A DNA stretch of 64,000 nucleotides from Bacteroidales bacterium (lineage in GTDB: Bacteria > Bacteroidota > Bacteroidia > Bacteroidales > UBA12077). Below are positions 1 through 64,000 of this stretch, one piece after another. The notes under the pieces were generated by a model, which saw only the letters and a program-made list of their open reading frames with translations, was not told where the DNA came from and did not search any database. The position numbers and the translations under genes are program-made. Location of the stretch: positions 1 to 64,000 of the forward strand of contig JANQHE010000023.1 in the NCBI GenBank assembly GCA_028282785.1, written 5' to 3'. Each line of letters opens with the position of its first letter. The first letter of the stretch is position 1.

Positions 1-333
1 CGGCGCGGTTGAATAAAAATTAAAAATTCCGTTGGGATATTTTTCAGCTTTTATCCAATAGGCAATGGTTCCTTTTTGACTTGAAAAGTTTTCGCAACCC
101 GTTAAGCTGATGTAATCATCTACTCCATCAAAAATGTATGCTGAGTTTTGATTGCCAAACCGGTCGGTGGTTAAGGTGGCCCCGTTTACAACGCCATGGT
201 TGCCGGAACCGCTAAAATCGTTGGCTGTGCCATCATTAAAACTCCAGGAACCTACTAAACTGTTAGCAGGGAGCTGGGCTAAAACCTTAAACTGTAAACC
301 TAATAATAATATTAGTAAATATATGTTTCTCAT
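1..333 (-). CDS. Secreted LamG/concanavalin A-like domain protein, N-terminal part (runs off left edge)
   Basis: Minus-strand ATG at 333; translation MRNIYLLILLLGLQFKVLAQLPANSLVGSWSFNDGTANDFSGSGNHGVVNGATLTTDRFGNQNSAYIFDGVDDYISL... = signal peptide plus LamG-type motif; not in ORF track because it is open at the edge. Confidence 0.8.
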   Translation of the reverse strand, partial: MRNIYLLILLLGLQFKVLAQLPANSLVGSWSFNDGTANDFSGSGNHGVVNGATLTTDRFGNQNSAYIFDGVDDYISLTGCENFSSQKGTIAYWIKAEKYPNGIFNFYSTAP

Positions 334-798
334 AATCAATCATATTAAGGTTTAATTATTCGTTTTTATCAAATAATTAAAGAAAAAGAATATCTTTTTG
401 ATTTGAGAAATATAAATAATTGTACAATATTACAGGAAAGTTAACAATGCTATTTCTCTCATGATCAAAAAAGGCAATCTTTTTCAAGGTATAACAAATC
501 TAAGTAAAAAAATCAGTATCAAAACAAATTTCACTTAAAATTTATTAAGAAAAATATGGAAGCTTTAAATATTCTTAAAATGAGCTTAAAAGCAAGTGTA
601 TATAACTGAAAAAAGGCTTCCCAAAAGTCAACTTATCTTTTAGTGGGTAAGATATTTGAAAAAAGCTTCAGGGATACAAAGAAGAAAGGGCTGTCGAAAA
701 CTTTTGGAACAACCCTTTTTAATTAATTTTATTTAAATCTGTCAACTTATTTAGGGCAACTCACAGGATGGTGCCATAATAAAAGCTTATTATCCAAT

Positions 799-2469
799 TT
801 AGAACAAACCTGTTATGTTTCCATTTTCGTCAATATCAATCTTTTCAGCAGAAGGTTTACTTGGTAAACCAGGCATTCGCATAATAGTACCGGCAATTGG
901 TACAATAAATCCGGCTCCGGACGACAATTCAATTTCACGGATTTTTATAGTAAAATTCTCTGGGCGTCCTTTTTTATGCATATCATCAGATAAAGATTTC
1001 TGGGTTTTAGCAATACATACTGCTAAGTTTGACAGTCCCAATTCATTTATTTTCTTTAATTGATTTTTTGCTTTTACCGAATATTCTACATCTCTTGCCC
1101 CATACATTTTAGTTGCAATAGTTTCAATTTTATCTTCAAATGCCCAATCTAATCCATATAAAGGTTTAAAGCAGGTTGAGCATTCTGTAACTGATTCAAC
1201 AACTTTCTCCGCCAACTTAATAGCTCCTTCTCCACCCTGAGCCCAGGCATCATTTAAGGCTACCGATATACCTTTTGCTTCGCAGTGCTTTTTAAGTAAT
1301 TCAATTTCAGCCTCAGTATCTGAAGTAAATTTATTAATAGCCACAACAGGCTTAAAATTATAATGTTGCATATTTTCAATATGCTTATCTAAATTTTCAA
1401 ATCCCTTTTCTAAAGCATGTAAATTCTCGTTTTGTAAATCTGCCAATTTTACTCCACCATGATACTTTAACGCTCTGATTGTGGCAACAATAACCACTGC
1501 ATTAGGCATTAATTTCCCGAATTGCGATTTAATATTAAAGAATTTCTCTGCTCCTAACTCACTTGCAAAACCAGCTTCAGTTACAACATAATCACTCATT
1601 GACAATCCCATTTTTGTTGCAATTATGGTGTTTGTTCCCTGTGCAATGTTAGCAAATGGCCCGCCATGAATGATCGCCGGATTTCCTTCAAGAGTTTGTA
1701 CAAGGTTTGGCTTTATTGCATCCTTTAAAAGAACTGCCATAGCTCCTTCCGCTTTTAAATCCCTGGCAAAAATCGCTTTACCTTCGTAAGTGTATCCTAC
1801 AAATATATTTCCTAATCTTTCTTTAAGATCTTTTAAATCCTTAGCAACACACAAGGTTGCCATAACTTCCGATGCGGCTGTAATATTAAATCCTGTCTCC
1901 CTTGGAACTCCCTGTTTGGGGCCTCCTAATCCAATAACTATATCACGTAAGGAGCGCTCGTTCATATCCATTACTCTTTTCCATTCTACAGTACGAGGAT
2001 CAATTCCTAAGTTTCCTTCTTTCAACTGAATATTATTATCTATTAGAGCAGATAACAGATTATGTGCCTTTTCTACCGCAGCAAGGTCACCCGTAAAATG
2101 AAGATTTATATCTTCCATCGGAATTACTTGTGACATTCCACCTCCCGCAGCACCTCCTTTGATACCAAAAACAGGCCCTAATGAAGGTTCTCTTAATACA
2201 ACCGTAGTTTTTTTACCAATTTTATTTAATGCCTGAGTTAGACCAATTGAAGTGGTAGTTTTCCCCTCTCCGGCAGGTGTTGGTGTAATTGCCGTAACTA
2301 AAATAAGTTTAGCTTTTTTAATTTTTTCTTCATCAATAAGTTTGAGAGGTAATTTTGCCTTATATTTTCCATATAGCTCCAGATCGTCTTCAGAAATGTT
2401 TAATTGTTTAGCTATATCAACAATAGGTTTCATGTTAGCACTTTGAGCAATTTCAATGTCTGATTTCAT
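799..2469 (-). CDS. fhs: Formate--tetrahydrofolate ligase
   Basis: Full-length 556 aa; TPAGEGKTTTSIGLTQAL P-loop and family-wide conserved sequence. Confidence 0.97.
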   Translation of the reverse strand: MKSDIEIAQSANMKPIVDIAKQLNISEDDLELYGKYKAKLPLKLIDEEKIKKAKLILVTAITPTPAGEGKTTTSIGLTQALNKIGKKTTVVLREPSLGPVFGIKGGAAGGGMSQVIPMEDINLHFTGDLAAVEKAHNLLSALIDNNIQLKEGNLGIDPRTVEWKRVMDMNERSLRDIVIGLGGPKQGVPRETGFNITAASEVMATLCVAKDLKDLKERLGNIFVGYTYEGKAIFARDLKAEGAMAVLLKDAIKPNLVQTLEGNPAIIHGGPFANIAQGTNTIIATKMGLSMSDYVVTEAGFASELGAEKFFNIKSQFGKLMPNAVVIVATIRALKYHGGVKLADLQNENLHALEKGFENLDKHIENMQHYNFKPVVAINKFTSDTEAEIELLKKHCEAKGISVALNDAWAQGGEGAIKLAEKVVESVTECSTCFKPLYGLDWAFEDKIETIATKMYGARDVEYSVKAKNQLKKINELGLSNLAVCIAKTQKSLSDDMHKKGRPENFTIKIREIELSSGAGFIVPIAGTIMRMPGLPSKPSAEKIDIDENGNITGLF

Positions 2470-2700
2470 AGTGATCGATATTTTTTAGATTAAATTATTG
2501 TAAGGTTGATCTCAATAAAATTAATAAATCCGGATAAATAAATCCATCGATTTGTTAATTTTTTATAGTGGAACACTTAACAAAAAGTTTTGTTCAACCT
2601 TACCAGGAAGATACTAATAATTAATCCATTAAAGCTTAATCAAAATCCAAAGCCTCAATAATCTACGCTTGAAATACTAAACGAATAACTCAGAGCTAAT

Positions 2701-3711
2701 TTATGGTTCGTATCTCGATTCTGAAAGAATCTTTTGATAATCATTTTCCAACATGAGCTCTTTTAAAGACACTTTAGGATTTTTTTTCATATAGGCATTA
2801 ACAATTTGCCAACCCAGCCAAACTGATGCTCTACCGGGTGAGTCGCTTGGGTATCCTATTGTAAAAGGTGCCGGATTCATATGCTTGTTGATTGTCATAT
2901 AGTCAGTACTAAAAAGTAACTTATTTTCTATCAAGTAATTCCACATTTGTTTTTCATTACCAATGCACCACCTTAATTGATTACCGGTAAAACCAATTTT
3001 CAGTGAATCAGGTGTATTAGGGAACATAACATCAAGGAAATATTGAATTTTTCCTTGATAAATCATATTGTTTACAAGGTTATCAACGGAATCCTTATAA
3101 ACAAACTCAGTTAGAACCCATGATTTAAGCGCATCGACAGGAATATTCCCGGGATTCATATTATTTTGAAGATAATTTGCTATCCCTAATCGATCATAAA
3201 ATTCGCAGTCTTTGCCTAAATATTTATCCGTTCCGATTCCTAAAATACTATCCGAAACTACTATAGATTGGTTAAAACCTCCGATGTAAGTATAAACCGA
3301 CGGAATAATTCCTTCCGGAAAATGATATTTGTATCTTTTAAACGCTTTTTCAATATCCGATTCTACATCTTTAAGATCCGGAAAGATATCCATAACCTCT
3401 TCATGAACCTTATTCATGGTATAATCAGTGATAAAACCGGTTAACTCATCAGCATATTCTTCCTGATAAGGATTTCCCAATCGTATTATTCTGTAACTGT
3501 ATAACTCAAAAAAATCACCATACTCATTAATAATGTCCGGTAATTCACCTGCCACATTCGCCGGATCAATCTCAAAAATCTCTTTATCAAGCCTTTTAAT
3601 ATTTAAGTCCAGATCAATTCCTGATATATCAACATCCGGCTGATTATTACGTTTGCAAGCAGTAAAAACTGATAACAAAATAATTAGAAAAGCAATTCCT
3701 TTTTTGATCAT
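2701..3711 (-). CDS. gldB: GldB-like gliding motility lipoprotein
   Basis: Lipobox (SVFTAC) and GldB-like sequence (LDLNIKRLDKEIFEID); adjacency to nadE is typical in Bacteroidota. Confidence 0.8.
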   Translation of the reverse strand: MIKKGIAFLIILLSVFTACKRNNQPDVDISGIDLDLNIKRLDKEIFEIDPANVAGELPDIINEYGDFFELYSYRIIRLGNPYQEEYADELTGFITDYTMNKVHEEVMDIFPDLKDVESDIEKAFKRYKYHFPEGIIPSVYTYIGGFNQSIVVSDSILGIGTDKYLGKDCEFYDRLGIANYLQNNMNPGNIPVDALKSWVLTEFVYKDSVDNLVNNMIYQGKIQYFLDVMFPNTPDSLKIGFTGNQLRWCIGNEKQMWNYLIENKLLFSTDYMTINKHMNPAPFTIGYPSDSPGRASVWLGWQIVNAYMKKNPKVSLKELMLENDYQKILSESRYEP

Positions 3712-3843
3712 TACACAATAATTTTAATTAATCTTTATTACTATATTAAAAAGGTCTGATTTTTGTTTTCAATCCTTAAAAATCACTTTCTATCCTGTGA
3801 TTTTTATATATTTTTGTATTAACTTAAAATAAAGCTTAAAAGT

Positions 3844-4503
3844 ATGAAAAAGTATTTATTTATTTCAATATTACTCCTTTCAAGTATTCAACTATTTGCG
3901 CAGAAAACCAATTTGCGATTTACTGTATTTGTTGACCCCAAATTTTCGTGGATGAAATCCGATTATAATTCTATAGAAAATGACGGAACTAAAATGGGAG
4001 TAAACATTGGACTTAATGTTGATAATTTTTTTGCTGATAATTATGCACTTATGACTGGTATTTCTATTGATAATACAGGTGGTAATTTAAAATTTGATTA
4101 TGCAAAAACTTTACAAACAGGTAGTGGAGAAGAAGATTTACCTGCTGGTAGTTCTGTAAATTATAAACTCCAATATATTAGTGTTCCATTAGGGTTAAAA
4201 TTAAAAACGAATGAAATTGGTTATTGGACATTTTTTACACACCTTGGGTTAAATGGTGGTATCAATATCAAGGCAACTGCTGAAGTTGATGGTTTTGAAT
4301 TGGAAAATGAGAATATCAGCGATGAAGTTAATTTATTTAATCTTGGTTATTACATTGGTGCTGGTGCAGAATATTCAATTGGTGGAAATGCTGCAATTGT
4401 GGTTGGTTTAACTTACACGAACGGATTTGTTGACATTACGGATGGTAATGATAGTAAAGTAACATTAAGTAATGTTGCTATAAGATTAGGTGTACTATTT
4501 TAA
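3844..4503 (+). CDS. Outer membrane beta-barrel (PorT-like) protein
   Basis: Signal peptide, alternating beta-strand pattern, C-terminal aromatic residue. Confidence 0.7.
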   Translation: MKKYLFISILLLSSIQLFAQKTNLRFTVFVDPKFSWMKSDYNSIENDGTKMGVNIGLNVDNFFADNYALMTGISIDNTGGNLKFDYAKTLQTGSGEEDLPAGSSVNYKLQYISVPLGLKLKTNEIGYWTFFTHLGLNGGINIKATAEVDGFELENENISDEVNLFNLGYYIGAGAEYSIGGNAAIVVGLTYTNGFVDITDGNDSKVTLSNVAIRLGVLF

Positions 4504-4528
4504 AAATGTATCTTAAATATTAAACTAT

Positions 4529-6187
4529 ATGAAGATTGCTCTGGCTCAACTCAATTATCATATAGGTAATTTCGAGAAAAATACGTTAAAGATCATTGAT
4601 CAGATTGAGGCCGCTAAAAAGGATCAAATTGATCTGCTTGTATTTTCGGAATTATCCGTATGCGGTTATCCCCCACAGGATTTGTTAGAGAAGAAAACAT
4701 TTATCGAACAGTGTGAAATTGCAATTGAAGAAATTACTCCGTATTGCAAGGAAATTGCTATAATAATTGGCTCTCCAACAATAAATTATCATCAAAAGGG
4801 GAAAAGGCTATACAATTCTGCAATATTTATTGCAGAAGGTAAAGTGCAATATATTCAAAATAAAACCCTACTTCCCACGTATGATATTTTTGATGAATAC
4901 AGGTATTTTGAGCCAAACGATAAATTCAACGTAGTTGAGTACAAAGAAAAAAAGATTGCTATAACCATATGCGAAGATCTATGGGATTTTCAACCTGTTG
5001 AAAACACTTTTGCTAAAAATCAGCTTTATAATATAACGCCAATGGAAAAATTGGCCGAACATAAACCTGATCTAATTATAAATATTGCAGCTTCTCCATT
5101 TTCATATACAAAGATCTGGGGGCGTAAAAATATATTTATTCGTAATGCGAAAAAATACAATCTTCCATTGTTTAATGTAAACCAGGTTGGAGCGCAAACA
5201 GAATTAATTTTCGATGGAGGTTCATTGGTCGTGAATCCCGATGGTACCATCGCCGATGAAATGAAACTATTTGAGGAAGATTATAAAGTATATGATCTGA
5301 ATGAGATCAGTAAATGTTCGCTTAAAAAAAATATTGATGAGGACCCTGATGTTATAGCCAAAATACATGATGCACTTGTATTAGGAATCAGAGATTATTT
5401 TAATAAGATGAACTTTTCATCTGCGACATTAGGCCTATCGGGTGGTATTGATTCTGCTGTTTCGTTAGTAATTGCCGAAAGAGCCCTGGGTGCTGAAAAT
5501 ATTCATGTACTATTACTTCCATCAAAATATTCATCTGATCATTCGATTACCGATGCTGAAATTTTAGCAAAAAATCTCAGAGTTAAATATGATTTGGTTC
5601 ACATTCAGGAAGTGGTAGATAGTTTTAATGATTCTCTAAAATCCGTATTTAAAGATTTACCTGAAGATATTACCGAAGAAAATATTCAAGCTCGTGCACG
5701 AGGTACAATCTTAATGGCATTATCCAATAAATTTGGTCACATATTGCTAAATACTTCCAATAAAAGTGAAGCTGCAGTTGGTTATGGCACCTTGTACGGT
5801 GATATGAATGGCGGATTATCGGTTTTAGGAGATGTTTATAAAGCCGATGTTTATAAGCTTGCCCGTTACATTAATAAAGATTCAGAAATCATCCCTGAAA
5901 ATACGATCGTAAAACCACCTTCTGCTGAACTTAAACCTGATCAAAAGGACACGGATTCATTACCTGATTATGATGTATTGGATAAAATTCTTTTTGAGTA
6001 TATTGAACTACAAAAGCCACTGGAAGAGATTATCGAAGAAGGCTGGGATAAAACGCTTGTAAAACGAATCACAAAATTGGTTGATACAAACGAATACAAG
6101 CGATACCAGGCTCCTCCTATTTTAAGAATTTCATCAAAAGCTTTCGGTGCAGGACGAAGAATGCCTTTAGTTGCAAAATATAATTAA
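4529..6187 (+). CDS. nadE: Glutamine-dependent NAD+ synthase
   Basis: N-terminal CN-hydrolase domain plus synthase domain (LSGGIDSAVSLVIAERALG). Confidence 0.95.
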   Translation: MKIALAQLNYHIGNFEKNTLKIIDQIEAAKKDQIDLLVFSELSVCGYPPQDLLEKKTFIEQCEIAIEEITPYCKEIAIIIGSPTINYHQKGKRLYNSAIFIAEGKVQYIQNKTLLPTYDIFDEYRYFEPNDKFNVVEYKEKKIAITICEDLWDFQPVENTFAKNQLYNITPMEKLAEHKPDLIINIAASPFSYTKIWGRKNIFIRNAKKYNLPLFNVNQVGAQTELIFDGGSLVVNPDGTIADEMKLFEEDYKVYDLNEISKCSLKKNIDEDPDVIAKIHDALVLGIRDYFNKMNFSSATLGLSGGIDSAVSLVIAERALGAENIHVLLLPSKYSSDHSITDAEILAKNLRVKYDLVHIQEVVDSFNDSLKSVFKDLPEDITEENIQARARGTILMALSNKFGHILLNTSNKSEAAVGYGTLYGDMNGGLSVLGDVYKADVYKLARYINKDSEIIPENTIVKPPSAELKPDQKDTDSLPDYDVLDKILFEYIELQKPLEEIIEEGWDKTLVKRITKLVDTNEYKRYQAPPILRISSKAFGAGRRMPLVAKYN

Positions 6188-6301
6188 AAGAAAAGGGAGT
6201 ATCTGTTTAATCCTTGCTTTCTATATTTAGTCATATATTACAACTAAATACCGATTTTCAGGAAAATATTTTATAGTTTTAGCTGAAAGTTATACATTTG
6301 T

Positions 6302-7027
6302 ATGTTTTTTAACATGTTTATAAAAAATACATCAATGAACGTTGAGTGCCATAATATAATTGATAACCAAATGTCTGTTTTTAGTGTTCTTAATGAAGAA
6401 GAAAAAGAACTTCTAAAGAAAAACAGCACATGTACTTATTACAAGAAAAACGATATTATTTATAAAGAAGGAGATAAACCCAGCGGATTAATTTGTCTTT
6501 CAAAAGGAAAAGTAAAAATATTTAAAGAAGGTGTTGGAGGAAGAGAACAAATTGTTCGAATGGCAAAACCGGTTGGATTTATAGGTTATCGCGCACTTTT
6601 TGCAGAACAAAATTATCTTGCATCAGCAGAAGCTATTGAAGATAGTGTTATTTGTACAATTGAAAAAGACGCATTATTTAAAATCTTAAAAACTAATTAC
6701 GAACTTGCTTTTAGTATAATTCGTTCTTTAGCATCAGAGCTTGGTTTTTCAAATAATAGAACTGTTACTCTTACACAAAAACATATACGCGGACGTTTAG
6801 CTGAATCTTTATTATTCCTAAAAGAAACTTATGGAGTAGAAGACGATAATGCAACTATAAAAGTTTACCTATCACGTGAAGATATAGCCAACCTTTCTAA
6901 TATGACTACATCCAATGCAATTAGAACGCTTTCTACGTTTGCCAGTGAAAAAATTATTGCTTTGGACGGTAGAAAGATCAAGATCTTGGATTTAAAAGGC
7001 TTAGAAAGAATTAGTGAGTTAGGTTAA
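6302..7027 (+). CDS. Crp/Fnr family transcriptional regulator
   Basis: cNMP-binding fold and C-terminal HTH (LSREDIANLSNMTTSNAIRTLSTF). Confidence 0.9.
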   Translation: MFFNMFIKNTSMNVECHNIIDNQMSVFSVLNEEEKELLKKNSTCTYYKKNDIIYKEGDKPSGLICLSKGKVKIFKEGVGGREQIVRMAKPVGFIGYRALFAEQNYLASAEAIEDSVICTIEKDALFKILKTNYELAFSIIRSLASELGFSNNRTVTLTQKHIRGRLAESLLFLKETYGVEDDNATIKVYLSREDIANLSNMTTSNAIRTLSTFASEKIIALDGRKIKILDLKGLERISELG

Positions 7028-7033
7028 ACTTTT

Positions 7034-8467
7034 TTATTTAATCGAAAGAGATTCCAGGAAGTTCTTATCTGTCATAAAATTGGTATCCAGCTCACCTTTT
7101 ACATACATCTCTTTGAATAATAGTAGGTTCTCAGCTGTTTTAGGATTATTGGTATCATAAAGAATTCTACTGGCTTCCTTAATTTTCAATGTGTCTAATT
7201 TAACTTTTTTTCCATAGGATTTTTCAAAGTAAAAATCTACTGCATTTTCTAAACCTTCATCTAAAATGGATGTAACGACTAATTGTGTTAAATCAATACT
7301 GGTTGAGTCATCTAAAACTTGTTGAATTTCTCTGATAATAGAATAATTCAACGATGATGAAGTATGATTTAGAACGATTACCGTGTTCGTATCTTCAACA
7401 TATCTAAATAAACTAGTTCTAAATCCATTCCATTTTCCATGATGATAAGCTATTTTTTTATTGTTCCTTTTTCTGATTCTAAATCCAAATCCATATGGAA
7501 TTTCATACTTATTACGTAGTTTAAAAGTAGAAATAGATTCATTTATAGTTTCTTTCGATACCAATTTATCATTATATAAAGCCTGGTCCCATTTAAATAA
7601 ATCTTCAGTGGTTGAATAAACTCCTTTATCCCCTACCGCGCCATCATTAACAGTTTCAGGAATCATTCTATATCTCCGTCCTCTATAGTAATATCCGATT
7701 AACCTTTCTTTTTTCTTGTCACTTTCTGCCCTGCTATAAACAAAAGAGTTATTCATTTCCAGGGGATCAAATATATTTTCCTTCATAAATTCGGCAAAAG
7801 ATTGTTGAGAAATTCTTTCAACAATTGATGCTAAAACTATATATCCTGTATTTGAATAATCCCATCTCCTACCTGGCGTAAAATACAAATTTAATTTATG
7901 TTCGGCCATCATTTCCAGGATCTCTTCATTAGTTGGTGCTCCTTTCCCATGCCAGTGGTTTTCAACCAACCAGTAATAATTTGGTAGTCCCGATGTATGA
8001 TTTAATAACATCCTAACTGTTATTCCCGGATAAGGAAATTCAGGAATATATTTTATCACAGAATCTTCATAATTTAAATGATTTCGTTCTTTAAGAATCA
8101 TTACTGCCATGGCTGTAAATTGCTTACTAACCGAGGCTAACTGAAAGATATCATCTTTTTCCAGTTTCTTTCTTCTAAGCATGTCCGAATATCCGAAAGA
8201 TTCATTATAAATACAATATCCTTTATGGGCCACAAGAACATTCCCGTTAAAGTAATGATTCTTTGCCTTAGCTTGAAGAATTGAATCTATAACTTCTGCT
8301 TTTTCCTGATAGAATATTTGCTCGATTTCTTTCTTAATTGATTTTGAAACTATCTCTTTCTTATCAATAGCTGCACCAAACAAATCAAGTCGGATACTTA
8401 CAGTTACCACAATGAAAATAAATGTAAGCGAGATAAGCGAGAATATTTTTAGGTATCTGTAATCCAT
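7034..8467 (-). CDS. Beta-lactamase-family serine hydrolase
   Basis: SVSK (SxxK) and YxN-type motif, MLLNHTSGLP. Confidence 0.88.
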   Translation of the reverse strand: MDYRYLKIFSLISLTFIFIVVTVSIRLDLFGAAIDKKEIVSKSIKKEIEQIFYQEKAEVIDSILQAKAKNHYFNGNVLVAHKGYCIYNESFGYSDMLRRKKLEKDDIFQLASVSKQFTAMAVMILKERNHLNYEDSVIKYIPEFPYPGITVRMLLNHTSGLPNYYWLVENHWHGKGAPTNEEILEMMAEHKLNLYFTPGRRWDYSNTGYIVLASIVERISQQSFAEFMKENIFDPLEMNNSFVYSRAESDKKKERLIGYYYRGRRYRMIPETVNDGAVGDKGVYSTTEDLFKWDQALYNDKLVSKETINESISTFKLRNKYEIPYGFGFRIRKRNNKKIAYHHGKWNGFRTSLFRYVEDTNTVIVLNHTSSSLNYSIIREIQQVLDDSTSIDLTQLVVTSILDEGLENAVDFYFEKSYGKKVKLDTLKIKEASRILYDTNNPKTAENLLLFKEMYVKGELDTNFMTDKNFLESLSIK

Positions 8468-8855
8468 ATACTTTCGTGAGAATTTAACATTCTCTTAAAA
8501 CAGCGGCAAATTAAAACAAATTTTACTTTGAATCAAAGTCTTTGTCTCTTAAAATCCTTTATCTGTGGGGTATTCCAAATATAAATCTTAATTTCAGGTG
8601 GTAATGAAAAAGGGCTAAGAATCCTATAAAATAAGGACTTAGAAAGTTTTCAACATGCTAAGCTTTTGAATCAATTATAAATTAAAAAATGTGGAAAAAT
8701 TATTACTTGAAGTAAATAGTAAAAAATCAATGATTGTCTGATCTATACTTAGTACCTTAAAGATGCTGAGCATAGATTCTACCAAATGCTATCCAAATAC
8801 TTTTCATTCAAGCTATACAAACATTGAGCTTCAAAATTGTCCTTGTCAAAATTTA

Positions 8856-9053
8856 TCAACTCATATGCCAACTTTTTGTAGCTATTAAAAAATGAAAGTG
8901 GTTAGGCATTAAGCACCAAGCCAGTATATCCGCATTAGGAACAATATGACTCTTGACTTTGGATAAAAAGAATAAATAATTTCTTTCGTTATAAAATACA
9001 GTTTCGTTACTTCTATTGTAGATATGGTATACTATATCTGATTCGAAATGCAT
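8856..9053 (-). pseudogene. Truncated REP-associated tyrosine transposase (Y1_Tnp/RAYT) remnant
   Basis: YHIYNRSNETVFYNERNYLFFLSK...CLMPNHFHFL then stop; lacks the C-terminal half seen in 19217-19840. Confidence 0.8.
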
Positions 9054-9152
9054 AAATAAAATTAAAACTATTTTATGAAATATAAAACAATAAATGGTAT
9101 TGAAAACTTAACTGATAATTAGCACTGTACAAGTGCTGAGCATCAGTTAGAC

Positions 9153-11612
9153 TTACTCCTGAAAGTAAATGCGCTTTACTCTTGATGAAACGCTTGTGAA
9201 TATCTCGTATGGAATAGTTTCTAAAGCATTTGCAAGATCTGTAACAGGTTGTTCTTTACCAAACACAATTACCTCATCTCCTTCGTGAATATTACAACCT
9301 GTTATATCAACCATACACATATCCATACAAACATTACCTATAATAGGCACAAAAAAACCGTTAATATATAACTTCCCCTTTCCATTACTTAATTTACGAT
9401 TCAGACCATCTGCATATCCAACGGGAATAATTGCAATGGTCATATCATCATTTGCTTTTCCTTTTCTGTTATAACCAATTGTGTCGTCCTTTGTAACCTG
9501 CTTAACCTGAATAACTGTACTTTTTAATGTACTTACCACTGAAAGCTGTTCCTGATTTGTTGCAGATATGCCATATAATCCAATTCCCAAACGAACCATT
9601 TCGAACTGAGCTTCCGGAAAACGTTCAATACCGGCGGAGTTTGAAATATGCCGAATTATCGGGTAATTGAATTTATTGATGATCTTTGCGCTTAATTCAT
9701 CGAATAATGAAATTTGCTTTTTAGTATAATTATCGTGAACAGGGTCTTCGCTACCCACCAAATGAGAAAAGATTGTTGCTACTTTTATCGTTTTTGTTTC
9801 TTTTAAAATCTCTATTAAACGTAGAATTTCACTTTTTAAAAATCCTAAACGATTCATACCTGTATCTAACTTTAAGTGTACAGGATAAACCTTTAGTTTA
9901 GCTTTTTCAAGTTCGTTTATGAATTGTTCTAAAATTCTGAAGTTATATATTTCCGGTTCGAGTTGATATTTTAACATCAGTTCAAAACTACTTTCTTCGG
10001 GATTCATAACTACAATAGGAATTTTTATTCCAGCTTCGCGCAATGCAACTCCTTCATCGGCAAAAGCAACTCCCAGATAATTTACACGCTGATACTGTAA
10101 TATATTTGCAATCTCAAATGTTCCACTTCCATAAGATAAAGCCTTAACCATAACCATTATTTTAGTTTCAGGTTTTAACTTTGATCTGAAATAATTTAGG
10201 TTATGAACCAAAGCATTTAAATTAATTTCCAGTACTGTTCTGTGTGTTTTTTCTTCTAATGCTGACGAAATCCTTTCAAATTGGAAATTCCTTGACCCTT
10301 TTAACAGAATTGCCTCTTCGCAAAAATTTTCTTTATTAAATTCGCTTAAAAAGTCATCTGTTGTATTATAAAAAACTTGACTTAATTTAAACTGATTCTT
10401 TTGTGTTACAATTGATTTACCAATCCCAATTAATTTATTTATTTTGAATTTCTCCAATAATGAAGCTACCAGGGAATATAATTCTTTGTCGCTTTTTCCA
10501 CTTTGAAGTATATCAGATAATATTAAAGTTTTTTTCCTATGCTGATTTTGTTGACTAAGGTAATTTAAAGCAATTTCTAATGAATTTAAATCCGAATTAT
10601 AACTATCATTTATGATTGAACAATTATTGGCTCCTTTTTTCAATTCCATACGCATAGCCACAGGTGGTAAATTTTCAAACCTGTTTTTAAATTCAATTGG
10701 ATTAACCTCTAAAGCGCATATCAATGATAAAACATGAATGGCATCCTCAACCGAAGCCTTATCCGTAAATGGGATCGTTAGGGTATCGTAACATTTTCCT
10801 GAATAAAATTTGATCTCCGTCGTATTCCCTTTTTGGTTTGTTTTTACAACCAGATCGGTTCCCTTATTTTCGGACCAAGTAAAATGTTTCTTTTTGGAAA
10901 GCATATCATCTTTTTGAACAAGCTCGTCAATTAAACCTTGATCTTTTGAGTATACCAAAATATCACTATTGTAAAACAACTTCAATTTCTCAGTTGCTTT
11001 TTCCTTATGATCTTTAAAGTTTTCCTGGTGAGGTTCTCCTATATTTGTTATCAGTCCAATATTTGGCTGGATAATCTTTTCCAGCTTTTCCATTTCCCCT
11101 GGTAATGAAATTCCAGCTTCAAAAATAGCTAAATTATAATTTTCGTCCATCAACCAAACTGACAGTGGGACACCAACCTGAGAATTATAACTTTTTGGAT
11201 TTCTTATAATTCGTTTTTTTCCCTGTAGAATATGATAAATCCATTCTTTTACAATGGTTTTTCCGTTACTCCCTGTAATTCCAATCACAGGATATTTAAA
11301 CTCTTTTCTGTGAAAAGTAGCTAAATCCTGGAGGGCTCTTAATGTGTTTTTCACAATTAAGAAGTTTGCCTTAGGAAAACTAAAATTGTTTTTTGGTAAG
11401 AATTCAACAACAAAATTTTGTATTCCTCGGTTATAAAGCTCATCTATAAACTCATGTCCGTCGTGACGTTTTCCTTTAATTGCAAAAAAAAGCGTATTGG
11501 GCGATGAAATGATATTTCTACTATCAATCAATAGATTATTTATTTCACAATCGTGTTTCCCAACGTATTGTGCTTTAATAATATCTGATATTTGAAGGGT
11601 AGTATAAATCAT
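9153..11612 (-). CDS. murF-alr: Bifunctional MurF/alanine racemase fusion
   Basis: N-terminal Mur ligase ([14 protein letters not shown]) and C-terminal alanine racemase ([18 protein letters not shown] Lys). Confidence 0.95.
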
Positions 11613-12196
11613 GAATTATCTATATTCATTGTTTTATTGTAACACACCCGGCATAAAGGTTCGTATTCATTAGTTTCGCCTAAAAGTACCAATTTATCAC
11701 TCTCAGCTATTCTATGAGAATATTGTGCCAAATTCCCACATTGCATACAAATAGCATGTACTTTTGTAACATACTCAGCTTCTGCCATTAATGCCGGTAT
11801 CGGGCCAAAAGGTTTACCAAGATAATCCATATCCAAACCAGCTACAATAACACGAATTCCACTATTTGCCAACTTATTACATACTTCAATCAAATTATTA
11901 TCAAAAAATTGAGCTTCATCTATTCCAATAACGTCCACATTTCCTGCTAATAATAAAATATTTCCGGAAGACTCAACCGGTGTTGAACGTATTGTATTTT
12001 CATCATGAGAAACAACTTCTTCTTCCGAATACCTGTTATCAACCAATGGTTTAAAAATCTCAACTTTCAATTTTGCATATTCTGCCCGTTTTAATCTTCT
12101 TATCAATTCTTCAGTTTTTCCTGAAAACATTGATCCGCATATAACCTCGATCCATCCTCTGTTCTTGGTTTTTTTATTTGTACCTTCGAAAAACAT
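11609..12196 (-). CDS. tdk: Thymidine kinase
   Basis: [19 protein letters not shown] and Zn-binding Cys pairs (CMQCG, CRVCY). Confidence 0.96.
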
Positions 12197-12254
12197 CTTA
12201 TACCAAATTGTAAACTATTATCGTTATTTTTGCAAAATAAATATCATTCATATT

Positions 12255-13004
12255 ATGAATAAAAAAGAACTGATAAAAAAATTAAATTCAGATATTCAAG
12301 ATATATATTCCACTACAAATAAATTTGAGAATTCTGAAAATATCCATCCTCTTGATATTGATCTTGCACTTTCAAAAGTAAGAAATCTTTATGAGTTATT
12401 ACTTAAACTTGATTCTCGCAATATACAGATAGCTGAAAATCAGAAAGAAGAAATATCAGCACCTGTTAAAAAAGAGGAACAAAAAGAAGAGATTATAAAA
12501 AAAGTTGAAGCTAAACCTAAGGAAGCAGAAACAATACCAGAAAAGAAAGAAGGGGTAACCGAAGAAAAAACTCCTGTTCGCGAACCTGAATTTATTATTG
12601 AAACAGGTTCTGAAGAAAAAAAGGTTGAAGAAATAATTGAAGAGAAAATTGAAACAAAACAAAGCAATACTCCGGAAATAGTTGCAGATAAATTTCAATC
12701 AAAGAAGTTTGTGCATGATAATATTTCGAAGAAAAATGCAAAAAAAGATGTTTCGGCTAAAATGCAATCCAAGCCTATACAAGATATAAATTCAGCTATT
12801 GGTTTGAATGATAGGTTCATTTTTATCCGAGAATTATTCGGAAATAACAAAGACCATTATCATGAAACAGTTCAAGTCTTAAATAACTTTGATACCTATG
12901 ACAATGCGGTTAACTTCTTAGATGAGAATTTTGATTGGGAACCTGAAAATGAAAATTACGAACGTTTAAAAGAATTAGTGCGAAGGAAATTCGCTACCAA
13001 ATAA
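12255..13004 (+). CDS. Conserved hypothetical protein with E/K-rich linker
   Basis: ATG at 12255 (MNKKELIKKLNSDIQ) is preferred over the upstream 12165 start, which overlaps tdk. Confidence 0.7.
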   Translation: MNKKELIKKLNSDIQDIYSTTNKFENSENIHPLDIDLALSKVRNLYELLLKLDSRNIQIAENQKEEISAPVKKEEQKEEIIKKVEAKPKEAETIPEKKEGVTEEKTPVREPEFIIETGSEEKKVEEIIEEKIETKQSNTPEIVADKFQSKKFVHDNISKKNAKKDVSAKMQSKPIQDINSAIGLNDRFIFIRELFGNNKDHYHETVQVLNNFDTYDNAVNFLDENFDWEPENENYERLKELVRRKFATK

Positions 13005-13011
13005 TACGAAT

Positions 13012-13683
13012 ATGAGCAAACTCTATCTAGTTCCTACCCCAATAGGCAATCTCGAAGATATTACTTTAAGAGCTATTCGCATTTTGAAGGAAGTAGATGT
13101 TATTCTGGCAGAAGATACAAGAAAAACGGGAATTCTTTTAAAAAACTTTGAAATTGAAAAACCGACCTTAGCACATCATAAATTTAATGAACATAAAGCA
13201 TTACCGGCAATAGTTGAAAGAATAAAGAACGGAGAAACTATGGCCTTGGTTTCGGATGCAGGTACACCGGGAATTTCCGATCCTGGCTTTCTAATTTCAC
13301 GTGCTTGCATTGAAAATGATATAGAAATTGAATGTTTACCAGGAGCCACTGCGTTTATACCTGCACTTGTTAATTCCGGTTTACCAAATGACAGATTTTC
13401 ATTTGAAGGATTCTTACCGCAGAAAAAAGGAAGACAAAAGCGACTTGGTGAGTTAGTTGAAGAACATAAAACTATGGTGTTTTATGAATCACCATACAGG
13501 CTATTAAAAACACTTAATCAATTTGCAGAAGTATTTGGAGAGGACCGTAGAGCCAGTGTATCAAGGGAATTAACAAAAATCCATGAAGAAAATAAGAGAG
13601 GTACACTTAAGGAACTCATTGATTATTTTAATACTTCGACAATTAAAGGAGAAATCGTTATTATAATCGAAGGAAATCGTTAA
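13012..13683 (+). CDS. rsmI: 16S rRNA (cytidine(1402)-2'-O)-methyltransferase
   Basis: LYLVPTPIGNLEDITLRAIRILKEVD; VSDAGTPGISDPGF. Confidence 0.97.
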   Translation: MSKLYLVPTPIGNLEDITLRAIRILKEVDVILAEDTRKTGILLKNFEIEKPTLAHHKFNEHKALPAIVERIKNGETMALVSDAGTPGISDPGFLISRACIENDIEIECLPGATAFIPALVNSGLPNDRFSFEGFLPQKKGRQKRLGELVEEHKTMVFYESPYRLLKTLNQFAEVFGEDRRASVSRELTKIHEENKRGTLKELIDYFNTSTIKGEIVIIIEGNR

Positions 13684-13692
13684 GATTTTGGG

Positions 13693-13950
13693 CTAACTTT
13701 TTTTTAACACTTCATGTTCATTAAAAACAGGTAGGACAAATTCATCTAATTCTTCATAAGTAGAATTAGATGTAAACAAATCTTCCGGAATTTTGATATC
13801 AAAAATAAGTTGCATTCTTTGCCTAATTAAATCTAAGTCCTCAGCAGTTAGATTAAGGTTTTCTTTTAAACTTCTAGCAGGCTTCAATTCGATTGATTCC
13901 GGAAGTAAATCTGAAATTATTCTTTTTATAATAACATCAATAACTTTCAT
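13693..13950 (-). CDS. Acyl-carrier-protein-like small protein lacking the phosphopantetheine Ser
   Basis: LNLTAEDLDLIRQRMQLIFDIKIPEDLF aligns by eye to ACP (GADSLDxVELVMxxEEEFDIEIPDED). Confidence 0.55.
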   Translation of the reverse strand: MKVIDVIIKRIISDLLPESIELKPARSLKENLNLTAEDLDLIRQRMQLIFDIKIPEDLFTSNSTYEELDEFVLPVFNEHEVLKKS

Positions 13951-14095
13951 ATTGAAGCCAATTTTTAAGATAAATTGGTCGCGAAGGACGCATTTTAAGA
14001 GCGAATAAAACTGTACTATAAAAAATTACCGAACCAAAAATAGAAATGAAGTAAAGTTTAGAACTTCTTACTTGCGTCCACACGACCATTTTTAT

Positions 14096-14109
14096 ACCGA
14101 ACGTTTGGT
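14096..14109. promoter_or_regulatory. TetR-like operator half of a pair (ACCGAACGTTTGGT)
   Basis: 14 bp near-palindrome upstream of 13693-13950. Confidence 0.5.
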
Positions 14110-14168
14110 TTTTGCCTAGTTTGTATCTAACACCCTATTGCAATTTCATGATTAATAAGAGTGATTAA

Positions 14169-14182
14169 ACCGAACGTTCGGT
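14169..14182. promoter_or_regulatory. TetR-like operator (perfect palindrome ACCGAACGTTCGGT)
   Basis: 14 bp perfect palindrome, 73 bp from its near-copy at 14096. Confidence 0.55.
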
Positions 14183-14245
14183 CTGTAAAACTACAACAAA
14201 AAAAATACTAACCAAAAAAAAGTCAGTATTTTTTATGTTAAATTT

Positions 14246-16027
14246 TTATTTTCTTTTTCTCGAACGTTTTCCGGAATCAGATTTATTTCCTGATTTTCTT
14301 CTTGAACGGTCCTTATCTCTTGATCTATTCCTCTCGGATCTATTCCTTTCGCTTCGTTTAGTGGCACGTTCGGAATCTCCTCCTTTTGGTTTTTCTTTTG
14401 CTATTTCAGAATTAACCTTTACACCCTCGAAAACTGATGAACTTAATCCATCCAATACTTTATCCGTAAATTGCTTATCAATTTCAAAGAATGAAAATGA
14501 TTTCATGATATCAATTTTACCTATTGCTATATTTCTTTCCCGGGTTGATTCATTTATTAATCCCATCAAACGTTGAGCATTTAATCCTTGATTTTTTCCA
14601 ACATTTATAAACAAACGCTTAAAATCCTTACTACTAACTCGTCGTTTACCTTTATCCTTTTCTTTCCTACCTGCCGACAGCTGCCTAAATTCTTTTTCAT
14701 CAGGAATATTTAGGTCAGGAGCATTTTTATAATAATCCAGGAATCTGTTAAACTCCAGTGAAACAAATCTTTTGATTAAATCTTCCTTATCCAGCCATTC
14801 CAATTTTTTATAAATCTCAGGCAAGAATCCATCAATTTGACCATGATCAATATCTACTCTTTCCATTCTATCAATTAAATGGAACAGCTGTTTTTTACAG
14901 ACCTCCTTCCCTGTCGGGATTTCTGCTTTTTCGAAATTTTTATTGATTTTTTTCTCAATTTCCTTAATTCTATACCTCTCACGTAAATGAACAATTGCTA
15001 TAGATATTCCTGTTTTTCCAGCTCTACCCGTACGACCACTTCTATGTGTATATGCTTCAATATCGTCGGGTAAATTATAATTAATTACATGGGAAAGATC
15101 ATTCACATCTAATCCTCGAGCTGCAACATCAGTGGCAACAAGCATTTGTAAATTTTTCAATCTAAACCGGCTCATTACATGATCACGTTGCGCTTGTGAT
15201 AGATCTCCATGAAGGGCATCCGCATTATAACCATCTTTTATAAGCCATTCAGCAACTTCTTTTGTTTCCATTCGGGTACGGCAAAAGATAATTGCATAAA
15301 TATCCGGATTCATATCCGCAATTCTTTTTAAAGCTAAATAACGATCGCGCGCATGAACCAGGTAATAAAGATGCTTTACGCTTTCTGCTCCGGCATTTTT
15401 CTTACCTACAGTGATTTCCTCGGGATTCTTCATGTAATTTTTCGCTATTGCAGCGACTTCTTTTGGCATTGTAGCTGAAAAAAGCAAGGTTCTCCTTTCA
15501 TCAGGCACAGATTCCAATATATCATTCAAATCTTCACGAAAACCCATATTTAGCATTTCGTCTGCCTCATCGAGAACAACTGTTTGTACATTGGTAATAT
15601 CCGCTTTTTTTCTTTTGATTAAATCCAGCATTCTACCAGGTGTTGCTACAATTACATGCACTCCCATTCTTAATCCTCTAATTTGAGCATCGATGTTTGC
15701 ACCACCATAAACCGGCAATACTTTTAATCCCTTAATATATTTGGAATACGCCATCAGATCCTTTGCAATTTGAACGCACAACTCCCTGGTTGGGGAAAGG
15801 ATCAAAGCTTGCGGATACTTTTCTTTTACATTAACCTGCTGTACAATTGGTAAACCAAACGCTGCTGTTTTTCCGGTTCCTGTTTGTGCTAATGCAACAA
15901 TATCGCGGTTTGTTTCAAGTAAAACCGGAATTACTTCTTTTTGAACGGGCATTGCTTCTTCAAAACCCAATTCGTTAATTCCCTTTAGGATATCTTCCTG
16001 GATACCTAAATCGGTAAATTTTGTCAT
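14246..16027 (-). CDS. DEAD-box ATP-dependent RNA helicase (DeaD/CsdA type)
   Basis: AQTGTGKTAAF, DEAD, SAT, HRSGRTGRAG; C-terminal RNA-binding domain and R/K/S-rich tail. Start set at MTKFTDLG. Confidence 0.95.
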   Translation of the reverse strand: MTKFTDLGIQEDILKGINELGFEEAMPVQKEVIPVLLETNRDIVALAQTGTGKTAAFGLPIVQQVNVKEKYPQALILSPTRELCVQIAKDLMAYSKYIKGLKVLPVYGGANIDAQIRGLRMGVHVIVATPGRMLDLIKRKKADITNVQTVVLDEADEMLNMGFREDLNDILESVPDERRTLLFSATMPKEVAAIAKNYMKNPEEITVGKKNAGAESVKHLYYLVHARDRYLALKRIADMNPDIYAIIFCRTRMETKEVAEWLIKDGYNADALHGDLSQAQRDHVMSRFRLKNLQMLVATDVAARGLDVNDLSHVINYNLPDDIEAYTHRSGRTGRAGKTGISIAIVHLRERYRIKEIEKKINKNFEKAEIPTGKEVCKKQLFHLIDRMERVDIDHGQIDGFLPEIYKKLEWLDKEDLIKRFVSLEFNRFLDYYKNAPDLNIPDEKEFRQLSAGRKEKDKGKRRVSSKDFKRLFINVGKNQGLNAQRLMGLINESTRERNIAIGKIDIMKSFSFFEIDKQFTDKVLDGLSSSVFEGVKVNSEIAKEKPKGGDSERATKRSERNRSERNRSRDKDRSRRKSGNKSDSGKRSRKRK

Positions 16028-16330
16028 TATGTTTTCCTCCCGTGCTTTCAGATTCCCAAACAATACCGATAGTATTTTTAATTACATTTCTTTCTAAATA
16101 CTCCTTTAAAATTGAATCGGCACTTACAATTCCACTTCCAAAATCCAATTCCAATCCTTAAAATCTTATTGAATAAGAATTGTACAGCTTGCCAAAAGCC
16201 GGTCAGATACCAAAAAACACTTTTAATTATTATAAGGGCGCAAAGGTAGAATAATTATTTGATTTTGAGGGATTTTTTGAAATTATTTTTAGCTTATAGT
16301 CCTTATGGTTTTAAAAACCTTAAATATATA

Positions 16331-17074
16331 TTAACAATCATCAAACCCGGGACGTCTAAATTCCATTGCCGTGGGATAAACCTTTAGTATATCTCGTTTT
16401 ATTTTAGCTAATTGGGCAAGAAACCGAAGTAAATCATCTTCGAAGTCCGGCATTTTTTCTAAAATTAATCCTAAAGCTGCTATTGACCTGTCAATAGCAA
16501 TAATGGCAATTTTTGCCGATCCTTTTTGATCATAGTCCTCATATTCATCAGGTACGTCTCCAAAATCAAGCATCGACCTATGTACTTTTGCTGAAATAAA
16601 TAGGCTATACCACTGTACAACCTCCAGTGCATTCTTAAATTTCAACGCTATATTTTCATCAACTAATAACAATTTTTGTGCTGTTTCATTTAACTTTTCA
16701 CTATTACCTTTTAGCCAGTTTATCATATTAAGACCATATTCTCTTGCATGCTCTTCGATTTCTACATTTTTTACTTCCAATTTACAATCTTCCTCATCTA
16801 TATTATCTAAATCTATTCCAAGCTCTTCAGCATGTTCTCTTATCATATCAAAAGTAGCTTCGAAAATCATGCTTAAATCTTTCCAAAATTTTTCGTTGTT
16901 CAGGTCAACATCTTCTTGATTACTTTCTAAACCTTCGGTCAAAACATAATTTCCACATTTACTAGTAAATGGACATCTTTCGCACCACCGGTCACAATAA
17001 TTGTGAATACCCGGAATAAGATCTTTTCTACTGCCCAGTTCATCAAGTTTTTTCCTGTATTCTTGCTTATCCAT
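16331..17074 (-). CDS. Hypothetical protein with CX3CX2CX5C cluster
   Basis: CDRWCERCPFTSKC near N-terminus; adjacent to radical SAM gene. Confidence 0.7.
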   Translation of the reverse strand: MDKQEYRKKLDELGSRKDLIPGIHNYCDRWCERCPFTSKCGNYVLTEGLESNQEDVDLNNEKFWKDLSMIFEATFDMIREHAEELGIDLDNIDEEDCKLEVKNVEIEEHAREYGLNMINWLKGNSEKLNETAQKLLLVDENIALKFKNALEVVQWYSLFISAKVHRSMLDFGDVPDEYEDYDQKGSAKIAIIAIDRSIAALGLILEKMPDFEDDLLRFLAQLAKIKRDILKVYPTAMEFRRPGFDDC

Positions 17075-17090
17075 TGTAACTTTTAAATAT

Positions 17091-18215
17091 TTAGTGATTT
17101 AATAATTTCTCATAATATCCGGAAGTTCCGGTATCTAAGATTTCCAGAATTATCTTTTCAGACACGCTCCCAATTCCTTTTAGTGTTTGTAATTTATTTC
17201 GATATTCGGAAACAGGTTCTTTTAATTGAGAAATGGAATAAGCTCCATAACCATAAGGTGATTTTTGGCCTTTTTGCTTAAGGATATAATCCATTTGGCC
17301 GAGAATTACTGCAACCAAGTCATTCCGGTCAATGAATCGATTATATAACCAGGCCGGAATTCTAATCGGAATCTTATATTTCCTTGCTAAATTTAGAAAA
17401 AGTGAATTAACTGAATTATAGTATTCATAGGATGCTCCTCCCCATTTATTGCCTTTGTAAATCATACCATATTCATGTAATAGATCTGGATAATGTTCCT
17501 TAAGTACATTATAAAAATGATCTTGTTGGCGTCCTTCTTTTAAAGTCATTCCTCCGAAAATGATAAAATCCACATCGGCTTCTTTAAAACCACGAATTGA
17601 GTTTTCCAATTGATCGGGTAAATCAGTAATAAATGGTATCACAGGCATTAAAAAAGCTCCAACCGAAAAACCCTGCTTCTTAAAAAATGAAATAGCTTCC
17701 AGTCTTTCTGCTGCAGAAGGAACGCCAGGCTCCATAATTTTACAAACTTTGTCGTTAACACCGGAAAAACTAAAGCTTACAAATGCCCTCGATTTTTGGT
17801 TTATCTCCTGCAAAATATCGATGTCTCTTTTTACCAAGGTAGATTTAGTTAATACATGCACAGGAAAATCGTATTGATAAACTATTTTTAATACATTCCT
17901 TGAAAGTTCATACTTTTTATCCAGTGCATTATAGCTATCACCAACACCGCCACCGATCATAATAAACCCTTTTTTCAGAGGATTTCTTTTCCTGGTTGGG
18001 TCAAGCTCTCTTTTTAATAATTCAGGGGCATTTATTTTAACTTCAATATCTTTTCCAAATTCTCCTTCAACATAATATCCTTCTGCCCTTCCATCACAAT
18101 AAGCACAATTATGTAAACAACCGCGGTATAAATTCATACCATAACGTGCAACGAACCAGGAGTCTACCATCTTATGTTTTCTCAATAAAGATTTAGCTTG
18201 TATTTCTGTAACCAT
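17091..18215 (-). CDS. SPL-family radical SAM protein
   Basis: YRGCLHNCAYCDGRA radical SAM CxxxCxxC; spore photoproduct lyase-like family. Confidence 0.88.
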   Translation of the reverse strand: MVTEIQAKSLLRKHKMVDSWFVARYGMNLYRGCLHNCAYCDGRAEGYYVEGEFGKDIEVKINAPELLKRELDPTRKRNPLKKGFIMIGGGVGDSYNALDKKYELSRNVLKIVYQYDFPVHVLTKSTLVKRDIDILQEINQKSRAFVSFSFSGVNDKVCKIMEPGVPSAAERLEAISFFKKQGFSVGAFLMPVIPFITDLPDQLENSIRGFKEADVDFIIFGGMTLKEGRQQDHFYNVLKEHYPDLLHEYGMIYKGNKWGGASYEYYNSVNSLFLNLARKYKIPIRIPAWLYNRFIDRNDLVAVILGQMDYILKQKGQKSPYGYGAYSISQLKEPVSEYRNKLQTLKGIGSVSEKIILEILDTGTSGYYEKLLNH

Positions 18216-18230
18216 TCAATAAAAATAAAA

Positions 18231-18257
18231 AAAGGGATTGATTCACTCAACCCTTTT
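18231..18257 (-). terminator. Putative intrinsic terminator of ssb
   Basis: AAAGGGATTGA...TCAACCCTTT hairpin followed (minus strand) by T-rich tract. Confidence 0.6.
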
Positions 18258-18270
18258 CTCAAATAAAGAT

Positions 18271-18609
18271 TTACGCTTCAAGTTTTGCAGGCTCAACTTT
18301 AAATGCAACAACCTCGGTTATGTGCTTGTCCTCACCATTCTTATCAGTATACTTTCTGTTATTCAATTTACCAGATATAGAAACTAGTTCTCCTTTCTTT
18401 AAAAAATCCAGGTTTTCATCTTTTTTATTTTTCCAGTAAGTTACATTATGCCAGGTTGAATTATTAACCCATTCACCATCTTTGTTTTTATAACTTTCAT
18501 TAGTAGCTAAACGAATATTAACCAATGTGCGCCCGCTTTCAAATGTTTTTACTTCTGCATCCTGTCCTAAGAATCCTTGAATTTCTACTTTGTTGATTGT
18601 TTTTTCCAT
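18271..18609 (-). CDS. ssb: Single-stranded DNA-binding protein
   Basis: NKVEIQGFLGQDAEVKTFESGRTLVNIRLATNESYKNKDGEW OB-fold. Confidence 0.92.
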   Translation of the reverse strand: MEKTINKVEIQGFLGQDAEVKTFESGRTLVNIRLATNESYKNKDGEWVNNSTWHNVTYWKNKKDENLDFLKKGELVSISGKLNNRKYTDKNGEDKHITEVVAFKVEPAKLEA

Positions 18610-18742
18610 TGTTTTTTAGTTTTAAATATCTGCCCTTCGACAGACCGGATTAATAAAATTTTGTTGATACAAAGTAAGCGTAACATTATCAGTTTAGTCG
18701 GTAATTAATTAAGTATAGCCGGTTAATATTCGTTTGTTGTCG

Positions 18743-18760
18743 TTTGTAGTTGACTACAAA
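18743..18760. promoter_or_regulatory. 18 bp palindrome TTTGTAGTTGACTACAAA in ssb/zinc-ribbon intergenic region
   Basis: Perfect 8 bp arms with TG centre, next to a TATATTTG -7-like element. Confidence 0.5.
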
Positions 18761-18795
18761 TTATTTTATATTTGATTTACAACATGTAAATAGAA

Positions 18796-19170
18796 ATGAT
18801 TATGAGAGAAAATTCCTTCAGAAAATGCCCTGAATGTGGTGATGAAATTATTGGAAGAGCCGATAAGAAGTTTTGTTCGGATCAATGCCGTAATACCTAT
18901 AATAACCGGTTAAATAGCGATGCCAGCAATACTGTTCGTAATATCAATAACATCTTAAGAAAAAACAGGCGGATTCTTCAAGAGTTAAACAAACAATCAG
19001 GTAAAACCATGGTAAATAAAGATACTTTGCTTACAAATGGTTTTAATTTTACGTATCACACACATATTTATAAAACTAAAAAGGGTGATTCATATATATT
19101 TTGTTACGAACAAGGATATTTGTATTTAAAAGATAAAGATTTGTATTTACTCGTTGAAAATAAAGATTAG
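18796..19170 (+). CDS. Small zinc-ribbon protein
   Basis: CPECGDEIIGRADKKFCSDQCRNTYNN; start may be the second Met. Confidence 0.75.
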   Translation: MIMRENSFRKCPECGDEIIGRADKKFCSDQCRNTYNNRLNSDASNTVRNINNILRKNRRILQELNKQSGKTMVNKDTLLTNGFNFTYHTHIYKTKKGDSYIFCYEQGYLYLKDKDLYLLVENKD

Positions 19171-19198
19171 TAAAAAATGTCCTTATTCAATCTTTTGG

Positions 19199-19211
19199 AA
19201 CCTGTCAGGTT
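19199..19211. repeat. REP-like palindrome AACCTGTCAGGTT
   Basis: 13 nt palindrome just past the RAYT stop codon. Confidence 0.55.
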
Positions 19212-19216
19212 ACTTA

Positions 19217-19840
19217 CTAGATCAAATCCTTTATTTTGTCTAAATCGTGTTCAACCTTATGAAAATATTGATAATTTTCAACATCTTCGAACCAATTAAT
19301 AACATCCTCACGTTTTAAGTTTGTTTTTTTAGGTGAAGAAACTGTCAAATATGAACTCCAGGGATATTCAATCATATCTTCAACAAAACCATGTTTTACC
19401 GGATTATGATGAATATAATAAACCAGATATCTCAAATAAGCTTCATTTTCAATTAGAATTCGTTTAAAAGGCCTTTCGAATAATGGGCCTGTACGATTGT
19501 TGCGTTTGTTGAATGCTTTAGTATATGCATTAAAAAGATTAGAAAATTGTTTTGAGGGTCGGTTTGGAATATTAAACCTATTAAACCTGTCAGGATTTTG
19601 AATACCTGACAGGTTTGTTAAAATTTCCTTCTCCTCCTTTATCCGAACCAAAAAATGAAAATGATTCGACATTAAGCAATATGCAAAGGTATCAGCAACC
19701 GGAAGAATATATTTTTCATACAAATGTAAAAAATGTTCAAAGTTTGAATTTTCTTCGAACAAATTACATGAATTAACACCTCGATTGTAAATATGATAGT
19801 ATCTGCCGAACTCCAGAGCTTGCATTATTATTTTTCCCAT
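19217..19840 (-). mobile_element. REP-associated tyrosine transposase (RAYT, Y1_Tnp)
   Basis: YYHIYNRGVNSCNLFEEN...CLMSNHFHFLVRIKEE...LVYYIHHNPVKHGFVEDMIEYPWSSY. Confidence 0.9.
19583..19616. repeat. REP-like hairpin inside the RAYT coding sequence
   Basis: AAACCTGTCAGG-ATTTTGAATA-CCTGACAGGTTT, perfect 12 bp arms. Confidence 0.65.
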
Positions 19841-20244
19841 TTTTTAAAATACACTTGAGGAAAATCTTTATCCTTAAGTTTTAAATCTGTTCTTATCGAT
19901 TTTATTAAATCAGTCAAGAATTTATCATATAAATCACTCTTTTTGTCCACTCCCTCATTCTCAAAGGTTATAATTTTCTTTATAACATCTTCGCTTGCTA
20001 TTATGAAAAGTTTATCCCTTGCAGAGACATAATTCTTCAAACACTCTATATTTTCGTTTTCAGCAGCTAAATCATGTATTGCTTCAATATATGCTATATA
20101 GTGTTCTTCCTTTAGTTTTCGTATTTGTAAAGTTATACTATTTCGATTTGCCAAAAATGCTCCAAGAATTGAGACAGTTATTGCTGATAATGCACCAAAA
20201 ATAGATATAAATAATCCAGTATTCATCTTTATAAGTTTTGTCAT
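19828..20244 (-). CDS. Hypothetical membrane-anchored protein
   Basis: N-terminal TM segment then charged helical region. Confidence 0.5.
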   Translation of the reverse strand: MTKLIKMNTGLFISIFGALSAITVSILGAFLANRNSITLQIRKLKEEHYIAYIEAIHDLAAENENIECLKNYVSARDKLFIIASEDVIKKIITFENEGVDKKSDLYDKFLTDLIKSIRTDLKLKDKDFPQVYFKKWEK

Positions 20245-20321
20245 TTATTTAAACAGCCCTAGATTCATGCAAAAAAGGGATTGCTAAAAACCGCCTCTTT
20301 GTCACTATTAAAATCTATAAA

Positions 20322-22202
20322 CTAAATCTTACCAAGCTCTTTCAAAGCAACTTCAAGTTGGTCAACTAATTCTGTCATTCTATTCACAACTGCCAAATAA
20401 GGTTCTTTTGTACTTAAATCAACTCCCGCCTTCTTTAATAATTCAACAGGATATTCACTTCCTCCAGATTTTAACAGAGTTAAATATCTTTGTTGTGCTT
20501 CTTTTGCTTCCTTCCTGGTTTTAGCCTGTTTTATCTGATCGTGCAGAATGCTTGAACAAGAAACTGAAACCGCGTAAGTAAATACATAATAAGGGGAATG
20601 ACTAAAGTGATGAATTTTTGGCCAACTGTAGGGATAATTTTCCGAACGATCTAAAACACCACCATTATATTTTTTATTGATCTGTTTAAATTTTTCTGCA
20701 ATAACTTCAGAATTAACGGATGAGTTATTTTCTATTATTTTGAACAGTTCATACTCAAATTCGGCAAATTGACTCTGCCTGTAGAAACCTCTTGAAATAA
20801 TATCAATAGCTTTAACAAGATATGTTATTTTTTCATTGGTATCATCCGTATTATCAATTAAATAATCCAATAGCATTATTTCATTGAAAATAGCAGCTGT
20901 TTCAGCCAATAAGGGAGAAAAAGCTGAATATTGGAAAGGTTGATTCTCGATAGTATAAACACTATGCACCGCATGCCCTATTTCATGCGAAAGTGTAAAA
21001 AGATAATCCTGGGTATTATTCCAGTTTAATAATATAAATGGATGTATACCATACGTAAACCAATTATATGCAGCAGCATATTTTCCAGGTTTTGGATAAA
21101 CATCGATCCATCCCCCTTCAAATGTTTTTTCAGCTTTTTTAATGTAATCTTCACCAAGTGGCTTTAGGCTGTTTAAAACAATATTAACAGCATCATCATA
21201 AGGGTAGTTAAAATTCACATCCACTAGTTTAAAGGATTCATCCGAACCGTAGTAATTATCCAATTTTAAAGCCTTCTTACGGAGCAGTCTGTATTTTTCC
21301 AGTATTTCGGTATTATTTCCGGCTACATCCAATAATGCTGTGTATATATTAATTGGGATCTTATCCGGTTCTAATGTATAATCCAAACATGAATTATAGC
21401 CGTAAATTTGTGCCTCGGCCCAAATCCCCTGGGCTTTGCTAATCCAGATCTCGGAATATGTTCTGTTAAAATCCGTATACGATTCTTCCAACGCCTCAAA
21501 TACTTTTTTCCTATCTTCCTGATTTTTCTGCTCTACGTATACTTTTGATGCATTTGAAGGACTTGCAATTAACTCTTTTCCATTGGAAAGGGTAACACTT
21601 TTATATCTCATGTCAGACAATGATAAGGCATGGAATATTGCTGAAGAAGAATTAACTACTTGTGTATAATAGCTTTTTAATTTTTGTGTTTCCGAATCTA
21701 AAATATGCGATTGTTGATCATAAAATTTTGTAAATTCAAACTCATAGCTTGCCAGTTCTTCATTATTTTCTATCCATTGAAAAACTGTTTCTTTTGGAAT
21801 TTGAGCTATTTGTTCGTTTACCCAGGCAGAGTTTCTTTCAAACTCGGTCTTCAGAATTTGTAGTTCTTTTAATTTCAAATTATATAATGAATTTCTTGAA
21901 TCTAAATCCCCAACTAAGTATGTATAGAAAAAAAGTTTATCAAATAATTGTAATATGAAACTATGAGAATTCTTAAAGCTCAATAAAACTTCAGGGCCTT
22001 CTGCCAATCTTCCCTTATATTTTTGAGATTCTTGAATTTTAGCTTTTAACAGGTTAAAATCATTATTCCATTTATCCCAGTCTGAGTATATTTGTGTTAA
22101 ATCCCAGTTATATTTTTTATTATTATGATCAGGTGATGCATTTTGTGAATAACCGATCTTTAAAAAAAACGATAAAAGAATGAACGAAACGATATATTTC
22201 AT
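20322..22202 (-). CDS. pepF: Oligoendopeptidase F (M3 family), paralog 1
   Basis: TLSHEIGHAVHS (HExxH), signal peptide. Confidence 0.92.
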   Translation of the reverse strand: MKYIVSFILLSFFLKIGYSQNASPDHNNKKYNWDLTQIYSDWDKWNNDFNLLKAKIQESQKYKGRLAEGPEVLLSFKNSHSFILQLFDKLFFYTYLVGDLDSRNSLYNLKLKELQILKTEFERNSAWVNEQIAQIPKETVFQWIENNEELASYEFEFTKFYDQQSHILDSETQKLKSYYTQVVNSSSAIFHALSLSDMRYKSVTLSNGKELIASPSNASKVYVEQKNQEDRKKVFEALEESYTDFNRTYSEIWISKAQGIWAEAQIYGYNSCLDYTLEPDKIPINIYTALLDVAGNNTEILEKYRLLRKKALKLDNYYGSDESFKLVDVNFNYPYDDAVNIVLNSLKPLGEDYIKKAEKTFEGGWIDVYPKPGKYAAAYNWFTYGIHPFILLNWNNTQDYLFTLSHEIGHAVHSVYTIENQPFQYSAFSPLLAETAAIFNEIMLLDYLIDNTDDTNEKITYLVKAIDIISRGFYRQSQFAEFEYELFKIIENNSSVNSEVIAEKFKQINKKYNGGVLDRSENYPYSWPKIHHFSHSPYYVFTYAVSVSCSSILHDQIKQAKTRKEAKEAQQRYLTLLKSGGSEYPVELLKKAGVDLSTKEPYLAVVNRMTELVDQLEVALKELGKI

Positions 22203-22250
22203 AGCTAAAATTTTATTTCTAAAATTAACATTATAAATCTATTATACAAA

Positions 22251-22278
22251 AAAGGGATTACTTAAGTGTAATCCCTTT
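22251..22278 (-). terminator. Intrinsic terminator of second pepF paralog
   Basis: AAAGGGATTAC-TTAAGT-GTAATCCCTTT, with T6 tract on the minus strand. Confidence 0.75.
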
Positions 22279-22300
22279 CTCCATTTTAAAAACATAAAAA

Positions 22301-24190
22301 TTAAATCTTACCAACCTCTTTCAAAGCAGTTTCCAGTTGGTCAACTAATTCTGTCATTCTATTAACAACAGCCAAATAAGGTTCTTTTGTATTTAGATCA
22401 ACTCCTGCCTTTTTTAATAGTTCAACAGGATAATCATTATCGCCTGACTTTAATAAAGTTAAATATTTTTTTTGTGCTTCCTTAGCATCTTTCTTAGAAT
22501 CTGCCTGCTTTATCTGATTAAACAAACTACTTGAACATGAGAACGATACTGCATAATTATATACATAATAATTATAATTATAAAAATGGTGAACCCGAGG
22601 CCAGCTATATGCATAGTTTTCTGATCTTTCAATAATATCGCCATTATATTTTTTATCAATCTCAGAATAAAGGTTTGCGATAATATCTGCATTTAATGGC
22701 TCATTATTCTCAACCATTGAATATAGTTTATATTCAAATTCAGCAAACTGGGCCTGACGATAAAAAGTTCCGGATATATTATCAATTGCCTGAACTAATA
22801 AAGTAACTTTTTCTTCGGGGCTTTTTGCATTCTTAATTAAATAATCAAGCAACATTTTTTCGTTAAATGTAGCGGCAGTTTCTGCAACCATACTTGCATA
22901 ATTTGTGTAGGTATAGTGCTGGTATTTGTTTGCAAGCATACTGTGAATTGAATGTCCGAATTCATGTGCTAATGTGAAAACATTGTCACGAGTATCCGCC
23001 CAGTTCATTAAAATAAAAGGATGTACTCCATAAATTGACCAGCTGTATGCACCACCTCTTTTACCTTCTTTTTCATAAACATCAACCCATCCGGCTTGCA
23101 TTGCATTTGCAAGTAACTCATTATATTCATCACCCATTGGCTTTAAACATTCTTTTACCAGTTCCATTGCTTCGTCATAAGAATAAGTTTTCTCAAAATC
23201 AACTAATTCCAAAGCATAGTCCGAACCATAGTATTTTTCCAACCCAAGAGCTTTCTTTCTTAGTTGTCTGTATTTAAATAATGCCTCCGTATTATTTCCT
23301 GCTACATCAATCAGGTTCATATAAACATCCATAGGAATGTTGTTTGATTGTAAAACAGCATCTAAGCATGATTCATATCCCTGAAGCTGTGCATTGGCCC
23401 AACGATTTTGATAAATACCATTTATAATTTCCGCATACGTATGTTTATTTTTTGCATAGGCTTCTGCCATTGCCTCAGATACCAATTTTCTATCTTCCTG
23501 GTTCTTATTAGTAGCATAAATTCTTGAAGCATTCGCAGGACTTGCAACAACTTCTTCGCCATCGGATAACGTTACTTTATGGAATTCCATATCCGCAGTA
23601 GACAATGTTCCATAAATTTTAGAAGCAGCGCTTAAAGCTTTACTATAGTATGTTGATATTCTTTGTGTTTCCTCATCAAGGATATGCTCTAGCTGACGAT
23701 AAAAACTATCATAACTATGTCTGTAAATTGCCAGCTCTTCGTTCTCATCCATCCATTTATCCATAGTTTCTTTTGGTATGGATGCTAATTCTGTTTCAAC
23801 CCAGGTTGTATTTCTACTCATGCCAACCCACATCGTTTGCAATTCTTGTAACTTAGAACTGTAAATTGGATTCTTACCATCAATATCCTGACTTAGTGAA
23901 GCATATACATATAACCTGGAAGATACCTGAGAATTCTTTTCTGAGAACTTTTGGAACTCTAACAATAACTCCGGACTTGTTCCTAATTTACCTTTATATT
24001 CCAAATATTTTGGTACCTGGGCATTCATGTAATCAAGGTCTTTTTGCCAGTCATCCCAATCAGCATATACATCAGTTAATTTCCAGTTGTATTTGTAATA
24101 ATCTTTATCTTCAGGTGTTAAATCTTTTTGTGCATTAGCAAGAAATCCACATGCAAAAAAAGCTAATAACAGAATCGTTACTTTTTTCAT
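22301..24190 (-). CDS. pepF: Oligoendopeptidase F (M3 family), paralog 2
   Basis: TLAHEFGHSIHS (HExxH), signal peptide. Confidence 0.93.
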   Translation of the reverse strand: MKKVTILLLAFFACGFLANAQKDLTPEDKDYYKYNWKLTDVYADWDDWQKDLDYMNAQVPKYLEYKGKLGTSPELLLEFQKFSEKNSQVSSRLYVYASLSQDIDGKNPIYSSKLQELQTMWVGMSRNTTWVETELASIPKETMDKWMDENEELAIYRHSYDSFYRQLEHILDEETQRISTYYSKALSAASKIYGTLSTADMEFHKVTLSDGEEVVASPANASRIYATNKNQEDRKLVSEAMAEAYAKNKHTYAEIINGIYQNRWANAQLQGYESCLDAVLQSNNIPMDVYMNLIDVAGNNTEALFKYRQLRKKALGLEKYYGSDYALELVDFEKTYSYDEAMELVKECLKPMGDEYNELLANAMQAGWVDVYEKEGKRGGAYSWSIYGVHPFILMNWADTRDNVFTLAHEFGHSIHSMLANKYQHYTYTNYASMVAETAATFNEKMLLDYLIKNAKSPEEKVTLLVQAIDNISGTFYRQAQFAEFEYKLYSMVENNEPLNADIIANLYSEIDKKYNGDIIERSENYAYSWPRVHHFYNYNYYVYNYAVSFSCSSSLFNQIKQADSKKDAKEAQKKYLTLLKSGDNDYPVELLKKAGVDLNTKEPYLAVVNRMTELVDQLETALKEVGKI

Positions 24191-24324
24191 ATACTTTATA
24201 TTTGGTTAATAATAAACAGTGCAAAACTACATCTTTTGACAAAATAAAAAAGAGAAAGTTTAAGTTATCGATAAACGATAAGTTGAACTTTCTTGATAAT
24301 TTAATAAATTATCTTTTAAAATGT

Positions 24325-25473
24325 CTAAATTTCAAGCACTTTCTTTATGTCATTTACATGCTGATGCAATGATTTATTTGTATTTTTTTTATCAGTGTTC
24401 CATTGCATGGCAACAGACATTTTTAAATCAGGTATATATTCAACAATAGTTACATAACCAGGGAAAAATCCGGTATGACCATAAGAAATCCGGTCACTAT
24501 CATTCCAAACAAAAGCGGCAAACCCGTATCCTGCCCCATCCTTTAAATCAGTTTTTTGATCACATGGTCGTATCATCTCATTTTTTGATTTTTCAGAAAA
24601 AATTTCTCCTCCGTAGTACATTGCTCCCCATTTTGCTAAATCCAAAGTTGTACATGCAATTCCACCTCCCGTAAATTCCATTTGAGGATTAAAAGCAAAT
24701 TTACCATCTTCTAAAATTACCTTCTCCGGGATAAAAAGGGCATCTGAATAAACGGAATAACCGGGCACTAATCCCGGAATTTCTCTTGAATTACCCGGGT
24801 ATGTTTTAATTAAATGATTAGGAACAAGAATTCGTTTAGATAATTCTTGATAATATTCATTATCAGTTAATTTTTCAATTAACATTCCTAATATGATATA
24901 ATTAGTATCGGAATAGGCCCAAGCTTTTCCTGCGGGATGAATCGGGTCCATGCCGTATATAAACGAAAGCCTTTCTTCTCCGGTCCATGTTTTATCGGGA
25001 TTTTCTTTCAGTGCTTTCCATATACTATCATCAAAGGCATATCGCGGTAATCCGGTTGTATGGTTTAAAAGCATTCTAATTGTAATTTCATTAGCATTTG
25101 GAATTCGACTAAACCATTCCTGATCCTTAAAATACTTTGAAATTAAATCATCCAAATCAAGTTTTCCTTCATCAACTAATTGTAAAATTAAAGCTGCGCA
25201 AAAAGTTTTTCCTGTACTTCCCGAAAACATCACATCTTCAGGTTTCATCATTATTTCTTTTTCTTTATCGGAATAACCAACGGAAACAGTAATGATTTTA
25301 TCCGTACTTACAATCGCCAGGTTAATTCCGGGAATGTCACCTTTCTTTATAATGTTTTCTATCTCCGATCTTAACTTATCTTCAACTTGTTTGTTATTAT
25401 TACTACAATTTACAAGCAATAAAACTAAAAAGGATAAAAAAATAATTCTCATAACTTTAAATTTAGTTTGCAA
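24325..25473 (-). CDS. Beta-lactamase-family serine hydrolase lipoprotein
   Basis: STGK (SxxK), MLLNHTTGLPRYA, lipobox LLVNC. Confidence 0.87.
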   Translation of the reverse strand: MQTKFKVMRIIFLSFLVLLLVNCSNNNKQVEDKLRSEIENIIKKGDIPGINLAIVSTDKIITVSVGYSDKEKEIMMKPEDVMFSGSTGKTFCAALILQLVDEGKLDLDDLISKYFKDQEWFSRIPNANEITIRMLLNHTTGLPRYAFDDSIWKALKENPDKTWTGEERLSFIYGMDPIHPAGKAWAYSDTNYIILGMLIEKLTDNEYYQELSKRILVPNHLIKTYPGNSREIPGLVPGYSVYSDALFIPEKVILEDGKFAFNPQMEFTGGGIACTTLDLAKWGAMYYGGEIFSEKSKNEMIRPCDQKTDLKDGAGYGFAAFVWNDSDRISYGHTGFFPGYVTIVEYIPDLKMSVAMQWNTDKKNTNKSLHQHVNDIKKVLEI

Positions 25474-25530
25474 TTTAGATTTGCTTATTTTTAAAAAGTT
25501 TAAAATTTAAAACGAATATACTCTTTTAAA

Positions 25531-26298
25531 TTGATTTCTATGTTTACAAAAGCTATCGTAAGAAAACCGGCAGAAACTTTCGCGAACGGAATAACAACAG
25601 CAAACCTGGGAAAACCAGATTATAATTTAACACTTAAACAACATGAAGCATATTGCAAAGCTCTAATTAAATGCGGCTTAGAATTAATTGTACTGGATGC
25701 CGATCCTAATTTCCCGGATTCTTGTTTTGTAGAAGATACAGCTGTTGTTACCAAAAATTTTGGAATTATTGCACGACCGGGAGATCAAAGAAGATTAGGT
25801 GAAGAAGTCGAAATTAAAAAGGTTTTGAAACCATTGCTTAAATTACATTATATTAAAGAACCAGGAAAATTGGATGGTGGAGACATCATGCAAGCTGATG
25901 AAAAATTTTACATTGGCTTATCAAACAGAACCAATCTTTCGGGATCAAAACAATTAAAAGAAGTACTGTCAGCATATAACTATGATGTATTTTCAGTTCC
26001 TGTTTGTAACCTGTTGCACTTTAAAACCGGTGTAAACTACTTAGGTGAAAACAACTTATTAGTTCATACAGAGTTCTGTTCAAAAGATGACTTTATGTCT
26101 TATAACCGAATTATTGTTGATAATGATGAAGAATATGCCGCTAACTCGCTTAGAATAAATGATTACGTTTTGACTCCAAAGGGATTTCCAAAAACGAAAG
26201 CAAGTATCGAAAAGTTAGGTTATCAGATCATTGAGTTGGAAATGTCCGAATTTCAAAAAATGGATGGTGGGCTAAGTTGCTTATCTTTAAGATTTTAA
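25531..26298 (+). CDS. Dimethylarginine dimethylaminohydrolase-like amidinotransferase-fold protein
   Basis: FVEDTAVV, GGDIM, MDGGLSCLSLRF; conserved Cys near C-terminus. Confidence 0.85.
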   Translation: MISMFTKAIVRKPAETFANGITTANLGKPDYNLTLKQHEAYCKALIKCGLELIVLDADPNFPDSCFVEDTAVVTKNFGIIARPGDQRRLGEEVEIKKVLKPLLKLHYIKEPGKLDGGDIMQADEKFYIGLSNRTNLSGSKQLKEVLSAYNYDVFSVPVCNLLHFKTGVNYLGENNLLVHTEFCSKDDFMSYNRIIVDNDEEYAANSLRINDYVLTPKGFPKTKASIEKLGYQIIELEMSEFQKMDGGLSCLSLRF

Positions 26299-27054
26299 TT
26301 AACGATTTAAATCATCGAGACGATCTATCAAAATAAACTTTGAAAAATCGGAGGTTTTATAGAGAGAATAAATTTCCGATTTTCTTTTTTCTATTTTATC
26401 CACAAAGTAAAAGTCCTCATCAATTAGTTTTGCATCGAAAAATTTACCCTTAAACTCATATCTATGAAATAAACTATTACCGGTTAATTCATAAATATTC
26501 TTTTTTGTAATTACTAATATTTTTCCTTTGTAGTCCACAAACTGGCTTGGATACTCTTCTATATTAATCCGTAGATTTCTAAAATTTATTTCATCCTTAT
26601 CTGAACTATAATAAATGAAATCATCATTAACAAAAGAATAAATAAATGATCCCTGAAGTGTGTCAACTTTATAAGTATTTAAATCTATACGAATGATATC
26701 GTTTGAATTATGAAAGGCTAATTTATTTCCCGCTTTTGATGTTTTAAGATTTATTATTCGGTCGGATAAGATGGTTACAATTAATTTTCCATTGGAATTA
26801 TAGTGCTTTATATAATCTTTTTCATCATCAATTGTTTCCAAACTTGTAATAAAACCGTTTGGTATTTCATAGAAACCGTTACCATCGAATACAAATGAAT
26901 CTTTATATACTTTGTAGATATTATCATTTTTTTGAACACGAAAATCTGACATAGTCGGAATTTCGTCAACATCTATTTTTCCAAGTTTATTTAAATGTTG
27001 AGAAAAAGCAAATAAGCTGATAACACAAAAAAATACAGAAAATATCAACCTCAT
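26299..27054 (-). CDS. Secreted hypothetical protein
   Basis: Signal peptide; beta-rich sequence. Confidence 0.55.
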   Translation of the reverse strand: MRLIFSVFFCVISLFAFSQHLNKLGKIDVDEIPTMSDFRVQKNDNIYKVYKDSFVFDGNGFYEIPNGFITSLETIDDEKDYIKHYNSNGKLIVTILSDRIINLKTSKAGNKLAFHNSNDIIRIDLNTYKVDTLQGSFIYSFVNDDFIYYSSDKDEINFRNLRINIEEYPSQFVDYKGKILVITKKNIYELTGNSLFHRYEFKGKFFDAKLIDEDFYFVDKIEKRKSEIYSLYKTSDFSKFILIDRLDDLNR

Positions 27055-27094
27055 AGCATCAAATTTTTAAATTCAAATATGAGGTAAAGATAAC

Positions 27095-28234
27095 CTATTT
27101 ATTTCTTATCCTATTTGTATAAACATAACCTCCTATAATAGCAGTAACCGGTGCCACCAAAACCAACCCAAAACTTCCAACCAATGTATGGAGTACCTCT
27201 GCCGCGATATAATTTGTATTAAAAATACTAATCATTGGAGTGCCTTTAGCCATGAAAAGCATAAATACAAACATAAAACTTCCTGAATAAGCAAATAAAA
27301 GTGTTGTAGTCATCGTGCCAATTACAGGGTAAGCAATTTTAAATCCGGACTGAATTAATTCCTTTAAATGCAGATCAGGTTTCTTTTCAATCAGTTCATT
27401 TTGCGATGCTGCAATGTCCATAGCTACATCCATAACAGCTCCAGCTGCAGAAATAAAAATACATGAAATAAAAATATCCGATAATTTTAAATGTGTAAAT
27501 CCGGCATAGAGAATAGCATCAGAAAACTCCTGCACCGTTCCCGGAATTTTAAATAAAAATCCAAATAATACAGCCAATAATGAGGTAATGGTAACACCTG
27601 CTATAGCCCCTGAAAGAGCCACCAAACCTTTTTTTGTAAATCCACTGATAAGAACTATAATTACGGTAGTTGTTAATGATACGACAATCAATGAAATAAA
27701 AATCGGAGGAGCTCCCTTTAAAATAAGTGGTATTAGTATTTTCCAAATAGCTAAGGCTGTAAAAACAAATGATAACAATGCTTTAAATCCGGTCCAACGG
27801 GCAAAACCAACTAAAAATAAAGCAAAGAGACCAAAAAGCAACCACATTAAATTTACCCGGTATATATCATCAGCCCTTGCTGATTTTACTTCACCAGCCT
27901 CATTTGTTTTAATTATAGTCAATGCCTTATCTCCTACCTTAAATACTTTATCTGTTTTCATTTGCCCCATCAAAACATTTTTGGCATCCACAGTATCTCC
28001 TTTAAATTTTCCGGATAAAATGCGTAATCTAAGGTCCTGTGTTCCTACAGTAATAACACTGTGCTTTTCAAGATCCTGATTATCTACATCAATAACCAAA
28101 GCTTTTTCTCTAAAAGTATTTCGAAGCATAGTTGGATTTTCAAATCCGGTTGGAAGAATTATTAATATGATGGAGATTAATGAAATAGATAATGTAAAAA
28201 TTACATTGGATTTTTTAATATTTAAGGCAGTCAT
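27095..28234 (-). CDS. YibE/F family membrane protein
   Basis: Multi-TM; AAGAVMDVAMDIAASQNEL and GTMTTTLLFAYSG. Confidence 0.85.
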   Translation of the reverse strand: MTALNIKKSNVIFTLSISLISIILIILPTGFENPTMLRNTFREKALVIDVDNQDLEKHSVITVGTQDLRLRILSGKFKGDTVDAKNVLMGQMKTDKVFKVGDKALTIIKTNEAGEVKSARADDIYRVNLMWLLFGLFALFLVGFARWTGFKALLSFVFTALAIWKILIPLILKGAPPIFISLIVVSLTTTVIIVLISGFTKKGLVALSGAIAGVTITSLLAVLFGFLFKIPGTVQEFSDAILYAGFTHLKLSDIFISCIFISAAGAVMDVAMDIAASQNELIEKKPDLHLKELIQSGFKIAYPVIGTMTTTLLFAYSGSFMFVFMLFMAKGTPMISIFNTNYIAAEVLHTLVGSFGLVLVAPVTAIIGGYVYTNRIRNK

Positions 28235-28251
28235 AAGGAGTAAATTAACAA

Positions 28252-28282
28252 AGAGAAGCCTATGTAATACACAGGCTTCTCT
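28252..28282 (-). terminator. Putative terminator downstream of alkaline phosphatase
   Basis: AGAGAAGCCT...AGGCTTCTCT hairpin. Confidence 0.6.
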
Positions 28283-28299
28283 GATTTATAGAAAACTAT

Positions 28300-29838
28300 T
28301 TATTCATTTAATTTTGCTATCTCAATAATCTTATTTGCAATGTCGGTATTATCGTAATATCCGTTGAATTCATACATACCTTGTCCTAAAGCAAATACTG
28401 GAACCGGAACACCGGTATGAGAATAGCTTGTCCAGTCGATACCAGCTTTATTATTTAAAATGTGAGTAATAGTTACCGTGAAAGGATCATAATAACCATA
28501 GATTACAGATATTTCTTCCGGTTCGTGAGTTGACTCACCTGACATACTTCTGTTAAAAGCGTCTTCTAATAATCCTTTTTCATAATCAGAAAGTGCTAAA
28601 GCAGAATTTAAAGTTTCGTTGCCTAAACCGAAAGCTTCTTTGGCATCTTCTAATGCCTGCTCAAATGTCTTAACTTCTGGATTCCAACCATCTACGATAT
28701 CTTCAAATTCAACATAAGACATCGTTTGATGTCTTAAAATCTCGAAAGCACTTTCATAACCTGTACCGGCATAACCTAAAGTTAAACCACCACACTCATG
28801 GTCGCCGGTAAGAACGATGATTGTTTCGTCCGGATGTTCGTTATAAAAATCAATCGCTAAACCTAAAGCTTTGTCAAATTCAACCGTATTATGAGCTGCA
28901 GCAACTACATCATTTGCGTGGCAGGCCCAGTCTATTTTTCCACCTTCAACCATTAAGAAAAAACCTTTATCATCATTATCTAATAATTCAATTCCTTTTT
29001 CAGTAAAATCAGAAAGAGTGATCTTATCATTTTCACTAGCTTGAGCATCTAAATCCATAACATATGGAAGTGCACAACCATCATCCGTATTTGTGTAAAA
29101 TTTTTCTAAAGTAGCAATTATTTTTCCTGACTCAGAAGTTAATGCATCAAACGCTGTTTTGGTATTTACATATGTGTAACCAGCAGTAGTTGCAGCATCG
29201 GTAAATAATGTGATATCCTCTGCCTGACCCTCGCCATCATACTTATTCCAACGAACACCACCACCGGCAAAATAATCAAAACCACTTGCAACTAAGTCTT
29301 GTCCAATTGAGTAATAATTATTTCTTGAATCGGTATGAGCATAAAAACAAGCCGGGGTAGCATGATCGATACTAACACTTGAAACGATACCTACTTTCAT
29401 ACCTTTTTCCTTCGCCATTTCAGCCATAGTTTTAAGGTCAGAAGTTGCTGTTCCATTCATAGAAATTGTTCCGATCGTGGTTTTATAGCCAGTTGCTAAA
29501 GCAGTTGCAGATGCAGCAGATCCGGTAATATAACGGTCCTCTGCATGTGTAGTCTGCATACCTGTAACTGTTAATTGGCGAAGATTTAATTCTCCAATTC
29601 CAACAGATTTTGTAGCGGATAATTTAAAGTTAGGGTCATTTAATGCAGCCTCAGTTACATTAATTTGTGGAGATCCCAGTCCATCACCAATAAAGTAAAA
29701 AATATACTTTGGCGTTTTGTAGTCAGTAACCGTATTGGGTTCCGTAGAATCATCATCATCATTGCAGGAGATGAATAAAGCAGAAATGCTCACAAATGCA
29801 AACATAACTGCAAAGCTAATCTTTAAGATGTTTTTCAT
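28300..29838 (-). CDS. phoA: Alkaline phosphatase
   Basis: FIGDGLGSPQ, DRYITGSAASATALATGYKT (nucleophile Ser), TGDHECGG; lipobox. Confidence 0.9.
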   Translation of the reverse strand: MKNILKISFAVMFAFVSISALFISCNDDDDSTEPNTVTDYKTPKYIFYFIGDGLGSPQINVTEAALNDPNFKLSATKSVGIGELNLRQLTVTGMQTTHAEDRYITGSAASATALATGYKTTIGTISMNGTATSDLKTMAEMAKEKGMKVGIVSSVSIDHATPACFYAHTDSRNNYYSIGQDLVASGFDYFAGGGVRWNKYDGEGQAEDITLFTDAATTAGYTYVNTKTAFDALTSESGKIIATLEKFYTNTDDGCALPYVMDLDAQASENDKITLSDFTEKGIELLDNDDKGFFLMVEGGKIDWACHANDVVAAAHNTVEFDKALGLAIDFYNEHPDETIIVLTGDHECGGLTLGYAGTGYESAFEILRHQTMSYVEFEDIVDGWNPEVKTFEQALEDAKEAFGLGNETLNSALALSDYEKGLLEDAFNRSMSGESTHEPEEISVIYGYYDPFTVTITHILNNKAGIDWTSYSHTGVPVPVFALGQGMYEFNGYYDNTDIANKIIEIAKLNE

Positions 29839-30085
29839 TTTTTGTTTAATTGTTTTGGTTAGGATTGTTAACTACTGCGAAAGTAATGAGGTAGGATGAA
29901 GTAATTTTTAGAACTACCTTAATTAATCTTAAAAATATCTGAGAAGTATAAAAAGAGTTTTTAGTCTTTTATTTACGCTATTTTGTGTGAGATCAAAGCT
30001 TTAAAAAAATCCCTATAAAAGTTATTGAAAAACAATAATTAAGATATTAACTAAAGATTAAAATTCGATGAATTAAAATGAAAAC

Positions 30086-30829
30086 TCAGCTTTTAAATAA
30101 ATTAAACTTTAAGAACGTTCTTTTATGAAAAAAATATTTTAATGAAGTAACTAAAACACCAAACCCGTATTTTACACTTCTCGCAAAATTTATTGAAGAC
30201 GAATCACTTGTATATACTGTTGGACAAGTTATTTCTGCAATTTCAAGCCCCAAATAATGAATTTGAGCCAAAACCTGGTTATCAAAAATAAAATCATCGG
30301 AATTATGATTGTAATTTATTTTTTGCAAAACTTCTTTGCTATAAGTTCTAAAACCAGTATGATATTCTGATAACTTGGCGCCTAATAATACGTTTTGAAT
30401 TAATGTTAAGATCCTGTTTGCGATATATTTATAGGCAGGCATTCCACCCTTTAGGGCTCCTTTTCCCAATATCCTTGACCCTAAAACAACCGGATATATA
30501 TCATTTGCTATTAAAGAAACCATGGCTGGGATTAACTTTGGAGTATACTGATAATCGGGATGAAGCATAACAATTATATCAGCGCCAATTTTTAATGCCT
30601 CATTGTAACAGGTTTTCTGGTTGGCGCCATATCCTTTATTCTCTTTATGCAATAATATGTGTTGAATTCCCAATTCTTTTGCTGTTTGTACGGTTTTATC
30701 ATGACTGTTGTCATCAACCAAAACAATCTCATCAACTATGTCGAATGGGATTTCACGATAAGTCTTCTCCAATGTTTTTTCTGCATTATATGCAGGCAAT
30801 ACAACTACAACTTTTTTGTTCCGGATCAT
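30086..30829 (-). CDS. Family 2 glycosyltransferase
   Basis: VVLPAYNAEKTLEKTYREIP...IVLVDDNSHDKT. Confidence 0.9.
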   Translation of the reverse strand: MIRNKKVVVVLPAYNAEKTLEKTYREIPFDIVDEIVLVDDNSHDKTVQTAKELGIQHILLHKENKGYGANQKTCYNEALKIGADIIVMLHPDYQYTPKLIPAMVSLIANDIYPVVLGSRILGKGALKGGMPAYKYIANRILTLIQNVLLGAKLSEYHTGFRTYSKEVLQKINYNHNSDDFIFDNQVLAQIHYLGLEIAEITCPTVYTSDSSSINFARSVKYGFGVLVTSLKYFFHKRTFLKFNLFKS

Positions 30830-33144
30830 TTATTGAAAAGTTCAGGATTTAACTCTTGAGCGTTTAAAAAGCATTCCCGGGCTTTTTTATTAATTCCCAG
30901 GTTTTTATATAAATAACCCAAGTTAATGAGTGTATTAGCATTTTCCTTCGTATAATTCATATTATAAGCTTTATTCATTACAACTATAGCTTCGTCTCTC
31001 TTACCGAGATTAATCAATGTCATTGCCAGGTTCAATTTAAGTACGGGATCTTGCGCATCTAATTCAGTGGCTTTGTACAAAGCTTCAGCAGATTTTTCAT
31101 AATTCCCGGAAATACCGTATGCAACACCCAGGTCCTTATAAACAGCCAAATCATTTGGATTTATCTCAGCAGCTCTTTCTAAATAATGAACAGAGGTCTC
31201 CAATTTATTTTTATAACGTCCGTATATTCTACCCAAATAATATTTGATATGGAAATTATCAGGATTATACTTCTCTAACTGAAGTAAAATTTCAATATTC
31301 TGATCCGCTAGTTTTGGTTTATCAAAAACAGAATTCATGTTTGTTTCAAAAATATTTAAATATACCAGGTCGAATTCAGGAGTTTGTCTTAATATCTCTT
31401 TGTAATATGTGAAAGTGCTATCAAGGCTACGATATCTTTCCCATTGAGCATTTCCCAATAGCAAAAATGCATCACTATATTTTGGATGGATTTTTATAGC
31501 TCGTTTTAAATAAAAAATAGCCTGATCTAAATATTCAATTCTAACATTCTTGTTTTTTGGTTTAATTGCTTCTTCAATTAACTTTCCTCCGGCTGAAGTA
31601 TTGCTTTTGGCGCTATTTTCAGATATTTTAACATCATGAGTAAAAAGTGTAAAATCATTTTTCCAAACCCTGTTCCGGCTAATAGTTTTTGCTGAGTATA
31701 AAACCATAATACTTATAAAAACAGCTACTATGATGTTTTTCCCAATCCATTGAGGAAATTTATTGGTAATTATATAAGCCAAAATAATAACAAACCCTAT
31801 AGATGCTGCATAAACAAATCGTTCATTCATAAAAACCCCTATCGGAAAAAATATATTTGACATAGGTGAAATCGCTATCAAAAAGAATAAGATCCCAAAC
31901 GAAACAATGCTCTTCTTTTTCAAACCTATCAATGCATAAATACCAACTCCAAGGTAAATTATTAAGGATAGAATTGGTAATATACCGCCCCAATTCATTA
32001 TTGGAATATGGTATGGATAATAATCATAAGTTAAAGGGTGAGGGAATATTAGCAGCTTTATGTAAAGCAATAAGGTATAAAATATTGTTGCGTACTTTTC
32101 AGAAGTTACCATTCCTAAGAAAGAATTATTCATTAACTCCTGACCGGGCTCAAATGACATTCCTCCAATGACTTTTCCTCGAACATAAAAATAAATCAGG
32201 GATGCGATAACTAAAGGAATCAGAGTAATAAAAATGAGTTTTCCTTTTTTTTCCTTTTCAATAAAAAAGTAAATAATTAATGGAATTATAAGTAAAAAGG
32301 TTACAGCAACTTCCTTGGAAAATAAAGCAAACAAAAATGAAATAAAACTTATTATAAGAAAATATGATTTTTGATTATAAACATATTTTACAATCAATAA
32401 CGCGGCTAGTAATGCTCCTAAAAGAGACATGATTTCATCACGACCTTTAATATTCGCTACGACCTCAGTGTGAATCGGATGAGCCAGAAACAATAAAGTA
32501 GCCAAAAACGGCAGGCTTAAATACCATTTGCCGGAGTTGTTTTTACCAAATAAGTTTTCCAATAAGGCATAAAGTACTATAACAGTTAAAGTGTATAATA
32601 AAACATTAACAAAATGACTAAAAAATAAAAGAACCTCTCTTCTGGAATGCATCTTATCCAGGTTTAAATGAATTTGTTTTTTTTCACCATCCGTTAACAC
32701 CTTAATTTTATCTAAAATATTTTTTTGAAGGCCCAAACGATTATTTCGGTTCTCAACATGAATAGTTTTTGATAAGTCTTTAAGTAACTTTTGAGATGGT
32801 AAAATAAATTTAGGATTTGCATTTTGATTCGTCCTTTTTTCCAGTAAGGACTTATTGATTCCATCAAAAGGCGTTCCCATAACCAATTGCCACTCAATAG
32901 CAAATGTAACCATGGATAATGGACGGTACCTTCCGCCTGCCACTAGTTTTTTATCTTTTTCATCGAAAAAGCCACTAAAAAATTCCTCCGAAAATAAATT
33001 ACTTATACCATCAAAACCGCTTAGCGTATATTCGTTTTCGATAATTACAAGAGAATCATCCAAAGCATAATCATGAAAAAGAGTATTTCCATATAAAATT
33101 AAACTGATCATTATAATCAGGACATATACCTTTCTATTTTTCAT
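30826..33144 (-). CDS. TMTC-like polytopic membrane protein with C-terminal TPR repeats
   Basis: Multi-TM N-terminal half, FLAHPIHTEVVANIKGRDEI motif, TPR C-terminus; 4-nt overlap with downstream GT2. Confidence 0.8.
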   Translation of the reverse strand: MKNRKVYVLIIMISLILYGNTLFHDYALDDSLVIIENEYTLSGFDGISNLFSEEFFSGFFDEKDKKLVAGGRYRPLSMVTFAIEWQLVMGTPFDGINKSLLEKRTNQNANPKFILPSQKLLKDLSKTIHVENRNNRLGLQKNILDKIKVLTDGEKKQIHLNLDKMHSRREVLLFFSHFVNVLLYTLTVIVLYALLENLFGKNNSGKWYLSLPFLATLLFLAHPIHTEVVANIKGRDEIMSLLGALLAALLIVKYVYNQKSYFLIISFISFLFALFSKEVAVTFLLIIPLIIYFFIEKEKKGKLIFITLIPLVIASLIYFYVRGKVIGGMSFEPGQELMNNSFLGMVTSEKYATIFYTLLLYIKLLIFPHPLTYDYYPYHIPIMNWGGILPILSLIIYLGVGIYALIGLKKKSIVSFGILFFLIAISPMSNIFFPIGVFMNERFVYAASIGFVIILAYIITNKFPQWIGKNIIVAVFISIMVLYSAKTISRNRVWKNDFTLFTHDVKISENSAKSNTSAGGKLIEEAIKPKNKNVRIEYLDQAIFYLKRAIKIHPKYSDAFLLLGNAQWERYRSLDSTFTYYKEILRQTPEFDLVYLNIFETNMNSVFDKPKLADQNIEILLQLEKYNPDNFHIKYYLGRIYGRYKNKLETSVHYLERAAEINPNDLAVYKDLGVAYGISGNYEKSAEALYKATELDAQDPVLKLNLAMTLINLGKRDEAIVVMNKAYNMNYTKENANTLINLGYLYKNLGINKKARECFLNAQELNPELFNK

Positions 33145-33412
33145 ATTAAATATAATCTGATTAAATATAGAAAACTTTTTTTTTACAACAATCTTGATTT
33201 AAATCAATAAAAAAATATATAAGGTTTAAGTTGAGAATATTTTTTTTAAATTCGTTTCCTTTAAAAATTACATAAACGTCGATTGAACTTATGTGTTTAT
33301 TATATTGCTCTTTTGAAATAATATGAATTGTATAATATATTAACTATTTCTTAAAGTTAAAACAAATTTTATCACTTATAATTACCTTATTTAAATTCAA
33401 AAACTAATTAGT

Positions 33413-36400
33413 ATGACAAAACTCTACTCAATTTTAAAAACTATTTTTATTAGTTCGCTTTTTCTTTTATCGACCTACGGAATTGTACATTCACAATGCG
33501 GTGTACAATTAACTGGGTTAGAAAGCGAATATTGTATAACAGGTGGCGGGACAAGCCTTGATGTTTACCCTTTGGGAGGAACTTTAAGTGGTCCCGGTAT
33601 CAGTGGTGATTATTTTGACCCAGGAGTCGCAGGAGCCGGTGCACACGAAATCAAATATGTGTTTGATTCCATTTTTTATAACATTTATACTGATGGTACA
33701 TTCAACCCAATTGATGGTGTTGGGACTTCCTTCTCATTGAGTGATGACGACGTTTCAGCTTTCCTTCCATTAGGTTTTACGTTTAATTTCTTTGGTACAG
33801 ATTATACTGAAATTAAACTATCATCAAATGGGTTCTTAACATTTAATAATATTTTTAGTAGTGGTTGTTGCCAGGGGCATACTGTTCCTAACACATCAGA
33901 CCCGGATAATATAATTGCTTTTGCCTGGTCTGACCTTAACCCCAACGAAGGAGGCAGCTTCCAGTATTTTACCATTGGTACAGCCCCGAACAGAATATTT
34001 GTTGTTGATGTAAAAAACCTGTCTCATTATGGTTTTCCGGGCCGTGTGACTTCACAAATACAATTATATGAAACAACCAATATTATTGAGATTCATACTA
34101 CCGAAATGACATATGGTGGAGCTGTACATACAATGGGTATTGAAAATGTTGACGGTACAATTGGTTTTGCTGTTGATGGCCGTAATGCATCAATATGGTC
34201 GGCGGCAGAAGAAATGGTACAATTTGTCCCGGAACATTGTACAGATTCAGTAATTGTAAATGTTACAGTAAATGATGCCCCTGCAACTGTTGAATTATCA
34301 ACAACATCCATTAATTACGGCAATGTTGAAACAGGCGCTACTTATACACAAGAACTTACCATAACAAACACAGGCTGCAATTCTTTAACCATTGACAGTT
34401 TAAGAAATGACAGTTTAGAATTCTCATATACATTTAGTGATGATTATAGCCTTGCTGGCGGAAATTCAGTTACTGTTGAAATACAATTTCAATCATCGGA
34501 CTTAGAAACTTTAACAGATACATTATTTGTATATACCGATGTCTCAGATAACTTTATAGCTCTTTCTGCCACTGTTATAGAAGCCCCTGTAATGGTAACT
34601 TTACCAGATACGGCAAGGCATACTATTAATTCTTGTACCGGAAATTATAACGAAACATTAGAAATATATAATAATGGTGATGGTGAATTAAACTATACAA
34701 TTACACAATATGAGCAATTCTCAGAAGATTTCGAAGATGGTAACCACGATGGATGGATTATGGACCATGAATTTACAACGGTTGAAGTCCAAAATTCTGA
34801 AGCTGCAATTGGAGATTATGCTTTATACCTTTCAGGACAAGATGGAGATGGTGAAGGAATGGTTTTAAATATTGATCCAAGGCAAGCGACTTATATTAGT
34901 TTTTGGTTTAAACCTGATTTCTTATCATGGGGAGGTGGTACAATTGAAATGGAAGATGATGAGGGTGATAAAGTAATAGACATTTCATTTTATGTTGATG
35001 GTGCCAGATATTTCTATGACAACATTGATAATAATGAATTTTACATTATAGAAGAAAATTGGTACCATATAGAATTCAAAAATGTTGACTTTAAAAATAA
35101 CACATATGACTGGTATGTTGATGGAGAATTTGCTGATGCAATTTCTTTTAGCGGAAGTGCAGACTATATTTCAAAAATTATTATTACTTCGGAATATGCC
35201 AGCGAATTTTATATAGATGATATATACATTGGCGATGAAGTAGCCTGGTTGGATATTCTTCATCCTCAAAACACAATAACCGGTATGAATTCAGTTGAAA
35301 CTGATATTGTATTGAATGCAGATGGCTTAATGAGCGGAACTTATGAAAAGTATGTATTTGTTAATGGAAACGACCCTGAAAATTTAATGGATACTATAGT
35401 TTATATCCTCACAGTTGATGGTACCCCGGAAGCTGAATTATCGGTAAGTTCAATTGATTTTGGAGATGTTTTTGTTGGTGATTCTATAATAGAATCGGTT
35501 AGCTTAACAAATACCGGTTGCGATACCTTATTCATTTCTTCAATTACTCAACCGGAAGACAGTACTGAATTTGAATTTACCAATCTTACCGGAACAACTA
35601 TTCCTCCGGGAGAAGCGCTTGAAGCTACCATAAAATTTAAAACAGATTCTGTTAGTACTTATTCTTCAACTATTTCTTTTTTCAGTAATGCAACTACCCA
35701 AAACTTAACCCTTAATGGAAGTTTTGTAACAAATCCGCTATTAACCTTAAGTACAGATACCATTACATATAATGTTTCTTGTACCGAAGAAGTAAGCCAA
35801 TCGTTTACCATTTCCAACGCAAATGTTTCCGATTTAAATTTCCAAATAGATATTAACGATATAGATTTGGAAAGTGTACTCACCAGCCTAAATACAAATT
35901 ACCAAAGTATTATTGATTTAATTCCTAATCGTTACGATTTTGATTATGGAAATTATGACACCTATATTGAGTCTGGTGGTGATTATATGTACGATGAAGG
36001 AAATTATTTATCAACTAACATCGGCGGTAACCTGGTATATTCGGATAATACTATTATACCTAGCTCATTGTTAGGTGATGAGGGAAAATATTTTGTGCGA
36101 AAATATAACGGCTTATTTGTTTTTGCTGGTAAACTGGATGGTGTGTCTGATTTTACTATAGATGGGAGCTTAGATAATTGGGGTGCGGAAATAGATGGTG
36201 CTATTCTTGAATATGAATATAATGGAATTATTTATTATGGATTTGTAAAAAGAGTATATGGTGCTAATTCACCATCGGTAAACCACCTGTTAATAACAAG
36301 AAATCCTGAAGTAATTCATGATTTTAGTTCATCTTCTTCTAATGATGCACATACATTAAGTAATCTTGAAAAATCATCCGAATTATTCTATTTATTATAT

Positions 36401-38212
36401 GCAGGAACATATGGCGCATACATTGATGATGATGAAACAATGGCAATCATGCAAGAATTTATTCATAGTATTGTGCCGTTTGCACCTTCTTATGTCACAC
36501 CAAATGTAACTTCAGGAACTGTAAATAATGGGTCGCAAGATGTAAATGTAACAGTCTCCGGAACAAACTTTAACGTTGGTACACACTACCGTGAATTATT
36601 GATTGTATCGAATGCACCTGGTAACATGCTTGAACTTCTTACTTTAGAGATAAATGTTACAGGAGATCCCGGAATTGATACTGATGCCGGTTCACTTAGT
36701 TTTGGTAATGTTGCAATTACCGATTCTTTAACTAAAGAATTAACTATTTATAATACTGGATGCGACACTTTATTTCTAACAAACATTACTAGTTCCGAAG
36801 CTCAGTATAATGTAGATACCACCGAACTTGAAATTTTACCTGGTATGGATTATACAATTATGGTTGAATTTAAGCCGGAAGCCGTACAAAGTTACCCTGC
36901 TGATTTGACAATTGAATCTGATGCAGGCAATACAACAGTTTCCCTATCAGGATCAGGCGTAAACACGGGTCCTCAGATAGATACAGATTCAACGACATTT
37001 ACAATGGCTCTTGAATGTGAAAATGAAAAAACAGGAATGTTTAAAGTTTACAACACAGGAGAAGCTGACCTTGTAATTGAAATTTCAGATGATCTAACTG
37101 AACTTGAATTATCTGAATCCGAAGCTACTATCCTTGCCAATGATTCTCTCGAAATTGATGTAACATTCTTAGGCGAAGAAGCATTAGCAGGAACATATTC
37201 CGGAAATATTTTCATAGCTTCAAACGATGGAGCAACTCCTTTAAAACAAATTCCTGTTAGTATTGATGATGCTTACAATAAAGTTACAACAATAGATATT
37301 GGATGGGAAGATGAAGATCTATGTCAAGGTGAAGAAATCAATATTGATGCTGGTTATGGATTTAGCAGTTATAGCTGGAGCACAAGTGAAGAAACTCAAA
37401 CAATAACTGTAAGCACTACTGGTAACTACGTTGCAACCGTTTTTGATTACAATGGGTGTGAATCGGCAGATTCGGTAGATGTGAATGTACATAACCCTGT
37501 TGTTAATTTAGGAGCAGATGTAGACATTTGTTTTGGAGAATCAACTAATCTGGATGCCGGTTCTGGTTTCACTACCTATGGTTGGAGCACTGCAGAAGTT
37601 ACTCAAACCATTTCAGTAAATACAACAGGTACATATTCTGTAACCGTTACTGATGAATATGCTTGTAATGCCGATGATGAAATAGTTGTTACTGTAAATG
37701 ATTTACCTGTTGTTGACTTGGGTACAGACGTAAACATAACAACCAGTGAAACTACAACCTTAGATGCAGGAAATGGTTTTGCCTCTTATTTATGGAGTGA
37801 CCAATCATCATCACAAACCTTAACTGTAGACGGATCTGTGGTTGGAGTTGGAACTCATGATTATTCGGTTGTAGTTACCGATGTAAACGGCTGTGAAGGA
37901 ACAGACGATATAAATGTAATTGTTACTGCAAGTACAGGTATTGATGAATTAGGCTCAGAAATATTATCAGCTTATCCAAACCCTGTAAAAGAAAACCTTT
38001 ACATTCAGTTCAACCCTGAATTCAACCAAAATGTAACAATCAGAATTTATGATCTTATAGGAACTCTGAAATATATTGAGGAAGTAAATGAAATTAATCC
38101 GGACAGGTTGCATAAGGTTCAGTTATCTGAACTAGATTTACATTCCGGAATATATCTATTAAAAATAAATAATGAAGAGCTTAATTTTGTTGAACAAATT
38201 ATTATTGAATAG
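33413..38212 (+). CDS. Large secreted protein with Hydin/choice-of-anchor-D-type repeats and T9SS type A sorting domain
   Basis: Signal peptide; repeated 'DFGDVxVGDSxxxxxxLxNTGCDTLxI' modules; C-terminal AYPNPVKENLYIQF...GIYLLKI. Confidence 0.9.
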   Translation: MTKLYSILKTIFISSLFLLSTYGIVHSQCGVQLTGLESEYCITGGGTSLDVYPLGGTLSGPGISGDYFDPGVAGAGAHEIKYVFDSIFYNIYTDGTFNPIDGVGTSFSLSDDDVSAFLPLGFTFNFFGTDYTEIKLSSNGFLTFNNIFSSGCCQGHTVPNTSDPDNIIAFAWSDLNPNEGGSFQYFTIGTAPNRIFVVDVKNLSHYGFPGRVTSQIQLYETTNIIEIHTTEMTYGGAVHTMGIENVDGTIGFAVDGRNASIWSAAEEMVQFVPEHCTDSVIVNVTVNDAPATVELSTTSINYGNVETGATYTQELTITNTGCNSLTIDSLRNDSLEFSYTFSDDYSLAGGNSVTVEIQFQSSDLETLTDTLFVYTDVSDNFIALSATVIEAPVMVTLPDTARHTINSCTGNYNETLEIYNNGDGELNYTITQYEQFSEDFEDGNHDGWIMDHEFTTVEVQNSEAAIGDYALYLSGQDGDGEGMVLNIDPRQATYISFWFKPDFLSWGGGTIEMEDDEGDKVIDISFYVDGARYFYDNIDNNEFYIIEENWYHIEFKNVDFKNNTYDWYVDGEFADAISFSGSADYISKIIITSEYASEFYIDDIYIGDEVAWLDILHPQNTITGMNSVETDIVLNADGLMSGTYEKYVFVNGNDPENLMDTIVYILTVDGTPEAELSVSSIDFGDVFVGDSIIESVSLTNTGCDTLFISSITQPEDSTEFEFTNLTGTTIPPGEALEATIKFKTDSVSTYSSTISFFSNATTQNLTLNGSFVTNPLLTLSTDTITYNVSCTEEVSQSFTISNANVSDLNFQIDINDIDLESVLTSLNTNYQSIIDLIPNRYDFDYGNYDTYIESGGDYMYDEGNYLSTNIGGNLVYSDNTIIPSSLLGDEGKYFVRKYNGLFVFAGKLDGVSDFTIDGSLDNWGAEIDGAILEYEYNGIIYYGFVKRVYGANSPSVNHLLITRNPEVIHDFSSSSSNDAHTLSNLEKSSELFYLLYAGTYGAYIDDDETMAIMQEFIHSIVPFAPSYVTPNVTSGTVNNGSQDVNVTVSGTNFNVGTHYRELLIVSNAPGNMLELLTLEINVTGDPGIDTDAGSLSFGNVAITDSLTKELTIYNTGCDTLFLTNITSSEAQYNVDTTELEILPGMDYTIMVEFKPEAVQSYPADLTIESDAGNTTVSLSGSGVNTGPQIDTDSTTFTMALECENEKTGMFKVYNTGEADLVIEISDDLTELELSESEATILANDSLEIDVTFLGEEALAGTYSGNIFIASNDGATPLKQIPVSIDDAYNKVTTIDIGWEDEDLCQGEEINIDAGYGFSSYSWSTSEETQTITVSTTGNYVATVFDYNGCESADSVDVNVHNPVVNLGADVDICFGESTNLDAGSGFTTYGWSTAEVTQTISVNTTGTYSVTVTDEYACNADDEIVVTVNDLPVVDLGTDVNITTSETTTLDAGNGFASYLWSDQSSSQTLTVDGSVVGVGTHDYSVVVTDVNGCEGTDDINVIVTASTGIDELGSEILSAYPNPVKENLYIQFNPEFNQNVTIRIYDLIGTLKYIEEVNEINPDRLHKVQLSELDLHSGIYLLKINNEELNFVEQIIIE

Positions 38213-38230
38213 TAGCAATTGAATTAAAAC

Positions 38231-38257
38231 AAAAGCAGGACTTAAAGTCCTGCTTTT
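38231..38257. terminator. Bidirectional terminator
   Basis: AAAAGCAGGACTT-A-AAGTCCTGCTTTTT between convergent genes. Confidence 0.75.
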
Positions 38258-39228
38258 TATATTTCGATATTAAAGCGCCTGAGTACTCTTAATGCCCTTA
38301 AAGTATTCCACCTGCTTGGTTTTCCAACCTGCTCCATATGAAAATGTAATTGCCCCGGATGGTTTGCCTGTAATTTCCAAACATTATCTTTTGTTCTTTT
38401 ATTTACCAGGGCATCAATTGCATCCTGCATTCTTTCATCATATGAAACTCCGGCATACTGAAAGTAATCTAACGCACGTAAATTATCATACCTCCAACGG
38501 CTTGGGTAAGATAAATTCAGAAATCTTTTATCAATAATTTCTCCTGTTTTATCAGATTTGAATAAACGGTGTATCAGGATAAATTCTTCAGCTTGTGCTT
38601 TAACTTTTAATAATTCATCCATTCGGTAGGTATAATTATTTTTATAGAATTCGATAATCCCTTCCAAAACCGAAATAGTCGTATGCAATGAACTATGCCT
38701 GGCTCCCGACCTGTTTAACCGGCAATTAAAGCCACCATCGGCTAATTGTTGGGAAAGAATATTATCTACGATAGATTTTAAATCTTTCTCGTCTGATCGA
38801 AAATACGAAGCATAATTTAATACCATCCCATTAATACACATATCGCTATTTCTCATTTCCCCTATGGGAAGAATACCACCATCATCAGCTTTTGTTTCCG
38901 TTAGAACTTTACTAATTGTTTCTTGAATTATACTGCACTCGGGGGATATGGATAAGTTCTTTAGGTCTAATACGGTATAATGAGTTGATATCCATTTAGG
39001 CTGATAGAATTTCTGTCCCCAATGCCCATTTTCGTTTCTTTTGGATAAATATTGCTTACCCCAACCTTCCCGTTCAATTTTTTCTTGTAAGCTTTTTCCC
39101 CGCCTGCCGGACCTGCCTTGTCGGCAAATAGGCGGGCAGGTTTCTTCCCCTATCAAATCCCTATAAACCTGGTATTGTATGGCTACATCGCCTTGTAATA
39201 ACCATTTAATGATTTCTTCTCTAATCAT
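38257..39228 (-). CDS. Alpha/alpha-toroid (prenyltransferase-like) hypothetical protein
   Basis: DGGFNCRLNRSGARHSSLHTTISVLEG; EGWGKQYLSKRNENGHWG. Confidence 0.65.
   Translation of the reverse strand: MIREEIIKWLLQGDVAIQYQVYRDLIGEETCPPICRQGRSGRRGKSLQEKIEREGWGKQYLSKRNENGHWGQKFYQPKWISTHYTVLDLKNLSISPECSIIQETISKVLTETKADDGGILPIGEMRNSDMCINGMVLNYASYFRSDEKDLKSIVDNILSQQLADGGFNCRLNRSGARHSSLHTTISVLEGIIEFYKNNYTYRMDELLKVKAQAEEFILIHRLFKSDKTGEIIDKRFLNLSYPSRWRYDNLRALDYFQYAGVSYDERMQDAIDALVNKRTKDNVWKLQANHPGQLHFHMEQVGKPSRWNTLRALRVLRRFNIEI
39099..39140. repeat. GC-rich REP-like palindrome inside CDS
   Basis: CCCGCCT...AGGCGGG arms within CCCGCCTGCCGGACCTGCCTTGTCGGCAAATAGGCGGGCAGG; very GC-rich against an AT-rich background. 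Confidence 0.6.
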
Positions 39229-40513
39229 TGTGATTATTTTTTAATTTTTCTATACACCTGTACATTGCTTTTCGTAATGCAACCTCGCGAGGATCATTAA
39301 CCAAATAAAGTCCCATTTTAGACATTACATAAGCATACCCAATTTCGTTTTCCGGGTCGGCAAAACCAAATGAACCTCCTGCACCTGGAGTCCCGAAAAC
39401 GCTGCTATTATCTCCATAAATGAAATCCGGTCCGGGTTTTATAAATCCATATGAAAAATAGGTATCTAATCCCATTACAATGTCAAAAGCTCCTTTTGTT
39501 GGAACTACAGCCGGTTGTTTTAATAATGAAAATGTTTCTTCGTCAAAATCAAATTCTTTTGCTCCCCGGGAAAATATACTATATAATTTTGCTATGGAAC
39601 GTGCATCTCCAATACCATTCCCGGATGGCATTTCAACGCTTTGAGTTAATCTATTGTTAGGACTAAACTTTTCCGGAATTTTGAAAGACCGATACAAAAT
39701 GGATTCCTTATTCCTGAAATCTTTCCTCATTTTTTTAGGCATTTTGTTTATGTTTAAAATAAACTGCCCGATGGAAGGATAATAAACCTTAGCGAGTTCT
39801 TCGTTGGATATTGAGTCCGGTAATCCGATATAAAAATCTAATTCTAATGGTTTAGCAAACTCTTCTGCAAAGAATACTCCTATACTTCTTTCTTTTGGGT
39901 CAACTCTACGCATAAGTTCGTTCATATACATTCCCATGGTAGATAAATGGTATCCATGTTGAATTCCCGGCTCCCAAAGAGGTTCCTGACGAGCCATTAT
40001 CTCTGCAATATATTCAAAATCAGTTAAATCACCTATTTCAAACTCTTCATCAACAAGGCACAAACCGGCCTCGTGGGCTAATAATTGTTTAACCGTAATA
40101 TCTTCCTTTCCATTTTGTGCAAATTCAGGCCAATACTTAGAAACTCTTTCATTGTAATCCAACCATCCTTTCGAATGGGCCATTGCCAGGCATAATGCAG
40201 CTAACCCTTTGGTTGTACTAAAAACAATCACTTTGGTATCCTCTTCCCACTCCTTTTTTGTTAAAGCATCACTATACCCCCCCCAAAGATCCACTACTTG
40301 CTCACCTTTGTAGTAAATTGATAATGCTGCTCCATTTTCATTTCTATGAATATAGTTATTTATAAACTCCTGCTTTACCTCTTCAAATCCGGGGGCAACA
40401 TAACCTTTCACTACACTATCAGGATTTCGTTTGATTTTATATGAAAGTGAACAACCTGATAATAATAAGACAACCGATAAAAATGTAACAATAAGTGATA
40501 AAATTTTACGCAT
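39221..40513 (-). CDS. Beta-lactamase-family serine hydrolase lipoprotein
   Basis: STTKGLAAL (SxxK); start re-set to MRKILSLIVTFLSVVLLLSGCS (lipobox). Confidence 0.88.
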   Translation of the reverse strand: MRKILSLIVTFLSVVLLLSGCSLSYKIKRNPDSVVKGYVAPGFEEVKQEFINNYIHRNENGAALSIYYKGEQVVDLWGGYSDALTKKEWEEDTKVIVFSTTKGLAALCLAMAHSKGWLDYNERVSKYWPEFAQNGKEDITVKQLLAHEAGLCLVDEEFEIGDLTDFEYIAEIMARQEPLWEPGIQHGYHLSTMGMYMNELMRRVDPKERSIGVFFAEEFAKPLELDFYIGLPDSISNEELAKVYYPSIGQFILNINKMPKKMRKDFRNKESILYRSFKIPEKFSPNNRLTQSVEMPSGNGIGDARSIAKLYSIFSRGAKEFDFDEETFSLLKQPAVVPTKGAFDIVMGLDTYFSYGFIKPGPDFIYGDNSSVFGTPGAGGSFGFADPENEIGYAYVMSKMGLYLVNDPREVALRKAMYRCIEKLKNNHND

Positions 40514-41025
40514 AACCAAAAATTTAAGGATTGAATCAAATATAAAAAAACTTGAAAAGTTAAATGCAACGCTTAAAATAAAAAAACGTCTTTTAATTGA
40601 AAGTAAATTTGGCATGAAGCTTGTAACATTAAAACTAAACACCAGAGCTTAATATAATATCACCATTTAAAATGGTTCAGTAAACAAAAGGCCGGTTTTC
40701 GGCTTTTTGTTTTTATATATATTACTATTCCATCTTCCAACAGGCTTCCTTCAAAGGTGGATTTGGAGTGATGAGTTTTATGTATACAGAATTTCCACCC
40801 CTACCTGAATAGCTTTCGGTGTAGCTCAAGAGAGAAATTAAATATGAACATAAAAGGTGAGCTATATCACTTTTTGTATAACGCTAATTATCAGAATCTT
40901 ATATTTTAAGAACATTCTTATTTATCGTATCAAAACGTTTATCAAAACATAATAGTTGTTTATCTAAAAAAAATATTTTTTGAACATTTACTCCGTATAT
41001 CTTGATAGAAATAATTATAAAAATT

Positions 41026-42708
41026 ATGGACAACAACGAACTTTTAGAATTGGATTATTCTTATAAAAAGAAAAGTAAAAGGTTTCTAATTGCCTTTATA
41101 GCCTATATTTCTCTACCTATATTATTCAATGTATTCAGTAGTTATAAAAATCCTACCATACGAATTAATAATAAATTAGAAAACTATTATTCTTATCATT
41201 TTAAAAACAATCTTGAAACAGAAATTCGTTTCATAGCAAGAAATATAAGCGATAACTCATCATCAATTTTGGATTCTACTTTAAAAGCAGAATTAATCGG
41301 TTTTTACCAATACAGAGATTTTAATCCGATTTGGATTGAGAACTTTGGATTTAGTCGAAACTTTTCAACTCTATTAAATCTTCTTGACAGTTCTGCTTAT
41401 TTTGGTTTTCCCTTTGACTATTTCAATGTACAACGCCTACAGGAACTAAGAAATGAAATCCAATACGCTGCGGGGGATTTACAACAAAATCAGGTTGAAC
41501 TTGAGTTAACAGCTACTTATTCTGCAATGAAATTCATTTTATATCTTAAAAATGGAATTGTAGAAAGAGATATATCATACAATTATACAAAAGAAATAGA
41601 GGCTCTGCCGGAATTATTAAGTTCTGCTATTGAGAGCAATGAATTTAGAAATGAAATTTTAGCAACTCAACCTAATTTAGTACATCACAGAAATTTATTA
41701 AAATCATTATCATATTATATAGATCTGCATTATTCGATTAAATATACCACACCGGCCTTTATTGATGACAAACTGTTAGCTAAAAGCCTATATTATGCAG
41801 AAATTACGGAATCTCCATTTTTTGATTCTTCAAACCTGAAGGTTGATGCGTTATTTGGATTGCAAGATCAATATGGATTAAGACATGATTCGGTTCTAAA
41901 TGTTCCTACACATGAAAAGTTAGTTTCTTTACTGGAATACAAATATTTTCTGGCTTGCTTAAACTTAAATCGACTAAGAAACCTTAAACATTCGGGTGAG
42001 AACTATTTGTTTGTCAATATTCCTGAATATAAACTACATGTTGTTGAATCCAATAAAGCTAAAGAAACATTTAATGTGATTGTTGGAAAGAAAAAAACTC
42101 CAACACCTGTTTTCACAAGCAATATTGAAAAAGTAATTGCTAACCCTTACTGGACAGTACCAAGAAGTATCACTTTTGAAATGTTGCATAAAATCCGTAA
42201 AGATCCCACCTACTTAAAAAGAAAGGGATATTTTGTTATAAACTGGCGAGAAGAAATTGTAGATGAATCAATCATCGACTGGAATTCGAATGATCCATTA
42301 GGAAAAAGATATTGGTTACGTCAAATTAACAACCGGCATAATGCCCTGGGTCAGGTTAAATTTATTTTTCCCAATAATTATAGTGTATACTTACACGATA
42401 CTCCTTCGAAAAAGTTATTTAACCACGAAAACCGCACATTCTCACATGGTTGTGTTCGTTTGGAAAATCCGGATAAGTTGGCTCAATATATTACGGATAA
42501 ATATAGCGGCAAAGAAGATAAAAACATTGAAAATCTGATTTCGGAAAAAGAACGTCATGAGATTGCACTTTCGGAAAAAGTGAAAATTCATATTCAGTAT
42601 ATAACTTGCACCGTTAGCGAAAATTCCGAAATAATGTTTTTAGATGATATATACAACAAAGATACTGAAGAAATTAAGGCAATTTTTCCAGATCTTCTGG
42701 AGATATAG
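41026..42708 (+). CDS. L,D-transpeptidase (YcbB-like)
   Basis: FSHGCVRLENPDKLAQY catalytic motif; TM anchor; likely start MDNNELLEL. Confidence 0.87.
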   Translation: MDNNELLELDYSYKKKSKRFLIAFIAYISLPILFNVFSSYKNPTIRINNKLENYYSYHFKNNLETEIRFIARNISDNSSSILDSTLKAELIGFYQYRDFNPIWIENFGFSRNFSTLLNLLDSSAYFGFPFDYFNVQRLQELRNEIQYAAGDLQQNQVELELTATYSAMKFILYLKNGIVERDISYNYTKEIEALPELLSSAIESNEFRNEILATQPNLVHHRNLLKSLSYYIDLHYSIKYTTPAFIDDKLLAKSLYYAEITESPFFDSSNLKVDALFGLQDQYGLRHDSVLNVPTHEKLVSLLEYKYFLACLNLNRLRNLKHSGENYLFVNIPEYKLHVVESNKAKETFNVIVGKKKTPTPVFTSNIEKVIANPYWTVPRSITFEMLHKIRKDPTYLKRKGYFVINWREEIVDESIIDWNSNDPLGKRYWLRQINNRHNALGQVKFIFPNNYSVYLHDTPSKKLFNHENRTFSHGCVRLENPDKLAQYITDKYSGKEDKNIENLISEKERHEIALSEKVKIHIQYITCTVSENSEIMFLDDIYNKDTEEIKAIFPDLLEI

Positions 42709-43402
42709 GAAGCATTGAAGGGTGATATATAAACAGGCACGAACCATTTTTTATTAAATCAATAATTTCTGTTACCTCATTCATAGGAACGGCAGGACAA
42801 CCAAAGCTCCTGCCAATTCTACCTTGCTTAGCTATGAACTCTTCGCTTACATAATCAGCACCATGAATTACAATGGCCCTTTTCCTTGCATTGTCATTTA
42901 AACCTTTGTTCATTCCATTCAACCTTAGCGAGTAACCATGCTTTCCTTCGTATGTTTCTTTGGTTATAAATAACCCCAAACTACTTTTATGGGAGTGCCT
43001 CCTATTGGAAAAAGATTCGGCTGCATTTACACCGGACCTCATTCCATGAGCAACCAATGTATTCTTTATAATTTTCTTATTCTTTATGTTTAAAATAAAA
43101 AATCGTTGTTCTGTTGACGGGCTGCTAAAATCTATGATAGTTAGCAATGAATCGTTTTTTAATAAATCTTTACTTTTTAAGGCATAATAACCGTTTATAG
43201 CAATGTTCATTGCAGGTAAGGGAATTCCACAAGAATCTGCCGTTCTTTCTTTCCAATCCAATAAAGTTGTATCCCGGATTATCATTTTTTCTTCGATAGT
43301 TTTATCCTTATAGCTCTTACCATAAAGATAAACACCGGAAATAAAGAGCAATACTATAATAAAAATGATATTTCGATTCATCTGTTTAGGTTGAGAGCGC
43401 AA
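42674..43402 (-). CDS. Murein L,D-transpeptidase catalytic-domain protein
   Basis: IVIHGADYVSEEFI...GRSFGCPAVP. Confidence 0.87.
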   Translation of the reverse strand: MRSQPKQMNRNIIFIIVLLFISGVYLYGKSYKDKTIEEKMIIRDTTLLDWKERTADSCGIPLPAMNIAINGYYALKSKDLLKNDSLLTIIDFSSPSTEQRFFILNIKNKKIIKNTLVAHGMRSGVNAAESFSNRRHSHKSSLGLFITKETYEGKHGYSLRLNGMNKGLNDNARKRAIVIHGADYVSEEFIAKQGRIGRSFGCPAVPMNEVTEIIDLIKNGSCLFIYHPSMLPISPEDLEKLP

Positions 43403-43508
43403 GATTAGTAAATTCCTGGCTTAAAACAAAATAAAACAATAAGAATCTTACAAAAGTTAAACGTATAAGCTATTTATAATAAGTAAATTGAAATGAAAAG
43501 AATTTGAA

Positions 43509-44483
43509 TTACTCTATTGTTCCATTAAAATCTCTATTTGGTTCTATATAAATCTTGTAATTAAAATAATCGAAAATAATATCGAATTTCATGAACATTG
43601 GCAAACCAATAACACCAAGATTATCCGGATGGATTCGTGCAGTTCTCTCATCACCAAATACTACTGTTGGATCTTCAAAAGTGTATTTTCCAAATGTCAT
43701 ATTCTTAATTTTTCCTTTATATTCATTCATTTCACCTTGTGCACCAAAGGCTCTTACTGGCTTCACATCTTTTGGCAACTGTAGATTATGTTTATTATTT
43801 AGAGCCACCTTAAATTCATATACACCGCCAAAATCAATATCCGCTTTATCATTATAAATTTTACCATCAAGGGTTGTAAAAGAAAATGGAACAGCGTGAG
43901 TTCCTGATTCATTCAATGTCATATCTAATATACTCCCATTGCCTTCGTATTTAAACTCTTTTGGATTATGAAGAATAACAAAATTCTCTTCAAAATCAAA
44001 TTCAACTATGAAATGTTTAAAGAAGGCATTACAAAGTTGTCCGTCAGTTCCCGGGAACATGCTTGCAAAACCTGCTTCATAGGGTGAAACATAAACCGGT
44101 TGTTCATAAAATATAATATCTTTAAAAGCCAATGTAAGATTACTTGAAGTATAAGCAGTTGTTGCATCACCTTCTCCGGCACCTGCAATTGTACCTGTTT
44201 CTATTGGTTTTAGATTTATTTTTTCTACTATTGGTGTTCCAAAGAGCCAAACCTCATCCCATAAAATACCATTATCAATCATGAAAACCGCAGGTTCTCC
44301 ATTTATCTTTAGTTCCATAATGGGTTTACCATGATGCATTTTAAAAGGGATTTTAACCGGTTCTTTTATATTACTTAAAATTTCATATGTTCCCGGGCCG
44401 GTTTTTTCATTTGTGTTTTGTGCAAAAACAATTTGTCCTAATGTCAAATAAAAAAATACAATTAAATAGCTTAACGTTTTCAT
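43509..44483 (-). CDS. Secreted retropepsin-like aspartyl protease family protein
   Basis: VFMIDNG...; GVIGLPMFMKFDIIFDYFNYKIYIEPN. Confidence 0.6.
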   Translation of the reverse strand: MKTLSYLIVFFYLTLGQIVFAQNTNEKTGPGTYEILSNIKEPVKIPFKMHHGKPIMELKINGEPAVFMIDNGILWDEVWLFGTPIVEKINLKPIETGTIAGAGEGDATTAYTSSNLTLAFKDIIFYEQPVYVSPYEAGFASMFPGTDGQLCNAFFKHFIVEFDFEENFVILHNPKEFKYEGNGSILDMTLNESGTHAVPFSFTTLDGKIYNDKADIDFGGVYEFKVALNNKHNLQLPKDVKPVRAFGAQGEMNEYKGKIKNMTFGKYTFEDPTVVFGDERTARIHPDNLGVIGLPMFMKFDIIFDYFNYKIYIEPNRDFNGTIE

Positions 44484-44665
44484 AATTTTATTTCAATTCA
44501 TCTTGGTTGATGAGACTATTCTTTTATCACCATAATCAAAAGTTCATTATATATTTTACCATGATCATTTTAATCAAAATCAATGTAATATAGTATATAT
44601 CCTAATAAAAGGAAGACTTATCGAAAGGATAAATCCATACTTTTCTTTCATTTCCTATTTTTGTA

Positions 44666-45928
44666 TTAATTTTCTCTGTAAATCATTACTTCTCTTATAG
44701 CTCTATCCTCGGATTGATACGTTCCTACAAAACTTTTCATTTCATTTTGGTTTAAATCGTTTTCCTTAAATACGGGAAAGGTTTTATCTATTAATATTGC
44801 AGCAATTTTTTTGGCAATATTCTCATGATACTGTGACGCCTCTCTGGAATACATATCCTTATTACTTAAAATCGCAATAAAAATATTCTCATCAGGCAAA
44901 ATAATTAATGAGGAGGAAAAACCTGAACCATCGCCATTATGATTTATTATTTCATGTCCCTTTAAATTCCCGGTAAAAAAACCATAACTATAAACTGATT
45001 CCGAAGAATCGTTAAGAGTGTATGGCGTAATATACCGATCAAAAGATATCTTTCTGAAATAATCATTTTGAGTTATTCCCAAATAAAACGAATAAAGATC
45101 TTCAGTGGTAGAAAGAATTTCTCCCTGGCCTTTTGTTAAAACACCTGACAAAAATGTAGGTGGATCATTTACTATTTCTCCATCGTAACATGTATAACCC
45201 GTTACACGGTCAGGTATTATTTCTGTGGGGCTAAAAAACCTTGAACTTTTCATGTTTAAAGGTTTAAGTACATTTTCCCTCATAAAATCTTCAAACTTTT
45301 TACCGGATACATTCTCTATTATTTTTTTCAGAATAAAATAGCCCGAATTACAATAGGCAAATCTCTCTCCCGGTTCGAATTCCAAGTCATATTTATTAAT
45401 TATACTAAAAATTGAATCACCGGAGATCTCTTCATTCATGAACTGATAACAATGCTTAATATATAGTTCTTCATATTCATCGGTATATACGTAACTGGGC
45501 ATTCCCGAAGTATGAGATAATAGATGCTTTACCTGAACAGCATAATATCTTTTGTTAAGTTGAGGGACATAGTCTGTAATTGGAGCAGACAAACTAATTT
45601 TTTCCTGATCGGCTAAAACAAATATTCCTAGTGCCGTTATAGGTTTTGTTACCGATGAAATTCTAAATACGTTATTAACTTGCATTTTGGAATTTGATTC
45701 TAAATTAGCTAATCCATATGCCTTTTTTAACAACACTTTATTATTTTGGACAATCATTACAGAAACGCCCGGTTCATTTTCAGAATAAGAATTAACTAAT
45801 AACGAATCTATATTTGTGATGATTGAAGTATTCTTAGCCAGAATCAGAGCTATTAATGCATAAATAATTACATAACCCGTAATTAAAATTCCTTTCATAT
45901 TATTTAATTTATTTATAAAAACAATCAA
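44666..45928 (-). CDS. Beta-lactamase-family serine hydrolase
   Basis: SSVTKPITALG, LLSHTSGMPSY, YCNSGYFIL. Confidence 0.9.
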   Translation of the reverse strand: MIVFINKLNNMKGILITGYVIIYALIALILAKNTSIITNIDSLLVNSYSENEPGVSVMIVQNNKVLLKKAYGLANLESNSKMQVNNVFRISSVTKPITALGIFVLADQEKISLSAPITDYVPQLNKRYYAVQVKHLLSHTSGMPSYVYTDEYEELYIKHCYQFMNEEISGDSIFSIINKYDLEFEPGERFAYCNSGYFILKKIIENVSGKKFEDFMRENVLKPLNMKSSRFFSPTEIIPDRVTGYTCYDGEIVNDPPTFLSGVLTKGQGEILSTTEDLYSFYLGITQNDYFRKISFDRYITPYTLNDSSESVYSYGFFTGNLKGHEIINHNGDGSGFSSSLIILPDENIFIAILSNKDMYSREASQYHENIAKKIAAILIDKTFPVFKENDLNQNEMKSFVGTYQSEDRAIREVMIYREN

Positions 45929-46878
45929 AACTTTGACAGCCTGTAACCCTCAATAATTTTAGCATCAATCCAAAAAATGTCCAGGTTACCATTACGTGTG
46001 CTGGTAAAGAATAAGTATTTCTCATCAGGAGTTAAATATGGCCTATTTTCAGAAGCCATTGAGTTTACTTTATCACCTAAATTTACCGGACTTGTCCATT
46101 CTCCGCTTTCCACTTGGAAGGCTACATACAAATCATCTTTACCAAGACTTCCTTTCCGGGATGAACTAAAAATTAAAATCTTACCATCAGATGAAATACA
46201 AGGGTCATGGTCCAATTCTTCCGAGTTTATTTTTGAACCGAGGTTCTCGATGGATGTATACATACCTTCTTCAGGTATGGATCGGTATATGTCAGCTCCA
46301 CCAATGCCACCTCCCCGTGTACTAAAGAAATATAAAATTCCGTCTTTCGTAACTGAGGGCCAAGCCTCAACATATTTTGTATTTACCGGATACGGTAGTT
46401 TTTCTGTCTTGCCCCATTTACTATCCTTAAATCCTACCCTCCATAGATCAATATTTACTATTTTGCCATCTTCACTTAAAGGTAACCACCATGTATAAAA
46501 TATTTCCTTGTTATTTACAGGGCATGGATAATCATAATACCATGGTTTTCCGAGATTCTCTGTTAAAACCGGTCCTCTCCAGTTTCCATTAATTTCCTGA
46601 TATTTGTATACCGGATAATTTTCATAGTCTGTAAAGTTTTTCGGTGTTCTATCAAAAATAATGTATTTGCCATCATTAAAGATTCCATATAATGCTTCTT
46701 TTTCATTTGTAGAAATAATCCCCGGAGCAAAAAGTTCAGCAGTTTCGGTTGGAGGGGTTTGACCAAAGTAGGGACCTTTAAGTATTTTTTGAGTATTGCC
46801 ATAAATTGAATCAACCTGTGAAACACCTGAAAATTGAATTAAATAAAGTAGTAAAAAAGTGATAAGAATTTGTTTCAT
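45925..46878 (-). CDS. PD40/TolB-like beta-propeller secreted protein
   Basis: Repeated 'DGKILIFSSSRKGSLGKDDLYV' and 'DEKYLFFTSTRNGNLDIFWID' motifs. Confidence 0.8.
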   Translation of the reverse strand: MKQILITFLLLYLIQFSGVSQVDSIYGNTQKILKGPYFGQTPPTETAELFAPGIISTNEKEALYGIFNDGKYIIFDRTPKNFTDYENYPVYKYQEINGNWRGPVLTENLGKPWYYDYPCPVNNKEIFYTWWLPLSEDGKIVNIDLWRVGFKDSKWGKTEKLPYPVNTKYVEAWPSVTKDGILYFFSTRGGGIGGADIYRSIPEEGMYTSIENLGSKINSEELDHDPCISSDGKILIFSSSRKGSLGKDDLYVAFQVESGEWTSPVNLGDKVNSMASENRPYLTPDEKYLFFTSTRNGNLDIFWIDAKIIEGYRLSKF

Positions 46879-47327
46879 TGTAATTTAGTTTATAGTTTGT
46901 TTTACCAAAACTTATACCACATAACTGTTAGTTGCTGATTAGTTGAACATTACACTTTCATTATTTTTAATTCTAACTATTTTTTGTTCATTTATGATAC
47001 AATGAATGTTCATTAATGCACACAATTATTCCGGCTATTCATTCATATGCATCAACTTCTTGATTTACATCTCATTATCAGGAAATATTTTAATTGTTTT
47101 CTTTAATGATAATTTGAAATTAAAACTTAACACTTCGACTTTAAAATTATCAATTCCTTTAGAATCATTTAATCTGCTGATTTATAAAGCATCAAAAATA
47201 CATTCAACACTAATAAACCGGTGATTTAATCAGTTCGTTTCATTATTTATCAATTTCATATTATTATTACTGCTGTTTATCTTTAAATTTTAAAAACGAT
47301 ACGAATTGAATTACTTTTATCAGCAAA

Positions 47328-48107
47328 ATGAAAATGCAAATTGAGAATAAAATTGACCTTAAGAGGATTTTATTGCAAGTTTTATGCTGGATAGGATGCT
47401 ATGTTTTTTTTGCATCAATTTCAGTTCAATACGGAGATCTTTCAACTATACTATATTACAATCTCTGTGCAATACTTTTTGATGTATTTGTAGTATATAT
47501 TACCATATACTTTCTTATTCCAAGGTATTTGAATCTTGGAAAACATTGGCAGTTTGCCATATTCTTTTTATTTATTGCCTTTTTTATGATCTACGTACAA
47601 ACTATGATCGTTTTTAGATACATCATAAAAGAACATTCAGGTTTACCTATCCTATTGAGCTTTGAGCAAATCAAAACTTCATTTATACAGCATTTTACTT
47701 TATACTATCATTTTTCGATGTATGCTTTTGTAGTTGTTATCAAGCTAATAAAGATCTCATATCAGCATAAGATCTTAGAAAAGGATTTTGAAAGAAAGCA
47801 AACAGAAACTGAACTAAAGCTAAAAAAAGCTGAACGACAATTGTTAAAAACTCAAATACATTCTCACTTTTCATTTAATAGCCTTAACAATTTATGTGGC
47901 CTTACGATTGACAAACCAGATAAAACACCTGACATTGTTATTAAAATTTCCGAGCTGCTTGATTACATGATTTATGCGTTCAATTCAAACAGCATTAAAC
48001 TAGTTAATAAACTCAACCATCTAAAGAATTATATCGAACTGGAAAAAATCAGGTATAAGAATAAATTGAAGATTGCTCAACTTGAAAACAAAGTGTATCA
48101 TAGTTGA
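47328..48107 (+). pseudogene. LytS/YehU-type sensor histidine kinase lacking the HATPase domain
   Basis: TM region and His_kinase domain (LLKTQIHSHFSFNSLNNLCGL...YIELEKIRYKNKL) then stop before N/G boxes. Confidence 0.75.
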
Positions 48108-48792
48108 TGATGAACCCATTGCCATTGATGTAATCAGGTCTCACTTACAATTCTTCAATGATATTGAGATTGTTGCTGAATGTGAAAATGCTATTAAGGC
48201 TTTAGAAAAGATTAATAAAAACCAGGTTGATCTTGTGTTTCTCGATATTGAAATGCCACAAGTGAGTGGTATTGATTTTCTTAAAAACGTTAACCGAGAT
48301 TTTAAAGTAATTATAACAACAGCATACAGAGACTATGCAATAGAAGGATATCAACTTGATGTAGTTGATTATTTGCTAAAGCCAATATCATTGGAAAGAT
48401 TTATACAGGCTATTAATAAATTTTTCCAACAAACAAAACGTAATATAGTTGAATTTAAACAAGAGGTTGGGTTAGATCCAAACCTGTTTATTTATGTAAA
48501 AGAAGGAAAGGATACACATAAAATATACCTTAAGGACATTTTATACCTTGAGAGCCTTCGAGATTTTTTAATCATTCATCTTGATAACAGAACCATTGAA
48601 ATACGTTATAAAATAAGTGACTTTGAACAAAAACTACCTTCGGACTTTTTTATGCGTATTCATAAGTCATTTATTATTTCCATTGGGAAAATAAATTCTT
48701 TTAATAGTAATGCAATTAAAATCGGAAGTAAAGAATTACCTATTGGAAGAACCTATCATGAACAGGTGAAAAGGAAATTGGAGATTCAGTAA
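48073..48792 (+). CDS. LytTR-family response regulator
   Basis: Receiver KCIIVDDEPIAIDVI...VFLDIEMPQVSG and LytTR C-terminus (IYLKDILYLESLRDFLIIHL); only TTG starts available (48073 or 48082). Confidence 0.9.
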   Translation: MLNLKTKCIIVDDEPIAIDVIRSHLQFFNDIEIVAECENAIKALEKINKNQVDLVFLDIEMPQVSGIDFLKNVNRDFKVIITTAYRDYAIEGYQLDVVDYLLKPISLERFIQAINKFFQQTKRNIVEFKQEVGLDPNLFIYVKEGKDTHKIYLKDILYLESLRDFLIIHLDNRTIEIRYKISDFEQKLPSDFFMRIHKSFIISIGKINSFNSNAIKIGSKELPIGRTYHEQVKRKLEIQ

Positions 48793-48796
48793 GAAT

Positions 48797-49303
48797 TTAA
48801 TTTTTATATCTCTTTTCCCACTCTGCTCTTAGAATAATATCTTTGTTACTTTTTAAATGATCAGTAGCTAATACTCCATGTAAATGATCAATTTCGTGCT
48901 GAAGCAGCTCTGAAAGATCATCGTTAAAAATTTCTTCTATTACTTTTCCCTGTTCATTTTGATACCTGATTTTTATTGATCTAAACCTTTCGGTTTTTAC
49001 AAAAAAGGCAACATCGAAACTGAAGCAACTATCCCAAACCTGCATGGTTTCTTCACTCTTCCTGATAATCTCCGGATTTACCAGGGCAAAACTTCTATTG
49101 GGTAAATGAAGGTATAACACCTTTTTTAATACTCCAATTTGAGGAGCAGCTATTCCCCTTCCCATTCCTTTCCTTTTCTGAAAATCGATGATCGTATCTT
49201 TCAGGTCAATAATTAAACCTTCCAGTTCCTTACCAAAATCATTTACCTCAACTGATTTCTCTCTTAGTGCGGGATTTCCAATTAATAATATTTCTTTAAT
49301 CAT
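48797..49303 (-). CDS. def: Peptide deformylase
   Basis: GIAAPQIGV, WDSCFSF, LQHEIDHLHG. Confidence 0.93.
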   Translation of the reverse strand: MIKEILLIGNPALREKSVEVNDFGKELEGLIIDLKDTIIDFQKRKGMGRGIAAPQIGVLKKVLYLHLPNRSFALVNPEIIRKSEETMQVWDSCFSFDVAFFVKTERFRSIKIRYQNEQGKVIEEIFNDDLSELLQHEIDHLHGVLATDHLKSNKDIILRAEWEKRYKN

Positions 49304-49321
49304 ACGGAGAAATAAATTTAA

Positions 49322-49756
49322 TTACAATTGCTTTTTCATAACCACAGCAGAATCCGGGCAGATACTTTTAAATTCTTCTGTTTGTTTGATCGAATCAGGA
49401 ACCTGCTCTCGTTCTATCCGAATAAATCCGAATTTTGGAAAATATTTATCAGCCGTTGTTGTAAGTAAATATAATTCTTTAATTTCCTCCGACTTACTTT
49501 CGGTTATTAAATATTCAACCAGCTTTTTCCCAATTTGTTTGTTTTTGAATTCGTCTATTACTGCCAACGACCTTAAAAGTCCAAAAGGTTTATGTACTTC
49601 TAATCCAACTAACCCCAGAATTCTGTCATTTTCCCTTGCTACAAAAAAGCGAATGGAATTATTATAAATATCATCCGTTGGAAGATCATTCTGCTCTAAT
49701 ATACCTTGTAATAAGCTTAAGTTATCTTTTTCCGCTAATTCAATAGTAACATCCAT
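49322..49756 (-). CDS. GNAT N-acetyltransferase (ArsN2-like)
   Basis: LLRSLAVIDEFKNKQIGKKLVEYL; LLTTTADKYFPKFGF. Confidence 0.8.
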   Translation of the reverse strand: MDVTIELAEKDNLSLLQGILEQNDLPTDDIYNNSIRFFVARENDRILGLVGLEVHKPFGLLRSLAVIDEFKNKQIGKKLVEYLITESKSEEIKELYLLTTTADKYFPKFGFIRIEREQVPDSIKQTEEFKSICPDSAVVMKKQL

Positions 49757-49780
49757 TCTTAAGAAATCTGATTAACCACT

Positions 49781-51118
49781 TTATTCCTCAAACAAATCTT
49801 TAGGCAATTCCTTTTTAGTTTTTGCTCCCAGCTCTTTTATTTTCTGTGCTGTTGTAACCAGGTTACCTCTTCCCGTAGATATTTTGTTCATTGCACTTTC
49901 GTAAGTCTTCCTGGTAGAATCCAACTTGTTTCCGATATCTTGCATATCACTTATAAATCCAACAAACTTGTCGTATAAAGCTCCACTTTGTCTTGCGATC
50001 TCCAAAACATTCTGGCTTTGATATTCTTGTCGCCACATACTGGCTATCATTTTCAATGCTGCAATTAAATTGGTTGGGCTGATCAACAAAATCCGCTTTT
50101 CGTATGCAAAATTCCATAGATCGGGATCTTTCTGAATTGCAACTAAATAAGACGGCTCGATCGGAACAAACATCATTACAAAATCAAGTGATTTTAACTG
50201 GTATAAATCCTGGTAGTTCTTCTCACCCAGTTCTTTAATATGATTTTTTAGTGAAATTAAATGTTCGTTTAGTATCTTTTCCTGTTCATCAGGATCTTCA
50301 GAAGATACAAAACGTTCATATGCTGTTAATGAAACTTTCGAATCAATCACTACACTCCTGTCGCCCGGGTACTTTACAATAACATCGGGCTGAAAACGAT
50401 TTCCCGATTCATCTTTAAACGATTGCTGAACGAAATATTCACGCTCTTTTACCAAACCGGATCTTTCCAAAATATTCTCAAGGATCAGTTCACCCCAGTT
50501 ACCCTGCGTCTTAGAATCGCCCTTTAAAGCTTTTGTTAAATTCTTAGCATCCTCACTGATCTGATTGCTGGTTTCAATTAGATTTTTAATCCGCTCCTGG
50601 ATAGATGCCCTGTCAGCAATATCTTTTTTATGAGTTTCTTCAACCTTTTGTTCAAACTGTTGAATCCTGTCTTTTAAAGGATTCAAAATCTGATCGAGAT
50701 TTTTCCTGTTTTGTTCGGTGAATTTTCCGGACTTTTCCTCGAATATCTTATTAGCTAAATTTTCGAATTCCAGTTTAAATTTTGCCTGCAATTCTTCAAC
50801 TTCTTTTTTATTTTCAGCTAATCTTTCGTTTAAATGTTTCAAATCCGAATCCTTTGCAACCAGGCTCTTTTGATGAATAATCAGTTGCTCTTCTTTTTCA
50901 GACAGTTTCTTTTTAATTTCAACAAGATTATCATTTAATAAATTCAATCGATCATCTTTAATTCTCAATTCGGAATTTAAATTTATTAATTCCTGTTTCA
51001 GATTTTCTGATTCACCGATTGATAAACCTGCAGGTTTTAAAAATTTAGCCTTTGCAATAAACCAGGCTGCTGCGAAACTCGCAGCAGCACCTATAATCAA
51101 ATATAATATGTCAATCAT
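49781..51118 (-). CDS. rmuC: DNA recombination protein RmuC
   Basis: N-terminal TM, coiled-coil, WGELILENILERSGL...VIDSKVSLTAYERF. Confidence 0.95.
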   Translation of the reverse strand: MIDILYLIIGAAASFAAAWFIAKAKFLKPAGLSIGESENLKQELINLNSELRIKDDRLNLLNDNLVEIKKKLSEKEEQLIIHQKSLVAKDSDLKHLNERLAENKKEVEELQAKFKLEFENLANKIFEEKSGKFTEQNRKNLDQILNPLKDRIQQFEQKVEETHKKDIADRASIQERIKNLIETSNQISEDAKNLTKALKGDSKTQGNWGELILENILERSGLVKEREYFVQQSFKDESGNRFQPDVIVKYPGDRSVVIDSKVSLTAYERFVSSEDPDEQEKILNEHLISLKNHIKELGEKNYQDLYQLKSLDFVMMFVPIEPSYLVAIQKDPDLWNFAYEKRILLISPTNLIAALKMIASMWRQEYQSQNVLEIARQSGALYDKFVGFISDMQDIGNKLDSTRKTYESAMNKISTGRGNLVTTAQKIKELGAKTKKELPKDLFEE

Positions 51119-51124
51119 TTAAAA

Positions 51125-52255
51125 TTAATTTTGCTCGAGCATATTCTCAAGCTCATTTCGATATACTATTAATTCTTCTCTTACTTTATTACTTCTTTCC
51201 TTTTTAATTAATATATTTAAATCTTCTAAAGCCTTCGTATATTCAATATCAACCAAAAATCTGGCAGCCCGGAGTTTTATGTCATCATTTTTTAAAATTA
51301 ACATAGAACGAATTTTCTCAGCTACATCTATAGGATAAAGTGCCTGCAAATCATCCATTGCGGCGATTACTTCATCTTTTTTACCTTTGTCAAGTTTTAA
51401 AACAAGTTCTTCAATTTCTTCACTCACTCCAGCTTCCAGGTTTACCTCCTTATCATAAAAATTAGGCCGGAAAACTTTTCTGTTATACCAGATAAGTTCT
51501 TTATTGAAGGTCCAGCGAACCATTCTTGGAATCATCCATCTCATTCCGGGTGTTAGTTCCGGGTTTATATTAGCAAAAATCAATTTACCTTTTTCACACT
51601 TAGCTTTTATTAATACCGGAAACGGTTCGCCATTTTCAGTATTAGCCAGCACCTGAATAAAAGTAGTATCCAAAACATTCATTTTTGGTCCGTAATGATA
51701 ATCAACAGTAACGCTCTCAAAATCGAATAATTCAGGAAACATTCGTTTTCCATCATCCGTTAAAGTAACCCGGATAACACCCGTATTAATATCGAGGTTT
51801 TGATTATCTGTCAGTTCAATGTCCAATAAATCCAGTGATTGATATTTTTTGGATTTTGTAAGGATCTCCCCACCATTACTAAGGCTAATAGCACCATTTC
51901 CTCTTTTTGTTATAAAATCAGTAATTATTTCAGCAACTTCATCGTCAAGCCTATCCATTTTCTGATCTTTTAACATAGCCGGCAAGATCAATACATCAAT
52001 ATTTTCGAGTTTGGTTTTTAAGATATCCGCTTCGGTTAATGTAACATAAACAATAGCTGCATCAATTTTTAAAGCTTCCGTTATATAATCGATATTAGGA
52101 TAATCATATCCCGTAGCTTTAAATACACCTACTGCAATACTTTCCGTATTTAGTTCTACTTTTTTAACATATTCTTTTTCGGATTTGCCCCGGTCGCATG
52201 CACCAGCCAAAATAGCCAGTACAAAAATTGTGATTATAAAAGCTGATTTCCTCAT
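51125..52255 (-). CDS. Lipoprotein with ThuA/GATase-like and HEAT-like regions
   Basis: Lipobox LAGAC; AVGVFKATGYDYPN and C-terminal helical repeat. Confidence 0.55.
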   Translation of the reverse strand: MRKSAFIITIFVLAILAGACDRGKSEKEYVKKVELNTESIAVGVFKATGYDYPNIDYITEALKIDAAIVYVTLTEADILKTKLENIDVLILPAMLKDQKMDRLDDEVAEIITDFITKRGNGAISLSNGGEILTKSKKYQSLDLLDIELTDNQNLDINTGVIRVTLTDDGKRMFPELFDFESVTVDYHYGPKMNVLDTTFIQVLANTENGEPFPVLIKAKCEKGKLIFANINPELTPGMRWMIPRMVRWTFNKELIWYNRKVFRPNFYDKEVNLEAGVSEEIEELVLKLDKGKKDEVIAAMDDLQALYPIDVAEKIRSMLILKNDDIKLRAARFLVDIEYTKALEDLNILIKKERSNKVREELIVYRNELENMLEQN

Positions 52256-52379
52256 TATTTAAGGGATTTCGGTTAATACTATTTTATTTGAAAAAGCTAT
52301 TAAGCCGATTCATTCAAAAATCTTCTGAGTGAATCTTATAACGAAGAAATAATAAATCATTTATTATTTTTTGTTATGG

Positions 52380-52429
52380 TTAACCAGTACTATTCATAAA
52401 CTCTCTAATTTATGAATAGTACTGGTTAA
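52380..52429. repeat. Perfect 21 bp inverted repeat (8-nt loop)
   Basis: TTAACCAGTACTATTCATAAA-CTCTCTAA-TTTATGAATAGTACTGGTTAA. Confidence 0.9.
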
Positions 52430-52483
52430 AATTAATCATTTAATATCGAAATAGAAAGCTGATCTCAAAATTGGATGCCAATT

Positions 52484-52960
52484 TTATCTTGTTTTTACAC
52501 CTACTATTTGTCTATATTCGTTCATCAGGTCATTTGGCAAGGTTAAAGCCAGGTTATAATGCTTTATTTTCCACCCCTCTTTATACTTTTTTACAACTCC
52601 CGATCCGCGGCAAATTCCCATATGTGTTTCCAATAATTCGTCGAACCAGGCATATTGCATATCATCCGAAAATTCCCAAATTCTATGATACGGAGTAAAA
52701 GCCCAGGCAGTATCTCTTTCGAAATATTTTAATCCCCAGTCCATAAATTCATGCTTTAACCATCGTTCGCCCGGATCAGTACCCAGGTATACTGCATTTT
52801 CGTCCAAACTTCCAAAAAATACATCTTCATCGGCTACAGCCGCAGACTGATGCCAGTTATCCATAAATTCATTCAGTTTTGCTATTTCTGTTTCTTTATC
52901 AGGTACCGAACATGCCATATTAAATACCAATAAAATAATAGGTAAAACATATCTTTTCAT
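52484..52960 (-). CDS. SnoaL/NTF2-like secreted protein
   Basis: Signal/lipobox FNMAC; ENAVYLGTDPGERWLKHEFMDWGLKYFERD. Confidence 0.75.
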   Translation of the reverse strand: MKRYVLPIILLVFNMACSVPDKETEIAKLNEFMDNWHQSAAVADEDVFFGSLDENAVYLGTDPGERWLKHEFMDWGLKYFERDTAWAFTPYHRIWEFSDDMQYAWFDELLETHMGICRGSGVVKKYKEGWKIKHYNLALTLPNDLMNEYRQIVGVKTR

Positions 52961-53087
52961 TTCAAATGATTTAAGTTAAAATTTGATCTTAAATATACTT
53001 ATAAAAAACTACTTTAAAACATGTAAATCTCGTGAATGATATTTGTTAAAACCATTAAATTTGCCCTCACCAAACTGACATGTTACA

Positions 53088-53780
53088 ATGAATAAGTATA
53101 AAAACATATATTTTGATTTAGACAGGACAATCTGGGATTTTGATAAAAATGCCATGGAGACTTTCAGAGATATTTTTGAAAAATATGAATTGGAAAATAT
53201 CTTTAAAGATTTTAATGATTTTTACAACACTTATGTAAAACATAATGATAATCTATGGGGATTATACAGAGAAGGAAAAATTGAAAAATCGGTTTTAAGT
53301 TACAAGCGGTTTTGGCTTACATTAAATGAATTTGGTGTTAATAATGAAGAACTGGCAAAAAAAATTGCCGAAGATTACATTAGCATTAGTCCTACGAAAA
53401 AGGAATTGTTCCCATATGCGCACGAAACTTTGGATTATTTGTGCAAAAAATATAACCTGTATGTAATTACCAATGGTTTTAACGAAGTACAATTCACCAA
53501 ACTAAAAAATAGTGATCTGGATAAATATTTCGAAAAAGTATTTACTTCGGAGAATGCAGGTGCCCAAAAGCCCAGTCCTGCTATTTTTGAACATGCCTTA
53601 AGTGAAGTAAACGCCAGTAAACAGGAAAGTGTAATGATCGGTGATGATCTAAAAGTTGATATTATGGGAGCCAAAGATTTTGGTTTGGACCAGATCTTTT
53701 TTAACCCGGAAGGGAAAGAACATACGGAAAAGATTACACATGAGATATGCTCATTGAAAGAGCTGCAGGAGATACTATAG
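53088..53780 (+). CDS. yjjG: YjjG-type HAD-family noncanonical pyrimidine nucleotidase
   Basis: YFDLDRTIWDFDKNAMETF; MIGDDLKVDIMGAKDFG. Confidence 0.9.
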   Translation: MNKYKNIYFDLDRTIWDFDKNAMETFRDIFEKYELENIFKDFNDFYNTYVKHNDNLWGLYREGKIEKSVLSYKRFWLTLNEFGVNNEELAKKIAEDYISISPTKKELFPYAHETLDYLCKKYNLYVITNGFNEVQFTKLKNSDLDKYFEKVFTSENAGAQKPSPAIFEHALSEVNASKQESVMIGDDLKVDIMGAKDFGLDQIFFNPEGKEHTEKITHEICSLKELQEIL

Positions 53781-53833
53781 CTGTTAGTAGCTTGCTATCA
53801 GGTATTAACTTTTATATCGGAAAAAGATTTAAT

Positions 53834-53869
53834 TAAAAAAAGCCATACTAGAATTAAGTATGACTTTTT
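53834..53869. terminator. Bidirectional terminator
   Basis: AAAAAAAGCCATACT...AGTATGACTTTTTC hairpin between convergent genes. Confidence 0.7.
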
Positions 53870-53890
53870 CAAATTGCGTACAAATAAATA

Positions 53891-54271
53891 TTATTCCATT
53901 GAAGTCTGCAATTTTAATCTCATCATTCTTTCTAAAACGATCAATACCAAGATAATTTGTGTAATTTCGATGATCTCAAAAGTAAAAAAAGCTAACAACC
54001 TATCGTTGTGAAACTTTTCCCACCCCAGTCTTTTAATCATAATCAAAGGAGTAACTATACATTCTGTAATTAATATTGATAAAGCAATGTACAAATGCGT
54101 TTTATTCATAAAGTAGTAGCCAATTATCAAGAAAATAAAAGGTAGCAAACCAAAAATAAAAGACGATACACTTGCTCTGGGCAAGCATACCAAATTATAT
54201 TTATAATAAATTAAAAATAAGACAGGTGTAAGCAACACCAAAATTTCAAATACTAATACGATTTTTTTCAT
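53891..54271 (-). CDS. Hypothetical four-TM membrane protein
   Basis: Hydrophobic segments; operon-like with ArsR gene. Confidence 0.55.
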   Translation of the reverse strand: MKKIVLVFEILVLLTPVLFLIYYKYNLVCLPRASVSSFIFGLLPFIFLIIGYYFMNKTHLYIALSILITECIVTPLIMIKRLGWEKFHNDRLLAFFTFEIIEITQIILVLIVLERMMRLKLQTSME

Positions 54272-54342
54272 AATTGTTTTATTTAAATTAGTTATTACTT
54301 ATTTATTTATTAGTTAACACTAATATAGTAAGGTAAAAAATT

Positions 54343-54639
54343 TTACATAGAAAATTCGTCACCGGTTAATTCATAAATTGCTTTCTTAAATTCGTTCATC
54401 TTTTCTTTATTTAACTGATAATGTACTATGGATCCGTATCGATCGGATATAACCAAATTACAGTCCTTTAGTACTTTTAGGTGTTGTGAAACAGCAGATT
54501 GGCTAATATCTAATTTGCTGGTAATAGCATTTACGCATTGTTTTTTATCCCTGATCAATTTAATAATCAGAATCCTGGATTTAACCGACAGTGCTTTAAA
54601 TATTTCAACTATTTCATTTTCAGTCATACTAATTAGCAT
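54343..54639 (-). CDS. ArsR-family transcriptional regulator
   Basis: ITSKLDISQSAVSQHLKVLKDCNLVISDRYGSIVHYQL winged HTH. Confidence 0.92.
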   Translation of the reverse strand: MLISMTENEIVEIFKALSVKSRILIIKLIRDKKQCVNAITSKLDISQSAVSQHLKVLKDCNLVISDRYGSIVHYQLNKEKMNEFKKAIYELTGDEFSM

Positions 54640-54643
54640 TCAC

Positions 54644-54667
54644 TTATATTAGCCGTTGCTAATATAA
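54644..54667. promoter_or_regulatory. Candidate ArsR autoregulatory operator
   Basis: TTATATTAGC-CGTT-GCTAATATAA, perfect 10 bp arms immediately upstream of ArsR start. Confidence 0.6.
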
Positions 54668-54754
54668 TATCATATGATGAATCCTCCAAGGAAAAATGTA
54701 ATTATTATTATCTTTAAACCATAAATGAGAAATAATCCTAATTATTAACCTATT

Positions 54755-55849
54755 ATGAGAACAATAATAACGGAAAGAGTTATACACCGTGGTGAGAAAC
54801 GCGTAAAACTAATCTTTGATTTCGATGTTGAAATAATGAATATTTTAGATACATTAAGCAGTGTATCATGGAGCAATAGTATGAGTTGTTGGCACTGTAA
54901 TTATGTACCTGGATATTTTGAAATTCTACAACGAAAATTTAAAGGAACTGCGCAGATTATTGACCGAAGTAATTGTACGCACCGAAATTCTGCACATGGC
55001 TTAAATAAATGCCATTTAAAGGCATTAGACAAATTTGAAATTTATTTAAAAAACAGGCGTTATAGCCAAAGTACCATAGTTAGTTATAAAAAGCGAATCG
55101 GAGAATTCTTCGAATTTTATCATGACAAAGAAATTGATTTAATAACTAACGAAGATGTTCAGTATTTTAATTATGAAAAAATGATTAAACCGAGAGCATC
55201 GCATAGCAAGCAAAATATGTTCATAACCTCGCTTAAATTGTTTTTAAATACAATTTCTGAAAGTAAAATTGATATTGATAAGATTGAGCGGGCTAAAATT
55301 TCACGTAAGCTGCCTGAAGTGTTTTCAAAAACTGAGGTAGAAAAAATTCTAAATGCTACACAAAACTTGAAACACAAAACCTTATTGCTTATTACTTACG
55401 GATGTGGTTTACGACGCAGTGAAATAGGAAAATTAAGAATCGGTGATGTTAATTCGGAACGAAAACTTTTATTAATCAGAAATGCAAAAGGCAGGAAAGA
55501 CCGCTTTGTTCCATTATCTGAAAAACTTATTGAATCATTGCGGAATTATTATAAAATATATAAACCAAAAAAATATTTGTTCGAAACCCAACCTTCTGTA
55601 TCTTATCCGGGTGATACAGCCTATAAAGTTTTTAAACGAGCGTTGGAAAAGTCAAATATAAAAAAGGATGTTGGTATTCACTGCTTAAGGCATAGTTATG
55701 CAACTCATTTGTTAGAAAGTGGAACAGATTTACGTTATATTCAGAATATCTTAGGTCATAAAAGCACGAAAACAACTGAAATATACACACACGTTAGCAG
55801 TCAAAATTTAGGTAATATAAATAGTCCCGCAGATGATTTGGATATATAA
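54755..55849 (+). CDS. Tyrosine recombinase/integrase with extra N-terminal domain (candidate cassette integrase)
   Basis: YGCGLRRSEIGKL (R), HCLRHSYATHLLESGTDLRYIQNILGHKSTKTTEIYTHV (HxxR...H...Y); ~90 aa extra N-terminus before the SAM-like domain. Confidence 0.93.
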   Translation: MRTIITERVIHRGEKRVKLIFDFDVEIMNILDTLSSVSWSNSMSCWHCNYVPGYFEILQRKFKGTAQIIDRSNCTHRNSAHGLNKCHLKALDKFEIYLKNRRYSQSTIVSYKKRIGEFFEFYHDKEIDLITNEDVQYFNYEKMIKPRASHSKQNMFITSLKLFLNTISESKIDIDKIERAKISRKLPEVFSKTEVEKILNATQNLKHKTLLLITYGCGLRRSEIGKLRIGDVNSERKLLLIRNAKGRKDRFVPLSEKLIESLRNYYKIYKPKKYLFETQPSVSYPGDTAYKVFKRALEKSNIKKDVGIHCLRHSYATHLLESGTDLRYIQNILGHKSTKTTEIYTHVSSQNLGNINSPADDLDI

Positions 55850-55890
55850 ATATTATATTACATTTATATATTGGAAATATAAATCAGCAT

Positions 55891-55944
55891 TTGTCTTGAT
55901 AATCATCCATATTTGGAAATTATCAGGACAATTTGTCCTGATAA
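55891..55944. repeat. Three copies of TTGTCCTGATAA 12-mer (+,-,+) just downstream of the integrase
   Basis: 55891-55902 (1 mismatch), 55920-55931 inverted, 55933-55944; last two form TTATCAGGACAA-T-TTGTCCTGATAA. Confidence 0.8.
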
Positions 55945-56090
55945 AAACAAGTTAATAATAATATAAGCACCAGTTTTCTCTTTTCCATCCAGCGCAAGAC
56001 TTTTCAGTTTAAATTTAGGTATTGGCTCGTGCTTCTTTTGTAATTAGTTCTTTTTTAAGACAATAGTACTATCGTTGCAGCAAGCCCAAA

Positions 56091-56149
56091 TAACTTCGTT
56101 TAGTAGTCAAGAGCTTTGTTTACAAAGGGTCTGGAATGATAAACGAAGT
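56091..56149. repeat. Nested inverted repeat, candidate attI-like or regulatory hairpin
   Basis: AACTTCGTTTA ... TAAACGAAGTT (11 bp) enclosing CTTTGTTTACAAAG (56113-56126). Confidence 0.45.
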
Positions 56150-56452
56150 TAGTGTTTTATGGTCTAAGAATCAAGTCTCTGGCTATTGCTCTTTCGAGTG
56201 GGCCGATGATTTTGTACTGAAAAGTTATTTTAAGCCATTATTATTAACTATTCGTGCTATTTATCAGGCTACTACCCTGTTTTTTCAAAAGAAGCATAGA
56301 AAGGCTAGTAAATTATTAACTGACAGAAATTATTACTAACCATACCTCACCTTCAGGTCATAGTTAATAATAATTTCTTAAAATTCTTGCTGATGGTCTT
56401 TTGGAATGAATGTCTTAGCTTTAATCCAGGATATTACCGCTGCTTATACAAT

Positions 56453-56580
56453 TACTAACATCGTTTCACAAAGCATTCGGGCTTTGCCAATTGATAGAAT
56501 ATTGCTACTTTTAGGTTTCGGTTATCAAGTTAAAAGCGGAGGTTCGATACCGAACGCTTTGTAAACGAGAACCGTTACAC
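56453..56580 (+). repeat. attC-like site 0
   Basis: AACATCGTTT[C]ACAAAGCATTCGG pairs with CGAACGCTTTGTAAACGAGAACCGTTA; extra C at 56467. Confidence 0.75.
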
Positions 56581-56604
56581 ACAATATAAAAAATTGGGAA
56601 ATCC

Positions 56605-56636
56605 TTTGCTTTGGTCAAAATAATGTATTAACTTTG
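56605..56636 (+). promoter_or_regulatory. Bacteroidota-type promoter of the mazEF cassette
   Basis: TTTG (56605-56608) N20 TAACTTTG (56629-56636), ATG at 56661. Confidence 0.55.
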
Positions 56637-56660
56637 TAATTACAATTAAAAGTTAATGTT

Positions 56661-56906
56661 ATGGATATTTCAATTGTTCCAATAGGTAATTCAAAAGGTA
56701 TTAGACTGAGCAAAACACTGCTTGAAAAGTATAACATCAAGGACAAGGTCGAGCTTATTCTTGAGAAAGGTTATATCATTTTGAAACCAAAAGCAGAACC
56801 AAGAAAAGGTTGGGAAAAGGCTTTCAAGAAAATGCATGAGAGCGGTGATGACAAGCCATTAATGAATGACGTATTTGAAGAAGAAAATTTTGAAGAATGG
56901 CAGTAA
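56661..56906 (+). CDS. mazE: AbrB/MazE-like antitoxin
   Basis: VPIGNSKGIRLSKTLLEKYNIKDKVELILEKGYIILKP. Confidence 0.9.
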   Translation: MDISIVPIGNSKGIRLSKTLLEKYNIKDKVELILEKGYIILKPKAEPRKGWEKAFKKMHESGDDKPLMNDVFEEENFEEWQ

Positions 56907-57220
56907 ATCAGTATGAAATCGTATTAGTTAATCTTGATCCGACAATTGGGAGTGAGATTAAAAAGACCCGTCCTTGTGTGATAATTTCTCCCAACGAGAT
57001 GAATAAGTATTTGAATACTGTTGTTATTGCTCCAATGACAAGTAAATCTAAGAAATATCCAACGAGAATTCCTGTGAAACATGACAATAAGAAAGGTTGG
57101 ATTGTTCTTGACCAAATTAGAACAATTGACAAGCAAAGAATCATAAAGACATTGGATACTTTGACTGAAAAAGAGATTGTGCAAGTTAAGTTGATACTTA
57201 AGGAAACATTTGTAGACTAA
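56897..57220 (+). CDS. mazF: MazF/PemK-type mRNA interferase toxin
   Basis: YEIVLVNLDPTIGSEIKKTRPCVIISPNEMN; 10-nt overlap with antitoxin. Confidence 0.93.
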   Translation: MAVNQYEIVLVNLDPTIGSEIKKTRPCVIISPNEMNKYLNTVVIAPMTSKSKKYPTRIPVKHDNKKGWIVLDQIRTIDKQRIIKTLDTLTEKEIVQVKLILKETFVD

Positions 57221-57233
57221 TTTTTTATACAGT

Positions 57234-57370
57234 GTGTAACATTGCTTCACCAGTAATTTGGGTTTTCTTGGCGGTCTGACTAAGTTTTGCTATCTTCGAT
57301 TTCAATTATACGGTCTGACAGCAAAAGTGCTGTAGCTCCCAAACATACTGGTAAGCAAGGACCGTTATAA
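57234..57370 (+). repeat. attC-like site 1
   Basis: TGTAACATTGCTT[C]ACCAGTAATTTGGG pairs with CCCAAACATACTGGTAAGCAAGGACCGTTATAA; extra C at 57248. Confidence 0.85.
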
Positions 57371-57392
57371 CGCCATTTTTTAAATCGCAAGC

Positions 57393-58175
57393 ATGACAGA
57401 GCAAATAATCAGAGAAATAAAGAATTTAGAGAAAGAATTAGAAATAACAATCCTATACGCGGTTGAATCAGGTAGCAGAGCTTGGGGATTTGCTTCTACG
57501 GATAGTGACTGGGATGTGCGCTTTATTTACATTCACAAGAAAGATTGGTATTTATCAATTGATAATTACAAGGACAGTTATGACAAAATATTGCCAAATG
57601 ACATTGATTTGAGTGGTTGGGAACTTAGAAAAACCTTGAAGCTTTTTCGAAAATCAAATCCACCACTAATGGAATGGTTGAGAAGTCCTATCGTATATTA
57701 TAAAAGCTTTTCAATGATAGACAAGTTGAGAGAATTGTCTTCTGAATATTTTAATTCAAAATCATGCATGTATCACTACTTGCATATGGCTCAGGGAAAT
57801 TACAGAGAGTATTTAAAGTCTGACACAGTGAGAATAAAAAAGTATTTTTATGTTCTGAGACCAATCTTAGCTTGTATGTGGATAGAGAATACAAATACTA
57901 TGGCTCCAATGGAATTTCAAGAGCTTGTTGACACTCAAGTGAAAGATAATACTTTAAGACAGGAAATGGAAAAGCTTTTAAAGCGCAAAATGTCGGGAGA
58001 AGAACTTGACAAAGAACCGCGTATTCCTGTTATCAATGAATTTTTTGAAAAGAAACTGGAGTATTATGAAGACTATTTATCTAATTATGATACTTCGCTT
58101 CAACCTGACACAGAAAAGCTTGATAGATTATTTAGAGAAACATTGGAAGAAACTAATTTAAAAAACGGCGTATAA
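57393..58175 (+). CDS. YcgL/COG3541-like predicted nucleotidyltransferase
   Basis: AVESGSRAWGFASTDSDWDVRFIYIH; stop codon lies inside attC-like site 2. Confidence 0.88.
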   Translation: MTEQIIREIKNLEKELEITILYAVESGSRAWGFASTDSDWDVRFIYIHKKDWYLSIDNYKDSYDKILPNDIDLSGWELRKTLKLFRKSNPPLMEWLRSPIVYYKSFSMIDKLRELSSEYFNSKSCMYHYLHMAQGNYREYLKSDTVRIKKYFYVLRPILACMWIENTNTMAPMEFQELVDTQVKDNTLRQEMEKLLKRKMSGEELDKEPRIPVINEFFEKKLEYYEDYLSNYDTSLQPDTEKLDRLFRETLEETNLKNGV

Positions 58176-58306
58176 CATTGGGTCAAACTACATGCGGGGG
58201 TTTGGCAGCTTGCTGACTAAATATTATCTTAGTAAACATTAATAACGGGGGACTGATAAGTAAGGCGGGGGAAACCCGCACGTAGCTTACCCAAAGACCG
58301 TTATAA
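58171..58306 (+). repeat. attC-like site 2
   Basis: TATAACATTGGGT[C]AAACTACATGCGGG pairs with CCCGCACGTAGCTTACCCAAAGACCGTTATAA; extra C at 58184. Confidence 0.88.
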
Positions 58307-58333
58307 GGCATTAAATTTTTGAAAACAAGAAAC

Positions 58334-58858
58334 ATGAAGCGTTGCATTGAAATTCTATTCGTTTTGACTCTCTTTTCTCAAATCGTTCAAGGTCAATCAA
58401 AATCTGATAATGTATTGAAAACTGTTGAAACAATTCACGCGTTTAGTTCTCCAACTGAAATGGATACTTTTATGTTAACATTGAAAGGTAACTCAATTGT
58501 TGATGGAGAGATATGCTTTGAGATAATTAATTACAAAGGTTTAAAAATATATTCTGAAACATTTAAATCTACAAAGTTAATTGGATATGGTTTATTAGAA
58601 TTTGAAAATCCTACAGAAAAAGATAAAGTTGAATTTATTAAAAAACGCATGAATGAGTTCTTTGCAGAAAGTAATTTTTTACAACCAGCAATTCCTAAAA
58701 CTGAAGAGTTTGATGAAGACTATTACGAGAAAGAAACTTTCTATAAAATTCAAAATAATTTTAATTCAATAGGGTTTTCCTATGTGATAGGTGAAGAAGA
58801 TATTAGACAAATTACTATCGTTGATAATAAGGTCATAATTTATTGGAATTGTTGTTAA
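58334..58858 (+). CDS. Small secreted hypothetical protein
   Basis: Signal peptide MKRCIEILFVLTLFSQIVQGQ. Confidence 0.6.
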   Translation: MKRCIEILFVLTLFSQIVQGQSKSDNVLKTVETIHAFSSPTEMDTFMLTLKGNSIVDGEICFEIINYKGLKIYSETFKSTKLIGYGLLEFENPTEKDKVEFIKKRMNEFFAESNFLQPAIPKTEEFDEDYYEKETFYKIQNNFNSIGFSYVIGEEDIRQITIVDNKVIIYWNCC

Positions 58859-58873
58859 CTGAAACATATAACT

Positions 58874-59317
58874 ATGAGAAATTATTTATTCATTTTACTA
58901 TTTGCTTTTCCTGTTTTATCTTTTGGACAGGTAGAAAAGTTAAGTTTAATTGAAACTAATAAAGACAATTATCGGTGGATAACTTTCCTTTCTCAAGGAG
59001 ACATAGATTGGTTGGATGAGCCAATTAATGAAGTGGAAGGAATTGCATTTAGGTTTATTGTTACTACTTCTGACATTTATAATCAAATGTATATTGAAAA
59101 AGTAACTTTTGGAATGGAAGGCTGTTGTAAAAAAATTAGTTCGAAAAGAGAGCTGCCAATTGACAATGTTTTCAAATTATTCGGCTTGAAAGGTGAAAGA
59201 GCAGGTGTTGAATTTGGTGAATGGAAAAGTCCAACTTCATTCGAATTCAAAATCTATGACAATAAGTTTCTTGTAGAAGACACTCACAAGGACAAAGTGT
59301 TAATTAGTAAAATTTAA
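58874..59317 (+). CDS. Small secreted hypothetical protein
   Basis: Signal peptide MRNYLFILLFAFPVLSFGQ. Confidence 0.65.
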   Translation: MRNYLFILLFAFPVLSFGQVEKLSLIETNKDNYRWITFLSQGDIDWLDEPINEVEGIAFRFIVTTSDIYNQMYIEKVTFGMEGCCKKISSKRELPIDNVFKLFGLKGERAGVEFGEWKSPTSFEFKIYDNKFLVEDTHKDKVLISKI

Positions 59318-59322
59318 CGCCT

Positions 59323-59490
59323 TATAACACGCGTTCAAATTCCATGCGGGGTTTTGTGGTTAGCTGACTAAGTTTTATCTTAGTGTGGTCGTTCAACGGT
59401 GGACAATAAAACAAGGCGGAACTAAGCGCAGCGACCTCATGAGCCGCAGGCGATTAAACCCGCACGAAACTTAACGCGGGACCGTTATAA
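59323..59490 (+). repeat. attC-like site 3
   Basis: TATAACACGCGTT[C]AAATTCCATGCGGG pairs with CCCGCACGAAACTTAACGCGGGACCGTTATAA; extra C at 59336. Confidence 0.86.
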
Positions 59491-59499
59491 GCCATATAT

Positions 59500-60507
59500 G
59501 TGCATATGTTTGACATTGAATACATTGGTAAAGACAATCAAGGAATTGACATTGCAAAAGTTTCTGTTCAATTAGCTAAGCAATACGTTGAAATGTCTTA
59601 CCAGTTTGATAATGTATACAAGAATGAAACTTTTCTACTTCTGAGAGATAATAGAAAGGAACTTACAAAAAAACAAGATAGAATTTGCAGATTCTGTGGG
59701 AATAGAATTCCAAATGTAAAATTTAATAAGGAAGCACATTTTATACCTCAATATTTTGGTAACAAGCATTTTTTATCTGACTTTGAATGTGATACTTGTA
59801 ATCATATTTTTAGTGTCTATGAGAATGATTTTGCTAACTTTTTGGGTTTAAAACGTAGTTTTGCTCCCAAGACAGGTAAAAAAGGAATTCCAACATATAA
59901 AACTCCAGACCAAAAGTTTGTTATTAGAGCAGATGAAAATGATGGTATTAGATTTGAAACAGAGTTAGATGATATAGGATATTTTATTCAGGACAGAACT
60001 AAAAAAGAGATAAATATTAAGCATATAAAATATCCATATGTTCCTATAAATGTATTTAAATGTTTACTGAAAGTTGCAGTTTCATTGATTGATAAGGAAG
60101 AACTCTCCAAATATAATGAAACTATAGAGTTTCTTATGAATGATAGCTTAAAAGAACCTAAAAGTCCATTAATTGCTATTCATCAGTTTTTTATTCCAGG
60201 TCCACCAGTAAAGACTCCTTTACTATTTCTATATAGAAAACGGGAAAGTGTATCAAATCATTTAATTCCTGAAAGAACTATGATTATTACATTTCATAAT
60301 TATACTTATCAATTGTTTATTCCATTTGATAAGACTGAGAATAAGTTGAATGACACAAAAGGTAAAATAAAGGCATTCATCATGCCTCCATTGGTAAGTC
60401 AAAACTGGATTGATAAGTATGGAAATCCTGTTTCAAGCTTGAAAAACCTTAGAGATATAAAAACTGTAAAAAGTGATGAAGAGAAAATCAAGTTTAAATA
60501 TGAATAA
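59500..60507 (+). CDS. HNH endonuclease-like protein
   Basis: CRFCGNRIPNVKFNKEAHFIPQYFGNKHFLSDFECDTCNHIFS treble-clef CxxC...AHxIP...CxxC. Confidence 0.82.
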   Translation: MHMFDIEYIGKDNQGIDIAKVSVQLAKQYVEMSYQFDNVYKNETFLLLRDNRKELTKKQDRICRFCGNRIPNVKFNKEAHFIPQYFGNKHFLSDFECDTCNHIFSVYENDFANFLGLKRSFAPKTGKKGIPTYKTPDQKFVIRADENDGIRFETELDDIGYFIQDRTKKEINIKHIKYPYVPINVFKCLLKVAVSLIDKEELSKYNETIEFLMNDSLKEPKSPLIAIHQFFIPGPPVKTPLLFLYRKRESVSNHLIPERTMIITFHNYTYQLFIPFDKTENKLNDTKGKIKAFIMPPLVSQNWIDKYGNPVSSLKNLRDIKTVKSDEEKIKFKYE

Positions 60508-60516
60508 TATACGGCT

Positions 60517-60653
60517 TATAACATTGGGTCATAAAGCATGCGGGTGTTTGGTGGTGTGCTGACTAAATATTATCTTAGTTCAGGTTTTCAACGGAGGACT
60601 GATAAGCAAGGCGGGAAACTCCCGCACAGCTTCATACCCAAGGACCGTTATAG
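60517..60653 (+). repeat. attC-like site 4
   Basis: TATAACATTGGGT[C]ATAAAGCATGCGGG pairs with CCCGCACAGCTTCATACCCAAGGACCGTTATAG; extra C at 60530. Confidence 0.88.
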
Positions 60654-60680
60654 GGCATTTTATAACGCAACAATTTTGTT

Positions 60681-60711
60681 TTTGTAATATTATGACTTAA
60701 TATTATATTTG
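60681..60711 (+). promoter_or_regulatory. Bacteroidota-type promoter inside the lipoprotein cassette
   Basis: TTTG (60681-60684) N19 TATATTTG (60704-60711), ATG at 60771. Confidence 0.6.
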
Positions 60712-60770
60712 ATTCAATTTTTTAACATGATTAATGTGTAGTTTAATAACTTGAAAATAAAAATATTGAT

Positions 60771-62513
60771 ATGAAAAATACAAGTTTGAACCTTGGTATA
60801 CTAATCATTTTATTTATTTTAAGTTTAATTTTTATATCTTGTGAAAAGGAAGAGAAGGATTATCCTGTTGCTGCAAAAATAGAATTAGTTTCAGGTAATA
60901 ACCAAACTACCTTAATGGGGAATGAGTTGGCTTATCCTATAGTTATAAAAGTTACTGATCAAAATGGAGATCCACATAGTGGAACAGATGTTTCATTTAT
61001 TGTTGAAGAAGGATCAACATCTGTATCTTCAGGTGTATCTGATGAAAAAGGGTTTGTGAGTGTTAAATGGGCAGTTGGAAACTCTTCGAGTGATCAAATT
61101 TTAACTGTAACTGCTTTTGAAGAAGATGGTATAACATCTTTGATAGGTTCTCCTCTCACCGTAAATGCATCATCTTTGGTACCAACAAAATTGGAATTAG
61201 TATTAGGAAATAATCAAAATGGAATACTTGGTGATACATTAAAAGAATCAATAATTGTCAGAGTTCTTGATCAAAAAGGCACTGCAATTGCAGGTCATTA
61301 CGTTCATTTCTCTGTTAATGATAATGGTGAAATATATCCTGAAGGTTTATCTAATTATTTGGGAGAGACTACTAACTCATGGAAATTAGGTACAAATACT
61401 TTTGATCAGCGACTAGAAATATCGTCATTCAGAACTGACGGAATAACCCATTTGGAAGGTTCTCCTTTAATAATAGAACCTAAAATTGCAACAACCTTAG
61501 AAGTAGTTTCAGGAAATAATCAAACAGGTGAAATTTTAACTAGCTTAGATGAACCTATCATTGTTCGGGTAAAAGACCAGAATGGGAATGCCATTGCTGG
61601 AATTCCTGTAGCTTTTGAAGAACCATTGGATATTGGAGGTGGTTTGTATGTTCCTTTTTTTACGTTATATGACACTTCTAATGCTGAAGGGCTAGTTGAA
61701 CACAAGTGGAAATTACAAAATCATGGTAGCTTATCTTCACAACGAGAATTAAATATTATGATTGTAAATTCTGATAGTATAATTGCCCCTAATACACAAT
61801 TAATTAAAGCTAATGCAACTGCTACTGCATTAACAAAAACAGTGACTGATATAGATGGAAATGAGTATGGTGTTCTTCCATATGGAGATAATTTATGGAT
61901 GACTTCTAATTTGAAAACAACAAATTATAATGATGGTAGTGAAATTGATAATATTACAGGGACTCTTGATTGGTACAATGCAACATCAGGAGCTTATTGT
62001 TGGTTTGACAATGATGTAATTAATAATGAAAAGTATGGCGCACTATATAACTGGTATGTTGTGGAAACAGAGAAGTTGTGTCCACATGGTTGGAGAGTTC
62101 CAACTAAAGATGATTGGAATTCGTTAATTAATTATTTAACAGCGAATGGTTTTGGTTTTGAAGGGAGTGGTTCCGATGTTGCAAAATCCATGGCAACAAA
62201 AACTGATTGGAATGATCTTTCGGCAGTAATTATAACTCCTGGCGCAATTGTATATCAAATGGAAGATAATAACAGCAGCGGTTTTTCTGTGTATCCTGCA
62301 GGTTTTAGAATGATTGGTGGACATACTGATAATCCAGATTATGTATTGACACATGATTTTATGCTAGATGGGGTAAGATCGAAGTTTTGGACATTCACCA
62401 AATATGAAGAAACAGGAGCTTATAATTTTTCACTAAGAAGTCTTGAAGCAGAAGTTTCTAACTCAACCAGTAATTTTTATTCAGGTATGAGTGTTCGTTG
62501 CATACGAGAGTAA
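60771..62513 (+). CDS. Surface lipoprotein with three Big_1/invasin-like repeats and FISUMP domain
   Basis: Lipobox FISC; three 'LVSGNNQ...V.D.NG..I.G..V.F' repeats; WMTSNLKTTNYNDGS...CPHGWRVPTKDDW. Confidence 0.85.
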   Translation: MKNTSLNLGILIILFILSLIFISCEKEEKDYPVAAKIELVSGNNQTTLMGNELAYPIVIKVTDQNGDPHSGTDVSFIVEEGSTSVSSGVSDEKGFVSVKWAVGNSSSDQILTVTAFEEDGITSLIGSPLTVNASSLVPTKLELVLGNNQNGILGDTLKESIIVRVLDQKGTAIAGHYVHFSVNDNGEIYPEGLSNYLGETTNSWKLGTNTFDQRLEISSFRTDGITHLEGSPLIIEPKIATTLEVVSGNNQTGEILTSLDEPIIVRVKDQNGNAIAGIPVAFEEPLDIGGGLYVPFFTLYDTSNAEGLVEHKWKLQNHGSLSSQRELNIMIVNSDSIIAPNTQLIKANATATALTKTVTDIDGNEYGVLPYGDNLWMTSNLKTTNYNDGSEIDNITGTLDWYNATSGAYCWFDNDVINNEKYGALYNWYVVETEKLCPHGWRVPTKDDWNSLINYLTANGFGFEGSGSDVAKSMATKTDWNDLSAVIITPGAIVYQMEDNNSSGFSVYPAGFRMIGGHTDNPDYVLTHDFMLDGVRSKFWTFTKYEETGAYNFSLRSLEAEVSNSTSNFYSGMSVRCIRE

Positions 62514-62552
62514 CGTGTTTTGCAAATCGTACATTAAATAAACTAAACGCCC

Positions 62553-62688
62553 TATAACATTGGGTCATAAAGCATGCGGGTTTTTGGTTGTGTCCTGACT
62601 AAGTATTATATTCGTTAAGGTTTTACAGTTTGACTGACAAAGTAGGAGAAAAACTCCCGCACAGCTTCATACCCAAGGACCGTTAGCC
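62553..62688 (+). repeat. attC-like site 5
   Basis: TATAACATTGGGT[C]ATAAAGCATGCGGG pairs with CCCGCACAGCTTCATACCCAAGGACCGTTAGCC; extra C at 62566. Confidence 0.88.
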
Positions 62689-62703
62689 ACCATTTTATGC
62701 GAA

Positions 62704-63648
62704 ATGAACAAAGAGCTATTAAATACATTATATGACACTTTTCATATAAGTTCTAACGTTTGCTTATATCCAGGAATGGAATGTAAAAGAAAACCTATAA
62801 AGGCTCATTCAATTCAAAATTCAAAAGTACTTGATTTATTAAGTGATAATTCTCACTTAATTGGGTTAAAGTCATTGGTTGATAATGAAGTAAATCAAGA
62901 TATTATTTTTGACAAAATTGGAAAAAATAAAGCATCAACTTTTACTGGATTGTGCAGTTATCATGATAAAACATTATTTCAATCAATAGATGACTTTGAG
63001 ATTAATATAACTAATAATAAACAATTATTCTTACTTGCATATAGGTCTGTATTAAAAGAACTGCATGCGTCAATTACGGCAGCGATAAAAGTTCAAACTG
63101 TATATGAAAAAACAAAGGAACTAGGTTTAGTTGTAGATGAAAAGCAACCGAAACCAGCGGAAATCGCAGTTCAAAAGATTATGGATTCTTTTGATACATT
63201 TCAATATAAATCTGAGTTTGATAAGGCTTTACTTAAAAGTAATTATAAATTTTTGAGCCATAAAGTTATTGAAATAGAGACTAAATTACCTACAATAGCA
63301 TGCAGTACCTTATTCTCAAATGACGCAGTCAAATATAAAGATGATGTTTCAAGAATAATTATGAATGTTTTTCCTGTAAATGAGAAGCTCAGTTATGTAA
63401 TTTTTTCTTTTACATCCTTTGAAAAAACTTTAGCAGAAGATTACCTTTATAAATGCTTAAATAGTGCAGGTTTTTCAAGAAACTATGAAATATCAAAATT
63501 AATTATTCGCAACTCTGAAAACTTTTTTATTAATCCTAAATATTTTAAAAATTGGTCTGAAACTAAAAAGAATAAAATTATTAATTATTTTTTGGACACT
63601 GTATATGAAGATAAGGATTTAGACCATGCCGATTATTACTTATTTTAA
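62704..63648 (+). CDS. Hypothetical Cys/His-rich protein (HNH-like N-terminus)
   Basis: CLYPGMECKRKPIKAHSIQN...ASTFTGLCSYHDKTLF. Confidence 0.55.
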   Translation: MNKELLNTLYDTFHISSNVCLYPGMECKRKPIKAHSIQNSKVLDLLSDNSHLIGLKSLVDNEVNQDIIFDKIGKNKASTFTGLCSYHDKTLFQSIDDFEINITNNKQLFLLAYRSVLKELHASITAAIKVQTVYEKTKELGLVVDEKQPKPAEIAVQKIMDSFDTFQYKSEFDKALLKSNYKFLSHKVIEIETKLPTIACSTLFSNDAVKYKDDVSRIIMNVFPVNEKLSYVIFSFTSFEKTLAEDYLYKCLNSAGFSRNYEISKLIIRNSENFFINPKYFKNWSETKKNKIINYFLDTVYEDKDLDHADYYLF

Positions 63649-63672
63649 ATAACGAAACTGAAATAAATTTTT

Positions 63673-64000
63673 ATGAATGTTATAACTCCATCTGTAAGTA
63701 TAATTCAAGAATATCTTAGAAAGTGGGATTCTTTGGAAAACTATGTTTTACAAGAAAGCAGCTTAAAGAAGTTATTCACTAAGACATATCCTGCCAATAA
63801 TAACATGGACGATGTTTTAATCAAAGTTTGTTCATTAAATGACTTTTATAGTACAAATATATATTCTCCATTTTTTGTTGCTAAACACATTGTGACACTT
63901 AATATCGATGATAGGCTAAAAAGGAATGACTTAGAGATAGTTAATGAGATTGCTAAGGTAAAAATGAATGGTAAAAAAGAGATTAATTTTTATTCATTTG
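63673..64000 (+). CDS. Hypothetical protein, 5' part (runs off right edge)
   Basis: ATG at 63673: MNVITPSVSIIQEYLRKWDSLENYVLQESSLKKLFTKTYPANNNMDDVLIKV..., open to the window end. Confidence 0.6.
   Translation, partial: MNVITPSVSIIQEYLRKWDSLENYVLQESSLKKLFTKTYPANNNMDDVLIKVCSLNDFYSTNIYSPFFVAKHIVTLNIDDRLKRNDLEIVNEIAKVKMNGKKEINFYSF

Follow-up and report, generated by a model that had tools for sequence, protein, structure and literature searches.

The stretch of DNA analysed here (the window) comprises 64,000 nucleotides, namely bases 1-64000 of contig C53 of a Bacteroidales draft genome (G000; 5.5 Mb in 81 contigs), and the contig itself ends at 77,276. It contains a gene for a tyrosine recombinase and, 3' of it, six homologous imperfect palindromes (s0-s5, measured from AAC to GTT) separating unrelated genes. 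An earlier note on this DNA had described them as an integron-like cassette array with a non-canonical integrase, but it had missed the attI site and the first cassette (cassette 0). The features are the following:

54755-55849, + strand: integron-type tyrosine recombinase of 364 aa, with an extra N-terminal domain (~75 aa), a core-binding and a catalytic domain
55837-55866, + strand: putative cassette promoter, weakly matched in the window (TTTG ... TACATTTA); the assignment is inferred
55889-55954, + strand: attI, with direct repeats TTTGTCTTGATAA / TTTGTCCTGATAA and core AAAACAAG^TTA; insertion GTT at 55951-55953
55952-56574, + strand: cassette 0, without a convincing ORF (best 67 aa, 56136-56339); complementary ends GTTAATAATAATATAAGC / GCTTATACAATTACTAAC
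56457-56576, + strand: attC s0
56661-56906, + strand: cassette 1, MazE-like antitoxin (weak MazE family match)
56897-57220, + strand: cassette 1, MazF/PemK toxin (clear PemK/MazF match)
57238-57366, + strand: attC s1
57393-58175, + strand: cassette 2, RlaP-family nucleotidyltransferase, whose stop codon lies within attC s2
58174-58302, + strand: attC s2
58319-58858, + strand: cassette 3, secreted ORF 1 (no family)
58874-59317, + strand: cassette 3, secreted ORF 2 (no family)
59326-59486, + strand: attC s3, with a longer loop
59500-60507, + strand: cassette 4, HNH_5 protein (weak PtuB similarity)
60520-60649, + strand: attC s4
60771-62513, + strand: cassette 5, lipoprotein with Big_1 and FISUMP
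62556-62684, + strand: attC s5
62704-63648, + strand: cassette 6, ORF 1 (no family)
63673-64000, continuing to contig position 64257, + strand: cassette 6, ORF 2 (no family above cut-off)

The gene contents, including the ORF that stops inside the second palindrome after s0, are those that had been described before. The six sites are likewise real, but the array does not end with them: beyond the window it runs on through s6 to s13 and reaches 76.56 kb of the 77,276-bp contig, which gives at least 14 attC up to the contig end and a span of about 20.6 kb, with transposase-like sequence at the far end. Inside attC s6 there is an IS110-family element (contig C53 64290-65805; L006:14290-15805), and a Chryseobacterium plasmid (L138) has another IS110, together with a group II intron, in the region of its array. 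More attC clusters, away from the integrase contig, are present on contigs C57, C37, C40, C1, C55 and C7 of the same genome (39 sites in all). Searched at the nucleotide level against the DNA of relatives, the array gives few matches, mostly attC-sized; the others are a MazEF that lies outside any array and a weak toxin-antitoxin hit from Cecembia. The former is an 80% identical copy of the cassette 1 MazEF (window 56601-57226; MazE protein 95% identical) in the related genome G016 (L031:532-1157), where it adjoins RmuC, outside any array and without an attC, so that an origin of cassette 1 from a chromosomal gene is possible. The latter relates a toxin-antitoxin cassette at contig positions 75740-76407 to the first cassette after attI in Cecembia (L097:5380-5921; 65% DNA identity). 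A further cassette protein (contig C53 67675-67977; L006:17675-17974) matches Pfam Hfx_Cass5, a family named after integron cassette proteins.

Regarding the recombinase, it matches PF00589 and carries the catalytic Arg, Lys, His-x-x-Arg, His and Tyr as R220, K245, H309, R312, H335 and Y344, all of them invariant. Against the integron integrase model TIGR02249 it scores 193.3 bits, split over two stretches that leave out the middle, and thus does not reach the cut-off of 265; against XerA_Arch it scores 198.7 bits (cut-off 220). The skipped middle has its counterpart in the alignment with IntI1 and Bacteroidota IntI, in which 54 residues of the window protein stand where IntI has 96-97; all its domain-less relatives have 54-55 in this region and Xer has 58-62. 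In other words, the additional domain of IntI around patch III (~42 residues) is missing in every cassette-array integrase examined, and most members of the family carry instead an extra N-terminal domain of about 75 residues. An AlphaFold2 model (mean pLDDT 88.9), computed from an alignment of the window protein with related loci (A5), finds VchIntIA (2a3v) as its best PDB match, and archaeal Xer and XerA as the nearest other structures. The protein is 34% identical to the Xer encoded in its own genome. In a 65-row tree, IntI (100/100) falls inside the domain-less family and Xer outside it (100/100), so that the protein does not group with Xer, which was represented by XerC and XerD of E. coli and by the Xer of this genome, but not by archaeal XerA. 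A phage origin was not supported either, phage relatives reaching only about 34% identity. Did IntI gain the domain, or did this family lose it? A tree with the domain-less integrases as one clade beside IntI is not rejected (p-AU 0.26), for which reason it is not claimed that IntI evolved from domain-less integrases, and the question of gain or loss remains unresolved. On the other side of the gene, an ArsR-type regulator gene (window 54343-54639, - strand) diverges from that of the integrase; it is absent at the syntenic place in G016.

The palindromes were modelled with two covariance models, one built from the contig's own sites (R1) and a wider one (R2). R1 recovers s0-s5, and a scan of the 64-kb window with R2 returns exactly these six and nothing else. 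They exceed chance: 90% of the cells in attC pairs are paired, vs 38-51% when the partner is slid, and 11 of the 23 pairs show double changes, on both sides. Folding predicts bottom-strand hairpins with single extra-helical bases, s7 alone folding poorly, and all the sites of the array lie on one strand. As for the core boxes, which had been read as TATAAC/GTTATA, only AAC/GTT is constant; the neighbouring bases differ from cassette to cassette and pair between the ends of the cassette to which they belong. What sets this array apart is the integrase with its missing domain, and not the core boxes.

The integrase of class 1 integrons uses the folded bottom strand. That the domain-less integrase itself does the same with these attC is an inference, and the alternative that best survives is that it recombines double-stranded sites, as XerA and phage integrases do, the palindrome being incidental. 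In its favour, the single-stranded-DNA-binding additional domain is missing, and archaeal Xer and XerA are the structures next nearest to the model. Nevertheless, it leaves the compensatory changes that keep the hairpin over 23 pairs without an explanation, and at least one cassette (that of blaVEB, see below) is used by both the domain-less system and class 1 integrons, which makes this alternative improbable.

Behind the integrase stop, the DNA of relatives is conserved up to ...ATAWAMWAG^TTA and unrelated after it, and in one of them (G004) the contig ends exactly at this insertion point. In the window, the attI so defined follows the integrase gene at a distance of about 100 bp; of 40 relatives taken from genome records, 39 carry its motif no more than 230 bp from the stop of the integrase (shuffled mean 3.4, maximum 10). 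Some 14 nt after the same stop, the -7 box of Bacteroidota type (TAnnTTTG) is enriched, its strict form being present in 22 of the 40 (shuffled mean 1.1, maximum 8), although its role as cassette promoter is inferred. Contig ends fall less than 300 bp from the integrase on its 3' side in 18 of 84 cases and on its 5' side in 1 of 65. Repeats with a GTT, perhaps attI, were also seen behind integrase relatives in a Spirochaetes MAG (L105) and in Halonatronum saccharophilum (L135); no attC arrays were found in these two with R1 or R2.

The distribution of both elements could be followed by scanning relatives in the Bacteroidota with the new models, as the earlier note had proposed. R1 has matches in all 20 genomes sampled from the genus, the number per genome extending from one weak match (G014, E 8.6e-5) to 56 or more, and canonical IntI was found in none of the 20. 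Across 346 Bacteroidia genomes, R2 finds attC in at least 251, and the domain-less integrase is present in 189 and canonical IntI in 2. At least 173 of the 189 integrase-positive genomes have attC, and 16 have none among the matches listed (Fisher odds ratio 11, without correction for relatedness). Wherever integrase and attC share a contig within 70 kb, attC lies downstream in the expected orientation (31/31, among the matches listed). When R2 was applied to loci of which nearly all had played no part in its training, 50 of its 50 matches lay on the strand expected. Among the named relatives are Flavobacterium psychrophilum, F. limicola, F. palustre, Algoriphagus, Pedobacter, Pontibacter and Chryseobacterium plasmids. 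Elsewhere in the phylum canonical IntI is common, exceeding the cut-off in 85 of 297 genomes. The locus looks sedentary, since its RmuC and HAD neighbours are common to G000 and G016.

These figures bear on a second alternative, a CALIN, that is, relic cassettes moved formerly or in trans by a canonical IntI, next to an unrelated recombinase that would be XerA-like or the partner of an IS91-like element. It can appeal to the integrase scoring slightly higher on the XerA model than on that of IntI, and to a family that includes the partner of an IS91-like transposase, some of its members, on such elements, not lying beside attC arrays. However, canonical IntI is nearly absent from the class although attC is frequent there, the integrase stands upstream of attC in every same-contig pair among the matches listed, and a conserved attI behind the gene would be superfluous to a bystander enzyme. 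This possibility is thus slightly weaker still than that of double-stranded recombination.

Integron cassettes move as circles, and consequently the bases that follow the starting GTT of a cassette should pair with those that precede the AAC of its own attC. That is what is observed: the right flank of site k against the left flank of site k+1 has a mean complementarity score of 11.2, compared with 5.25 when both flanks come from a single site and 5.4 in the remaining combinations, and the observed value was reached in 0 of 20,000 permutations. Examples of such ends are GTTATAAGGCATTAAATTTT / AAAATTTAACGCCTTATAAC and GTTACACACAATATAAAAAATT / AATTTTTTATACAGTGTGTAAC. Among related genomes, the same test gave 0 of 5000 permutations in G007 (17 sites) and in G016 (19 sites) and a weaker signal in G011 (86 of 5000); three smaller arrays (F. 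limicola, L091 and L078) tend in the same direction, but are too small for significance. Complementary ends of one cassette are, as far as can be read from DNA alone, the mark that circular cassettes leave when they are cut at G^TT.

Exact junctions are provided by the cassette of the resistance gene blaVEB (GTTAGCGGTAATTTAACC...), which is joined at G^TT to three different attI sites, with an identical cassette start at each. One of them is the attI1 of a class 1 integron (L141). The other two are of the Bacteroidota type, one lying on an Aliarcobacter plasmid (L142) and one on Klebsiella plasmids (L140), where it follows a truncated integrase of the family. The attC of the blaVEB cassette is detected by R1 (E about 1e-6). 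Cassettes therefore cross between the two systems. The earlier note would have been refuted by sites differing in point mutations only, without gain or loss at the GTT; these junctions, together with related genomes that differ by whole cassettes and not by point mutations (there is no strain pair for the window array itself), speak in its favour. So does the search for a known repeat family, Rfam giving no attC family and only chance matches for the array. The palindromes, homologous, imperfect and placed between unrelated genes, might at first sight suggest a REP- or MITE-type family without cassette mobility, but this idea can practically be dismissed and REP-like repeats were rejected, because the two flanks of each site are no more complementary than unrelated pairs, and also in view of the sites all lying on one strand and of a known resistance cassette carrying one that the model from the window's contig finds.

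A comparable case may be that of tet(X3) on an Acinetobacter plasmid (L137, NZ_CP041297.1, 5001-7150), where a truncated member of the integrase family, TnpF, lies 190 bp upstream. The gene region starts with GTTATGTGCCATTTTT and ends in ...AAAAACGGCTACTAAC, which are cassette-like complementary ends, and its attC appears to have been cut off by the ISCR2 region. The resemblance to a cassette is only a lead, yet the shared blaVEB and tet(X3) behind a truncated integrase suggest that mobile resistance genes have a source in Bacteroidota integrons.

Taken together, the locus is very probably a complete chromosomal integron. The criteria for one are met, namely a site-specific tyrosine recombinase gene adjoining the array, an attI with a GTT insertion point beside it, attC that form single-stranded hairpins and keep structure more than sequence, cassettes in tandem that each carry an attC (with two or more attC less than 4 kb apart) and, indirectly, through the complementary ends and the blaVEB junctions, movement as circles cut at G^TT. 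To these, sequence comparison adds the conserved attI followed by unrelated first cassettes, the class-wide association and the absence of canonical IntI, while the activity and the promoter are inferred, as is any current activity in this strain. According to this integron reading, the recombinase encoded at 54755-55849 would excise cassettes as circles and re-insert them, the folded single-stranded attC hairpins being cleaved at G^TT for joining to attI. Given the position of attI behind the gene, new cassettes would enter beside it and the array would grow on the + strand, with transcription probably starting at a promoter located between the end of the integrase gene and attI. What stands against the integron reading is that IntI activity has been reported to depend on the additional domain missing here (Messier and Roy 2001, as cited in PMC7784347).

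Integrons had been thought of in the earlier note as established mainly in Proteobacteria; in fact, they are already on record in Bacteroidota (PMC9024848, PMC8618304), including a complete one in Salinibacter ruber (PMC9024848). The window locus shares with the sedentary chromosomal integrons of Vibrio, Xanthomonas and Salinibacter ruber an integrase, an attI, tandem cassettes in one direction with attC hairpins, a content of toxin-antitoxin and orphan genes and a conserved chromosomal position. Unlike them, its integrase lacks the additional domain and is encoded on the cassette strand, with attI behind its 3' end. Compared with IntI itself (TIGR02249; VchIntIA, IntI1), the protein has the best-matching fold, the same core and catalytic domains and an SPxD-type C-terminus, and it joins IntI apart from Xer in the tree, but differs by the shorter central region and, in most members, by the N-terminal extension. 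XerA, XerC and XerD likewise have no additional domain, but Xer branches separately and does not adjoin cassette arrays. TnpF (tpnF), 41% identical, truncated and followed by a cassette-like gene, belongs to the family and has been described only as a recombinase gene, with no link to integrons (PMC7722449). No paper on a domain-less integron integrase or on Bacteroidota cassette arrays turned up in a search that did not extend to subscription papers or preprints. The array is a genuine integron of a phylum in which integrons were known, with a type of integrase that was not found described.

Such integrons are widespread, occurring in about half of the sampled Bacteroidia. Surveys recognise IntI by its additional domain (PMC9668308, PMC2426708, PMC7784347), and by that definition domain-less platforms would be counted as integrase-less or missed. 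A broader proposal, tentative and held with rather less than even confidence, is that domain-less integrases run functional, structure-specific cassette recombination in most integron-bearing Bacteroidia, that canonical IntI arose inside this family with the domain as a late addition, and that Bacteroidota integrons are a main reservoir on which class 1 integrons drew for cassettes such as blaVEB. In any case, the missing domain allows a direct test of what an enzyme needs for recombining a folded single strand, in a type of integron that shares at least one resistance-gene cassette with those of hospitals.
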